Below, in pieces: positions 1 to 51,014 of a DNA stretch of 51,014 nucleotides. The notes below the pieces were generated by a model that worked only from the letters and a program-made list of their open reading frames with translations, did not search any database and had not been told where the DNA came from. A program made the translations under genes and the position numbers. The stretch is taken from the NCBI GenBank assembly GCA_016208165.1, contig JACQYL010000034.1:1-51014 (forward strand), read 5' to 3'. Source of the DNA: Deltaproteobacteria bacterium (GTDB lineage: Bacteria > Desulfobacterota > Desulfarculia > JACQYL01). Position 1 is the stretch's first letter. Each line of letters opens with the position of its first letter.

Positions 1-2
1 TA

Positions 3-125
3 AGCTTGGGTGAATCCATCACCGGCTGGAGCAAGATATCGATTTATTTAAGAGAATCGCCCAGAAAACGACTGCTACAGCAAGTGCAACTGCAAAAGCA
101 AAGTAACATAGTAAACAGTTCTTAA
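3..125 (+). other. Possible C-terminal tail of a truncated upstream gene
   Basis: The third forward frame is open from the window edge to a TAA at 123-125 and would encode about 40 residues that are basic and glutamine-rich near the end. No domain is recognisable in so short a piece, and the frame could be open by chance. The rest of the stretch up to 365 lies downstream of the chemoreceptor gene and shows no recognisable gene. Confidence 0.2.
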
Positions 126-365
126 GTTAGCGCTTATGCCCGCCCCTCCCCAAAACTCGGCTGTTGAAACTCGGACCGGCCCATTTTTCGAACGCCATGG
201 TCCGCCGCGAAGCGGATGCTTTCAGCAGGCTCGCCTAACGTGAGGGCGAAGGAAACGACGCTCTTCCCAAGGAAGATAGGGGCCTGAGACTCTCCAGTTC
301 AGGGCTCCTGAACTCATTTCATCGTGCCCGAACCGCTTCTTGGCCGCTCCACGGGAAGTTCGCTC

Positions 366-2303
366 TCACGTCTCTCCCTCTTCATGGTCAGCGCAGTCCC
401 CTCCAGCCGACTTAAGAACAGGAGGCAGGGCCTTCCGGTTCACCGGCATGGGAAGTCGCGGAACACGAGGTCTTGCTTCGCTTCCGTCGTTGCCCGTAAT
501 ACCAACCAATCGACCGAGGTCCAGGATCAGCATCCTCAACTGATCCGCCTGTGAATTCATTTCCTCCGACGCACTGGCGGATTCCTCTGCATTGGCCGCA
601 TTATGCTGAACCATACCGTCCATTTCGTTGACCGTCTTGGTAAGTTGAGAAATCCCGCGAGCCTGTTCGCCGGACGCCGACGCAATCTCCCCTACAAGGT
701 TCGCTATTTCGGAAACATTGCCGGCTACTTCCCTGAACGCGCTGTTGGTTTGTATGACCAACTCGGAACCATCAGTCACTTGCTTCACCATGCCTTCAAT
801 CAGCGTAGCCGTGTTTCTGGCCGCGTCGGCCGCCCGCATGGCCAAATTCCGCACCTCCTCCGCCACAACCGCGAAGCCTGCGCCCGCTTCTCCGGCGCGA
901 GCCGCTTCAACGGCCGCGTTCAGTGCAAGGAGATTCGTTTGAAAAGCGATCTCATCGATCGTTCGGATGATTTTCGACGTCTCTTTACCCGCTCTTGCCA
1001 TTTCGTCCATCGAAGCCGTTAAATCAGACATGGAGCCGTTGGCTTTTCCCACGACCTCGTTAACCCGTTTCATGAGATCGTTCGCTCGTGACGCGTTATG
1101 GGCGTTCTGTTTCGTCATCGAGGCCATTTCTTCAAGCGAAGACGAAGTCTCCTCGAGGGACGCGGCATGCTCCGAGGCGCATTCGGCCAAAGATTGACTC
1201 GAAGAGGAAACCTGGCCGGCGGCTGAAGCCACCATGGCCGAGCTTTCGCCCAGTTGGGCAGAGACTTTACGGAGAAACCTTCCCGTGCCTCGTGTAATGA
1301 ACTGAGCGAGCAGTAGGCCCACAATAACGGCGACAGCGCCCACCGCAATAACATTGACTTTGGTGCTCCGGGCTGCATCCAACATGACCTCATCACCCAT
1401 AATGTGATTTCTGGCCTCGATGCGGACTTCACGAAGAATGGCCTGAACGGATTTCAGGGCCGGAATGGTCTCGTCCGCATAGACGACATAGGCGTCCTTC
1501 ATGTGCTTCATCTGCCCGTCCTGCCATTCCAGCACGTCGTCGAGAGCTTCAAGCGTCCTGGAGGCCATCGGAGCCGTGGTTTCGTTGAATACGACCAGAG
1601 CCTTATCCCGATGTCCCTGGTCCAGGAGTTCCTGGATCTCCTGCGCGCTTTCATGCAGTTTGTTATGAGGCTCCACAACCTTTGCGAGGGCCGCCGAAAA
1701 CTCCGGGTATGTCTGCTTCAACGTATCCACGTCGGAGGACAGCAGCCATCTCCCGAGGCTGCATTTGGCGGGGTCTTTTTCCACGCCCAGTTGCGTCAGC
1801 GAGGCGTCCGTGAACACATCCTTTGCTTTGTTCACCCAGGCAAGGTGATCCGCCTTCTTTTCCCGCAAGAAGTGTCCAAGAGACCCGTCCGCCTGCCGGA
1901 AGAGCCGTCCGATCTCAATGGCCGATTCATGCAACTTTCGATGAGGCTCTTCCAGGCTCTTAAGCAAGGGGGACAGGCTCGGCGCCACAGTCTCGGCGCG
2001 CTTCCGGCCGTCCCCGTAGAGCCATTCGCCGAATCCGCATTTGTGATCGTCCGTTTCCACATGGAGCGTAGTGACATGATCATCCGTCAGCAGGGCATTC
2101 ACTTGATTCGCCCAGTTGAGATGATCAATTTCCTTTTGCGCCAGATTGGCGTCCAGTTGGTTTCCAAGAATAACCTGTTCGGCGTTGCGTACTATGCTCC
2201 CCACTCCCGTAAAGCTCAGGATGGACACCGCAACCAATAGGGCCAGCACAACACTGAAGCCTATTGTGATACGTTTTCCTATGGTCATGTTCTTCCAGCT
2301 CAT
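366..2303 (-). CDS. Methyl-accepting chemotaxis protein with two tandem CZB domains
   Basis: This is a transmembrane chemoreceptor that should signal through CheW/CheA. A first membrane segment (about residues 10-32) is followed by an extracytoplasmic region, a second membrane segment (about 316-336) and a long coiled coil. The cytoplasmic hairpin tip, EIAFQTNLLALNAAVEAARA, is at about 451-470. The extracytoplasmic part holds two copies of the chemoreceptor zinc-binding (CZB) pattern: H61, C89-GFGEW, H121/H125, then H153, C181-SLGRW, H213/H217. CZB domains bind zinc and sense hypochlorite or zinc in known receptors. Most are cytoplasmic, so two in the presumed periplasmic loop is unusual. No C-terminal CheR-tethering pentapeptide is seen. 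A GAGGAGGTGA ribosome site lies just upstream of the ATG. No other chemotaxis gene is nearby. Confidence 0.93.
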   Translation of the reverse strand: MSWKNMTIGKRITIGFSVVLALLVAVSILSFTGVGSIVRNAEQVILGNQLDANLAQKEIDHLNWANQVNALLTDDHVTTLHVETDDHKCGFGEWLYGDGRKRAETVAPSLSPLLKSLEEPHRKLHESAIEIGRLFRQADGSLGHFLREKKADHLAWVNKAKDVFTDASLTQLGVEKDPAKCSLGRWLLSSDVDTLKQTYPEFSAALAKVVEPHNKLHESAQEIQELLDQGHRDKALVVFNETTAPMASRTLEALDDVLEWQDGQMKHMKDAYVVYADETIPALKSVQAILREVRIEARNHIMGDEVMLDAARSTKVNVIAVGAVAVIVGLLLAQFITRGTGRFLRKVSAQLGESSAMVASAAGQVSSSSQSLAECASEHAASLEETSSSLEEMASMTKQNAHNASRANDLMKRVNEVVGKANGSMSDLTASMDEMARAGKETSKIIRTIDEIAFQTNLLALNAAVEAARAGEAGAGFAVVAEEVRNLAMRAADAARNTATLIEGMVKQVTDGSELVIQTNSAFREVAGNVSEIANLVGEIASASGEQARGISQLTKTVNEMDGMVQHNAANAEESASASEEMNSQADQLRMLILDLGRLVGITGNDGSEARPRVPRLPMPVNRKALPPVLKSAGGDCADHEEGET

Positions 2304-3334
2304 CGGGTTGTCACCTCCTCGAAGCAGGTTACTGATTGAAACTACGCAAATCGCATCCTATCCGCCTTGAATGGGGCGAGAACGCCGTCAGGCGTCCATC
2401 CAGGATCTGTGTCGCTCAAGTTACTTTGGTCCCGTGGGAACGTTGTATCGAAGTGTGGGGCGCCGTTTTCAGCGGAAGCAGCGTTTCCTTCCGGCTAAGT
2501 TCACGGCGCCCCTTCCGACGCCGCCCCCCGTCACCGCCATTTTCGAAGGGATGTAGAGCGCCCGGGAGGCGTCCACACGGTCCGGCCGGATAACTACCGG
2601 CCCCATCCACGATCATCTAAAAAGCAGATTCCCGTTCGACTACCTGATCGTTTGCCGAGGCGTTGCAACAGATAAAGCAAAAACTGTGCCTTAATTATGA
2701 ATGTAGGTAAGTCATTAATATTAAAGGTAAAAAATTAGAGGAAGCCCAATTTACGACCGGGACTGCTCAATTTCTGCGCAATGGCCCGATCCGCGGATTC
2801 CTTCGTTTTCAATCAGGATGGCTGAAGACGCTAGGCCCTCAACGGTTTTCCCCCTAGTGGCTTTGCGACGCTGACTGCTCAGTTTCTGCGCTAGGGACTC
2901 GGGTGAGGCCTTTGTGCTACCGCTCCCGTTTCCCGAGCCATCTACACTCCGTTGATTCAAGGTTGCAGAGCATCAATGCGGACGTCGAGCAGATTCGATT
3001 CCCGGAGCCGGATATTCAAAGCGCAACGCTCCGGAACGATGGCTGTTCCCGTCCAAAACCAAGTTCCGGGTTATGGTCAAGCGCAGCGGACTGTCCGGGA
3101 CTGCGGGACAGAATCCGGGAATTCCGGACAAGACAGACGTCGAAGGGAGAGCGAATTACAGACTCCCCGGGTTGGATTCATCCAACCATTCGTCTATGGA
3201 TTGACAACCCAAGGGTAGATGCACATGTTCACATAAAAGGACGTATCCGCCAAAGGCAAGCCGAGGGAGGGCATTCAACCCTGGGGCGCTTACGTTTGCT
3301 GCATATGAAGACAACCCTTCATAAGAAAGTACGG
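2304..3334. other. Intergenic region between divergent genes
   Basis: About 1 kb separates the chemoreceptor from the sugar dehydrogenase, which is transcribed the other way. The middle (about 2690-2750) is AT-rich and a plausible promoter region. Two related 19-base motifs occur at 2764-2782 and 2876-2894. A forward frame is open from 2903, but it has no ribosome site or protein-like composition before about 3335, so I do not treat it as coding. Confidence 0.4.
2764..2894 (+). repeat. Pair of 19-bp motifs, third copy at 49063-49081
   Basis: TGCTCAATTTCTGCGCAAT is at 2764-2782. A variant with three mismatches (TGCTCAGTTTCTGCGCTAG) is at 2876-2894. The exact reverse complement of the first recurs at 49063-49081, 46 kb away beside an insertion sequence. 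I do not recognise the element. Confidence 0.5.
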
Positions 3335-5116
3335 ATGATGACAAATAGCCAACGAAACACTCGCGCGCCGCGGGGGCTACGGTGCACGGCGCGGAGGCGC
3401 GCGTACCGCTCGCGCCGGGAGGTAATGGCCGCCATAGGTTTACTGTTTCTGCTCATCGCATCGCTTCCTGCTTTCTCCGCCGGCAACGCCCGATTCTCGG
3501 CTTTAAGAAATCCCACGGTGTTGGAAGACCCCATACCCGATCGCATTCAACAGGGCGGCATAGAGGTCAAACTCGCACCGGTGGCCACGGGCCTGACGGC
3601 GCCCAACTGGGGGGTCTACGCTCCCTCGCATCCGGACCTGCTGTTCGTTTCGGATCAAAACGGAACCCTCTGGAAAATCGAGCTGACGACCGGGGACAAG
3701 ACTCCCTTTTTGGACATGAGCAGTCGATTGGTGGAACTGGGTGTCTTCGGTCCCGACTCCTTCGATGAACGCGGATTTCTGGGATTTGCTTTCCATCCCG
3801 ACTACGCAGCCAATGGGCGTTTGTATACGTACACCTCGGAACCCGCCATAGGCGCCCCGGGTGAGGCCAACCATCAGAGCGTACTTACCGAATGGCTTGT
3901 CCCCTCTCCCGGAGATCCCTCGTCGGTCGCGGACGTCGGCAGCGCCAGGGAGCTGCTGCGGGTGGACGAGCCTCAATTTAATCACAATGCCGGAGGCGTG
4001 AATTTTGGCCCGGACGGAAAGTTGTATGTTTCTTTCGGAGACGGAGGGGGCGCCGACGATCGGGACGGTCAAACCTTTCTGGGAGAACCGATCGTGGGAC
4101 ACGGCGCCAAAGGGAACGGTCAGGATCCATCCAATCTGCTCGGAACCATCATCCGCATCGATCCCTCCGGAAACAACTCCTCCAACGGTGCATATGGCAT
4201 ACCCGGCGACAACCCGTTCTTAGGCATGAACGGATTTCGAGAAGAGATCCACGCCTATGGATTCCGTAACCCATTTCGTTTCTCCTTTGACGCAGAGTCG
4301 GGGGAGTTATACGCCGCTGACGTCGGGCAAAACAGTGTGGAAGAAGTCGACGTGGTTTCAGCGGGAGGCAACTATGGCTGGAACGTGAAAGAAGGATCCT
4401 TTTTCTTCGAACACAATGATAACAATCCCGGATCCGTAACCGACGCGCCCCCTCCTGACGCGCCGCAAGGTCTGATCGATCCCATTGCCGAATACGATCA
4501 TGATGAAGGCGTTGCCGTGATAGGGGGCTTCGTCTATCGTGGAACCGGAGTTCCCTCTCTGTACGGCAAGTACGTTTTCGGAGAATTGGCGAAACCGGGT
4601 TCAGAAAGCGGCCGGCTGTTCTACCTCGAAGGAAGCACTATATTCGAATTTCCGTTGCTGGGACGATCGGAACTGGGACTGAGGCTGCTGGGGTTTGGTC
4701 AAGATGCCGACGGCGAGCTGTATGTACTGGGAAACACCACGGGAACCCCCTTTGGAAGCACGGGCGAAATCCTGAAGATCGTGTCCAATCCGTCCTACGA
4801 CTTGTCCGGCGGGCTGTTGCACATAGACGCTCTGGACGTTTCCGACGCGACGGGCGCCGCCGTGTTCCGGGCGGACATGGCCGTCGAGCCCGGCAGCGAC
4901 CCCATCATTTTCGGGGTCGTCGCGGCTTCGGTTCTGTCCGAGCGTTTCAAAGGGAGTGGCGCTTCCTTTGATTTCGAAACGGGAGAACTTATGTTACCCA
5001 TAGTCGATGTCTTCGATAGCCAGGGCAATCTTGGGACCTATTCCGCCGGATTGAAGCTGCTCGCCGATCCCGACCGCATCCGGTTCGAGGTCACGGAAGC
5101 GGCTATGGTCCCTTGA
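3335..5116 (+). CDS. Secreted PQQ-dependent sugar dehydrogenase-type beta-propeller protein
   Basis: The protein belongs to the glucose/sorbosone dehydrogenase family (Asd/Yli type), whose members oxidise aldoses with pyrroloquinoline quinone in the periplasm. Family signs are the opening LAPVATGLTAPNWGV, the DERGFLGFAFHPDY block, FNHNAGGVNFGPDGKLYVS, the calcium/PQQ-region GDGGGADD, and AYGFRNPFRFSFD. A basic N-region and a hydrophobic segment ending near FSAGNA form a signal peptide. The propeller is followed by about 100 residues of an extra beta-rich C-terminal domain that I cannot name. The start is uncertain: ATG 3335 or 3338 gives a long basic leader behind a weak AAGAAAG site, and ATG 3425 begins directly at the signal peptide. 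No PQQ biosynthesis gene is in the window, so the cofactor is an assumption from family. Confidence 0.85.
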   Translation: MMTNSQRNTRAPRGLRCTARRRAYRSRREVMAAIGLLFLLIASLPAFSAGNARFSALRNPTVLEDPIPDRIQQGGIEVKLAPVATGLTAPNWGVYAPSHPDLLFVSDQNGTLWKIELTTGDKTPFLDMSSRLVELGVFGPDSFDERGFLGFAFHPDYAANGRLYTYTSEPAIGAPGEANHQSVLTEWLVPSPGDPSSVADVGSARELLRVDEPQFNHNAGGVNFGPDGKLYVSFGDGGGADDRDGQTFLGEPIVGHGAKGNGQDPSNLLGTIIRIDPSGNNSSNGAYGIPGDNPFLGMNGFREEIHAYGFRNPFRFSFDAESGELYAADVGQNSVEEVDVVSAGGNYGWNVKEGSFFFEHNDNNPGSVTDAPPPDAPQGLIDPIAEYDHDEGVAVIGGFVYRGTGVPSLYGKYVFGELAKPGSESGRLFYLEGSTIFEFPLLGRSELGLRLLGFGQDADGELYVLGNTTGTPFGSTGEILKIVSNPSYDLSGGLLHIDALDVSDATGAAVFRADMAVEPGSDPIIFGVVAASVLSERFKGSGASFDFETGELMLPIVDVFDSQGNLGTYSAGLKLLADPDRIRFEVTEAAMVP

Positions 5117-5120
5117 CCTG

Positions 5121-5145
5121 AAGCGCTCCATGGGGGCTCTTTTTT
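5121..5145 (+). terminator. Possible rho-independent terminator after the sugar dehydrogenase
   Basis: A short imperfect stem (AGCGCTCC pairing with GGGGGCT, one mismatch) runs into six T residues just after the stop at 5116. It sits between two convergent genes. The stem is short, so confidence is limited. Confidence 0.4.
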
Positions 5146-5179
5146 GCGGCGGATCGTTCGCTATGGTGCGATGACGGCG

Positions 5180-7237
5180 TCAATCAACAGCATATTTTTT
5201 CTGCTTCAGGTAATCTACGACCACATATTGCGCCAGGGTTTCTGAAGCGGAAAAGAATGCTTTGCCTTTGTTCTTCCTGCCCATGGCGGCAACGAATTCC
5301 CGTAGATCCTCGTCCTCGGACAACATGAAGGTGGTGATCCTCACGTCGTTTCTCGTGCATTTAGCCACTTCTCTCAACGTTTGGGTCACAATGAAAGGAA
5401 GCGTTTGGCCTTCCAGATAGACGACGCCGTCCATTACGCATGCCGTCGGTTCGCCGTCGGTGATCAAAAAGATATGCTTTTCCGAGCAGGGTTCCCGTCT
5501 CAGAATATCATTGCTCACACGAAGACCTTCCTGAATGTTGGTGAAGTCCGCGGGAAACCCGAACTCGCCCCGTTCTTCTTTGACTCTCAATTCCCTGTAA
5601 GGGAGGCTCTTCGGATGGTTTTCCAACTGAAACGGCATGGCCTGTAAAGAGACCAGGTCCGCGCCTCTGATTTCTTTCGCCAGGGTATAGAAACCCACAA
5701 TATGCAACCGATCGCCCGGAAAGCAGCGCGAAATCAGTTCTTTCAGGCTCAGAGCCACCTTCTTTGCATAATAAAGCTTCTCGACCATGGAGCTGCTCAC
5801 GTCGATCAATAGAACAGTGCTGGTCCGGGCATTGTATTCGGGCTCGTACAGTTGGAAATCACGGGGAGATATGGACACCGGAATGCCCCCGGAAGGATTT
5901 CTTTTCATTGCGGACAACACGGTCGAGGAGAGATCCAGATTCCACGGATCTCCGAACGCATACTCTTTGACCGCCCCGGAAAGCGAATGAAACGCGCGGT
6001 TGGATCGCAGGCTCCTTCTGGTCCATCCCCGGAGATTCATCTGGGAGAAGGTGTCTTGAAGAGCAAATTGCCCGATCTTTCGCAGCGCCTTGGCCGTGAG
6101 CATAAAACCGCCCGTCTTCTCCGTCAGGTATCCGCTCCTCTCGAGGAGTTCGATGATCTGGGCTAGCTTGTCCAACGACGATTCGGCGAGTTCACCAAGC
6201 ACGTCCTGAAGAAGATCGGAATTGATTCGGGACAGGTCCCCATCGATGCTCGAGCTTCGGATGCTCTTTTCCAACTCTTCTAGCTTGAGGAGCTTCTTCG
6301 CAACGGTAAACGCATCGTCCAGTTGGATCTTACGAGAACCGCTAAAGGTATACTGCCTTCCTTTCGGGAGAGGCTCGCATTGTTCCAGTTGGTTCCATAG
6401 CGCTTCGAGGGCGATTTCAACATCGCCAAGTCCCCATTTCTCCAGCGTACATGCTTCCAGAGCCAAACGATCCTTGTACGGAAGACAGGAAACCAGCAAC
6501 CTCAGCGCGGCGCGGTTCTTTTGAACGGATTCCAAAAACGCGCCCATACCGCCCTTCAAGTCGAACACGTGGCCGTATTGGCTGAAGAATGTAAGTATCC
6601 GCGATCTATCCTGTGTTCCAGGATCATCCACGACTCGGATCAGGTCTTCCAGGCTCCGCACGAGTTCCGCCGGCGCGAGAGCAGGTGCATCGTTTACCAG
6701 AAATTGAAGCCCCGACATCTTTCCCACGATGTCCTGAACGCGCTCGGACAGCCTTTTCCCGACTTCCGTGTCTCTGATTGAACCGCACAGAATCGTGTTC
6801 ATCCGGTTCGCCAAATCGTTGGGAAAATCGACGATTAGCATCCGGAGGGCCTCATATGCCGCAACCTCGGGACCGACGGAAGCGTTTTCGAACGCAGCTC
6901 CGCCGTCATCGGATACACCGGGATCGGGAGTGGCCTCGAATTCGAGCAAGGCGGCTTCGAGATCGTTTCGTAGAGGATGAAGGACCCCGTCCATACCGTA
7001 CGTTTCCAGAAGGGAGATCCTAAGCTCCTCGATCTGATTCAACATCTTGGAAAGACCGTCCACCCTCTGCTCGTCGATGTCCAAGAGCCCGTCCCACTTC
7101 AGCCGATCCATGGCGGATGCAAGGTCATATTTGCGTAATAAGCGCTCCGACAACGCTTTGAGCAGCGTATCGGCTCCAAGGGACGATGCCTTTTTCTTGG
7201 AATTCGGCTGGGGGCTGAAGTATCGGAAGACCGTCAT
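5180..7237 (-). CDS. VWA-domain protein partnered with a MoxR-type ATPase
   Basis: This is a 685-residue soluble protein. The first 470 residues are mostly helical and unrecognised. The C-terminal 200 residues form a von Willebrand factor A domain with a full metal-ion (MIDAS) site: DVSSSM (D479, S481, S483) and a later ITDGEPT. There is no signal peptide or membrane segment, unlike BatA/BatB. The gene begins 31 bases after the stop of the AAA+ ATPase gene, so the two are surely cotranscribed. MoxR-VWA pairs act as metal- or cofactor-inserting chaperones in known systems such as CoxD/CoxE and the magnesium chelatases. Here the substrate is unknown, and the only nearby candidate is the radical SAM protein upstream in the operon. 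Confidence 0.88.
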   Translation of the reverse strand: MTVFRYFSPQPNSKKKASSLGADTLLKALSERLLRKYDLASAMDRLKWDGLLDIDEQRVDGLSKMLNQIEELRISLLETYGMDGVLHPLRNDLEAALLEFEATPDPGVSDDGGAAFENASVGPEVAAYEALRMLIVDFPNDLANRMNTILCGSIRDTEVGKRLSERVQDIVGKMSGLQFLVNDAPALAPAELVRSLEDLIRVVDDPGTQDRSRILTFFSQYGHVFDLKGGMGAFLESVQKNRAALRLLVSCLPYKDRLALEACTLEKWGLGDVEIALEALWNQLEQCEPLPKGRQYTFSGSRKIQLDDAFTVAKKLLKLEELEKSIRSSSIDGDLSRINSDLLQDVLGELAESSLDKLAQIIELLERSGYLTEKTGGFMLTAKALRKIGQFALQDTFSQMNLRGWTRRSLRSNRAFHSLSGAVKEYAFGDPWNLDLSSTVLSAMKRNPSGGIPVSISPRDFQLYEPEYNARTSTVLLIDVSSSMVEKLYYAKKVALSLKELISRCFPGDRLHIVGFYTLAKEIRGADLVSLQAMPFQLENHPKSLPYRELRVKEERGEFGFPADFTNIQEGLRVSNDILRREPCSEKHIFLITDGEPTACVMDGVVYLEGQTLPFIVTQTLREVAKCTRNDVRITTFMLSEDEDLREFVAAMGRKNKGKAFFSASETLAQYVVVDYLKQKKYAVD

Positions 7238-7268
7238 AGGATGTTCGATCAGCTCAAGATCTCGAATT

Positions 7269-8666
7269 TCATGAATGCCTTGCGCGGTACCGCACGGTAT
7301 CGTCCATTTTTTCTTTTTCCAGTTCTCCCCGGATCCTAAGACCCTCCAATACGAACTCCAGGCTCGAAGCCTTTTGCTCGGGAGTTCCGGCCTCTAATCT
7401 CGCGTGTATATCATCCAGGCCCTCGAATCGAACGCTCTGTCTTTCATACTCGGAACCGAGCATCATTTCGGAAACCACAACGCCGTTCGAGTCGCGAAAG
7501 TTCCCCAAAAACGGCCTGAAATCGTAACCGTTCCAATACGCTTCGAAAACGTTCGCCACCGCTCGATCCACCAGTTCCTGGAGGAGACTTTCTCCGAGAG
7601 CGTCGCCGAATCCCTCGATTTCGATTTTTCCCATGGTGGAGGCGGAGATAAACTCGAGATCGGTAATTCGGGGCACGGCCGAGCCTTCTCCCAGCCGGAA
7701 ATGTCTGCGCAGCGCATTGGACAGTACGTTCTCCATGTTGTGAATGGACACCCTGACACTCACTCCCGAACGCTGATCGATTTCGCTATGAATTCTGGCC
7801 TGCCGCGAGATCTCCGCTACGATCTCCTTCATATACGAAGGCACGTCCATGTCGGCTTCCTCGGGAAACGTGCGCCGCTCCTGTTCCATAATCGTGATCT
7901 CGTCTTCCCTGAAAAGCGGATAGTGCGTCCTCACCTGAGAGCCGAAACGATCTTTCAACGGTGTGATGATCCTGCCCCGGTTCGTGTAATCCTCCGGGTT
8001 CGCGCTAGCGATGAAATAGACGTCCAAAGGCAGTCTGAAGGAAAAACCGCGGATTTGTACATCCCGCTCTTCCAATACGTTGAACAATCCCACCTGGATC
8101 TTTTCCGCCAGGTCCGGGAGTTCGTTAAGAGCGAAAATGCCTCGGTTCGACCGGGGAATCAGGCCGAAATGGATGGCTCCTGAATCCGAAAGGTATCTCC
8201 CCTCGGCTATTTTGATGGGGTCCACCTCTCCGATGAGGTCCGCGATGGTTACGTCCGGCGTGGCTAATTTCTCATTGTATCGATGTTCGCGGTGCACCCA
8301 ATCGATCGGCGTGTCCGGCCCCATGTCCGCCAACATTTTCTTGCATCGATCGCAGATCGGGGAAAGGGGATCGTCTCGAATTTCGCAGCCGGCCAGAACC
8401 GGTATATACTCGTCCAGCAACGATATTAGAGCGCGCATTAAACGTGTTTTGGCCTGGCCCCGTTCTCCCAGAAGTACGATGTCCTGTCCTGAGAGGATCG
8501 CGTTTTCAATCTGAGGAATGACCGTATCCTCGAGTCCGATGATTCCGGGGAACAACCGCTCGCCGGAGCGGATCCGGGCGATCAGGTTCTTCCGGATCTC
8601 GTTCTTGACCGTTCCGGCGCCTAAGCCGCTGTCTTTAAGTTCGGATACCGTTTCGGGTCTTTTCAT
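7269..8666 (-). CDS. MoxR/ChlI-like AAA+ ATPase with a cysteine insertion
   Basis: The protein has 465 residues. Walker A is GERGQAKT (about 67-74) and the Walker B region is GIFALNEL (about 176-183), in which the usual D-E pair reads N-E. The fold matches magnesium chelatase I / MoxR ATPases, including the ENAILSG and PLKDRFGSQV blocks. Between Walker A and B there is an insertion with C94, C105 and C108, the last two forming CDRC, which could bind zinc or another metal. A GGTGGAG ribosome site precedes the ATG. It presumably remodels a target together with the VWA protein that follows. Inserted cysteines are known in some ChlI-like proteins, so this is a family feature I cannot tie to a substrate. 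Confidence 0.9.
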   Translation of the reverse strand: MKRPETVSELKDSGLGAGTVKNEIRKNLIARIRSGERLFPGIIGLEDTVIPQIENAILSGQDIVLLGERGQAKTRLMRALISLLDEYIPVLAGCEIRDDPLSPICDRCKKMLADMGPDTPIDWVHREHRYNEKLATPDVTIADLIGEVDPIKIAEGRYLSDSGAIHFGLIPRSNRGIFALNELPDLAEKIQVGLFNVLEERDVQIRGFSFRLPLDVYFIASANPEDYTNRGRIITPLKDRFGSQVRTHYPLFREDEITIMEQERRTFPEEADMDVPSYMKEIVAEISRQARIHSEIDQRSGVSVRVSIHNMENVLSNALRRHFRLGEGSAVPRITDLEFISASTMGKIEIEGFGDALGESLLQELVDRAVANVFEAYWNGYDFRPFLGNFRDSNGVVVSEMMLGSEYERQSVRFEGLDDIHARLEAGTPEQKASSLEFVLEGLRIRGELEKEKMDDTVRYRARHS

Positions 8667-8736
8667 TCGATCTCCACCATTTCAACTTTCCGATGGTTTT
8701 CTGCACGTTCTCACTACAGGCGAAAGCGAGCCTCTC

Positions 8737-8973
8737 TCAGCCGACGGTCCCCATTTTTCGGGGTACGATTCGATTGAAATCGATGGTTAGGGATTCTCCA
8801 TCGACATCGAGGACCGCAGGAATGCCGCAGACGTGGACTTCTTCGTGTTCAGATAGCTTTTTCGAGATATCAAAGGGACACTCTTCAATGATTCTCTTTA
8901 TGGTTTCTATGGTTAAGTAATCAAAAACATCATATAATAATTCTATATTTACGGGTTTGACAGGTGGAAACAC
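8737..8973 (-). CDS. Small unrecognised protein; no convincing start codon
   Basis: From the GTG at 8973 this frame gives 78 residues. The same frame is open and protein-like well upstream, to about 9110, where it runs into the end of the radical SAM gene. No ATG, GTG or TTG occurs in that stretch. The extended reading has hydrophobic and aromatic periodicity (RYYTISPIYYFLAAVREL, then KRIIEECPFDIS) and a short beta-rich end. It lies in a frame one base behind (-1) the radical SAM frame. Either an indel has broken the start of a small gene (an ATG at 9093-9095 with AAAGG upstream sits in the wrong frame) or it is a split-off C-terminus of the radical SAM protein. The family is unknown. Confidence 0.5.
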   Translation of the reverse strand: MFPPVKPVNIELLYDVFDYLTIETIKRIIEECPFDISKKLSEHEEVHVCGIPAVLDVDGESLTIDFNRIVPRKMGTVG

Positions 8974-9110
8974 ATATCGTTTGACAGTGTAGCCGCCTGA
9001 GAGCTCTCTGACTGCGGCAAGAAAATAGTAAATCGGGCTGATGGTATAATAACGTGGAATATGAAAAAGAGCTCTATTGGTCCGAATCGTGTCATATAGG
9101 TTAAGAGCCT

Positions 9111-11690
9111 TTAGGGAAACGCGCGGATCAGATTCTTGAACGTATGTTCCGCGGCCTGATAGTCGTGTAAGCTCCGTAGGCGTTCAGCCTCCGACAACTC
9201 GCCGGCGATCCGCTGAAAAGAGGGATCTTCCTGCACTGCATCTTCCTCGAGCCGATGGTGATAATCCACGAAAGACATCAGGTTGAGGGCGCTCATTTCC
9301 TCTCGAACAGTGGCGAATGCTCGTGAACAATCCCAATCCTGATTCCGATCCAACAGAAGGAAGATGCTTTCACCGAGGGCCTTCATCTCGGGACGCGACT
9401 CGGGCAGGCGGGTCCAGGCTTCAACAACGGCGCGTACGTCTCTTTCCGAGAAATAGCTGCGCAGGAACTCGAAAGGATCGTGGTTCGGAAACTCGACGAT
9501 CAGATCCCTCACCTTCGGGTCGGCGTAACTGATGATCTGGGAAGCGTTCAACGCGTATTCGGGATACCCCTTGGGGACGCGATAATTATCCAGCATACCG
9601 AAGTGGCCTCGATCCAGGCCTTCTTCATTCCTCCAGTCGTACTGCTGATTGGCGATATCCTCGTTGGTGTATTTGTTGCCGATGTGTCCCATGATTCCGA
9701 TTTCAATGGCCACATTGATCGGATAGGGGCATACCACGTAGAAGATCAGCGATTCGATCAGCTGCGGGATGGTGGTGTAGGGGGTTGTTATGATCGTGTT
9801 ATTAAAGCAGAAAAACCCCATCCGCTTGGCGATACGGTTCAGCGGAATCACATGGGAATCCAGAGTGTAGCCTTTCTGGTTCTCATCAATGGTGCTCTGA
9901 GAAAGGCCGTCCGAGCCCACGTCCAGAGATTGGAAGTTGGCGGTCTTCAACCACGACAGCACCTCGAGATCCACGGTCTCGCTTCCGCGATAGAGCGTAC
10001 GAACACTGGTTATAGCTGAAAAGGTATAGAATCGTTGAAGCCCCAGCTCGTCCACCATCATTGAAAATGCTTTCACGCGGTCTCTGTTGATCAGGAAATC
10101 GTCGTCTTCTATGACGATCATGATCTTATCGTCCGGCTTGGGAATCCGAGCGTTGTCGGCCGCTGCTTTGCTTTCCTTCAGCAGGGCCGTTAACGCTTCC
10201 TGCGTGATCCCTTCCGGCCATTCCATGGCCAACCGGAGCAGCAGGAATTCGATCATGGCCAACGCGCTTCTTTTCGCATCCGGGAGTTCGACCGGATCGT
10301 TGTTCCAGGGAAGCGCCATTCGATAGCGCTTGCCGGACCATTTGTTGCAAAACCGGCAGTCATATGGACAGCCGCGGGAAGTCTGCCAGTAGTAGATGGT
10401 TTTTCTCTTGTCCGGTATGGGGAGGTGATATTTTTTCGGAACGAGGGTGTGATCCAGGTGGTGAACGATTCGAGTGTTCCCCCTTTGAATGATCACCCCT
10501 CCGGGCAACGCTTTTATAGCGTTGACCTGACTTCTCGAGAGCCCCGCCCCTCTCGGAGAACGCCCCAGGGCTTCGGCCACCAGAGGAAGCGCCTCGTCCG
10601 CATCGCCCTTTATGAGTACGTCAAAATCCGGTACGAGGGCGGCGCACTGTTCCGGTGTTTGAGAGCTGGATCCGCCGATAACGATCTGTGCTTCCGAAAA
10701 CCGTCGCCGAAGGTGTGAAATGACGTAACACGCCTCCTCGATCACCGCGTCCAACACGGATACGGCGAACACGTGCGGCGACTGTCCGGAGAACTCATCG
10801 AGGGCCGCAAACGTCTCCAGATAGTCTTCCATGTAATTGATGGAGCGAACATATGCCGCGGCGGCTTCGAATCCCCTCTGCTGAAGTCGATCACGCAGAA
10901 TAGTCACTCCGTAATCCGAAGCGAGCCCCAACGATAGCACGAGTACGCGCGGCAAGGCCGCACTTGACGCATCTTCCGATTCAACGGCCTCGGCTTCATC
11001 ACGGTCCGGCGCCGAGGAAATCGGACCCTGTTCCACCAATCTCCGAAGGCTTTCACGCTGTTTTTCCCGTTCCCAGGAAACTACTTCGTACGTCGCATCC
11101 AGCCGCCATTTCAGGGCTTTGTCCGGACCTTCCAGGAGAGACAGCCGCATCGGCGCATCGGCGAGATCCGGGTGGATGACCACGAACCCCGCCGGCTGCA
11201 GTCGAGGAACATCCATGAGCCCGCTCGGTTGAATCGCGCCGCTCCGGATGTGTTCATGAGTCGCGGCCAACGACTTCAGGAGCCGCAAACAGGCTCCGGG
11301 GGGCACATATGTGTTGACGCGGGCGCGAAACTCCCAACTGCCCGGAAATCCCAGGGAGTCGACGATGTAACCGCCTTTTCCGTCCGGAACCACGGCCTTG
11401 GACAGAAATCCCGCCTTACAATAACGGTTGGCCTCCAGGTCCTGGAGATCTCTGTTGATCCGCTCGGTGCGGTCCCACTGTAGCTGCAGACCGGAGTCCC
11501 AGGAATCACCCCGGCGCAGGGAACGAAGGACCGTGAGTGCATCCTCGTATCTTCCAAGCCGGGTGTACACGTCCGCCAGGTGAACGGCGGCCTTCTTACT
11601 GTTAGGATATGAACACAGCACTTCATCGAAGAATTGTAAGGCCTTGTGTAGCGGTCCTTGAACGCTGTATTTGATTCCTTCCTCCAACAT
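9111..11690 (-). CDS. TPR / B12-binding-like / radical SAM protein
   Basis: The protein has 859 residues. An N-terminal tetratricopeptide-like region (about 1-60) is followed by a unique segment and then a Rossmann-type cobalamin-binding-like domain (about 247-375; no DxHxxG motif, as in many B12-radical SAM proteins). The radical SAM core begins with SRGCPYDCRFC, giving C441, C445 and C448 for the [4Fe-4S] cluster. The end looks helical and TPR-like again (DYQAAEHTFKNLIRAFP). Members of this broad class methylate or rearrange unactivated carbons, but substrates cannot be predicted from sequence. It heads an operon with a MoxR ATPase and a VWA protein. The coding frame stops with TAA at 9111, where protein-like sequence continues in the -1 frame. 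Confidence 0.88.
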   Translation of the reverse strand: MLEEGIKYSVQGPLHKALQFFDEVLCSYPNSKKAAVHLADVYTRLGRYEDALTVLRSLRRGDSWDSGLQLQWDRTERINRDLQDLEANRYCKAGFLSKAVVPDGKGGYIVDSLGFPGSWEFRARVNTYVPPGACLRLLKSLAATHEHIRSGAIQPSGLMDVPRLQPAGFVVIHPDLADAPMRLSLLEGPDKALKWRLDATYEVVSWEREKQRESLRRLVEQGPISSAPDRDEAEAVESEDASSAALPRVLVLSLGLASDYGVTILRDRLQQRGFEAAAAYVRSINYMEDYLETFAALDEFSGQSPHVFAVSVLDAVIEEACYVISHLRRRFSEAQIVIGGSSSQTPEQCAALVPDFDVLIKGDADEALPLVAEALGRSPRGAGLSRSQVNAIKALPGGVIIQRGNTRIVHHLDHTLVPKKYHLPIPDKRKTIYYWQTSRGCPYDCRFCNKWSGKRYRMALPWNNDPVELPDAKRSALAMIEFLLLRLAMEWPEGITQEALTALLKESKAAADNARIPKPDDKIMIVIEDDDFLINRDRVKAFSMMVDELGLQRFYTFSAITSVRTLYRGSETVDLEVLSWLKTANFQSLDVGSDGLSQSTIDENQKGYTLDSHVIPLNRIAKRMGFFCFNNTIITTPYTTIPQLIESLIFYVVCPYPINVAIEIGIMGHIGNKYTNEDIANQQYDWRNEEGLDRGHFGMLDNYRVPKGYPEYALNASQIISYADPKVRDLIVEFPNHDPFEFLRSYFSERDVRAVVEAWTRLPESRPEMKALGESIFLLLDRNQDWDCSRAFATVREEMSALNLMSFVDYHHRLEEDAVQEDPSFQRIAGELSEAERLRSLHDYQAAEHTFKNLIRAFP

Positions 11691-12275
11691 ACGGATGTTT
11701 CCTTATCCGGGTGAATGTGGATGGATATACGGTCGTAACCCCTTTAGCGGGGATCCGTTGGAACAGAATGAGAGAGTTTATAATGGCGTACGGCGCCCTG
11801 CAAGTGGTTGGTCAAGCACCGGCCCGCTTCACATCTAATAGACTTCGGCTTTCGCGTTCTGAAACCGACCCCTCGTCCACAGAGCCTCGGGTTTCCATTC
11901 CAAGGCCCTGCGTCCGACGAGCGATGGGAGTTGCCTGAGCCTACTCGAATCTTTACGCGCCTGTCCGGCTTATTCGGATGTTACCGAGAGCGGAAAACAG
12001 GTCAACGGAACGCTCGCATCTTTCCGCACGGCTGGAATCTGACGAGGTCGCCGGACAGCTTCACGTCGCTCCTCTTGAAGACAACGGCCTGAAATGGCTC
12101 CGGCTTCCAGATAGGCCACGCGAAGCCACGGATGAACATCCGGCTGAAGCAAACCTCCACCCCTGGGTCTGCCAGAAGCAAGAGGCGCTCCAACCGGAAC
12201 CAAGAGGTTGATACAGCCGAAGCTGGTGGGCTGTCCGGATTTCGGTCTATGGGCCTGATGTTGTCCCTTTACGGA
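11691..12275. other. Intergenic, about 585 bp, no gene seen
   Basis: This lies between the ThDP enzyme's stop and the radical SAM gene's start, both on the minus strand, so it should hold the radical SAM operon promoter. Short open frames exist on both strands but none has a ribosome site or protein-like composition. I see no clear promoter or terminator. Confidence 0.3.
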
Positions 12276-14249
12276 TTATCTTTTTTTCCGTTTAGCAAAG
12301 GCTTCATCCGGCCAAGTGGGGGCGAAACCTCGGTACGTTGGATCGCACAGACCCAGATCCATGATCGTCTTCCTGCCTTCTTCCGGGAGGTCTTCCCATT
12401 CCAGGAAGCCACAGCAGTTGGTGAGGAAGGTCGCCCAGATCTCATTCATCGTTCGGCCTTCCACGTGGACTTCGATGAAGGCGGGCTTGGATTTGTCGCG
12501 CACGAAATCCAAAGCGCGCTTCAGCGCCGGTTTATACTCGCCGTCTTTTACCACAAATTCCGTGTGGCAGCCGAACTCCGCCATCATTTTGTCGTAGCGG
12601 ATTCCGGGAAGAGTGGACCAGGAGTCCAGCATTTCGTTGCCGGTGGGAGAACAGGCCTTGGACCAGAAAAGCTTCCATCCTCCGGCCACCATGGTGTCGT
12701 TGTTCTCATGGATGAATACGCAGGGGATGTCCCATCGGGCGCAGGTCTCGATGTCCATTCCGCCGGCGCCCAACCCTCCGTCACCGATGAGACAGACGAG
12801 CGGAATGGACCTGTTGGTGGCCAGCGCACCACCGATGGCCATTCCAGGGCCGTGTCCGATTCCGATGGTATCACTGGCGTCCAGCACCCGGCCGGCCGTC
12901 CGGCATCGGTTGTGGTCCGTGTAGTACGAAGAAGCGGTGAAACCGTCAATCACGGAAATGACCTCGTCGTTCAGCTCTTCATGAATCACTTCGTACGTCA
13001 GACGACCGATGAGGTCCGGGTGCACCGGCGTGATACCTTTCATCTTCTCGATACGTTCCGCCACCTTTTTCTCATAATAGTCCTTGCTGTCTACAATGTA
13101 CTTTCTCCACTCGTTCCATTTGTCCGGCGGGCGCTTGATGCCCAGGTCCTTTACGCACTCGATCATCTGCTTCAGCAGGGCCTTGATGTTGCCGATGAGT
13201 TCGAAGTCGGTGCCGAGCATGAGATCCACGTTCTCGCGACATGTTTGCGCCTGGATGTAGCGGGTGGCCTCTCCCCAGAAGGGCGGGTAACCATGCATTT
13301 CCAGGTAGCCCACGCGGAGGCCCAGAACCATGGCCCGGTCGCAGGCTCGCAAGAAGCGTCCTCTGGCGCGACCGCCGCAGTTCAGAGGATTGTACTCGTC
13401 GATGGCGCCTCTGGCCATTCTTCTGGTATGGCAAGGTATTCCCGTCAGTTCCACCAGTTCGCGCAGCTCTTCCTGGGCGTGGTCATACCAGACGCTCTCG
13501 CCGGCGATGATGCCGGGTTTCCCTCCCTCGAGCAGCCAGCGCACGGCCTGTTCCACCAACGCCGGGTCTTCATGCGTCATTTTGGGTTCGGTTCGCAGCA
13601 GGTTTCCGGGTCCATACAGATAAAAGGCCTCGATCAGGGGAACCCGGGACTTTTCATAGCTGGTGTCCCATGGAATCGAGATGGCGGTGGGCCCCATGGG
13701 CGGCGTCATGGCCAGCCGGTACATGCGCTTGAATTCCGAGAGCATGGATCTGGGACTGGTAATCCGGGTCGTCTTTTTGGTGATACCCTGAAACACTTTT
13801 TCCGCCTGGACAAGACCTTGGGCGAAGTACACATTGTCGGTCCATGCCGGGTGCTCGCCGCCGATGACGAGTATGGGAGACTGGGCCGCCATGGCCTGCG
13901 CCAGACCTGACGTGCAGTTGGTCAAACCCGTGGAGGGTCCGATGATCGTAGGCGCCGTGCGCCGCGTCATCCGCGCGTAAGCGTCCGCGGCAAAGGTGGC
14001 GCTCTGTTCGTGGCGTACGTGCACGCGCTTGATGCCCGCCTTCATAAAGAGACCTTCCATCGGGAATTCCGCGCCCGCCGTTATTCCGAATATGTACTCC
14101 GTGCCCTCCTGTTTGGCCATGTCGGCCATCATCGCGATAACGTGAGTTTCCTTTAGATACGCCTCGGGCAGTTCTTCACACTCGAACTCAGCGCCCGGCT
14201 TGAGCTGGTCCACGATCATACAGTCTTTTTCCGGTCCGGATGGTTGCAT
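12276..14249 (-). CDS. Thiamine diphosphate-dependent enzyme (oxalyl-CoA decarboxylase / acetolactate synthase superfamily)
   Basis: The 657-residue protein has the three-domain layout of this superfamily. The N-terminal pyrimidine-binding domain carries the cofactor-activating glutamate in VRHEQSATFAADAYARM (E81). The C-terminal domain has the ThDP/Mg motif starting GDGGLGAGGMD (G489-D490-G491) and ending HENND (N516, N517). A long lysine-rich insertion (about 365-405) sits between the central and C-terminal domains. The reaction cannot be fixed: decarboxylation or carboligation of a 2-oxoacid or a 2-hydroxyacyl-CoA is most likely given the acyl-CoA genes beside it. The first ATG at 14249 has GAGAGGG upstream; an internal ATG 10 codons later is possible. 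It follows an SDR gene at 190 bases. Confidence 0.85.
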   Translation of the reverse strand: MQPSGPEKDCMIVDQLKPGAEFECEELPEAYLKETHVIAMMADMAKQEGTEYIFGITAGAEFPMEGLFMKAGIKRVHVRHEQSATFAADAYARMTRRTAPTIIGPSTGLTNCTSGLAQAMAAQSPILVIGGEHPAWTDNVYFAQGLVQAEKVFQGITKKTTRITSPRSMLSEFKRMYRLAMTPPMGPTAISIPWDTSYEKSRVPLIEAFYLYGPGNLLRTEPKMTHEDPALVEQAVRWLLEGGKPGIIAGESVWYDHAQEELRELVELTGIPCHTRRMARGAIDEYNPLNCGGRARGRFLRACDRAMVLGLRVGYLEMHGYPPFWGEATRYIQAQTCRENVDLMLGTDFELIGNIKALLKQMIECVKDLGIKRPPDKWNEWRKYIVDSKDYYEKKVAERIEKMKGITPVHPDLIGRLTYEVIHEELNDEVISVIDGFTASSYYTDHNRCRTAGRVLDASDTIGIGHGPGMAIGGALATNRSIPLVCLIGDGGLGAGGMDIETCARWDIPCVFIHENNDTMVAGGWKLFWSKACSPTGNEMLDSWSTLPGIRYDKMMAEFGCHTEFVVKDGEYKPALKRALDFVRDKSKPAFIEVHVEGRTMNEIWATFLTNCCGFLEWEDLPEEGRKTIMDLGLCDPTYRGFAPTWPDEAFAKRKKR

Positions 14250-14439
14250 CTTGGTGTCCCTCTCTTTTTGATGGATAGATCCTTTTTCCGGAGAATTCTC
14301 CGACGACTAAATCCGTCTTCACTTCTGAATGTAGGATACTCTGAGCGTCGACCTCCTTTCTTTAATATTGGAATCCAACATCACCTGTTTACCTAAACGA
14401 AAAGACGTTTTCACGGGATGGTGTTCATTATTAGAAGTA

Positions 14440-15207
14440 TTACTTGGGAGCCAAGCGCAGAGCTCCGTCGAGGCGCAACGTTGCCCCGTTCAGCATGGCG
14501 TTCTCGATGATTTGTCGAACCAGTTGGGCGAATTCCGCAGCTTTTCCCATTCGCCTCGGAAACAGACAGGTGGCGATAAGCGATTGTCGAACGGGGTCCG
14601 GCATCCCCCCAAGCATGGGAGTGTCGAACAGTCCCGGCGCGATGGTCACGTTGCGGATACCATAACTCGCGAACTCCCGGGCAATGGGAAGTGTCATTCC
14701 AACCACGCCCGCCTTCGAAGCGCTGTAGGCCGCCTGACCGATTTGACCTTCGAAAGCCGCGCCCGATGCCGTATTGATAACGACACCCCTTTCTCCGTCT
14801 TCGTTGGGTTCGTTCTTCATCATCTGTTCAGCGGCCAGCCGTATAACGTTCATGGTGCCGATCAGGTTGATTCTCACCACCATTTCGAAGCCCTGAATAC
14901 TGAGCGGCCCTTTTTTCCCGAGTACTTTTGCCGGCGTTGCCACTCCGGCGCAGTTAACCGCTACGTGTATGGCTCCGAAACGTACCATGGTCTCGTTTAT
15001 GGCAGCCTGGACCGACCCCTCACCGGTTACATCCGTTTTGCAGAAGATGCAGTCATTGCCGAATTCCGCTGCAAGGTCGGATCCCTTTCCCTCCGCCAGG
15101 TCGAGTATGGCGGCCTTGGCGCCGGCTCCAACGAGGTTCCGTACGCAGGCCTCACCCAGCCCGGACGCGCCTCCGGTAACAATGGCTACACACCCGTTGA
15201 CTTCCAT
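14440..15207 (-). CDS. SDR-family 3-hydroxyacyl-CoA dehydrogenase, type-2 (HSD17B10-like)
   Basis: This 255-residue short-chain dehydrogenase has VTGGASGLGEA for NAD binding, the D38-like acidic residue in ILDL that favours NAD over NADP, NCAG, and the catalytic S/YSASK set (INTASGAAF, then AAYSASKAG). The C-terminal LFPRRMGKAAEFAQLV block is typical of human type-2 3-hydroxyacyl-CoA dehydrogenase and its bacterial relatives, which oxidise 3-hydroxyacyl-CoA intermediates. The gene sits in the same direction as the enoyl-CoA hydratase upstream, which makes a hydration-oxidation pair. A GGAGAAGAG site precedes the ATG. Confidence 0.92.
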   Translation of the reverse strand: MEVNGCVAIVTGGASGLGEACVRNLVGAGAKAAILDLAEGKGSDLAAEFGNDCIFCKTDVTGEGSVQAAINETMVRFGAIHVAVNCAGVATPAKVLGKKGPLSIQGFEMVVRINLIGTMNVIRLAAEQMMKNEPNEDGERGVVINTASGAAFEGQIGQAAYSASKAGVVGMTLPIAREFASYGIRNVTIAPGLFDTPMLGGMPDPVRQSLIATCLFPRRMGKAAEFAQLVRQIIENAMLNGATLRLDGALRLAPK

Positions 15208-15371
15208 GCTTCTCTTCTCCCCCAGTACCTCTCAGACCGGTATGCCCGGTAAGGAGGCGGCTTTGCGACGGCCTGTTCCCGGCCATCGCCGTTCAAGTGC
15301 GTTTGCTCGCTCCGTTTTTCCTCTGGACGGCCGGTTGTGTAAGCCTGCCATATCTCCGACTCGGGAAGCGG

Positions 15372-16154
15372 CTATTTCCCCGCAAACGTAGGGCGCCGTT
15401 TCTCGCTGAATGCCCGAATTCCCTCTTTCGTGTCATCCGTATGAACGAAGAGGTAGGCAATCCCGTCGAGTTCCTGAGCCAAGCCTTCCGCAAGACTTTC
15501 CTCGCCGGGCGCCCGCAGGCATCTTTTGATCCGCGCGATGGCCTGAGTGGCTCCCCGGGCAAGTTCCTCAGCCAGTTTAACAGCCTCGGGAAGAAGCTGG
15601 TCCTGAGGGAACACTTTATCTACGAGCCCGATGGAAAGGGCCTCGGGTCCCTGCAAGGTGTTCCCCCGGAAAAGAAGCTCGGTCGCTTTGCCGCGCCCGA
15701 TAAGGCGCGGCAGCCGTTGTGTTCCGCCGGCGCCCGGCAGCAACCCAAGAGTAACCTCGGGAACCCCGATCAAGGCCTTGGAATCCGCCATGTACCGGAA
15801 GTCACAGCTGAGGGCCAGTTCGCATCCCCCACCCAGGGCATGACCGCTCAAAACCGCTATGGTGGGCTTGGGTAATCCTTCAACGCGGTTGCAGATTTTC
15901 TGAGCGTTCGCGATATATTCACGAAATTCCTGCTCGTTGAGGCCTAACAAATACTTGAGGTCCGCGCCGGCCATAAAGATCTTGGGCACACTGCTTTTGA
16001 TCAGTACGGCCCGGCAACCCGCATCGTTTCCGACCGCTTGCACGGCCGCATCGAATTCCTGCAGCAGTTGCACGCTCATGGCGTTGGCAGGCGGAGAATT
16101 CAGGGAGATGTAGGCGACTCCGTTTTGCTTTTCCCACGTCACCAGCTCAGACAT
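15372..16154 (-). CDS. Enoyl-CoA hydratase/isomerase family protein
   Basis: The crotonase fold is clear: oxyanion-hole segments KIFMAGADLKYL and SGHALGGGCELALSCDFR, and the acidic residues in GVPEVTLGLLPGAGGTQRL. The length, 260 residues, is normal for the family. The start is the ATG at 16154 with AGAGGAGG upstream. The open frame continues further upstream, but that part is the remnant of another gene (see the next entry). It probably hydrates an unsaturated acyl-CoA that the neighbouring SDR then oxidises. Confidence 0.93.
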   Translation of the reverse strand: MSELVTWEKQNGVAYISLNSPPANAMSVQLLQEFDAAVQAVGNDAGCRAVLIKSSVPKIFMAGADLKYLLGLNEQEFREYIANAQKICNRVEGLPKPTIAVLSGHALGGGCELALSCDFRYMADSKALIGVPEVTLGLLPGAGGTQRLPRLIGRGKATELLFRGNTLQGPEALSIGLVDKVFPQDQLLPEAVKLAEELARGATQAIARIKRCLRAPGEESLAEGLAQELDGIAYLFVHTDDTKEGIRAFSEKRRPTFAGK

Positions 16155-16379
16155 GTTCGATCCTCCTCTCTGATGGTCAGTCGACTTATCGAGCCAACCA
16201 GGCCGCTCCCAGCGATCCGGTGAACGGGGCTGAGGCGGAACAAAAGCCTCGAGTCCGGCCCTTTTTTCCAGCCGACGCACGACTCCCAAGTTCTGGGCTA
16301 TGCCGCCCGTTATGACGAAATCCTTTTTCAGACCCATGGCCTTGTTCAGCTTGAACACGCGCCCGGCCACGGAATCATT
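16155..16379 (-). pseudogene. C-terminal stump of a 2-hydroxyacyl-CoA dehydratase / benzoyl-CoA reductase-type ATPase
   Basis: In the frame of the enoyl-CoA hydratase and directly upstream of it, residues NDSVAGRVFKLNKAMGLKKD and then FVITGGIAQNLGVVRRLEKR match the C-terminal part of the BadF/BadG/BcrA/HgdC ATPase family (usual form VFTGGVAKNxGVV). No start codon, no ATP-binding half and no usual AIGAA end are present. An in-frame stop lies at 16437-16439 and the reading is not family-like above about 16380. I read it as a deletion relic that now forms a read-through leader to the hydratase gene. Confidence 0.65.
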
Positions 16380-16937
16380 GGCGCGTTTTGAAAAGAAACA
16401 CGATCGCTTAAACTCGCGATAAAAATAGTTTGAGGATCAAAATTGAGTTCGATAGAAACTTCATAGACCTTGCTTTCGTCTCGAGAAAGGCCCTCCGAGC
16501 CTTTGGAGAACCCATTCAAGAGCCGTGCCGATGGGGTTAACTTATTGACTTTACAGCTAAAATAAGGCACTAGGTTTCCCGTGACACCCAAATCGCGAGG
16601 TAAGACCGAAAAGGTGGGCCGAATTGAACCACTTTTGAACGTAACAGCGAGGGCTCGGCGGCTCGGCGGGCATTCAGCCGCAGGAAAAAGGGTGGGCCGT
16701 TTCGACCCATGGGATTGGTTCAGAATGACCCGGTTGAAAGGCAATCGCTCGATGGAGCCTCCCGGAGAACAAACGGCTGTTTCATCCGAAAACAGTCCTT
16801 ATTCTCTTCTGCTGAGGAAAACATTGGAGGAATTTCCCTCGGACGCCTCTAAATTCCCTAAGGCTCTTCAAAGCTCTGTCACACCACCCAAAGAACCCTT
16901 CGCCAAAGTGTGCACCGGAGTATGGGAACGCTTCGCC
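16380..16937. other. Intergenic, about 560 bp, no gene supported
   Basis: Open frames exist on both strands (plus 16581-16985; minus 16346-16744), but neither has a ribosome site or recognisable domain. Two similar short segments, GGTGGGCCGAATTGAACC near 16612 and GGTGGGCCGTTTCGACCC near 16690, may be a degenerate direct repeat. Confidence 0.3.
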
Positions 16938-18296
16938 TCAGTTTTTCCCGAGTTTCCGTCTGAGACGATTTCTCGTAATGCCTAAATGACGGCAGGCAAG
17001 GCTCTTGTTGCCCCCCGTGTATTCCAGCACTTTCTGAATATATATGGTCTCCAACTGGTCCAAGGGGAGAATATGGCCTTCGGCCAGTGGGAATGGAAGA
17101 TCGCCCGGGTTCTCGGGACTCTTTACAGCTCCGCGAATTTCAGGCGGCAGGTCGGCAGCAAGAATCCATTGCCCTTCCGCCAGGATGATGGATCGTTCGA
17201 TGACGTTTTTCAGCTCCCGAACGTTTCCCTTCCAGGTATAGTTTTCGAGAGCGTCCATGGCTTCCGAAGAAAACCCTTGAATACTCTTACCGAATTCACG
17301 GTTGAAGGTCTCCATGATATGCTTCGCCAGGAGGGGAATGTCTTCCTTTCGTTCTCTAAGAGGCGGAATGAATATGGGAAAAACATGAAGGCGATAATAT
17401 AGATCCTCCCTGAAGGTTCCATTTTCCAGCCCTTTTTCGAGATTCCTGTTGGTGGCCGCCACCACGCGCACATTCACCCGTACCGGTTTAACGCCCCCCA
17501 CCCGATAGTATTCCTGTTCCTGTAAAAATCTCAGGAGCTTAACCTGGGTTCCGGGAGAGATGTCTCCAACCTCATCCAGAAAAATGGTGCCGCCTTCCGC
17601 GGATTCTATAAAACCGATCTTACGCTTGGTTGCACCCGTGAAAGCGCCTTTTTCATACCCGAAAAGTTCGCTTTCCAGGAGGCTTTCCGGCAGTGAAGCA
17701 CAATTTACCGGGACAAAAGGCATGTCCCGTCTGGAGCTGTTGTAGTGAATGGCCCTGCACAACAATTCCTTCCCGGTTCCGCTCTCCCCCCGAACGATCA
17801 CCGTCGAGTTCTCCGTCTGGGCCACTTTCAAGGCTTCCTCACAAGCCTTCTTCATGGCAATGCCCTGGGTCACGATCTTCCCGAATTCGTATTTTCTCGC
17901 GGTGCTGTCCTTGATGCTTCTCAATTCCTCTTTCAGGCGAAACAGCTCGGTGGTTTTCTGTACAGTAAAAGAAAGCTCCTCTATATCAAAAGGTTTGGTG
18001 ATATAGTCCTGTGCTCCTTGTTTGATGGCTTCCACCGCGGATCTGATTCCCCCATAAGCCGTGATGAGAATCACCAGGGCCTCCGGGTTGACTTCCCGGA
18101 TCTCGTGCAATACGTCCAGACCGTTACCATCGGGCAGACGTACGTCCAACAATACGAGTTCCGGGACATATTCCCTGTACGCCTCGATGGCCTTGCGGGC
18201 GCTCTCTGCGAGATATACCTGATACCCCTCCCGCTGAAAGTGCTTCTTCAGCGAATCCCGAAGGAGTTTCTCGTCGTCTACAATCAGCAATTTCAT
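16938..18296 (-). CDS. NtrC-family sigma-54-dependent response regulator
   Basis: The protein has 452 residues. The receiver domain carries D7, D8 and the phosphoacceptor D51 (LLDVRLPDGNG). The AAA+ domain has Walker A GESGTGKE, the sigma-54 contact loop GAFTGA and Walker B GTIFLDEVGD. The C-terminal Fis-type helix-turn-helix ends CRHLGITRNRLRRKLGKN. I place the start at ATG 18296, which overlaps the stop of the kinase gene as ATGA and begins exactly at the receiver domain; a longer start would add 13 non-family residues. It activates sigma-54 promoters when phosphorylated by the neighbouring kinase. Its targets are not known, but a near-consensus sigma-54 promoter occurs at 41980. Confidence 0.95.
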   Translation of the reverse strand: MKLLIVDDEKLLRDSLKKHFQREGYQVYLAESARKAIEAYREYVPELVLLDVRLPDGNGLDVLHEIREVNPEALVILITAYGGIRSAVEAIKQGAQDYITKPFDIEELSFTVQKTTELFRLKEELRSIKDSTARKYEFGKIVTQGIAMKKACEEALKVAQTENSTVIVRGESGTGKELLCRAIHYNSSRRDMPFVPVNCASLPESLLESELFGYEKGAFTGATKRKIGFIESAEGGTIFLDEVGDISPGTQVKLLRFLQEQEYYRVGGVKPVRVNVRVVAATNRNLEKGLENGTFREDLYYRLHVFPIFIPPLRERKEDIPLLAKHIMETFNREFGKSIQGFSSEAMDALENYTWKGNVRELKNVIERSIILAEGQWILAADLPPEIRGAVKSPENPGDLPFPLAEGHILPLDQLETIYIQKVLEYTGGNKSLACRHLGITRNRLRRKLGKN

Positions 18297-20560
18297 GATT
18301 TCAACCGAACGAAGAAGACACTTCCCTGTCCGCACTCGGACTGGACGAAAATCTCGCCGTCATGCTCCTCGATGATCTTCTGGCAGATCGTCAGTCCAAG
18401 ACCCGTACCTCGATTCTTGGTGGTGAAAAACGGATCGAAGATCTTGGAGAGATGCTGGGGCGAAACCCCCGATCCGTGATCCAGGACACGGATTTCCACC
18501 CCGCTTCTCCCTTCCTGGGCCTTTCCGTTCATGGACTTTGCATGCAGCTCTATGGCTCCGCCGTCCGGAGTGGCCTGCACCGCGTTCAGTAACAGGTTCA
18601 GGAAAACCTGTCTCAATTTGTCCGGATCCGCATGAACGGCCGGCAGTCTGTGTTCGAAACGTTCCACGATGGTAATATTCTTTTCTCTGATCGTCTCCTT
18701 CATCGGCGTAACCGAATTTCGCAGCACTTCCTTCACGTCCACATTCACCATATTCAGATTGATCGGCTTTGACAGCTGAAGGATTTCATGGATCAAAGTC
18801 TCCATCCGATCCGCTTCTCCCAGCACCGCGTCCATGATTTCTCGCTGTTCATCCGTAAGCGACAACTCCTGCAGCAAAGTCTGTATGGCGGCGTAAATGC
18901 CGCTTAGCGGATTTCTAAGCTCGTGCGCCACGCCGGCCGCCATGGTTCCTATGGCAGCCGTTCTTTCCATACGATTCAAGGAATCTCTCATTCTTTTCTT
19001 CTCTGTTATGTCCGAAATAAACGTAGTAACACCGCACAATTTCTTTTCTTCATCGTATACTGCAAATGCGCTTATTTCCAACACCAGAGCTTCATTTTCC
19101 GCGTTATATGTAGCCTCGGTTTCAACATCTTTATTGGTATGAATGGTTTCATATATTACGTCGGATATAAATCTATTATCCTTATTAAATATACTTTCAA
19201 CGGGTCTATTTCCCAAGTTTGATGATGTGATGTTACATATTGCTCTCGCTCTTGGATTGATAGATCGTATCCTGCCTTCTGCGTCTGTGATCAGAATCCC
19301 TACGGCTATACTGTTTCTAAGATTATCTGTAAATCTCTTCTCCAATAACAGTGCGTTGTAAAGCGTCATATTCTCAATCAGTTTACTTGCTTGAGAAGCG
19401 TATATCTTTAATACTTCCGTTGCAGTATCGTCGAAAACTCCACGGTCGGAATGATCCAATTGAATAATTGCGGCAACACTATCTTTATACACGATGGGCA
19501 AGAAAATGGCGGAACCCTTGGGTTGCGAAAGCGGAAGGGACACGCCGGACTCCTCGACATCAGGAATACGGACAGCTCTTTGTTTCTTGAACAGCTCGTC
19601 GAACGGAAATAGCTCGAGAGGGGCCTGGGGGTGGTCTTCCAGGGAATTCGAGTACCCCCGGCTGCTCGAGGCTTCCGCGCACAGAGACCCGGAATTGCAT
19701 TTCCAAAGTATGCCACTCGTTGCTCCGCTGACCGTGAGGGCCCCCTCGAGGATCTTCTCGATCAGGTGATCCATGTCCACCATGCTGTTCAGTTCATGGT
19801 AAATCTCCTGAAGTTTGGAAAGGTAGTCGATCTTGCGCTGATTTTGTTCGTATAGCCGGGCGTTTTCAATGGCGATACTGGCGTGGTTCACAAATAACAT
19901 AAGGACTTTAATGTCTTTTTCCGTGATTCGAAACTGGCCGGGATACCGTTCAGCCCGGACGGGAAACCGCTCAATCCCGATGATTCCGAAGGTTTCACCC
20001 TTGGACCTCAATGGAACGTACAGAACCGAGCCTCGACCTCCGTGCTGGAGAGATATTTTCAGGTCATGTCGGGTCAATTCGGGACCTTCGGATGGATTTT
20101 CGACGTACGTGAAGGTCGAGGATTTTGCGGCCCGGATTTCGATGCAATCATGACGATAGATATTGAGCGGTTTGGAGCGGACGATGCGTTCGCTGTCCTT
20201 GCTCATGCCGGCGGTTCCGTAGCAGCTCAGGTTCTCTTTCTTCTTGTCCCACAGATACACGATTCCCCGATAGTACCCGAAACAGTTCAGCACATTGTTC
20301 AGAATCGTGCTCAATACCTTATCCAGGGTGATGCCTTCCAGGGGCAGGGGACTGACGTTGTTGAGGCTTGCAATGAGCTTGCTTCGCTCCATCACTTCGG
20401 ACGCAAGCTCCCGGTTTTGTCGTTTCAGAGCCTCGATGAGCCCGTACACGCTTCCTTCGTCACCGGGCGGCCGGCCCAAGTCCGAAGCCGCATCCCGTTC
20501 CGGCGCCTCATCCTCGCGGTCCAATCCGAAAGCCAGGGAGTTCAGATCTAGAATACACAT
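18293..20560 (-). CDS. Soluble sensor histidine kinase, GAF-GAF-PAS-HisKA-HATPase
   Basis: The protein has 755 residues and no membrane segment, so it senses a cytoplasmic signal. A short coiled coil (about 40-65) is followed by GAF1 (about 75-235), GAF2 (about 260-400) and a PAS domain (about 410-520). The HisKA H-box is AAGVAHELRNPLSG with H546, and the HATPase domain carries GSGVSPQHLSKIFDPFFTTK and GTGLGLTICQKII. Translationally coupled to the sigma-54 response regulator (ATGA overlap), it forms a two-component pair with it. Part of the PAS region is noticeably more AT-rich than its surroundings. GGAG stands just before the ATG. Confidence 0.94.
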   Translation of the reverse strand: MCILDLNSLAFGLDREDEAPERDAASDLGRPPGDEGSVYGLIEALKRQNRELASEVMERSKLIASLNNVSPLPLEGITLDKVLSTILNNVLNCFGYYRGIVYLWDKKKENLSCYGTAGMSKDSERIVRSKPLNIYRHDCIEIRAAKSSTFTYVENPSEGPELTRHDLKISLQHGGRGSVLYVPLRSKGETFGIIGIERFPVRAERYPGQFRITEKDIKVLMLFVNHASIAIENARLYEQNQRKIDYLSKLQEIYHELNSMVDMDHLIEKILEGALTVSGATSGILWKCNSGSLCAEASSSRGYSNSLEDHPQAPLELFPFDELFKKQRAVRIPDVEESGVSLPLSQPKGSAIFLPIVYKDSVAAIIQLDHSDRGVFDDTATEVLKIYASQASKLIENMTLYNALLLEKRFTDNLRNSIAVGILITDAEGRIRSINPRARAICNITSSNLGNRPVESIFNKDNRFISDVIYETIHTNKDVETEATYNAENEALVLEISAFAVYDEEKKLCGVTTFISDITEKKRMRDSLNRMERTAAIGTMAAGVAHELRNPLSGIYAAIQTLLQELSLTDEQREIMDAVLGEADRMETLIHEILQLSKPINLNMVNVDVKEVLRNSVTPMKETIREKNITIVERFEHRLPAVHADPDKLRQVFLNLLLNAVQATPDGGAIELHAKSMNGKAQEGRSGVEIRVLDHGSGVSPQHLSKIFDPFFTTKNRGTGLGLTICQKIIEEHDGEIFVQSECGQGSVFFVRLKS

Positions 20561-20931
20561 CGCCGACTCCTACGTTTGGTATTGGCAGTTGCCGAAACAT
20601 AATGGCGGACTTCCTGCCCCATCGTCAAGCGGGAGCAGATTCAAGAAACGTACCACTTCGTAACACTCGACCTCGCCATTTCGTTTCCCGCGCTGTCGCA
20701 TCGAGAGAGTGCTGCCTGCTCAGGCATGCATTTTGCTTAATACCTGACTGTTGGTCCAAGTGCGCGCCTCTAACGAAGTCGGTGAGATGACGCTCCACGA
20801 TCTGCGAATTCCAAGCCCGGACCACAAACCCGTTTCAGGGCCTAGCCGTTTACACGACGAGCACAGGCCATCCTATCGGATACGAGGAAGGGGAATGCAT
20901 CCTTTTAAACTTCCAAGGAGAGGAAACGACT
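20561..20931. other. Intergenic between divergent genes, no further gene seen
   Basis: About 370 bases between the histidine kinase (minus) and the hydrolase (plus). Both promoters should be here, but I could not pick convincing -35/-10 or -24/-12 boxes. Confidence 0.3.
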
Positions 20932-21834
20932 ATGCGCAGAAACATTGAATTCAAGACGGAAGACGGCGTCACGTTGCGGGGCTGGTTCTATCCCGGCGTA
21001 GGCGCAGCCGGAGCGGCGCCCACCATTATTATGGCTCACGGGTTTTCCGCCACAAAGGAGATGTACCTGGACAAATTTGCGGAGGTTTTCTCGGAAGCCG
21101 GGCTCAACGCGCTGGTGTACGATAACCGCAACCTGGGGGAAAGCGACGGCAAACCAAGACAGCACATCGACCCTTGGAAACAAATATCCGACTATCGGGA
21201 CGCCATCACCTATGCCGTCAGTCTCAAGGAAGTGGACGAAAACCGGATCGGCGTCTGGGGATCGAGTTACAGCGGCGGACATACCATCGTTGTGGCAGCC
21301 ATCGATCGGCGGGTCAAATGCGTGGTATCTCAAGTGCCTTTGATCAGCGGTCTCAGAAATGTGAAAAGGCTCATTCGTTCTGATGTTCTCCCAGCGGTAC
21401 GGGCGAACTTCGATATGGATCGGGCTTCACGATACGCTGGAAATCCTCCGGCCATCATACCGGTGGTTGGAGTAAACCCCGGCGATCCATGCGCCTTGCC
21501 CACGGAGGACTCACGTAAATTCTTCCTCGAGACCTGTAAAACGCTGGCGCCTTCATGGCGAAATGAAGTTACCTTGCATTCGGTGGAGCTGTTTACCGAG
21601 TACGAGCCGGGCTGGTATATTCGGAACATATGCCCCACCCCGTTCATGCTGATAGTAGCTTTGGGAGATACGCTCGTGCCCTCGGAGATCGCCTGCGAAG
21701 CATACGAGCAGGCCCTGGAGCCCAAGAAATTGCTCCTTCTGCCGGGAGGCCATTTTGATGCTTACGTGAGTCCGGCCTTCGAGATTTCGAGCGCCGGGCA
21801 ACGAGATTGGTTCGTGAAGCATCTTAAACCGTAG
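20932..21834 (+). CDS. Alpha/beta hydrolase (dienelactone hydrolase-like / acyl hydrolase)
   Basis: The 300-residue protein has the alpha/beta-hydrolase pattern: the oxyanion strand MAHGFSATKEMYLDKFAEVF, the VYDNRNLGESDG block, and the nucleophile elbow GSSYSGGH with its serine between small residues. A late GDTLVPSE supplies the acid-region aspartate and LPGGHFDAY the catalytic histidine. There is no signal peptide. AAGGAGAGG lies 8 bases before the ATG. Substrate is unknown; esters or thioesters are likely. Confidence 0.9.
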   Translation: MRRNIEFKTEDGVTLRGWFYPGVGAAGAAPTIIMAHGFSATKEMYLDKFAEVFSEAGLNALVYDNRNLGESDGKPRQHIDPWKQISDYRDAITYAVSLKEVDENRIGVWGSSYSGGHTIVVAAIDRRVKCVVSQVPLISGLRNVKRLIRSDVLPAVRANFDMDRASRYAGNPPAIIPVVGVNPGDPCALPTEDSRKFFLETCKTLAPSWRNEVTLHSVELFTEYEPGWYIRNICPTPFMLIVALGDTLVPSEIACEAYEQALEPKKLLLLPGGHFDAYVSPAFEISSAGQRDWFVKHLKP

Positions 21835-21868
21835 GCAGTACGTATTGATTCTTTGAAGTGAAATGCGC

Positions 21869-21919
21869 AACCGGGCCGACGGTCGTCGCGGATGATCCGT
21901 AGCGGCGACCCGGTTCTTT
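21869..21919 (+). terminator. Terminator after the alpha/beta hydrolase
   Basis: AACCGGG at 21869-21875 pairs with CCCGGTT at 21909-21915, an inner TCGTCGC/GCGGCGA pair extends the stem, and CTTT follows. It begins 35 bases after the stop. The 300-base gap to the next gene holds nothing else I can name. Confidence 0.6.
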
Positions 21920-22140
21920 ATGAGTGACCGATCGCGATGTTTACGGGGAGCCGGGTGGAGCTTTTTCGTAAGAATTGCACCCGGACTCCTCCCCCAAAAC
22001 ACGAATTCGGATTGGCGCTCCGCTGAAGATGAATATGATGGTATAATAATAAATGAATGCCATCATCAAATTCGCCGGATGGACATTCCGTGGGGATCTA
22101 TTTTTTTTCGACGAAGTTAACTCTACAGTGGAGGAAATTG

Positions 22141-22989
22141 ATGGCTGGTTGTTCCATGGACACGGAAAATCGCACCCCTAACAAGCAAAGAGAAGTTTTC
22201 TTGACTCTGAAGAATAACGGCCTCAAGGGCCGGGTGGCCATAATCGCCTCTCATCGTTCCGGCAAATGCATTCCAAGCGAATTGGCGCAGATACTCGTGG
22301 CGGAGGGGGCCATCGTTTATGCTGTGGACACGCATCAGAGAATAGTCGACATTGTGGCAAAAGAATCCGAAGCAGAGTTCGGAACACCCGTCAACACCAA
22401 GGTGCTGGACTTTTTTGATGCGGAGCAGGTGGAAGGCTTCATCCAGGAAGTGAAGAAGCGAGAAGGACGCGTAGATATTCTCGCTACGGATCTCGGGTTG
22501 CTGGAATTCATGGATCACCTGAAACCATTCTTCGAACAGGAAAGGACGGAGTGGAGAACCCAGTATCGCAATATATTTGAAGTCACCCTCCTGTGGACCA
22601 GAGCGGTTGTCCCGGTCATGATGGAAAACAACTTCGGTCGCATCATTCACATGGTTTCCGATTCCGGCCGAATCGGGGTGCCCAGGATGTCCATTTACGG
22701 CGCCTTCAAAGCTGCCGTGAGTTCCTTCTCGAGATCCCTGGCTCAGGAACTGGCCCGCTATAAGATTACGTGCAATTGCGTGTCCCTGGGCATACAGGAA
22801 ATCGACGAACTCAAAAGATCCAGCAAGGAGGCCATCACCAAACTCGACAAGACCCTGAAACTCGTGCCCTTGAGGCGATACAGTGAACCCGAGGAATTGG
22901 CGTTGATGATCGCCTACCTGGCCTCGGATCTGGGCTCCTATATAACGGGACAGACTATCAGCGTATCCGGAGGGCTCGTCATGACCTGA
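22141..22989 (+). CDS. Divergent SDR-family oxidoreductase
   Basis: The protein has 282 residues with a Rossmann SDR fold. The usual glycine-rich cofactor loop TGxxxGxG is replaced by ASHRSGKCIP, and NNAG by ATDLG. The catalytic YxxxK is kept (SIYGAFKAA) with a serine upstream (VSDSGRIG), and the end YITGQTISVSGGLVMT is typical of the FabG-like branch. It may therefore bind cofactor atypically or have lost oxidoreductase activity. The start at ATG 22141 has GTGGAGG six bases upstream; a longer open frame from 22057 has no ribosome site. Confidence 0.85.
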   Translation: MAGCSMDTENRTPNKQREVFLTLKNNGLKGRVAIIASHRSGKCIPSELAQILVAEGAIVYAVDTHQRIVDIVAKESEAEFGTPVNTKVLDFFDAEQVEGFIQEVKKREGRVDILATDLGLLEFMDHLKPFFEQERTEWRTQYRNIFEVTLLWTRAVVPVMMENNFGRIIHMVSDSGRIGVPRMSIYGAFKAAVSSFSRSLAQELARYKITCNCVSLGIQEIDELKRSSKEAITKLDKTLKLVPLRRYSEPEELALMIAYLASDLGSYITGQTISVSGGLVMT

Positions 22990-23195
22990 AGCCCTGAAAG
23001 AACAGCCGTGGGACCCCGAAAACACCCGGCTCTGCACTCGGAACCGTTGTTGTCAAAACGCGTCACTTAGGGCTCCGTAAGGCGGTTTGGACATTAGGAC
23101 AGATTGATAGGGGCTCTTCCCCGGCGTCCGGATTGAAAGCAGAAACTTTCTCTTTGACTTGATAACACCACGTTTGACATACATATGAAACTGTA

Positions 23196-23216
23196 ACGGC
23201 CGAAGTCCATGGCCGT
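23196..23216 (+). promoter_or_regulatory. Hairpin in the leader of the TRAP receptor gene
   Basis: ACGGCC at 23196-23201 and GGCCGT at 23211-23216 form a perfect six-base stem with a nine-base loop, followed by TTTC, about 30 bases before the dctP-like ATG. It could be an attenuator, an operator or a terminator of upstream transcription. Confidence 0.4.
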
Positions 23217-23245
23217 TTCAGACGCCTGCGAGGAGATTACTAGAC

Positions 23246-24229
23246 ATGCGATCCGTATCGAGTGCTTGTACATGGTTCCTTTTGCTCGCCTGCATCTGGA
23301 CGGGTTCCGCCGGCGCGGCCCAGACCGTTAAACTGGCGGTGGTGACCAAGCCCGGCAGCGCCCAGGCCATCTGTGCGGAAAAATTCGCCGAACTGGCGTC
23401 CGCCGCATCTCAGGGCGAATTGCAGGTGGAATTGTTTCACAGCGGCTCCATGGGAAACGAAACCGAAATCCTGCAAAAGCTCCAAGGTGGGCAGATCCAG
23501 ATAGCGGTGGTGACAGTGGGGCCCTTCGATGAGTTCGTGCCTGAAACCCGGGTGGTGGAGTTTCCTTTCCTATTCAAGAACCACGCCCACGCGGATCGGG
23601 TCCTGGACGGCAAACCGGGACAAACCGTGCTGGATGCGCTCGAAAAGGCGGGATTCAAAGGCCTGGCCTTTTCAGAAAACGGCTTCCGTCATCTGACGAA
23701 CAACAAGCGTCCCGTGCATGACGCCTCTCAAGTGAAGGATCTCAAGATCCGTGTCATGAATTCCGCACTTCAAGAGGAACTCTGGACGATTTTGGGCGCC
23801 CGGCCGATACCGCACCCGTGGCCGATCGACGAATTTCTCGCCGCCGGCGGCATAGACGGGCAGGAGAATCCCATATGGGTCCTTTGGGAATATAGATTCG
23901 ATAAACTGCAGAGGTATCTCACCCTTACCGGGCACGTCTATTCGGCTCACATTTGCGCCGCCAACCTGAACTGGTTTGAAAGCCTCCCGGCGGCCCTCCA
24001 GGGTACGGTCCGGCGCGCCATGCAGGAAGCCGCTCTTTATCAGCGCTCCTATAACCGCGGTCATGAAAAAGAGTACCTGACAAGGCTAAAGGAGGCCGGG
24101 ATGCAGGTAGACGAGCACCCCGATCTCGACTCGTTCCACGCCAAGACGGCCGATATCGCGAGCCTGCCCTTGTTCCGGGAACCCGACGTGAAACGTCTGC
24201 TCGACCTTTTCATGAATGCATCTCGGTGA
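23246..24229 (+). CDS. TRAP transporter periplasmic substrate-binding protein (DctP family)
   Basis: The 327-residue protein begins with a signal peptide (hydrophobic core FLLLACIWT, likely cleavage after GAA). DctP hallmarks are LFHSGSMGNETEILQKLQGG, VVEFPFLFKNHAHADRVLDG, LKIRVMNSALQEELW with the carboxylate-binding arginine, and GGIDGQENPIWV. It captures a carboxylate-type ligand for a TRAP permease. No DctQ or DctM gene is in the window, so it is an orphan here and must pair with a permease elsewhere or be used for sensing. Confidence 0.92.
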   Translation: MRSVSSACTWFLLLACIWTGSAGAAQTVKLAVVTKPGSAQAICAEKFAELASAASQGELQVELFHSGSMGNETEILQKLQGGQIQIAVVTVGPFDEFVPETRVVEFPFLFKNHAHADRVLDGKPGQTVLDALEKAGFKGLAFSENGFRHLTNNKRPVHDASQVKDLKIRVMNSALQEELWTILGARPIPHPWPIDEFLAAGGIDGQENPIWVLWEYRFDKLQRYLTLTGHVYSAHICAANLNWFESLPAALQGTVRRAMQEAALYQRSYNRGHEKEYLTRLKEAGMQVDEHPDLDSFHAKTADIASLPLFREPDVKRLLDLFMNASR

Positions 24230-24377
24230 GCGATGTTTGACCGCGGTAAAGGCCGGCAAAGAGTACGGCCGGAGTTTCGCTCGATTCTTGCGCCGCGGCG
24301 AGGAAGGCTCCTTGTATCAGCGACAGGATCGGGATCGAAATCGACTCGCACCCTACCCCGCGGAATTCGTCAAGTCC

Positions 24378-25697
24378 CTACCTAGTAAGGTAGTTTATGG
24401 ATTCCACGTGATACGTCTGGGGGAACATGTCCAGGGGAAGAGACCACTCGAGTCGATAACCGGATTGGGTCAGCACGTTCAGATCCCGGCAGAGCGTGGC
24501 CGGTTCGCAGGAAATGATCACCACGTGAGGCGCCTTCAGATTGGCAATCCGGGCGATTTCCGCCTTCATGCCCGACCTCGGTGGATCCGCCACGACAACG
24601 TCGTAGGATTCCTTGGGCTTGGGAGGGGCCCCCAACGCCCGAGCCGCCGTCATGCACCGTACTTTCACCTTTTTCAAGTCATACCTTCGTATGTTTTCCA
24701 GAGCGCTTTTGACCGAAGGCCTATACACTTCAAACGCATCCACGGAATGGCCCCGGAGCCCCATGGGTACGGTGAAATTCCCGGCTCCTGAAAAGAGCTC
24801 GATCACCCTCAAGGAAGGACCGATCCGATCCAGTATTCCCAGCACCTCCCGGATCATGATCAGGTTGACATCCCAGTTGGCCTGCAAGAAAACCCCCGGG
24901 AGCACGAGCAGTTCCGGAGGGGCGGCGCCGCCGTCCGTCCCGCTTGTTGCAAGGGGAAAAGGGACCAATGCTTCCGTTTTCGGCTCGGGAAACAACCATT
25001 CGGGATCACCTTGTCTTTCCTTGCACCAGACAAGGCTCGCGATGGAAGGCAGACCCTCGAAGAGGCCCGCGAGCCGCTTGCCGAGGGAAGGCGTAAGCGG
25101 CGACGACATCCGCAGGCATACTTGAACCGACGTGCTGCCGGGAGCCGCTGAAATCACCAACTCGGATACGTTACCGTCAAAAACGCTTCGAAAATGCTCC
25201 CTCCGCAGCGTTCCGATAAGAAGGTTCGTCGCCTCGGTCGCCAGCAGACAACGCTCCACTGAAACCAAACGATGGGAACGGGTTCCAAAAAAGCCGACCC
25301 GTCCCTGACGCACCTTGAGGGTCAGGCTTGTTCGGTATCCAAACGGTCTGGGAGAGGCCTCTATCGGCCGGATGCGCGGAGGCAGAACTCCACCCTGGCG
25401 CTGCAGAATCTCGGTAAAGAGCTGCTCTTTAAAGACCGGCTGAGCATCGTCGCGAATGTGCTGCCAATGGCATCCTCCGCAATCAGCGAAATAGGAGCAG
25501 GGAGGGTTGAGTCGGCGGTTCGGGGAAGGGTCAAACACCCGGACCAGCCGCCCCCAAGAATAACGCTTCTTCTCCTGAAGCGTCTCGAACAGGATGTGTT
25601 CCCCGGGCAGGGTATACGGCACGAAAACGACTCTCCCGTCCTTTCGACCGACACCCACGCCGCCGTGCGCCAGCGCCGTTATGGTCATCTCTTCCAT
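24378..25697 (-). CDS. 23S rRNA (uracil-5-)-methyltransferase-type enzyme (RlmD/TrmA family)
   Basis: The protein has a TRAM-like N-terminus (ITALAHGGVGVGRKDGRVVF), then an iron-sulfur ligand set C-x5-C-x2-C in PPCSYFADCGGC with a fourth cysteine near residue 150. The S-adenosylmethionine domain has VIELFSGAGNFTVPM, ADPPRSGM, and the catalytic ISCEPATLCRDL. It methylates C5 of a uridine in rRNA or tRNA. The start is uncertain: ATG 25697 (chosen), TTG 25703 or ATG 25688. As the last gene of the selenoprotein operon it may be a passenger, since it has no evident link to redox chemistry beyond its Fe-S cluster. Confidence 0.9.
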   Translation of the reverse strand: MEEMTITALAHGGVGVGRKDGRVVFVPYTLPGEHILFETLQEKKRYSWGRLVRVFDPSPNRRLNPPCSYFADCGGCHWQHIRDDAQPVFKEQLFTEILQRQGGVLPPRIRPIEASPRPFGYRTSLTLKVRQGRVGFFGTRSHRLVSVERCLLATEATNLLIGTLRREHFRSVFDGNVSELVISAAPGSTSVQVCLRMSSPLTPSLGKRLAGLFEGLPSIASLVWCKERQGDPEWLFPEPKTEALVPFPLATSGTDGGAAPPELLVLPGVFLQANWDVNLIMIREVLGILDRIGPSLRVIELFSGAGNFTVPMGLRGHSVDAFEVYRPSVKSALENIRRYDLKKVKVRCMTAARALGAPPKPKESYDVVVADPPRSGMKAEIARIANLKAPHVVIISCEPATLCRDLNVLTQSGYRLEWSLPLDMFPQTYHVESINYLTR

Positions 25698-25760
25698 AAT
25701 CAACGGCTCGTTCCATTCCGTTTCGGGCGAGCCGATTCCTCCACAAGGCGCCCCCAGTTT

Positions 25761-26075
25761 TCAATCGAACAGACGTGCCATGAAGCCTTTCTTCTCAGGA
25801 TCCGGCTGCGGGAGTCCAAGGAGCCGGCAGATCGTCGCCTCGAGTTCGTATTCCGAAACATCCGCTCCCTCGACCACGATCTCGTCGCCGACCATGACGG
25901 CCGGGGCCGCGGGCAAATCGAGTTCGAAGTATTCATCCGTCATGTACTCTGCTCTGGGTTTGGAAATGCTTTCGATTTCAACGTCGTATTTTTCGCCCAA
26001 CCTGGGCATAATCTTTTTAAAATGCTTTCACGGCTTGCCGTTGGGCTCGTTCATAAAAAAACGAACTTTAATCAT
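25761..26075 (-). CDS. Candidate selenoprotein: small thioredoxin-fold protein, Sec at residue 16
   Basis: From ATG 26075, with GAGAGGG five bases upstream, the frame reads MIKVRFFMNEPNGKP, then TGA (26030-26028), then KHFKKIMPRLGEKYDVEIE to a stop at 25761, for 104 residues with one in-frame TGA at codon 16. Only six codons after the TGA is another ATG (26009), so a standard caller would start there and cut off the first strand and active site. With TGA read as selenocysteine it looks like a thioredoxin fold: beta strand, active-site turn GKPU, helix, second strand, then a cis-proline-like LPAAPAVMVGDEIVVEG. A hairpin at 25995-26007 could be its SECIS. The N-terminal active-site cysteine position is glycine (GxPU), so Sec would act alone. 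Confidence 0.75.
25995..26007 (-). promoter_or_regulatory. Candidate bacterial SECIS hairpin of the thioredoxin-fold selenoprotein
   Basis: On the coding strand GCCCA-GGU-UGGGC forms a perfect five-base stem with a GGU loop. The loop starts 25 nt after the UGA, within the spacing accepted for bacterial SECIS elements (about 16-37 nt, with G in the first loop positions). Judged by eye only. Confidence 0.55.
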
Positions 26076-26112
26076 ATCACCCTCTCTTTCGTCGTTTCAA
26101 TTGGAATGGACG

Positions 26113-26616
26113 TTAGAACTTCTGTTCGCGAATGCTGTGGTAAACAGCCTTGCACATGGGAGAAATACCTCCCTTTTTCCCTTCCGGATTCTTGAAGCCT
26201 TCCGAACCTCGGAGACTCTCCAGATAATCTCGCGGTTCCGCCAGAGTGAGAAAGAACGGCTTGGCAGATGGAGGTTCGATCTTGAAAAGCCAACCGCTGC
26301 CGTATGGGTCCTCGATGACTTTTTGGGGATCGTACGGCAGTCCTTCGTTCGGATGAATTACCCCGTCCACCGGTGCGTCCAGATACAGCAACTTCTGGGT
26401 GATGGCCACTCCGACGCTCTGACCTATGGCAACGGTTTCTCCCTCGGACACCAGCCAATTGAAGTCATTGAATCCGCCCGCCAGCGTCAGCGCCGGCTCA
26501 CTCAAACCGAAAACAATCGTCTCGTTTTCCAGTTTGGCCCATAATCCCGTTTTCTTGACATAGCGCCGATCTTCAGGAATTTCGACGCGCTTGCCTAAGA
26601 ACTTGTCGATATGCAC
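26113..26616 (-). CDS. GcvH-like (lipoyl-domain) protein
   Basis: The 167-residue protein resembles the glycine-cleavage H protein: WAKLENETIVFGLSEPAL, the hairpin VSEGETVAIGQSVGVAI, and APVDGVIHPNEGLPYDPQKV followed by DPYGSGWLFKI. The lipoyl-lysine candidate is K75 (ITQKLLYLDAPVDG), one residue out of register with canonical H protein. A C-terminal extension ends with one cysteine (SPMCKAVYH). There is no glycine-cleavage gene nearby. GcvH-like proteins outside that complex act as lipoate-binding carriers, for example in sulfur oxidation with sHdr, and here the neighbours are thiol-redox proteins. The GTG start at 26616 has AAGGAG seven bases upstream. Confidence 0.85.
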   Translation of the reverse strand: MHIDKFLGKRVEIPEDRRYVKKTGLWAKLENETIVFGLSEPALTLAGGFNDFNWLVSEGETVAIGQSVGVAITQKLLYLDAPVDGVIHPNEGLPYDPQKVIEDPYGSGWLFKIEPPSAKPFFLTLAEPRDYLESLRGSEGFKNPEGKKGGISPMCKAVYHSIREQKF

Positions 26617-26637
26617 GGATATCTCCTTGTTTCCTGT

Positions 26638-28428
26638 TTATCCGTCGGTTAGACGTTTAGTACTGTTTTCCGGACCTGGGATCGGAGATTCCTTGACCCG
26701 GTCCATCCGCCGGAGGAATTGCTCCGGAGGCTCGAAATCCACGAGACGCAAATCCCGCCGTTCTTTTCCCTGGGCGTCCAGAAAAATGATCGTGGGCACT
26801 CCCTTGATTTCAAAACGGTCCAACAAGCTTTCTTCCAAAATTTCCTGTTGTGCGTTCCCGGAACTGGTCAGATCCACTTTGATCATAACAAACCGTTTTC
26901 TTGCCCGATCGACGACCTCCGGATGACGAAATACGGCGTCTTCCAATTCACGGCAAGGAGCGCACCATTCCGCATAGAAGTCTATGATGACAGGCTTGCC
27001 GGTTTCACGGGCCTCGGCGACAATCTCCTCCGAATAACGGTTCCACTGTGCGCCCGGACCCTGCAGAATCCAGCCTCCGACCCAAAGCGCCGAGATACTC
27101 ACACCGATCACCAGAGTTACGAGCCTGATCCAGCCAAAGAGCCTTCCGGTCGAAGGAGTCTTCTCCAGCCATCCCAGGTGAAGACCCGCCGACAGGCTCA
27201 CCGCGGACAGGCCAAAGATGGTCGCCGTCTCCGGCAGCAGGGGCCGGATAAAGTAAACGGCCATAGCCACCAAAACCCAGCCCATGAGTTTGCGAATCCA
27301 TACCATCCATTGGCCGGATCGGGGAAGTTTATCGATAAGTCCTGAAAATAGGGCTAGAAAAAAGAGCGGGAGCCCGAGACCCACGCTCAACGTGAAAAAC
27401 ACCAGGAAGCCGATCCCCGGGGAGCCCATGCCCGCGACCCAGGTGAGCAGTCCCAGAACAAACGGTCCAAGACACGGGGCCGCAACCACCCCTAAAGTGA
27501 TTCCCATGAACAGGGAGCCGAAATATCCGGCGTAGGATCGGGAAGCCGCCTGGGTCAGAGACGAAGGAAGGCGAAGTTCCCAGAGACCGAACAGGCTCGA
27601 GGCAAACAAAACCAGAATCGCAGCTACCAGAATAAGCACCACCGGGTTCTGTAACGCCGCCCCAAGAAGCCCGCCGCTCAATGCCGCAATGACGCCCAGG
27701 ACCGAGTTGGTGATGCACAAACCTCCGATGTAAAGGGAACCGTGGACGATCAGCTGTCCCCGGCCGCCCCCGGACCGGCCACCGAAATAAGCCGCGGTGA
27801 TGGGAATCAACGGATATACGCACGGAGTCAGGTTGAGAGCGATTCCGCCCAGAAAAACGCCCAGAAGGGTCCAAATGATGCCCAAGCCGGACAAGGTCCC
27901 AGGGGCTCCGGATGATTCGGTTAACCCGGGGGCCTCCAGAGAAGACCGCTCCACAGGCATACCCGCCGCCTGCCAGTCCGGATACCCTTTGGGGTCACGA
28001 AACACATTGGTGTAGCCTGATTGAACGGCCACCCGGGCCGCCGAGTCGCTCCGGACTCAGGTCAGTCCCGCTCAGTAGAAAACAACGAATCGTTCCTTAT
28101 CCGGCCCGAGGAGGCGTTCCAAAGACTTCTGTTTCCGCCAACGGGACCACCATGTCGGCTCCATGGGAAAGTTTACCGCACCCTTGATGTGGCCGGCGCG
28201 GTATTCCCATTCCTGCCGTGTATCCACAAGCAGAAGGCTCTCCGGATTCTCCCGATACCGTTTCCCCAGTTCCTCCGTACGGATGAGTTTGTAGCCGCCT
28301 TTTTCGGCTTCGCTGACCACGTCTTCCCAGGAAGCCTGCTTAGGGCTCAGGGAGCGGCTGGTGTACCAGAGCACGCCCGCTACCAGCAGGAGGGCTGAGA
28401 TTAACGCGAAAAATACTTTTTGGCTCAT
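26638..28428 (-). CDS. Candidate selenoprotein: membrane-anchored rhodanese-DsbD-thioredoxin fusion with two Sec codons
   Basis: Start at ATG 28428, with CGAGGA upstream; 596 residues if two in-frame TGAs are read. The order is an N-terminal membrane anchor (about 5-23), then a rhodanese domain with DTRQEWEYRAGHIKGAVNFP. Its active-site segment reads VVFY-TGA-AGLT-TGA-VRSDSAARVA (codons 28074-28072 and 28059-28057, residues 119 and 124), where relatives have cysteines. The domain closes with GYTNVFRDPKGYPDW. Next comes a DsbD/CcdA-like eight-helix domain with the redox cysteines C203 (LTPCVYPL) and C319 (AAPCLGPF), and a thioredoxin domain with WCAPC (C489, C492). It would pass electrons across the membrane to a periplasmic rhodanese selenol. 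A caller that stops at TGA splits it into two genes at 28072 and 28032. Confidence 0.8.
28026..28040 (-). promoter_or_regulatory. Candidate SECIS hairpin serving the two UGA codons of the rhodanese domain
   Basis: On the coding strand CGGCC-CGGGU-GGCCG pairs perfectly. Its loop begins about 21 nt after the second UGA and about 36 nt after the first, both within the usual bacterial window. The region is GC-rich, so chance hairpins are possible. Confidence 0.45.
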
Positions 28429-28509
28429 AAAATCCTCGTTGTTCTCATCGTTCCCAACCGAATAGACTGCAGCCCTCGTCAAGACGCGATCCCAAAGAGA
28501 TCGGAACCG

Positions 28510-28965
28510 TCAGAGTTTTTCTTCCTTCTGCAGTTTCTTTAGAAGAAAGTTGGCGCCCGACCGGGATAGTCCCAGTTCTTTCGACAAGGTATCGGAATCA
28601 ATAACGGGGCTCCGCCTTGCCAGTGAAAGCACTTCGCGCTCGAGTTCTTCCAGCCAATCCTCGAAAAGCACCAGCAGATCCGGTTCGGCAACGGACATGA
28701 GCAGCTTGGAACGGGCGACTTTATCCATCAGGGTCTGACACATGCGTGTTGGATCGACACCTTCGTCCATGCATTCCGCCAGTCATAGATGAACCATGCT
28801 GCCGATCTTTTCATCTTCCGCCTCTCCGAAAAGGTCCATCACGAATTCGATCCGGGCCCCCTCATCCAGCACGGGGAGCAGTTTTTTCATCGTGCTCGAT
28901 AACATGGATAACGCTGCTTCCGGCTCCATGTCCTCAACGATGGTGTCTATTGCGGTCGTGTCCAT
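28510..28965 (-). CDS. Candidate selenoprotein: small helical protein with C-terminal HTH-like segment, Sec at residue 61
   Basis: Start at ATG 28965 with GGGAGA upstream, 18 bases after the ArsR gene. The frame is interrupted once, by TGA at 28785-28783, and continues at once through LAECMDEGVDPTRMCQTLMD to a stop at 28510. If TGA is selenocysteine the protein has 151 residues, with U61 and C65 as a possible selenenylsulfide pair (U-x3-C). The first 60 residues are helical and acidic (MLSSTMKKLLPVLDEGARI). The last 30 (IDSDTLSKELGLSRSGANFL) look like a helix-turn-helix. I do not recognise the family. A standard caller would give two small genes. A hairpin at 28751-28768 is a SECIS candidate. 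Confidence 0.68.
28751..28768 (-). promoter_or_regulatory. Candidate SECIS hairpin of the small helical selenoprotein
   Basis: On the coding strand GGA-CGA-AGGUG-UCG-A-UCC forms a six-base stem with one bulged A and an AGGUG loop, close to the AGGUCU loop of E. coli fdhF. The loop begins about 20 nt after the UGA. Judged by eye only. Confidence 0.5.
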
Positions 28966-28983
28966 ACTAGGTCTCCCGGAATT

Positions 28984-29355
28984 TTAGAAAGTGTCTCTGT
29001 GCGCGAGGAGGCGCGTCGCAAGATTCGACAAGGCTTTCAAGATACCTATGGTATCTCTGTCCGCCATCTCGTAGTAGACAAAGGGACCCCGGCGTTCCAC
29101 TTGAACCAGCAACGCATGTCTCAATTCCTTCAAATGATGCGACACGAGGGGCTGGGAGAGATGGAGTTCTTTCACGATGACCGAAACGGGCTTTTTGCCA
29201 CGGCTTACGGAAAAAAGGATGCGCAACCGGTTTTCGTCGGACAGGGATTTGGCGAGAAAGGCCACGTCGGCATAGTTATCACCCGTAAGTGGCTCTTCGG
29301 GCTCGAGGTCGATCCTGAGTTCTTCATGTTCATCAGTGGCGCCGGTTCTACTCAC
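28984..29355 (-). CDS. ArsR-family transcriptional regulator heading the selenoprotein operon
   Basis: The 123-residue protein has a winged helix typical of ArsR/SmtB: LAKSLSDENRLRILFSVSRG, the recognition helix KELHLSQPLVSHHLKELRHA and the wing VERRGPFVYYEMAD. It lacks the CVC metal site of classical ArsR and contains no cysteine, so it may sense something other than arsenite or use other ligands. The acidic leader (about 1-25) is unusual. The start is GTG 29355. It is the first gene of a six-gene minus-strand operon and probably controls it. A sigma-70-like promoter lies at 29566-29595. Confidence 0.9.
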   Translation of the reverse strand: MSRTGATDEHEELRIDLEPEEPLTGDNYADVAFLAKSLSDENRLRILFSVSRGKKPVSVIVKELHLSQPLVSHHLKELRHALLVQVERRGPFVYYEMADRDTIGILKALSNLATRLLAHRDTF

Positions 29356-29565
29356 GAGAGTCTCCCGGATTCATTCCGTTGATGCGTTAAAAGGTCGTCA
29401 TCCGAAGGTTCTTTGGCGAACCGCACCTGCGGACTTTTGCCGGACGGTTGCGGATTCGCCGGGTCCGATGTCGCGGGCAACCCTACAGTGACGAGTGGTG
29501 CTGAATTCGCTGTACGCGTTGGATCACAGGCGCAGCAGAGTCATCCATCAACATATCAATGTGTA

Positions 29566-29595
29566 TTTATATCTTAATCGACGGCGCATTGTCAA
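29566..29595 (-). promoter_or_regulatory. Sigma-70-like promoter for the ArsR/selenoprotein operon
   Basis: On the minus strand TTGACA (29595-29590) is followed after 18 bases by TATAAA (29571-29566). Just downstream is the partial dyad ACAT-ATCA-ATGT (29551-29562), in the place where an ArsR operator would sit. The motif matches are good but spacing is one base over the optimum. Confidence 0.55.
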
Positions 29596-29645
29596 GCCTT
29601 TCGGTTGATTCAAATCTGCGGCTCCAGACAGGGCTCTATTCATTC

Positions 29646-29680
29646 TTGACAAACCATTTCTATATGGCTATTTTGCCATA
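29646..29680 (+). promoter_or_regulatory. Promoter and operator of the arsenic-type operon
   Basis: TTGACA (29646-29651), a 17-base spacer and TATTTT (29669-29674) form a near-ideal sigma-70 promoter. The -10 box is exactly the loop of a perfect six-base dyad, TATGGC (29663-29668) and GCCATA (29675-29680), which is the kind of site an ArsR dimer would cover to block transcription. The arsR ATG follows 20 bases later. Confidence 0.7.
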
Positions 29681-29699
29681 AAACCAAACGGAACCCGTT

Positions 29700-30017
29700 A
29701 TGACCCTTCAAGACCGAGACATCTTCAAGATGAAAGCGCACGTGGCCAAGGCCCTGGCGCACGAAAGCCGGCTCATCATGCTCGACGCCCTCAAAAACGG
29801 CGATATGTGCGTCTGCGATTTGACGGACCTGATAGGGGCGGACCAATCCACCGTGTCCAAGCACCTGTCCGTTTTGAAGAACTCCGGCATCCTCAGTGAC
29901 CGCAAGGAAGGAAACAAGGTCTACTATCATCTCGATACGCCTTGCGTGCTGGACTTCTTCACCTGCGCTCTGGAAGTGATCCGCCGGCGCACGGAGACGT
30001 TTCGAGTGATCCGGTAA
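29700..30017 (+). CDS. arsR: ArsR-family arsenite/metal-responsive repressor
   Basis: The 105-residue winged-helix repressor has the classical arsenic-binding helix DMCVCDLTDLIG (C-V-C), the recognition helix QSTVSKHLSVLKNSG and the wing RKEGNKVYYHLD. A third cysteine near residue 82 (DTPCVLDFFTCAL) may complete the site. ArsR releases DNA on binding As(III) or Sb(III). A dyad overlapping the -10 box just upstream is its likely operator. It is the first gene of a plus-strand arsenic-type operon and is divergent from a second, cysteine-free ArsR. Confidence 0.93.
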   Translation: MTLQDRDIFKMKAHVAKALAHESRLIMLDALKNGDMCVCDLTDLIGADQSTVSKHLSVLKNSGILSDRKEGNKVYYHLDTPCVLDFFTCALEVIRRRTETFRVIR

Positions 30018-30404
30018 GGACCGGATGCGGGTGTGGTTCTAAGAAATGGACATATGACCACAGGCCCGTCCTATGTCCGCAAGCCGCCCGCTCTTCTTCG
30101 AGATCGGCCGGTCCCGTCCTCGCCGAATAGGCCGCCGACCGGAAGCGTCACGGCTGCGGACAAACTGCGGTGCTTCGTTTAATCGTCATTGTTCCGTGAA
30201 CGATCGCACGCATGCCATAACAGCCCGTTGAAAAAGCCGGGTTATTACAGGCCGCTGAAAAACGATGAGATGCAAGGCGCGCAAATTCCTATGAATGAGG
30301 CGTACATAGAGTACGTCGCAGTGACGAGGGATGAAGCGCAACGCCGCAGATCGCGTTTTTCAACGGCCTGATAGGGGTTACGGTCAGGATAGGAGACAAC
30401 GGCC
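30018..30404 (+). other. Gap between arsR and the next gene, occupied by repeat sequence
   Basis: No gene is supported in these 387 bases. The second half holds a 123-bp inverted-repeat element (30248-30370) and a separate 16-base element end (30221-30236). In related operons a transporter gene is often found near this position. Confidence 0.5.
30248..30370 (-). mobile_element. 123-bp MITE-like repeat, copy 1
   Basis: The element is bounded by 17-base terminal inverted repeats (CAGGCCGCTGAAAAACG and CGTTTTTCAACGGCCTG, one mismatch). It matches the segment at 46677-46799 in inverted orientation over the same length, with roughly ten differences. It is too short to encode a transposase. Reading through it gives an open frame that should not be taken for a gene. 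A second, isolated element end (CAGCCCGTTGAAAAAG) is at 30221-30236. Confidence 0.75.
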
Positions 30405-30896
30405 ATGACGGAGGATGTGACCCGAATTCGTGTCGGGAAAAACACAATCGGCATCACCGGTCTGAAAAGCGTGCTGGAAGAATTGGCGACATCTCACTCG
30501 GAGACTTCCGATGACGAAGTCCGCCGACTGATGCTGGACCGGCTGAGCCGCGACAACTACATTCCGAACACAGCGAGAGACGAATACGGTAACGCGTTTG
30601 TTCGCGAGTTCCGCAAATTCCTCGGGCAGGCCCGCGAAGAACCTCCCGAGCGGGAACTGACTATTCAGGTGCTGGGGCCGGGTTGCTCCCAGTGCGAACG
30701 TCTGGAACACATCGTTATGCAAATCCTGACGGAGATGAACCTTGGCGCCTTCGTGGAACACGTGAAGAACGTCAAAGAAATAGGTGAATTCGGGGTAATG
30801 GGCGCGCCCGCGCTGGTGATCAACGGGAAAGTGGTGTGCGTGGGGAAAATACCTCCCGTTGGTAAAATCAAAGAGTGGCTTCTCGAAGCCAAATGA
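30405..30896 (+). CDS. Thioredoxin-family redox protein (redox-active disulfide protein) with N-terminal extension
   Basis: Residues about 85-163 form a small thioredoxin fold of the TM0996/MTH895 type with the active site GPGCSQCERL (C94, C97) and the cis-proline region VMGAPALVINGKVV. The first 80 residues are an extra helical domain with no cysteine (HSETSDDEVRRLMLDRLSRD). Proteins of this kind are common in arsenic operons of anaerobic deltaproteobacteria, where they may reduce ArsC or handle thiol-arsenic species. The gene follows the 123-bp repeat. Confidence 0.85.
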   Translation: MTEDVTRIRVGKNTIGITGLKSVLEELATSHSETSDDEVRRLMLDRLSRDNYIPNTARDEYGNAFVREFRKFLGQAREEPPERELTIQVLGPGCSQCERLEHIVMQILTEMNLGAFVEHVKNVKEIGEFGVMGAPALVINGKVVCVGKIPPVGKIKEWLLEAK

Positions 30897-31001
30897 CCCG
30901 ATGAGAAACGATACGAAGCATCAGAGAAACCAACGGAAATCGGAGTCCCGAAACCATAAGGCCGGGAAGCCGCTTTTCGTCTAAGGTTCAAGGAGGACGT
31001 C

Positions 31002-31421
31002 ATGGCGCAGGATTGCTGCACTCCAAGCGGAAACATCATGATATTGGCCTGCTCCGGAGGATCAAACGTGGGCCAGCTTTCCAACCAGGCCGCGGTGGAG
31101 CTTACCCGGGAAGGGTTTGGAAAGATGTTTTGTCTGGCGGGCATCGGGGGAGGTCTAAGCGGTTTTGTCCAGTCCGCCAGGGACGTACCGAGTCTGGTGG
31201 TCATCGACGGCTGTTCCGTTGCTTGCGCCAAAGCTACCTTCGAGCAGGCCGATGTCCCGTTGAGAGGGTATCTGGTGATTACCGATCTGGGTATCGAGAA
31301 AAACAAGGATTTCAATCTGAAGCCCGAAGACCTGGCCCGGGTGAAGCAAGCGGTGCGCGACGCGGCCAAAAGTCAGACCTCGGCGGCGGCGGGCGAGGCG
31401 ACTTCGAACTGCTGCTGCTGA
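31002..31421 (+). CDS. Putative zinc-binding protein, DGC-domain family
   Basis: The 139-residue protein matches the DGC family: CSGGSNVGQLSNQAAVEL, LAGIGGGLSGF and the name-giving VIDGCSVACAKATFE. Eight or so cysteines include a CC near the start and CCC at the C-terminus, so metal or metalloid binding is likely. Family members sit in arsenic operons and are suspected to bind zinc, but no biochemical role is established. AAGGAGG lies nine bases before the ATG. Confidence 0.88.
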   Translation: MAQDCCTPSGNIMILACSGGSNVGQLSNQAAVELTREGFGKMFCLAGIGGGLSGFVQSARDVPSLVVIDGCSVACAKATFEQADVPLRGYLVITDLGIEKNKDFNLKPEDLARVKQAVRDAAKSQTSAAAGEATSNCCC

Positions 31422-31449
31422 AGGGAATTAAACTCGAGAGTGAAGAAGC

Positions 31450-31968
31450 ATGAAAGCCCCCCATAAGATCCGCATAGTGTATCTGTGTACGGGAAACTCC
31501 TGTAGAAGTCAGATGGCCGAAGCCTGGACCCGTGAGCTGAAAGGCGACCTTGTGGAACCCTATTCCGCGGGCATCGAGGTTCACGCGCTGGACCCTCTGG
31601 CGGTTCAAGTGATGGCCGAGGTCGGTTTGGACATTTCTCACCAGAGATCCAAGCATATCGACGCGGTACGGCATCTGACCTTCGATTATGTGATCACCCT
31701 GTGCGATCACGCCCACCAGACCTGTCCGGTGTTTCCCTCGGACACCAAGGTGGTCCACAAAGCATTCGACGATCCGCCCGGGTTGGCCTCCAAATCACGA
31801 ACCAGGGAGGAAGCCGTCCGGCATTACCGGAGAGTTCGGGACGAGATCAGGGCCTTCGTGGAAACACTTCCGGACGCTCTGGAAGAATCGACGGAAACGA
31901 AGGATCCGATATTTGAAGCCGGAATTAAAGGATTTTTAAACGATCTGCCCGGCAAGCGCACGAAATAG
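31450..31968 (+). CDS. arsC: Arsenate reductase, low-molecular-weight phosphatase type
   Basis: The 172-residue protein carries the phosphatase-type P-loop CTGNSCRS (C13 to R19), the redox cysteine pair in TLCDHAHQTCPVFP, and the general-acid aspartate in AFDDPPG. It reduces As(V) to As(III) using thioredoxin as electron donor. Two thioredoxin-like proteins are encoded in the same operon. As(III) normally needs an efflux pump (ArsB, Acr3 or ArsP) and none is present in the window. A C-terminal extension of about 30 residues follows the usual end. Confidence 0.94.
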   Translation: MKAPHKIRIVYLCTGNSCRSQMAEAWTRELKGDLVEPYSAGIEVHALDPLAVQVMAEVGLDISHQRSKHIDAVRHLTFDYVITLCDHAHQTCPVFPSDTKVVHKAFDDPPGLASKSRTREEAVRHYRRVRDEIRAFVETLPDALEESTETKDPIFEAGIKGFLNDLPGKRTK

Positions 31969-32335
31969 AGAAGGCCGTCAGGCCGTTCAGCAACGACTTG
32001 GAACCGCTTGGTTGGTCGCACGCAAGCAGATTCAGCCACAGGGTTCGGTACCCCGGGGCAACCTGCGGCCTTGGCCTTGAAGGCCTTCATGGACCTTCCC
32101 GCTTGGGACCCATGTTCGGAGCTCAGACCCATGGAAGTCCCCGAATCTTAAAGAACGACACAAGCACAAGTTCTTGGCTTGTTCGAGAAATATATGTATA
32201 ACCGGGCGGCGCCCTGCATTCCGGGCAAAAATGCCATGCGCGGGTTCGCAAATCGGTGAATCGGCCGGGCCTGGACCTGAATCCCCGTGAGCTTGAACGC
32301 TCCTAGATCCTTTCAATATCCGGAGGTATGCTGTT
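31969..32335 (+). other. Intergenic, about 365 bp
   Basis: I see no gene, terminator or repeat between arsC and the periplasmic thioredoxin. The last 20 bases hold the CGGAGG ribosome site of the latter. Confidence 0.3.
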
Positions 32336-32719
32336 GTGCGTTTTCGAGTCTTGTTTGTCTTAACGATCTTACCGTTGTTGTGTGCAACACCTTCGCTGTC
32401 GGCCTCGGAAGCGTCAGCCGACGTCGCTCTTCCCGTAGAGGGGATGGTGACCATGATCGATTTCGGCGCCGACACCTGCATTCCCTGCAAGATGATGAAA
32501 CCGATTCTCGAAGAATTACACATGGAATATAAGGGTAAAGCCGCCATCGTTTACGTCGATATCCGCGGGCGATCGGACATTCCGCAAAAATACCGGTTAC
32601 GCGGCATACCCACTCAAGTGTTTTACGATACGTCCGGTAAAGAGGTGTACCGTCACGTTGGATTCATGGATAAAGCATCCGTCGAGAAACAGCTGCAAGA
32701 CATGGGCGTTCGCAAGTAG
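32336..32719 (+). CDS. Exported thioredoxin-like protein
   Basis: The 127-residue protein has a signal peptide (VRFRVLFVLTILPLLCATPS, cleavage probably after LSAS) and a thioredoxin domain with the active site CIPC (C48, C51) and the cis-proline YRLRGIPTQVFYD. It is a periplasmic thiol oxidoreductase that could receive electrons from the DsbD-like protein encoded in the divergent operon. The GTG start at 32336 is set by CGGAGG upstream; the ATG just before it is out of frame and closes quickly. Confidence 0.88.
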   Translation: MRFRVLFVLTILPLLCATPSLSASEASADVALPVEGMVTMIDFGADTCIPCKMMKPILEELHMEYKGKAAIVYVDIRGRSDIPQKYRLRGIPTQVFYDTSGKEVYRHVGFMDKASVEKQLQDMGVRK

Positions 32720-32804
32720 GCGGGTATCCTCCAAGAACGAGAACCGAAGCCCGTGATCGAATCGGTTTTCTTGATCGTTCATAAATGGTCCGATTCCAAA
32801 CCAT

Positions 32805-34046
32805 TCAGATGTTCCTTCCTATGCGGATAGCGCTTCTGGAAAGACTCACCAGACTTTCCGCCTGATACAATTCATTTCCCCTGGGTTCGAAAGGCACGAA
32901 CACAAGGGCGGCCCTCTGTAAACGCGTGTGGATTTCAGGAAGGAGGGGAAAGATGGACTTTTTGGCCACCGTCAAGTCGGCCAGCACGATTTTGCGGACA
33001 TCGCCGGCTTCCTTCAGGGGCAGCGTGGCAGGGACCATTGGAGCGTCCGGAAGCCCCCTTTCAAACTTTCTGACGGGTTGGACACCGGTCAGGTGCCTGC
33101 AGAGCCTTAGAAAAAGGACCGGATGCACCTTGAAAGCAGGCGCCCAGAAGCGAAACCGAATGCTTTCCCACTCGCTCTGGGCTACTTTGGGCAGGTTGAG
33201 CGTTCGCACCAGGTCCGCGTAGGACGCCAACCGAATTCCCTCGATTCGCGGTTCGATCATCCAGAAGGGTAGAAATACGCTTCCGGGCTCCCGGGCCGGC
33301 CAGACGGCGAATTGAACCTGCTCTAATTCCCCTCCCGAAGTCGTCCATACGGAATTACAGTGCCGGCAAAGCAATACGTGACTGTCCATTTCGCCGGAAA
33401 GGTCCCACCCGCACCGGGGACATAGCGCCGGGAGGAAACCCGTCTGCCACTGCATTTTTGCTTCCGCGGACTCGAACGCGACTTGCATTGCGTCATCCGC
33501 CGGGGAAAGGGGCGAGCCGCAAACCGCATCGTACAGCCGATTTTGCTCAAAGTACACGGGAGCGTACACCATACCCAGCGACTCACCAACGAACTGCTGA
33601 TGGAGGACCGGTTCGTTCACACTCGGATCGCCCGAGGGACTTTCAAGCTGAGACAGAACGTGCTCGAAGGAACGGTCCGGTCGGAGGAACACGCCGGGGG
33701 TGCGCGGGCTGACGAACCTCAAGTTCAACACTTGCGGTCTGAAACCGAGAGACAAAGGCAAATTGCCCAAGTGCGTGGCCGAACGGCTCATATCGATGAT
33801 TCGATGCTCGATCTTCTGACCCTTGCAGGCGAACCGCATGCCTTTGAAACGCCAGTAGGGAACATAGAAGACCTTGTCCGGAGACGGGTCGGGGGGAGGA
33901 AGATAGGTGCGAAAATAATCCGGCGTGGTAATCAGGAGCTTGACGCGGCAAAACCCGCACAAAAAGAGACGCTCACTCTCCTCGAGCGTCACGGGCGCCC
34001 CACATTGGGGGCACTGCCAATCTATATTCCAACTAGAGCTTTTCAC
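32805..34046 (-). CDS. Unrecognised zinc-ribbon protein coupled to an SPFH protein
   Basis: The 413-residue protein has two zinc-ribbon knuckle sets: CPQCGAP with CGFC near residues 11-33, and CPRCGWDL with CRHC near the middle. Between and after them are long beta-rich segments without a known domain, and no membrane helix is evident. Its start overlaps the end of the SPFH gene by 14 bases, so the pair is translationally coupled and probably works as one complex on a membrane. The function is unknown. Confidence 0.82.
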   Translation of the reverse strand: MKSSSWNIDWQCPQCGAPVTLEESERLFLCGFCRVKLLITTPDYFRTYLPPPDPSPDKVFYVPYWRFKGMRFACKGQKIEHRIIDMSRSATHLGNLPLSLGFRPQVLNLRFVSPRTPGVFLRPDRSFEHVLSQLESPSGDPSVNEPVLHQQFVGESLGMVYAPVYFEQNRLYDAVCGSPLSPADDAMQVAFESAEAKMQWQTGFLPALCPRCGWDLSGEMDSHVLLCRHCNSVWTTSGGELEQVQFAVWPAREPGSVFLPFWMIEPRIEGIRLASYADLVRTLNLPKVAQSEWESIRFRFWAPAFKVHPVLFLRLCRHLTGVQPVRKFERGLPDAPMVPATLPLKEAGDVRKIVLADLTVAKKSIFPLLPEIHTRLQRAALVFVPFEPRGNELYQAESLVSLSRSAIRIGRNI

Positions 34047-35175
34047 CGCACTGATTGCAGAAAACAGCGTCGGACAGATTCTCGGTTCCGCATTTTCGGC
34101 ACGTCCTCACGGGCGGCGCTTCTTCCACCGGGTGGCCGCATTTGGAGCAGAATTTCGCATTGGGAGCGAGGTTTTTTCCGCAATGCAGGCACTGGCTGAA
34201 CACCAACATCTGGTGGCCGCATTGTGGACAAAACCGCGTATTGTCGGTCACGGGTTGCGAGCATTCCGGGCATTTGAGCGTTTCCTCCCCGGGACTCCGC
34301 CCGGCTCGCAGGTACTCGGAAAACAATCCGGGCATCATAAAGCCAAGCCCCATACCCAGGGCCGAACCCGCGCCATCGGGTGACTCGGAGCTTTTCTCGA
34401 ACGCCATGGCCGCTTTCATTTTTAGCAGCTTATTGAGGTCGTCAAACACGTTCAGACGGCTTTTGTCGTCGATGGCCTTCTGAACTTCCGGAGGCGGGGT
34501 GATGGCATTGATGTAAAGGCCGGCGAGGCCGAGGCCGAAGTGGGCGAAATCCTCCTGAAGCCGCGTCCTGAGGCCGCCGGAAAGTTCGTCGTATCGGCCG
34601 GGCAAATTCAGGACGCTGTCCAGATGCTCACCGAGATGATCGTTGAAACGGGAGACAATCACACGGCTCAGATACTCTTCGATTTGATCGGTCGTGAATA
34701 TACCCTGCGTGCCCACCAACCGGTTGATCAACAGCAGAGGCTGGACGATCCGGATGTTGAAGACACCGAAGGCCCTCAAGCGTATGAGTCCCAATTGTCC
34801 GTCCTTGAACGCCACCGGATCCCGCGTTCCCCACGTCAGATTGGGAAACGTCTTCATGTTCGCGAACCACACCTCGGCTCGAAGGGGGCTTGTCATGCCC
34901 CACGGGATGGAGAGGATCTTCGTCAGAATCGGGATATTGGCCGTGACCAGGGTGTGCCGCCCGGGCCTGAAAGCGTGAATGGCTTTCCCGTTGTAAAAGA
35001 AAACAGCCACCTGGCTCTCACGTACGACGAGCTGGGCTCCGAATTTGATTTCCCCGGAACCTTGCTCAGGGATTCGGTGCACGATCTCCTTTCCCGATTC
35101 ATCAAACCACTCGATGACTTCCAGAAAGATAACGTTATTGGTTCCCATGATCTCCCACTCGCTGCAAGCTATCAA
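34033..35175 (-). CDS. SPFH-domain protein with C-terminal zinc ribbons (YdjI/virion-core-like)
   Basis: The 380-residue protein has an N-terminal SPFH (band 7) domain that includes FNIRIVQPLLLINRLVGTQG and LAGLYINAITPPPEV. A short hydrophobic glycine/methionine-rich segment follows, then three zinc ribbons with CxxC knuckles (CPECSQPVTDNTRFCPQCG; CLHCGKNL with CSKCGHP; CRKCG with CNQCG). Proteins of this form are annotated as virion-core-like or YdjI-like and are thought to assemble on membranes. With the downstream zinc-ribbon partner it forms a two-gene unit. Confidence 0.88.
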   Translation of the reverse strand: MIACSEWEIMGTNNVIFLEVIEWFDESGKEIVHRIPEQGSGEIKFGAQLVVRESQVAVFFYNGKAIHAFRPGRHTLVTANIPILTKILSIPWGMTSPLRAEVWFANMKTFPNLTWGTRDPVAFKDGQLGLIRLRAFGVFNIRIVQPLLLINRLVGTQGIFTTDQIEEYLSRVIVSRFNDHLGEHLDSVLNLPGRYDELSGGLRTRLQEDFAHFGLGLAGLYINAITPPPEVQKAIDDKSRLNVFDDLNKLLKMKAAMAFEKSSESPDGAGSALGMGLGFMMPGLFSEYLRAGRSPGEETLKCPECSQPVTDNTRFCPQCGHQMLVFSQCLHCGKNLAPNAKFCSKCGHPVEEAPPVRTCRKCGTENLSDAVFCNQCGEKL

Positions 35176-35369
35176 CGGTTGCTTGGAAAAAGGGCCCGAC
35201 TCCGGACTTCAAAAAGGAATGCCGGTTCCCGGCCGGTACGCAAAGCGGAACCCATAGATTACGGTCCCTTAAACCATATCGGATTGCACGGCAATTACTT
35301 TAGTCTTATGGATTAACTGGAGGAGCCCCGCAGCAGGGAGTGTTCCCCAATCACCCTGTCAACTCATAC

Positions 35370-36089
35370 CTATCCCAGGTAGGCCCTTTTCACTTCCGGG
35401 TTTTCAGCGAGGTCGCGGGCAGGACCCTCCATCACGATGCGGCCGGTTTCCATAACGTAGGCGCGGTGGGCGTAGGAGAGCGCAAGGCGGGCATTTTGTT
35501 CAACCACCAAAATGGTCGTGCCGGTTTCGTTGAGTTCCTTCAATACGCGAAACAGCTCCTGCATGAGCATGGGCGCCAGACCCATGGAAGGTTCGTCGAG
35601 CAATATGAACGTGGCCCCGGACATAAACGCCCTGCCGGTGGCCAGCATCTGCTGCTCGCCGCCGCTCAACGTATCCACGCGCTGGTGCTTCCGATCGGAC
35701 AACCTTCGAAACAGAGTGAACACCCGATCGTAGTCCTTGGATATGGCCTCGGTGTCTCTGCGGGCGTAGGTAGCCAGTTTGAGGTTTTCCAGGACCGTGA
35801 GATTACCGAAAATTCGCCTGCCCTCGGGAACGAGCCCAATATGGCGCCGCGCCACAACTTCGTGAGCCGCCACATTGAGGAGATCCGCGCCTTTATAGGT
35901 AATACGGCCACTCGTCACGAGGGGAGCTTCCGGAGGAGGCAGCCGCATAATGGTCATCAAGGTGGTGGACTTACCGGCCCCATTAGCGCCCAGGAGGGCA
36001 ACGATCTCTTGAGGCTCTACATGGAAGGAAACACCGTGCAAAGCCTCTATGGCGCCGTACCGCGCGTGTAGTTGCTCAACTTGAAGCAT
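35370..36089 (-). CDS. livF: Branched-chain amino acid ABC transporter, ATP-binding protein LivF
   Basis: The 239-residue ATPase has Walker A GANGAGKST, the signature LSGGEQQML and Walker B FILLDEPSMGLAP. The GLVPEGRRIFGNLTVLENL block marks the LivF rather than the LivG paralogue. It overlaps livG by 14 bases and is the last gene of the five-gene liv operon. It powers import of a branched-chain amino acid or a related small molecule. Confidence 0.95.
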   Translation of the reverse strand: MLQVEQLHARYGAIEALHGVSFHVEPQEIVALLGANGAGKSTTLMTIMRLPPPEAPLVTSGRITYKGADLLNVAAHEVVARRHIGLVPEGRRIFGNLTVLENLKLATYARRDTEAISKDYDRVFTLFRRLSDRKHQRVDTLSGGEQQMLATGRAFMSGATFILLDEPSMGLAPMLMQELFRVLKELNETGTTILVVEQNARLALSYAHRAYVMETGRIVMEGPARDLAENPEVKRAYLG

Positions 36090-36858
36090 GGGTTGATTCC
36101 TGACCGCCGAGGTAGGCTTTGATCACGGCCTCGTTGCGGCGGATATCGGAGGGCGTGCCTTGTGCGATGGTTTTTCCGAAGTCCAGCACTTGAATCCGAT
36201 CACACAGGGACATGACCACCCTCATTTGATGCTCGATCAGCCAGATGGTGAGACCGAAACGCTCCCGGATCCATCGAATGGTCTCGATAAGTTGTCCGGC
36301 TTCACCCGGATTCATGCCCGCAGCCGGTTCATCCAGCAGCAGCAACCTAGGACGCACCGAGAGGGCCCGGCATAACTCAACCCGACGCTGCAGCCCGTAC
36401 GCCAGATTCCCGGGCGCCTCGTCCGCATAGTCCTCGAGATCCAGGATCTCCATCAGTTCCCTCGCGGACCTGCGAACACGGCCTTCGCACTCCCGGTACC
36501 GTTTGGTCCTCAGGATCGCATCCAGAAATCCGTAGCCCAGCCGATGGTGCTGAGAAATACAGACGTTTTCGAAGACGGTGAGCGTGCTCCACAAACGGAT
36601 ATTTTGAAATGTACGAGCGATCCCTAAAGCGGTCACGGCATGAGGGCGCAAGCCCGCAATCGTTTTCCCCAGGAATCGGATTTCACCTTCCGATGGCTCG
36701 TAGAACCCGCAGGTGAGGTTGAACAGAGTGGTTTTTCCCGCTCCGTTGGGTCCTATGAGACCCAAAAGCTCACCCTCTTCGAGTTTCAGGTTGAAACGCT
36801 CCACGGCCCGGAGCCCGCCAAAATCATGGGTGAGACCCAAGACCTCCAGAAGGACCAT
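36076..36858 (-). CDS. livG: Branched-chain amino acid ABC transporter, ATP-binding protein LivG
   Basis: The ATPase has Walker A GPNGAGKTT, GIARTFQNIRLWSTLTVFEN typical of LivG, and Walker B LLLLDEPAAGMNPGE. I place the start at ATG 36858, which overlaps the livM stop as TGATG; an ATG ten codons earlier (36888) is possible but lies inside livM. It pairs with LivF to drive the LivHM channel. Confidence 0.94.
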   Translation of the reverse strand: MVLLEVLGLTHDFGGLRAVERFNLKLEEGELLGLIGPNGAGKTTLFNLTCGFYEPSEGEIRFLGKTIAGLRPHAVTALGIARTFQNIRLWSTLTVFENVCISQHHRLGYGFLDAILRTKRYRECEGRVRRSARELMEILDLEDYADEAPGNLAYGLQRRVELCRALSVRPRLLLLDEPAAGMNPGEAGQLIETIRWIRERFGLTIWLIEHQMRVVMSLCDRIQVLDFGKTIAQGTPSDIRRNEAVIKAYLGGQESTHASS

Positions 36859-37883
36859 CAGCTTGTCGGCTCCTTGGCTTGAAACCATCGCCGAAGTTTT
36901 GGAAATACATCGGATAGCTCCCTGTTTCCCATGATTCCTTCAGGACGGAACAACATCAGCACGATCAGCATCAGCGGGACGACCACCCACTTCAGCACCT
37001 GTAACGGCCGGAGCAGCTCGAGCAACAAGGTGAACACGACGGCGCTCATCACCGACCCGCTCAACGAAGCCATGCCTCCCAGGTAGACCATCACCATGAC
37101 TTCCGTTGATTTGAGGATCGTAAACGATCCGGGATTGATATATCCGAGGATATGGGCGAACAGTCCTCCGGCCACTCCGGCCAGACCGGACGAAAGCATG
37201 AAGGCGATCATCTTTATTCGGCGGGTATTCACTCCCATGATTTCAGCGGCGATTTCATCATCTCGAATAGCTACCATGCCTTTACCATACGTCGAATTGA
37301 CGAAACGGCGAATCAGCCACACCGTGATCCCCACGGACACGAAAATCCAGATCATCACCCATGGAAGGTCGATCGCCTCGGTCATGGATTTTACCACCTT
37401 GCGCATTCCCATGAATCCTCTGGCGCCGCCGATCGCCTGGATGTTCTCGATCGAACTCTTGACGATGTAGTTGACCGCTAAAGTGATGATGGCCAGATAA
37501 TCGCCCCTGGTGCGAAAGGAGGGAACGGCCACGAGGAGCCCGGCCAACGCAGCTCCGATCCCGCCGATCAGGAGCGTTACCGGGAAAAGAAAGAGGGCGC
37601 TGCTCGGGGGAAAAAGGGGCGGACCGAAAACCTGATCGGAAGCAAAAAGCCAGACGTTCAATATGGATGCGATGTAGGCCCCGACGGCCATGAATCCGGC
37701 GTGCCCGCAGGAGAATTCGCCCATATAGCCGTTGATCAGATTCAGCGACGAGGAGAGGATGATATTGATCCCGATGAACATGATGACAATCTGAACGTAG
37801 GCATTGATGCCGTTCCATTGGGTCAAGGTCAACACCACGATGGCGGCAAGTGCGTACAGAACAAATCCAACGCTCGGTCGCAT
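36858..37883 (-). CDS. livM: Branched-chain amino acid ABC transporter, permease LivM
   Basis: The 341-residue polytopic membrane protein has LivM features: SSSLNLINGYMGEFSCGHAG, TRGDYLAIITLAVNYIVK, a large loop with GARGFMGM, and MGVNTRRIKMIAFMLSS with the EAA-like coupling motif for the ATPase. Several hydrophobic helices span the chain. AAAGGA precedes the ATG. It is translationally coupled to livG. Confidence 0.94.
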   Translation of the reverse strand: MRPSVGFVLYALAAIVVLTLTQWNGINAYVQIVIMFIGINIILSSSLNLINGYMGEFSCGHAGFMAVGAYIASILNVWLFASDQVFGPPLFPPSSALFLFPVTLLIGGIGAALAGLLVAVPSFRTRGDYLAIITLAVNYIVKSSIENIQAIGGARGFMGMRKVVKSMTEAIDLPWVMIWIFVSVGITVWLIRRFVNSTYGKGMVAIRDDEIAAEIMGVNTRRIKMIAFMLSSGLAGVAGGLFAHILGYINPGSFTILKSTEVMVMVYLGGMASLSGSVMSAVVFTLLLELLRPLQVLKWVVVPLMLIVLMLFRPEGIMGNRELSDVFPKLRRWFQAKEPTS

Positions 37884-37938
37884 GAAATCCTTTCAACAGC
37901 CTTTCGTGCACAGCGAGTCGCCCGGAGAGCGATCCGCG

Positions 37939-38871
37939 CTAAATTTTCGTACTCCGTGCAACGCCGAAAATCCCGGTGGGTTTAAAACTCAGGAAGATCA
38001 ACAATACAAAAAACGCGATCAGATCTCGAAGCGTGGAAGGAAAGAAGGCGGCCACGAAAATCTCGACGAACCCCAACAGAAATCCTCCGACAAACGCTCC
38101 CCGGATTTCCCCAATTCCTCCAACAACAGCCGCAATAAACGCTTTCCAGCCAATGAGCGCTCCCATGTAGGGTTCGAGCACCGGATAGGCCGCGGCGAAC
38201 AGGACTCCGGCCAAGGCCGCCATGGACGAACCCAGCACGAACGTAAACACGATGACCGTGTCCACGGGTATGCCCATGAGCGGAACCGCGAACCGGTCGT
38301 AGGAAATCGCTCGCATGGCCATACCCAGTTTGGTCTTTCGGACGACGGCTTCCAGAAGCAAGAACACGATGACGGTCGTTACAATGACCAATAACTTGAC
38401 ATTGGTGACGACCACTCCTCCCCACTGATATACGACTTTCGGAATCAGTTCGGGAAAGCTGCGCCGGCTCGCTCCCAGGAGGGCCAGATTCCCGTGTTCG
38501 AGAATGAGACCCGCCATCAGCGCGGTGATCACGAGATATAGACGGCCCGCCCCTCTGCGCCGGAGAGGACGGTATGCTACGCGCTCGAGGGTAACGCCCA
38601 CCCCCGCGGTGAGGACCATGGTGACCAGGACGGTGATTACGAAGAGCACTTCATTGGGGAGGCCAAAAGGAATATGATACGAGTAGGAGCCGATCAGGAA
38701 GGTAGCCACGAAAAATCCGATGTAGGCTCCCACCATAAAAATGTCGCCATGGGCGAAATTGATCAGCAACAGCACACCGTAGACAAGGGTGTAGCCGAGG
38801 GCAATAAGGGCGTAAAAACTGCCCCATTGAAGAGCATTCAGCAAGTTCTGAAGAAAATGGTCCAGGGACAA
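37939..38871 (-). CDS. livH: Branched-chain amino acid ABC transporter, permease LivH
   Basis: The 310-residue membrane protein starts LSLDHFLQNLLNALQWGSFY with the LivH hallmarks ALIALGYTLVYGVLLLINFA and HGDIFMVGAY. Later come the coupling segment with GMAMRAISYDRFAVPLMGI and the end SFKPTGIFG. It begins with TTG at 38871, behind only a weak GAGAGC ribosome site; no better in-frame start is seen. It forms the translocation pore with LivM. Confidence 0.93.
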   Translation of the reverse strand: MSLDHFLQNLLNALQWGSFYALIALGYTLVYGVLLLINFAHGDIFMVGAYIGFFVATFLIGSYSYHIPFGLPNEVLFVITVLVTMVLTAGVGVTLERVAYRPLRRRGAGRLYLVITALMAGLILEHGNLALLGASRRSFPELIPKVVYQWGGVVVTNVKLLVIVTTVIVFLLLEAVVRKTKLGMAMRAISYDRFAVPLMGIPVDTVIVFTFVLGSSMAALAGVLFAAAYPVLEPYMGALIGWKAFIAAVVGGIGEIRGAFVGGFLLGFVEIFVAAFFPSTLRDLIAFFVLLIFLSFKPTGIFGVARSTKI

Positions 38872-38935
38872 TAGAACGCTCTCTGTTCGAATCCGATAAA
38901 AGGGTTCCTATCGATCGAGAAGCACGATGCCGGAG

Positions 38936-40102
38936 TCACGGGCACACGGATTTGTAAAATTCGTATTCGCCCTTATCGTTGATTTTCACCACAACGGCGC
39001 ATTTGATGGGATCCCCCGTCGTCGTGAAACTCATCTTGCCGGTAACTCCCTCGAAGTCCTTGATTTTCGCCAGCTCGTCTCTTACCGCCTTCCGGTCGTT
39101 CTGAAGGTTGCCCGTCAATCCCCTCGTGTTCCGGATGGCTTCGAGCAAGAGCCGGATGGCGTCCCAGGTCAGGGCGGCCACGTCATTCGGCACTCGTCCG
39201 TACTTGGCTGAGTACCGGTCGATGAATTCCTTTGTAGAACCCTTTGCGCCCACGGGAGAGTAGTGCGTGGTGAAAAACAACCCTTTGCAGTCGTCTCCGC
39301 AGAGCCCCATGAGGTCTCCGCTGCCCCAACTGTCGCTGCCCATGATGGGCTTTTTCCACCCCAGTTCGTGAGCCTGTTTCACGATAAGAGGCACTTCACC
39401 GTAGTATTGAGGGACGAACAGCACATCGGCGTCCGATTTGACGATATTCGTGAGCTGAGCGCTGAAGTCCGTGTCCTTGGTTGTAAAGGTTTCGAATGCA
39501 ACCACGGAACCGTCCCCGTGCCGTTTCTCGAATGCTTTTTTGAAATCGTTCGCCAGACCGTTCGGATAGTCGCTGGCAATGTCGTAAATGACGGCGGCTT
39601 TCTTGGCGCCGAACTCTTCGGAAACGAAATTCACGGCGACCGGTGCTTGGAACGGATCCAGGAAACAAGCCCTGAAGACGTAAGGTCGGTTCAATGTGGT
39701 GTTGGGATTGGTGGACCAGGGAGAAATCATCGGCGTCTCGAATGAATCGGCCGTTTCACCCGCGGGTACGGCCTGTTTGCTGGCCTGAGGGCCGATAATG
39801 GCGAGGACTTCGTTCTGGGTGATGAGCTTCAGCATCGCGGCTGTGGCGGATTCGGCCTTCTCCTCGTTGTCTTCGTACACAAAGTCGAGGTCGTAAACAT
39901 CCTTTCCCACCTTGACGCCGCCCGCGCCGTTGACCTGCTCCTTCAGCATTTCAGCCGCCTCCTTCGAGCTTTCACCCACGTCCGGAATGCCGCCCGTCAT
40001 GGGCAAATTGAACCCGATTTTCAGGGACTTCCCCCAGGCGCCGCAAACGCACATCAGAGTTACGGCCAGCACCACCACACCACCCACCAAAAGCCTTCGC
40101 AT
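38936..40102 (-). CDS. Branched-chain amino acid-type ABC transporter substrate-binding protein
   Basis: The type I periplasmic binding protein opens with a signal peptide (RRLLVGGVVVLAVTLMCVCG) followed by SLKIGFNLPMTGGIPDVGES, the family start. NEVLAIIGPQASKQAVPAGE and FAAKKAAVIYD-like blocks continue the fold. The start at ATG 40102 has AAAAGGAGG upstream and begins at the signal peptide; the frame upstream adds 12 non-signal residues. Ligand specificity cannot be read from sequence; relatives bind branched-chain amino acids, amides or aromatic acids. It is the first gene of the liv operon. Confidence 0.93.
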   Translation of the reverse strand: MRRLLVGGVVVLAVTLMCVCGAWGKSLKIGFNLPMTGGIPDVGESSKEAAEMLKEQVNGAGGVKVGKDVYDLDFVYEDNEEKAESATAAMLKLITQNEVLAIIGPQASKQAVPAGETADSFETPMISPWSTNPNTTLNRPYVFRACFLDPFQAPVAVNFVSEEFGAKKAAVIYDIASDYPNGLANDFKKAFEKRHGDGSVVAFETFTTKDTDFSAQLTNIVKSDADVLFVPQYYGEVPLIVKQAHELGWKKPIMGSDSWGSGDLMGLCGDDCKGLFFTTHYSPVGAKGSTKEFIDRYSAKYGRVPNDVAALTWDAIRLLLEAIRNTRGLTGNLQNDRKAVRDELAKIKDFEGVTGKMSFTTTGDPIKCAVVVKINDKGEYEFYKSVCP

Positions 40103-40551
40103 GGCATCCTCCTTTTCCCGGCATCCTGATCCCAACAAAAAAACCGGCTACAGCCTCTCATGGACAAAAATCGATACCCGGTGACGTTCGCCATTCCGAA
40201 CACAGACGCCGTCGATTTTCAAGTCCAAAATCAAAGCAGCAGGTCCGATATGTGAAAGCGCGTCTCCGGGAAGGTCGCTTGCGGGAACGGTCCGATCCCT
40301 CACCCGCTCCCATACGTCGATCGTACGGATCAGGGAATTCGTCCGGATTCCCGAGCCGGCGCCGATCGAAGAGTCTTTACCCCGGAATTCGTCTCGGCTA
40401 CAATCCGGTCCGGAAGCGCGGCCCTCCGAGATCCCCGGAGGTCCGAATGCCGTCCGCATCGTTGCCATGAAATCAGCACGGATCCTGTTACGAGGCTCGC
40501 CCGGGATCCTTCGAGCCAAAACCCTCACACCCGGACCAAGGAGGTCACGTC
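40103..40551. other. Intergenic between divergent genes, about 450 bp
   Basis: Divergent start region of the liv operon (minus) and the 2-hydroxyacid dehydrogenase (plus). A minus-strand frame of 126 codons (40148-40528) has no ribosome site or family features and is left out. No clear promoter was found by eye. Confidence 0.3.
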
Positions 40552-41499
40552 ATGAGGATCCTGTTTGCCGCTCCGGAAAACGCGTGGGGCGGATTTTTCG
40601 GCTCCATCCGCGAGGAACTTCCCGAATTCGCCTTTGAGGCCTCGGGAAAATTCTCCGTAGAGACCCTGCAAGGGTTCGATATACTGATCCCTACCATGTC
40701 CCCCGTGACAAAGGATCTGATCGACACGGCGGATCGCCTGCAGCTCATTCAGCAATGCGGATCCGGTTTGGAGGGCGTGGACATCGATGCGGCTCGGGCG
40801 CGGAATATCTGGGTGGCGAACGTGCCCACCGACAGTTCCGGCAACGCCGACTCCGTCGCCGAATTGGGCATTTATATGATGGTCGGGCTTTCCAGAGACG
40901 TTCGGGGAATGGAACGAAGCCTTCGAGATCGTCGAATGGGAGAACCCCGTGGAAGAGCCCTTTCCGGCAGGACCGTCGGACTGATCGGACTCGGCGGAAT
41001 CGGCCGGGCCATGGTGCAAAGGCTCAAATCGTTCGGCGTTCACATCATTGGCGTCAAGCAACACGATCCGGCCAAGGCCGGGAAAGAACTGGGTCTGGAT
41101 TGGGTTGGAGGGCCGGAAGATCTGAAAAAGCTGCTCGAACGTTCGGACTTTGTGGTGCTTGCCCTTCCGGTGAGTCCCTTGAGCAGGCGCATCATCAACC
41201 GGGAAACGCTCGCTTTCATGAAACGAGATGCGTATCTGATCAATCTGTCCAGAGGCGGCCTCGTGGATCGCGATGCGCTGGAAGAAGCCCTGGCAAAAGG
41301 TCGCATCGCAGGAGCCGGCTTGGATGTCTACTGGGAGGAACCACCCGATCCCGCGGATCCTATCTTCAAGTACAACGTATTGGCCACTCCTCACATCGGC
41401 GGATCCACCGATGTTTCCATGAACGGAATCGTGAAGGCGGTTGCGGAAAACATCCGACGGGTGGAGAGGGGCCTGGAACCGTTCCATGCGAAGAACTGA
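40552..41499 (+). CDS. D-isomer-specific 2-hydroxyacid dehydrogenase
   Basis: The 315-residue NAD(P)-dependent dehydrogenase has the Rossmann motif GLIGLGGIGRAMVQRL, the catalytic arginine in INLSRGGLVDRDALEEAL, the glutamate in DVYWEEPPDP and the histidine in LATPHIGGSTDV. It interconverts a 2-oxoacid and a (R)-2-hydroxyacid such as glycerate, glyoxylate or a phenylpyruvate-like compound; substrate is not readable. CAAGGAGG stands eight bases before the ATG. It is apparently monocistronic. Confidence 0.93.
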   Translation: MRILFAAPENAWGGFFGSIREELPEFAFEASGKFSVETLQGFDILIPTMSPVTKDLIDTADRLQLIQQCGSGLEGVDIDAARARNIWVANVPTDSSGNADSVAELGIYMMVGLSRDVRGMERSLRDRRMGEPRGRALSGRTVGLIGLGGIGRAMVQRLKSFGVHIIGVKQHDPAKAGKELGLDWVGGPEDLKKLLERSDFVVLALPVSPLSRRIINRETLAFMKRDAYLINLSRGGLVDRDALEEALAKGRIAGAGLDVYWEEPPDPADPIFKYNVLATPHIGGSTDVSMNGIVKAVAENIRRVERGLEPFHAKN

Positions 41500-41979
41500 G
41501 CCAACGACCGATCAGGATAGGGACGCTCCCCCTTGGTCTTACAGCTCGAGGTCATATGATTCCACCCGGAGGGAGAAGCCGTCCGCTTTTTCGCATCGCG
41601 GGCGGCAAGGCGGCGCCCCACCGGAACAGGGACGTCGTTCTTCGCTTCCGAGCGCCTTGCCCGGCCTTTGCCAGGCGAAACTAAACCAAGACCCCTGCTC
41701 GATGGTCGAACCCGAGTAGGCCTGATTCCGAAACGGAAGACAGCGAAAAGCGCCCGGCGAGTCTGGTCAGGCTGGCTTCCCATCCGATCTACGCGGCCGG
41801 TGTGATGCAAATCGCGCCGACGAATTACTTTTTTGTAATCTAAAGCTCCATGCCGTTCTCTCTTCCGTCTTCCGAAACGACTTCACCCCGGCTGAAAACG
41901 GGCAAAAACGTGCTTGACGGGTGATAAGGAACTGAATTCATTAGGACCCGACTTATTGTGCTTTTCTTTCCACCCTTGG
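41500..41979 (+). other. Intergenic, about 480 bp, ending in a sigma-54 promoter
   Basis: No gene is supported between the dehydrogenase and the HDOD gene. The only signal recognised is the promoter described in the next entry. Confidence 0.4.
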
Positions 41980-41995
41980 TGGCACGGTGGTTGCG
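41980..41995 (+). promoter_or_regulatory. Near-consensus sigma-54 promoter (-24/-12) of the HDOD-GAF operon
   Basis: TGGCACG (41980-41986), four bases, then TTGCG (41991-41995) matches the consensus TGGCACG-N4-TTGCW at 11 of 12 fixed positions, with the invariant GG and GC correctly spaced. Transcription should start near 42006, so any start codon before that, including GTG 41987, cannot be used. Confidence 0.75.
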
Positions 41996-42064
41996 AGATT
42001 TCTGCTTGGATGGGCTCGCTCGGTCTTGGAACCCAACGGACTTCCCAAAGAAGGCGAGGAGGCG

Positions 42065-42973
42065 TTGTCGAAGAAAGATCTCAACTCTCTGCTTGATGAA
42101 CGGCGGCGGCATGTCCTGCAAATCGAGCGCCTGGAGGCCATGCCTCATGTGGTCTGGCAACTTCTGGAAGCGCTTGGAAGTAGTCACACGACCGCGGCCA
42201 AACTGGAGAGTATCATCGAACACGATGTAGCGCTGGCGTCCAAGTTACTGAGTTTGGCCAACTCGGCCTATTATGGCTTTCAGCAAAGAATCACCACCAT
42301 ACGGCATGCCGTGGTGCTTATCGGCTACAGGGAACTGCAGTTCTTGGCTTTGGGCAGCGGATTGGCCGGGGTTTTCGATTTCAGGAAGACGCCTCGCGGC
42401 TTTAACGCCGAAGCCCTATGGGTCCACTGCATGGCTGTTGCCTGGGCGGCGAGCTTCATTGCCGAGGCTACCCGCCAGGTAGCTCCCGGCGAGGCCATGA
42501 TCGCCGGGCTGCTGCATGACGTGGGTAAACTGGTTCTCGCCACCTGTTTGAAAGAAGACCTGGCTGCCCTTCTGGACCTGGAGGAAGGTGGCATGCCTTA
42601 TTATCTGGCGGAAGAAGAACTTGGATTGGAACACACGCGCATCGGCTACTGGTTGGCCAAAAGGTGGAGTCTCCCGGAAGTCCACACAATGGTTATTCAG
42701 GGACATCATCGTCCCCAAGTGAAAAACCCTTACGTGAAGGCTGTTTGTATCGTTGCCTTGGCCGACCGGCTCGTCAAGGCGCTTCGACTCGGCATGATCC
42801 ATGACTCCCGGCCGTGGAATGTTTCCATGGCGCTGAAGGCCTTGAATCTTTCCGAAAGAACGTTTCGCGAAATAGCGACCCACGTCGGGCGGATGTTACC
42901 ATCCATGCAGCATCTCTGGCTGCAGCTTCTGGGGAAAGGGGAAAATCTCCGTGATCGATCCGGTCGAGGTTGA
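42065..42973 (+). CDS. HDOD-domain protein
   Basis: The HDOD domain (about residues 25-230) has the opening LEAMPHVVWQLLEALGSSHT, then IIEHDVALASKLLSLANSAY and TTIRHAVVLIGYRELQFLAL. It keeps HD-like residues in AGLLHDVGKLV and IQGHHRPQ, so some metal-binding histidines remain, unlike many HDOD proteins. The frame is open from GTG 41987, but a sigma-54 promoter overlaps that codon. TTG 42065, behind AAGGCGAGGAGG, is the first plausible start after it, though not certain. The end overlaps the GAF gene by 23 bases. HDOD proteins act as signalling scaffolds, often in chemotaxis, biofilm or c-di-GMP control. Confidence 0.85.
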   Translation: MSKKDLNSLLDERRRHVLQIERLEAMPHVVWQLLEALGSSHTTAAKLESIIEHDVALASKLLSLANSAYYGFQQRITTIRHAVVLIGYRELQFLALGSGLAGVFDFRKTPRGFNAEALWVHCMAVAWAASFIAEATRQVAPGEAMIAGLLHDVGKLVLATCLKEDLAALLDLEEGGMPYYLAEEELGLEHTRIGYWLAKRWSLPEVHTMVIQGHHRPQVKNPYVKAVCIVALADRLVKALRLGMIHDSRPWNVSMALKALNLSERTFREIATHVGRMLPSMQHLWLQLLGKGENLRDRSGRG

Positions 42974-43931
42974 GGGACTGGTTCAGGAGAACCGGCGGCT
43001 CAAAGAACAACTCGGCGATTTGAAGACCGAGAATGAAAAACTGGTCGGACAAAACCGAGGTCTGTTCGATATCCTGCCCAACATGGGGATCCGACTCGAG
43101 TCTTCCGTTAGAATGCTGTCCACCATCTCGCAGCTCACAGCCGTAACACTCGAGGGTTTCAGTCTGCGCAGCGCGGTTACCGAGATTCTGGAGATTCTGG
43201 TCCGCGAACACAATGACATCGAAAACTGCTCCGTGCTGCTGTACGATCCGGCGGAAAACCTGCTCCGGCTGCTGGCGGCCAGGGGCGCCGTCGATCTGTT
43301 GGGGGAACAAACCGGTCCGTATAATAGAAATCTCACCTTCAGGATTGGAGAAGGAATAGCAGGGCGCGTATTCGCCGAGAACAGACCTCGATTCTGGGAC
43401 GAGACTTCTTCCGACCCCGGACTTCTCAAACGGAATTCCGGCTCGTTCACCCCTCCGGCCCTGGCGTGTCTGCCGTTGTCGACCAGGGATCAGACCATTG
43501 GAGTGCTGAACGTTTCCTTTGGAACTCCCGAGCCTCTGCCTTCCCATCGCAAGCGAGATCTCTCCATCATGAGCGGCGTTGTGGCCAACATCGTTCAGAC
43601 CCTGTTGCTCAGGTGCGAGGTTGACGAGAAATCGGCTTCACTCCACGCCAAGGTGCTGGAATGCGAGCGGGAGATCATCGACCGACTCCGGGTGGAAGAA
43701 GACCGGGAACGCTTAATAGGAGAGCTTCAAAACGCCCTTGCCGAAGTCAAGAGATTGAGCGGCCTTCTGCCGATTTGTGTGAACTGCAAGAAAATACGGA
43801 ACGACGAAGGGTATTGGGAACAGGTCGAGTCCTACATCCGTAAACATTCCGAGGCCGAATTCAGCCACGGAATCTGCCCCGAATGCGCCAAAGTGCTCTA
43901 TCCCGAGTTCAGGTCTTCGCACTCCGAATAA
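42951..43931 (+). CDS. GAF-domain signalling protein with C-terminal double-CxxC module
   Basis: The 326-residue protein has an N-terminal coiled coil (VQENRRLKEQLGDLKTENEK), a GAF domain (about 60-225), a second coiled coil and a short terminal module. That module reads LLPICVNCKKIRNDEGYW, then an amphipathic stretch and HGICPECAKVLYPEF, giving two CxxC pairs likely to bind zinc. The module is common at the ends of deltaproteobacterial PAS, GAF and receiver proteins and its role is unknown. GTG 42951 lies inside the HDOD gene, so the two are coupled and share the sigma-54 promoter. Confidence 0.87.
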   Translation: MIDPVEVEGLVQENRRLKEQLGDLKTENEKLVGQNRGLFDILPNMGIRLESSVRMLSTISQLTAVTLEGFSLRSAVTEILEILVREHNDIENCSVLLYDPAENLLRLLAARGAVDLLGEQTGPYNRNLTFRIGEGIAGRVFAENRPRFWDETSSDPGLLKRNSGSFTPPALACLPLSTRDQTIGVLNVSFGTPEPLPSHRKRDLSIMSGVVANIVQTLLLRCEVDEKSASLHAKVLECEREIIDRLRVEEDRERLIGELQNALAEVKRLSGLLPICVNCKKIRNDEGYWEQVESYIRKHSEAEFSHGICPECAKVLYPEFRSSHSE

Positions 43932-44008
43932 CGTCGTTGCATCGAGGCGACCCGTCCGCGTCCGTTAAATAAGGCGCGGGCCGGCCTGAACCGCCTATTC
44001 GCGGCCCA

Positions 44009-44260
44009 TCATCCCCCCTCGAGAAGACCGACGATTTCTTCCGTTTTGAAGAGCCTTCCCTGAGACACCACGACGCCGCCGATCACCATGGCGGGACTGA
44101 GCAATAGTCCGAATTCCCGGAGCACGTCTTCCGATAGGATCCAACGCTTCTTGATTTCGGCTTCCACTCCGGCATCGGCCACGGCCTTCTTGACGTTTTC
44201 AAACAGTTTGGTGCAGATCTCGCACGGCGGCTGAATGGCGATCACCTCGATCCGGATCAA
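44009..44260 (-). CDS. Small thioredoxin-like protein with CxxC
   Basis: From TTG 44260, which has GGAGGT six bases upstream, the 83-residue protein reads LIRIEVIAIQPPCEICTKLF, a first strand with the CEIC active site and helix, and later GLLLSPAMVIGGVVVSQGRL with a cis-proline-type SPA turn. This is a minimal thioredoxin or glutaredoxin-like fold. A longer frame from GTG 44299 has no ribosome site. It follows the metallochaperone GTPase on the same strand at about 290 bases. Confidence 0.75.
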   Translation of the reverse strand: MIRIEVIAIQPPCEICTKLFENVKKAVADAGVEAEIKKRWILSEDVLREFGLLLSPAMVIGGVVVSQGRLFKTEEIVGLLEGG

Positions 44261-44546
44261 CGTCGCACCTCCGAATTTGCGGAACGGTACACCTGCCACA
44301 CGGTGTGGCGCCGGTACGGTCGGGCTTCATCCCCCCGCCGCCGAGCGGTCGTTTCCCGGGTAGGATAAACGCCGACCCCGGCAAGTACGGATGTGTCTTC
44401 ACACGTCATCGCCCGCCGGTCCCGGCGGGGCATCCAACATTCCTTGAATTTCTCCGGATTCCGGATCTCGCTGCGTTCGTCCGGAATGACGTCTTTGAAA
44501 TCGCGTACCGTATCGGGAGCCCCTGTCCTTCCGGCAATCCCACCAC

Positions 44547-45689
44547 TTAAACTCCTTCACGGATGATGTGAGGAGGATTTGGATACGCGGGACTGAAGCA
44601 CTGCAGGTTCACGATGTCAAACCGGAGGCCCGATCGCCGGCAGACTCCGGCAATCGAATCACGCACCACGGCGTCCAGCTCGTCCGGATCGATTTTCACC
44701 CTCGCGTTGAGCACCAGACTGACCTGACGCCGCTCTCCCAGCGGGTCGCCGCTGACGGCCGGTTCTTCGCCCAGATGGGTGACATTGGCCCAAAGCGCCT
44801 TTCCCCCGGCCGTAATGACCAGCTTCAAATGCCCTATCTCCGCGTCTCTCTCCCGGAAAGCCTCCGCCAGGGATTCCGTCAGAGCAAGGGCAAACGCGTT
44901 CACATCAAACGATTCGTCCGCGGAGACCTTAACCGCTGCATTCAACCAGCCCAGGACCGCCTCGGCGGTGGCATACCGATCATAATCGATCTGTTTGAGG
45001 ACGGTGTTCGCTCCGGGCGCGGCGGAAAGGAGATGCTCCAACCAGTCATCCATGCCCTCGCCCTCCCGGGCCGACACCGCCTTCACGGATTTCTCCGTGA
45101 AACGTTCTTCCAGAGCGCACACCAGCCTGTCTCTCTCATCGCCTCCGAGAAGGTCAATCTTGTTGAGAACGATGACGTCCGCCTCTTCCAACTGCTTTTG
45201 AAACAGGTAGGAAACCTCTTCGGGAAACGATGTCCGGGTTTCACCCAACAGCAGCTCGCGCATTCGAGCCGGATCCACCATGGTCGAGAACGGTGCAAAC
45301 CTGAAGGCGTCCCTGTAACGAATCTTTATGGGATTGGCCACTGCAGCCACGAAGTCGGTGCAACTTCCCACCGGCTCGCCCATCAGCACGTCCGGGTGGT
45401 GGGCGAGTATCTTCTCCATCTGAATGATGAGGTCGTCGAACTTGCAGCAGAAACATCCTTCGACCACCTCTTCCACAGGAACGCCCAGCTCCGTGAGCAT
45501 CCGTCTCGCAATGACCGTATCCACCAAGTTCTCGCTCTGATCGTTGGTGACGATCCCCACCCGCATGCCGCGCCGGATCAACCGCTTGGCCAAACCCGCC
45601 AGGGCCGTGGTTTTGCCGGAGCCTAGAAAGCCGCCCGCGAAAACCAATTTGACGGGTTTTTCCACCGTCAGTCCTTTGTGACCGTCCAT
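44547..45689 (-). CDS. COG0523 (CobW/HypB-type) metallochaperone GTPase
   Basis: The 380-residue G3E-family GTPase has Walker A GGFLGSGKTT, the metal-binding VVEGCFCCKFDDL (CxCC) and the guanine-specificity NKID in VIVLNKIDLLGG. The C-terminal half is long and unlike CobW_C. GTP-driven delivery of zinc, cobalt or iron to a target enzyme is the known role of the family; here the target is unknown. The start at ATG 45689 has AAAGGA upstream. The open frame extends 49 codons further without family features. Confidence 0.88.
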   Translation of the reverse strand: MDGHKGLTVEKPVKLVFAGGFLGSGKTTALAGLAKRLIRRGMRVGIVTNDQSENLVDTVIARRMLTELGVPVEEVVEGCFCCKFDDLIIQMEKILAHHPDVLMGEPVGSCTDFVAAVANPIKIRYRDAFRFAPFSTMVDPARMRELLLGETRTSFPEEVSYLFQKQLEEADVIVLNKIDLLGGDERDRLVCALEERFTEKSVKAVSAREGEGMDDWLEHLLSAAPGANTVLKQIDYDRYATAEAVLGWLNAAVKVSADESFDVNAFALALTESLAEAFRERDAEIGHLKLVITAGGKALWANVTHLGEEPAVSGDPLGERRQVSLVLNARVKIDPDELDAVVRDSIAGVCRRSGLRFDIVNLQCFSPAYPNPPHIIREGV

Positions 45690-46176
45690 GTTGAGTCCTT
45701 TTTTCTTTGCACTTGAAATCTCAACAGCCTTGCCGTGCTTCCACCGTTGCCGGAATTGCATGGGATGAATCGAACACCTGCGAGAGCTTTCGGTGTTTTT
45801 GGGGGAAAGAACCGGTGGATTGTGAAATCTTACCATGGAAGCGCGTTTCTCTCAACGTTTAGCAGAGTCTTCTCCCGCATACGGATGTCCCTTCCCGTAG
45901 CTGCCGGTCATCAGAACCTGGAGCGCCTGATCGCGTGGTTCAACATGCGCCGGAGCCGTATCACCGGCGGGTACATCGGCGACCATAAACAGGTCCGGCG
46001 GTTTCGGAACTCCTTGAAGCCGCGCAACCCTATCGACATCCATGCTGTAAAGAAAAGAGGGGATATTCCCGGCGTCGTGCCGGGAAAGGTCCGGGAGACC
46101 GTCTACGACGTGGTGGGAAAAGGTCCATGCCCGGCGGAATGACTACCAGACCGTGGAAATCCGAAACCTCTTCCGT

Positions 46177-46325
46177 GCTGACACATGTGTTAGATGTTTC
46201 TTCGTCAGTTAACGTCCCAACAGGGCCAACCGCTATCTGATTAGTGTTAAGTTGGAAAGTTTCTTGCTTTACCTGACACATATGTTAGATATTGTCTTTT
46301 AAGTGAACGATCCAACAGGGCCAAC
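46177..46325 (+). repeat. Degenerate direct repeat, about 54 bp, spaced 96 bp apart
   Basis: The unit at 46177-46230 and that at 46273-46325 share TGACACATGTGTTAGAT / TGACACATATGTTAGAT near the start and CCAACAGGGCCAAC at the end, with weaker similarity between. The start of the unit is itself near-palindromic (ACACATGTGT). Confidence 0.6.
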
Positions 46326-46676
46326 TTTTATTTGAGCACCGAATATGCGGTTTTTCTCCCCGTGCGACGCGCATCATCTATAGTTTGCAGACGCGCAGCG
46401 AGAATATGCACCTACACTTCAGAAGCTCTCTAAGCTGCCCAGGTGCTTCCGTTTTTCAACTCTACCCTCTCGAGGCCTCTCGGCTCTCCGGGGTTTTATG
46501 CATTTTGTGTTGAAGCCGGACAGCTTGTTTGTTTCTCGCTTTTCTTTGTCTCTTTACTTTTAAAGATCGGACGTTTCCTGAAAAAGTTTAACTCATTTTT
46601 TCAGAAGACAAAAAATGAGTTCTCCGCCTGCCACGAAAACCACGGGGCGGGGCTTCTTCCCCTCAAAATACCCTAT

Positions 46677-46799
46677 CAGGCTGTTGAAAAACGCGATCTG
46701 CGGCGTTGCGCTTCATCCCTCGTCACTGCGACGTACTCTATGTACGCCTCACTCCTCGGGATTTGCGCGCCTTGCATCTCATCCTTTTTCAACGGGCTG
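46677..46799 (+). mobile_element. 123-bp MITE-like repeat, copy 2
   Basis: This matches the element at 30248-30370 in inverted orientation. The ends CAGGCTGTTGAAAAACG and CTTTTTCAACGGGCTG are imperfect inverted repeats. Both copies are preceded by CCCTAT on the same side, so the element or its target preference extends at least six bases further. Confidence 0.75.
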
Positions 46800-47021
46800 C
46801 TGTGGGGGCCGCTGTCCTACTTTCTCGTCCGATTGACAGTACATGACTCCTGATTATGTTACGGACAGATCAGCGAGGAAGCGTATTGGGCTGAAACCTG
46901 CAAAGCGCTGAGATGTTCGTTCCGGCCGATTCCGGCGAACGACTCTCAGCCCATCCGAAAAATAGAGATCGATGCGCTTTCAACAGCTTGATCGAAAGCA
47001 AACGAAAGGAGTTGATCCGGA

Positions 47022-47321
47022 ATGGAAGAAAGAATGAAAGTATCTCCGGACGTCTGTTCTTGGGTCGATACCGAACATACCAAACTGTTTATCGAAGCGG
47101 TCATCCCCGGCGTCAAGAAAGAGGATATTCATTTGAAGATGCATGAGGACAGCATGTACCTCGACGCCCCCAGGGACGAGATTGAATATACATCCACGAT
47201 GGCTTTTTGCTGTCCGGTGAACGACAAGGCCGCCAAGGCGCATTACGAGAACGGACTGCTGAGAATCGAAGTCCCGTTCAAAGACCCGATGGAGGACGCA
47301 ACGTCCGTTAGTATCAACTAA
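47022..47321 (+). CDS. Hsp20/alpha-crystallin-type small heat-shock protein
   Basis: The 99-residue protein is one alpha-crystallin domain: FIEAVIPGVKKEDIHLKMHE, a strand pair and the conserved end AHYENGLLRIEVPFKD (normally A-x-x-x-NGVL-x-I-x-x-P). It lacks the usual long N-terminal arm and the C-terminal I-x-I tail, so it may form small oligomers only. AAAGGAG lies about ten bases upstream. It acts as an ATP-independent holdase. Confidence 0.88.
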   Translation: MEERMKVSPDVCSWVDTEHTKLFIEAVIPGVKKEDIHLKMHEDSMYLDAPRDEIEYTSTMAFCCPVNDKAAKAHYENGLLRIEVPFKDPMEDATSVSIN

Positions 47322-48231
47322 TGGCTGTAACCGTATAATAGAACTTCCGGCAAGATCGAGAAGCCTGCCGGGAAAAAGGACAACGTTCACGGGGAAGGAC
47401 CTGCTTTCAGCGGATTTTTCCCCGCGCGCATTTTGCGGTCGGGGGCGCGCGTAACAGACCCGAAAGTTGTTGCGGGGCGCGTTCCAGCCATACTGTGACA
47501 GCCCGCACCCCGTGAATACCTACAATTCCGAGAGCCGGTGAACGAAATTCAACGGATCATCATCGGACCGGAACATCTTCCGTCTTTCGATCGCAAAGAA
47601 TTCCTGCAAAGCCTACAAACATGCACATCCCCTATAGTGACTCATCAGGGGAAAGCCGGATTGATCGATGTTTAAGCGATTGGTGACGACGAGTAGAAAT
47701 GATGTTGGTTCGTCTAGTCAGCAGGATGGGTGATTTTTAGGGCAAGTTGGGCGGGTACTGTATCTTGTGGGCGGCAATACGGAGACCGACTCTTCGTTGC
47801 GGTTCATCCTGTGATGTCGGCCTAATAAGGGTCAAAATGAGACTTGATCCTTTTTCCCCTGGGAACGCCGAGCCCCAGCTCGGCCCAACTTCGTGCCCGG
47901 GGCGGCGAGCGAACCCGAACGGCCACGAGGACTAAGCCATCTTGAGTTCGGAACTTCTTGCAATAATAAAGAAATAATGGGGACGTCCATACCTTTAAAC
48001 CATTTTTCTCCAATCAAACTGGATCATTATTCTTTTTGTTTACCCCAGTCCGACAAGCGACTTGCCGCCGGTTGACTGATCTTGAGCCTGCCGGCAGTCT
48101 CGGTGGCGGTCGTCCCAAGCTTTCGATGCGCCAATAACATAAGAGCACCCGAGCCTTGACGGTTTGCGGCGATTTACCGGGCGTCGTCAATACATCCCGA
48201 AGGAATGCGTGTTGGAAATTATGTTCCATCG
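47322..48231. other. Intergenic, about 910 bp, no gene seen
   Basis: No open frame here has a ribosome site or recognised domain. A perfect hairpin GCCGAGC-CCCA-GCTCGGC lies at 47867-47884 inside text that resembles dispersed non-coding repeats. A CCGGCA/TGCCGG stem just after the Hsp20 stop lacks a T-run, so I do not call it a terminator. Confidence 0.35.
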
Positions 48232-48801
48232 TCACGCCAATTGCGGGGCAGGTTTAAAACCAGCCTTTACGACAATATTCGGATTTTCCCGATCCGTTTC
48301 CCATTGCGCAGGGTTATTGACGATGTATTCCCTAATCCGGTTCAGTTCGTCATCGTTGCGGATGATATGTTCGTAATAATTGCGCTGCGATATTTTAGCG
48401 CGTGGGGTGCCTCGAAGATGGTTGATGCGTTTTGTGGATACCGTTTTGAATGCGCCCACCAAACGACCGATGGGTTTGCGGTTTTCCGTAGGGGCGGTTC
48501 GTCACGGATCCTGAGCCCCGTCGAAGGGCGAACCGCCCTTGGTAACGCCGGTAATTACGATAACCCCATGCACATGATTGGGCATGATGACCCGTTCATC
48601 CAATTCCACATAACCGTGTCGTGTCGCCAGCCATTCCCACGAGTCTGCAACCTCTTGGCCGAAATCGTTCAAAACTGTTTTCCCGTCCACGGCGTCCCCG
48701 AACAAACATTCCCGGTTCCTGGCGCAAATGGTTACGAAATAGACCCCGGCCTGTGAATAATCGTATCCGTGCAATCGGATGGATCGTCGGTTATGTCGCA
48801 T
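48232..48801 (-). pseudogene. REP-associated tyrosine transposase (RAYT), interrupted by a palindrome with an in-frame stop
   Basis: From ATG 48801 the frame reads RRSIRLHGYDYSQAGVYFVT, then the Y1-transposase HUH segment VIMPNHVHGVIVI. A TGA at 48504-48502 interrupts it inside a palindromic insert, and the same frame continues with GAFKTVSTKRINHLRGTP and QRNYYEHIIRNDDELNRIRE, where the catalytic tyrosine region lies. The interrupting stretch is the REP-like hairpin also found just upstream of the gene. The gene is probably inactive unless the TGA is suppressed. Confidence 0.8.
48491..48537. repeat. REP-like palindrome inside the RAYT gene
   Basis: The arms GGGGCGGTTCGTC and the partly complementary end GGGCGAACCGCC enclose ACGGATCCTGAG. 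A near-identical segment is at 48819-48863. It brings the TGA that breaks the transposase. Confidence 0.7.
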
Positions 48802-48818
48802 CAATTTCCACTGCGAGG

Positions 48819-48863
48819 GCGGTTCGTCACGGATCCTGAGCTCCGTCGAAGGACGAACCGCCC
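48819..48863. repeat. REP-like palindrome upstream of the RAYT gene
   Basis: The arms GGCGGTTCGTC and GACGAACCGCC are almost perfect inverted repeats around ACGGATCCTGAG. It lies just upstream of the transposase ATG (48801), the usual position for REPs mobilised by a RAYT. Confidence 0.7.
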
Positions 48864-49128
48864 CTACAGACCGGCCGTCATCCATCCTATTATCCCCTGA
48901 TCAAAAGGGCCGCGTCTGTCCCCCTCAATTTTGTAAAGGCATCTTTCTCATCATTGTCGGTCTGTTTGAATTAAAAAATTTTATGCAGCTTATGTGCCAA
49001 ATGCAAGAACAGATTTATTTTACTGGGATTCGGCCATTTCGGCTCAAGATCGATACCCGGCTATTGCGCAGAAATTGAGCAATTGGTTGGGCATGTTGCT
49101 CAATAATTGAGCAATATACCCCTGACCT
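48864..49128. other. AT-rich spacer between the REP palindrome and the insertion sequence
   Basis: No gene is seen. The last part holds one exact copy of the 19-bp motif of 2764-2782 (reverse, 49063-49081), followed by alternating TTGAGCAA / TTGCTCAA boxes at about 49075-49115. Confidence 0.5.
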
Positions 49129-51014
49129 CCAAAGTTTGACACTTATAGAAATAATATATTGTAATATCAATAGGTTATCTATACGAGGATGGCCGTTTTT
49201 ACACTACAAACTCCGTTTCATGGCAGCGACGAGGGAATGGGAGGCGCACCAATCGAGACGAGCAGTTGTTTTTGTTCGTTTGTCGGCCTAGTGAGCACGC
49301 GCGTCTTGCTTCCCTTGGTTACCAGTTCCCCCATCTTAATCCGCTGGAGTTGGAAAAGGGCTTTGGGTACGGAAACGGTTTTGAGTTTTCTGCGCATCCA
49401 CCGTTCGATCTGCAGGGCCAGTACACAAACAAAGATGTGAGCGCGAATCCGCTTTTCCGTCCAGTGATATACCGGACGGATCAGTAGCGTGCTCTTCAGA
49501 GACCGCCACCCACGCTCGATCTCGGCAAGCTCCTTATAGCAGCCTACCACTTCGTTCAACGGCAGAGTGAGGTCCGTGGTCTCCAGCATCAGCATGCCGT
49601 CGACCTTGTTTTCCCACTCCAGCACCTTTCGGTCTTTGGTGACAGTGACCTTGTCGCCGGTCGGTTTCAAGTGGTAAAAACGAAGCAGGTTGTGATCGCG
49701 AAGGTGGTCGCGGATTCGGTCGTATGTCCCGGACGGCGTTGGCTTTCTACCTTTCGCGTTTGGATGGGCCAGTTTGTGGAGCGCTTTCTTGATCCATGCG
49801 TCTGAAGCCTCCAGACGGCTTTCCCGGCCCCTCCTGGTCTCAAGGGCGATCTCGGGGGAATAGGCGAGGACAAAACGTACGCCTTCCCGCTCCTGCTCCA
49901 GAAATTGCTCCTTGTCGCTTTGCCTGTCGAATCCTTTTTCAAGCGATCCGATGATCTCGGCGGCCAACGCGTTCCGTCGGACCGGATGCGCCACGATGAA
50001 TCCTAATTTTTCACCGAGCAGCCCGTCGAGGTTGGCATCGGACAGCATACCGCGATCGCCCACGAAGACCACGCGCTTCAAGTCGAACCTCTTTTTAAGG
50101 TCCATAACCACTTCCAATACGGTCGACTTGTCCACCGTGTTGCCGGCGAATACATGGTGGCACAGCGGGATTCCCTCGCGCGTCACCACCATTCCGATGA
50201 CCACTTGGCGCTTGTCAAAGCGGCCGTCCCGGCTGTAACCATATCTGCGAAAGTCACCATCGAGCAAAGAGCGGTCGCCCTCGAAGTAGGTCGAAGTAAT
50301 GTCGTAGAAGACCAACTCCAACGGCTCGGATTCTCTAAGCAGCCGCTTGGCGATGAACGGTTCCGCCTTTTCCTTGACTTCAAGTAAACGGTCCATGGCC
50401 CGCAACAGGTGATGATAGGAAGGCTTGTCCCGGTCGCTGTAATGCACCGAATCCAGCCAGTCCAGAAGCGCAAGTTTGCTGCACGGGTCACAGACTCGAT
50501 TGACGACCAGCATCCGGATCAGTTCCGCAGCCGGAAAGGCGGCCGAACCGGCAATACCGGCGCGTCCGAGAGCCTCTTTGAATCCCAGCCGATCCCATAC
50601 ACTACCAACCGCATGAACGTGGCCGAAGTCGCGTGCGGAAAACAACTGAGCTTCTTCCTCCACCGGCTGTGGCTCCCCAGCCGCACGAAGGAACCCGTTT
50701 GCAAGATTGCGAAGCGTCTCGGTCCCCAGTTTTTCCAGCGGCCCCAGGTTTACGATCACTCGGTTTCTCGGGGCTCCTCCCCGGACGGGATCTCGGAAGC
50801 TCTCGCATATCTGCACGGAGCTGTACGCCTTGCCCCGATGTTTCTGTCGATGAACCCGGACAAACATAGCCTACATAATACATTATTAAGCACATTATGT
50901 CAATATATTAATGGTTTAATTATACACTACATATCCGACACGACAAAATCCAACTTTGATCCAGATTCCAATATGTTATGATAGATTTATCGGCCGCCAA
51001 GTGTCAAACTTCGG
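49129..51014 (-). mobile_element. IS1634-type insertion sequence, apparently complete
   Basis: The left end reads CCAAAGTTTGACACTT (49129-49144). The reverse complement of the window's last 16 bases reads CCGAAGTTTGACACTT, so the terminal inverted repeats agree at 15 of 16 positions. The 1886-bp element contains one full-length transposase gene. The outer right flank is outside the window, so a target duplication cannot be checked and one or two end bases may be missing. Confidence 0.8.
49218..50867 (-). CDS. IS1634-family (IS4-related) DDE transposase
   Basis: The protein has 549 residues. The DDE catalytic core is recognisable from VFYDITSTYFEGDRSLLDGD (first Asp), VVFVGDRGMLSDANLDGLLG (second Asp) and the C-terminal YKELAEIERGWRSLKSTLLI (Glu, in the Y-x2-L-x2-IE-x2-W-x-LKS form). 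The opening VRVHRQKHRGKAYSSVQICE is also typical of this family. No frameshift or stop interrupts it, so the copy may be active. An AT-rich stretch upstream (50860-51000) would carry the promoter. Its codon use resembles the host's moderate GC. Confidence 0.93.
   Translation of the reverse strand: MFVRVHRQKHRGKAYSSVQICESFRDPVRGGAPRNRVIVNLGPLEKLGTETLRNLANGFLRAAGEPQPVEEEAQLFSARDFGHVHAVGSVWDRLGFKEALGRAGIAGSAAFPAAELIRMLVVNRVCDPCSKLALLDWLDSVHYSDRDKPSYHHLLRAMDRLLEVKEKAEPFIAKRLLRESEPLELVFYDITSTYFEGDRSLLDGDFRRYGYSRDGRFDKRQVVIGMVVTREGIPLCHHVFAGNTVDKSTVLEVVMDLKKRFDLKRVVFVGDRGMLSDANLDGLLGEKLGFIVAHPVRRNALAAEIIGSLEKGFDRQSDKEQFLEQEREGVRFVLAYSPEIALETRRGRESRLEASDAWIKKALHKLAHPNAKGRKPTPSGTYDRIRDHLRDHNLLRFYHLKPTGDKVTVTKDRKVLEWENKVDGMLMLETTDLTLPLNEVVGCYKELAEIERGWRSLKSTLLIRPVYHWTEKRIRAHIFVCVLALQIERWMRRKLKTVSVPKALFQLQRIKMGELVTKGSKTRVLTRPTNEQKQLLVSIGAPPIPSSLP

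Follow-up and report, generated by a model that had tools for sequence, protein, structure and literature searches.

DsbD proteins pass electrons across the membrane, from thioredoxin in the cytoplasm to the opposite side, and have an N-terminal domain of their own. A related selenoprotein, TsoB, has also been described. A 2026 review (PMC13188914) lists it with two selenocysteines (Sec) in a UxxxxU arrangement, with Haft & Tolstoy 2025, mSystems, as its source, and presents the Tso operon as a set of three selenoproteins on the authority of work by Haft and colleagues that includes the same 2025 paper. Both the protein and the operon were catalogued already in 2025; the operon occurs mainly in sulfate-reducer-type bacteria, and the locus described here is a fresh example and not a discovery. 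What it adds is a correction of the catalytic site, a covarying hairpin, a complete operon within the window and a paired change from Sec to Cys.

The window, that is, the whole stretch of 51,014 nucleotides that was analysed (contig JACQYL010000034.1 of a Deltaproteobacteria bacterium), carries tsoB as the middle gene of a tso operon, with the selenoprotein genes tsoA and tsoC on either side, which the first-pass annotation had missed. The genes of the operon are:

28984..29355, minus strand: tsoR, ArsR/SmtB-type regulator (NCBIfam NF045707, 148.9 bits, cut-off 115)
28510..28965, minus strand: tsoA, LULAxC motif selenoprotein with its UGA at 28783-28785 (NCBIfam NF045695, 209.9 bits, cut-off 170)
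26638..28428, minus strand: tsoB, rhodanese-DsbD-thioredoxin fusion selenoprotein with two Sec (NF045694 and Pfam)
26113..26616, minus strand: GcvH-related protein in the operon (NCBIfam NF045810, 231.4 bits, cut-off 150)
25761..26075, minus strand: tsoC, NEPxGxxU motif selenoprotein with its UGA at 26028-26030 (NCBIfam NF045708, 151.5 bits, cut-off 45)

The internal UGAs of tsoA and tsoC are kept in every homologue found, and TsoR, TsoA and TsoC neighbours recur at homologous tsoB loci. A comparison of the window with Rfam families gave zero matches, and a search for plasmid DNA resembling it found none. A divergent cluster at 29700-32719 of the window encodes an ArsR-type regulator, an ArsE-like thioredoxin, a DGC-domain protein, an arsenate-reductase-like protein and a thioredoxin; at locus L048, relatives of the DGC and thioredoxin genes of this cluster are likewise found upstream of tsoB.

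The tsoB gene appears as two open frames on the minus strand, 28482-28072 and 28032-26638. As the first-pass annotation had stated, these form a single frame broken only by TGA-GCG-GGA-CTG-ACC-TGA, and the reading was re-derived identically: with TGA read as a residue the translation runs VVFY-U-AGLT-U-VRSDSAARVA, and the next in-frame stop is a TAA. Translation likely starts at ATG 28428, with TTG 28482 as the alternative from which to count. The two internal codons are placed as follows:

28072..28074, minus strand: first UGA, U119 from the ATG and U137 from the TTG, at the canonical rhodanese catalytic position
28057..28059, minus strand: second UGA, U124 from the ATG and U142 from the TTG, at an extra position of the active-site loop

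The product of about 596 residues comprises a membrane anchor, a rhodanese domain with the U-AGLT-U loop, a DsbD-like membrane domain and a WCAPC thioredoxin domain. A Pfam search recovered Rhodanese, DsbD_TM and Thioredoxin_7 domains, with the rhodanese domain (PF00581) at 56.9 bits against a cut-off of 22.2, in line with the earlier statement that the remaining parts of the fusion are intact. This plan is also consistent with fold matches and with an AlphaFold model of moderate overall confidence (pLDDT 73, pTM 0.50). Against NCBIfam NF045694 (TsoB, "rhodanese/DsbD fusion-like selenoprotein") the protein scores 977.5 bits, where the curated cut-off is 805. Judged from its sequence, the gene very probably encodes TsoB of the tso operon, with both UGAs decoded as selenocysteine.

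The first-pass annotation had assigned the persulfide-forming position to the second U, and this assignment has to be reversed: the catalytic Cys of the solved rhodaneses 6mxv and 3d1p, and of CDC25 relatives of the same fold, aligns with the first U (VVFY-U). In the AlphaFold model the first U directly follows the strand 114-118 and stands ahead of a helix that begins at 126. The active-site loop of TsoB is two residues longer than in 6mxv and 3d1p, and the second U is the extra one. The earlier idea of a double-Sec rhodanese joined to its own DsbD-type reductase therefore stands as regards the fusion and the two conserved Sec positions, and changes as regards which U is catalytic.

Conservation of the two codons was examined in 34 TsoB loci from other genomes and contigs, one pair of which (L022 and L048) is identical in this region. 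In the homologue alignment both columns hold either UGA or Cys: 33 of the 34 loci, among them the isolate Desulfacinum infernum DSM 9756, have UGA at both, and the remaining one, L061, has TGC and TGT (Cys/Cys). In these 33 loci the frame is interrupted exactly at the two Cys columns, in every case by UGA and not by UAA or UAG. In the 27 loci that could be read end to end, TGA does not appear in frame anywhere else until the end region of the gene is reached. An alignment of 27 proteins (U written as C) shows no variation at the two Sec positions or at the four relay cysteines. This independent set of loci supports the presence of two Sec in the rhodanese loop of TsoB. At locus L058, TsoB runs from 3304 onward with both UGAs kept and part of the active-site helix/loop region absent, probably through a deletion or an assembly error, for which reason the structural counts do not include it.

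In the tree, TsoB forms a well-supported clade (support 100/99). Since the Cys/Cys form of L061 is nested inside the UGA clade, beside a sister with UGA/UGA, it is most simply read as a secondary change. The occurrence of Cys at both sites in one lineage suggests that the two residues act together. Treating L061 as a case of lost hairpins was rejected: by eye, its second stem still pairs and its first is merely weakened. Near this TsoB gene, at 5288-6139 of L061, lies a methyltransferase-like frame that has a TGA in frame ahead of IGGALP and may encode a selenoprotein of the arsenite-methyltransferase type.

Signals in the RNA point to the same region of the gene. Synonymous conservation across the whole of tsoB peaks at codons 142-151, just past the UGAs (z 6.4 relative to the rest of the gene), and two hairpins can be drawn there:

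28041..28060, minus strand: candidate hairpin 1, whose CGNAGC loop lies about 18 nt downstream of the first UGA and whose stem contains the second UGA
28025..28041, minus strand: hairpin 2, bacterial SECIS-like, whose CGGGU loop lies about 21 nt downstream of the second UGA

Hairpin 2 is paired in 31 of 31 sequences; in eight cells both sides of the stem have changed, at wobble positions, and its covariation score was reached by none of 500 shuffles. Hairpin 1 is paired in 88% of cells of the homologue alignment and its stem is strongly conserved, with covariation absent, so that it stands as an unproven candidate; the protein is nearly invariant at this site and leaves little room for covariation. 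An extension of hairpin 1 (5-10/36-41) was discarded for showing no excess covariation and for overlapping hairpin 2. Alternatively, hairpin 2, at a distance of about 36 nt, could act on the first UGA as well. Folded alone, the window sequence is unexceptional (z of -1.5 and -0.5).

The genome from which the window derives encodes much of the machinery for selenocysteine insertion. It contains a tRNA-Sec (77 bits, anticodon TCA), and profile searches recovered selB (384 bits) and selD (362 bits). The first-pass annotation had named the sel genes as a check on its reading, and this check came out favourably for these three; the match to selA consists of two segments in different frames and falls about 130 nt short of the family model (G000 contig 48, 84608-85842, locus L129), possibly through an assembly error or a real break. 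Each of the seven TsoB genomes tested yielded selB above the cut-off, and this co-occurrence is weak evidence, because selB is common in relatives anyway (73 of 98). In two TsoB genomes, G008 and G020, no tRNA-Sec exceeded the cut-off. Within the window, UGA ends neighbouring genes as an ordinary stop, those of tsoA and tsoC included, which agrees with the earlier view that reassignment of UGA is unlikely.

A second TsoB is present in the same genome, on contig 98. It has UGA at both positions, scores 989.8 bits against NF045694, lies about 3 kb from selB and branches elsewhere in the TsoB clade than the window copy. The surrounding region (locus L127, G000 contig 98, 60000-76000) also holds a TsoC near selB and a TVP38/TMEM64-like gene downstream; no TsoA match was found beside it.

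These observations bear on two other ways of reading the UGAs. Were they plain stops, the locus would encode two proteins, one a short piece of rhodanese and the other a DsbD-thioredoxin protein starting at GTG 28032, as the listing of both frames as separate ORFs under table 11 would have it. Such a break would, however, cut the active-site loop, and it fits poorly with 33 loci that place UGA and no other stop at two Cys columns, with Cys codons in the sole exception, or with the conserved RNA structure downstream; we consider it scarcely credible. A suppressor tRNA that decodes UGA as cysteine or another residue would suit L061, a natural homologue with Cys at both sites. It sits badly with the presence of tRNA-Sec, selB and selD, with the normal use of UGA as a stop in adjacent genes and with the SECIS-like hairpin after the UGAs, and is only marginally easier to believe than two separate proteins.

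A different rival concerns function and leaves the decoding as Sec untouched: TsoB might be a plain reductase, acting on peroxide, selenite, arsenic or similar, in which the rhodanese fold no longer transfers sulfur. The lengthened loop, together with the ArsR-type regulator and the arsenate-reductase-like genes nearby, speaks in its favour, whereas TsoB retains an intact rhodanese fold and the canonical catalytic position, and an ArsR-rhodanese fusion directly upstream of tsoB in four loci (L049, L055, L062 and L088) suggests a link to sulfur. We take it as a serious contender that we nevertheless doubt. The fusion gene in these loci has a CxxxxC loop, and tsoA was not found there.

Transfer of sulfur or selenium by TsoB is plausible from its sequence, and the likely role of the protein is that of a sulfur/selenium transferase-reductase that works outside the inner membrane and draws on an electron relay of its own; its membrane orientation and its substrate are ones that we infer. 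Comparison of relatives supports decoding of both UGAs by SelB and tRNA-Sec under the direction of hairpins just downstream, and TsoR would probably control expression. The N-terminal helix would hold the rhodanese domain outside the membrane, where the first Sec would accept sulfane sulfur (or selenium), and the second Sec, which sits in the same loop five residues further along, would resolve it as a diselenide, releasing the chalcogen. Electrons from the cytoplasm would then pass through the DsbD-type membrane pair C203/C319 to C489/C492 of the WCAPC motif and re-reduce the Sec pair (ATG numbering). Taken alone, this route from rhodanese to relay is about as likely to be right as wrong; it offers a concrete and testable mechanism for the biochemical role of the tso operon.

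A fuller scheme can be proposed, which we hold only tentatively and think rather unlikely as a whole. Each UGA would have its own hairpin, the two adjoining or sharing bases, with the first unwound at the second UGA while the second stays, so that a two-step recoding element would lie within the active site; the Sec pair would form the diselenide of a sulfur/selenium transferase coupled to an electron relay in the membrane.

Compared with known systems, the window gene shares with TsoB (NF045694) the domain order, the two-Sec UxxxxU motif and the TsoA, TsoC and TsoR neighbours, and no defining difference was found. Its particulars are the second TsoB copy of its genome, placed elsewhere in the clade, and the GcvH-related gene between tsoB and tsoC. 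With DsbD (NF001419), whose profile it matches at 249 bits, under the cut-off of 330, it has in common the two-Cys membrane domain and the C-terminal CxxC thioredoxin domain, but TsoB carries a Sec rhodanese in place of DsbD's own N-terminal domain. CxxxxC rhodaneses, for instance those that are fused to ArsR and precede some tsoB genes, show the same four-residue spacing of two chalcogen residues in the active-site loop; TsoB, in contrast, has Sec for Cys and carries a membrane reductase on the same polypeptide.
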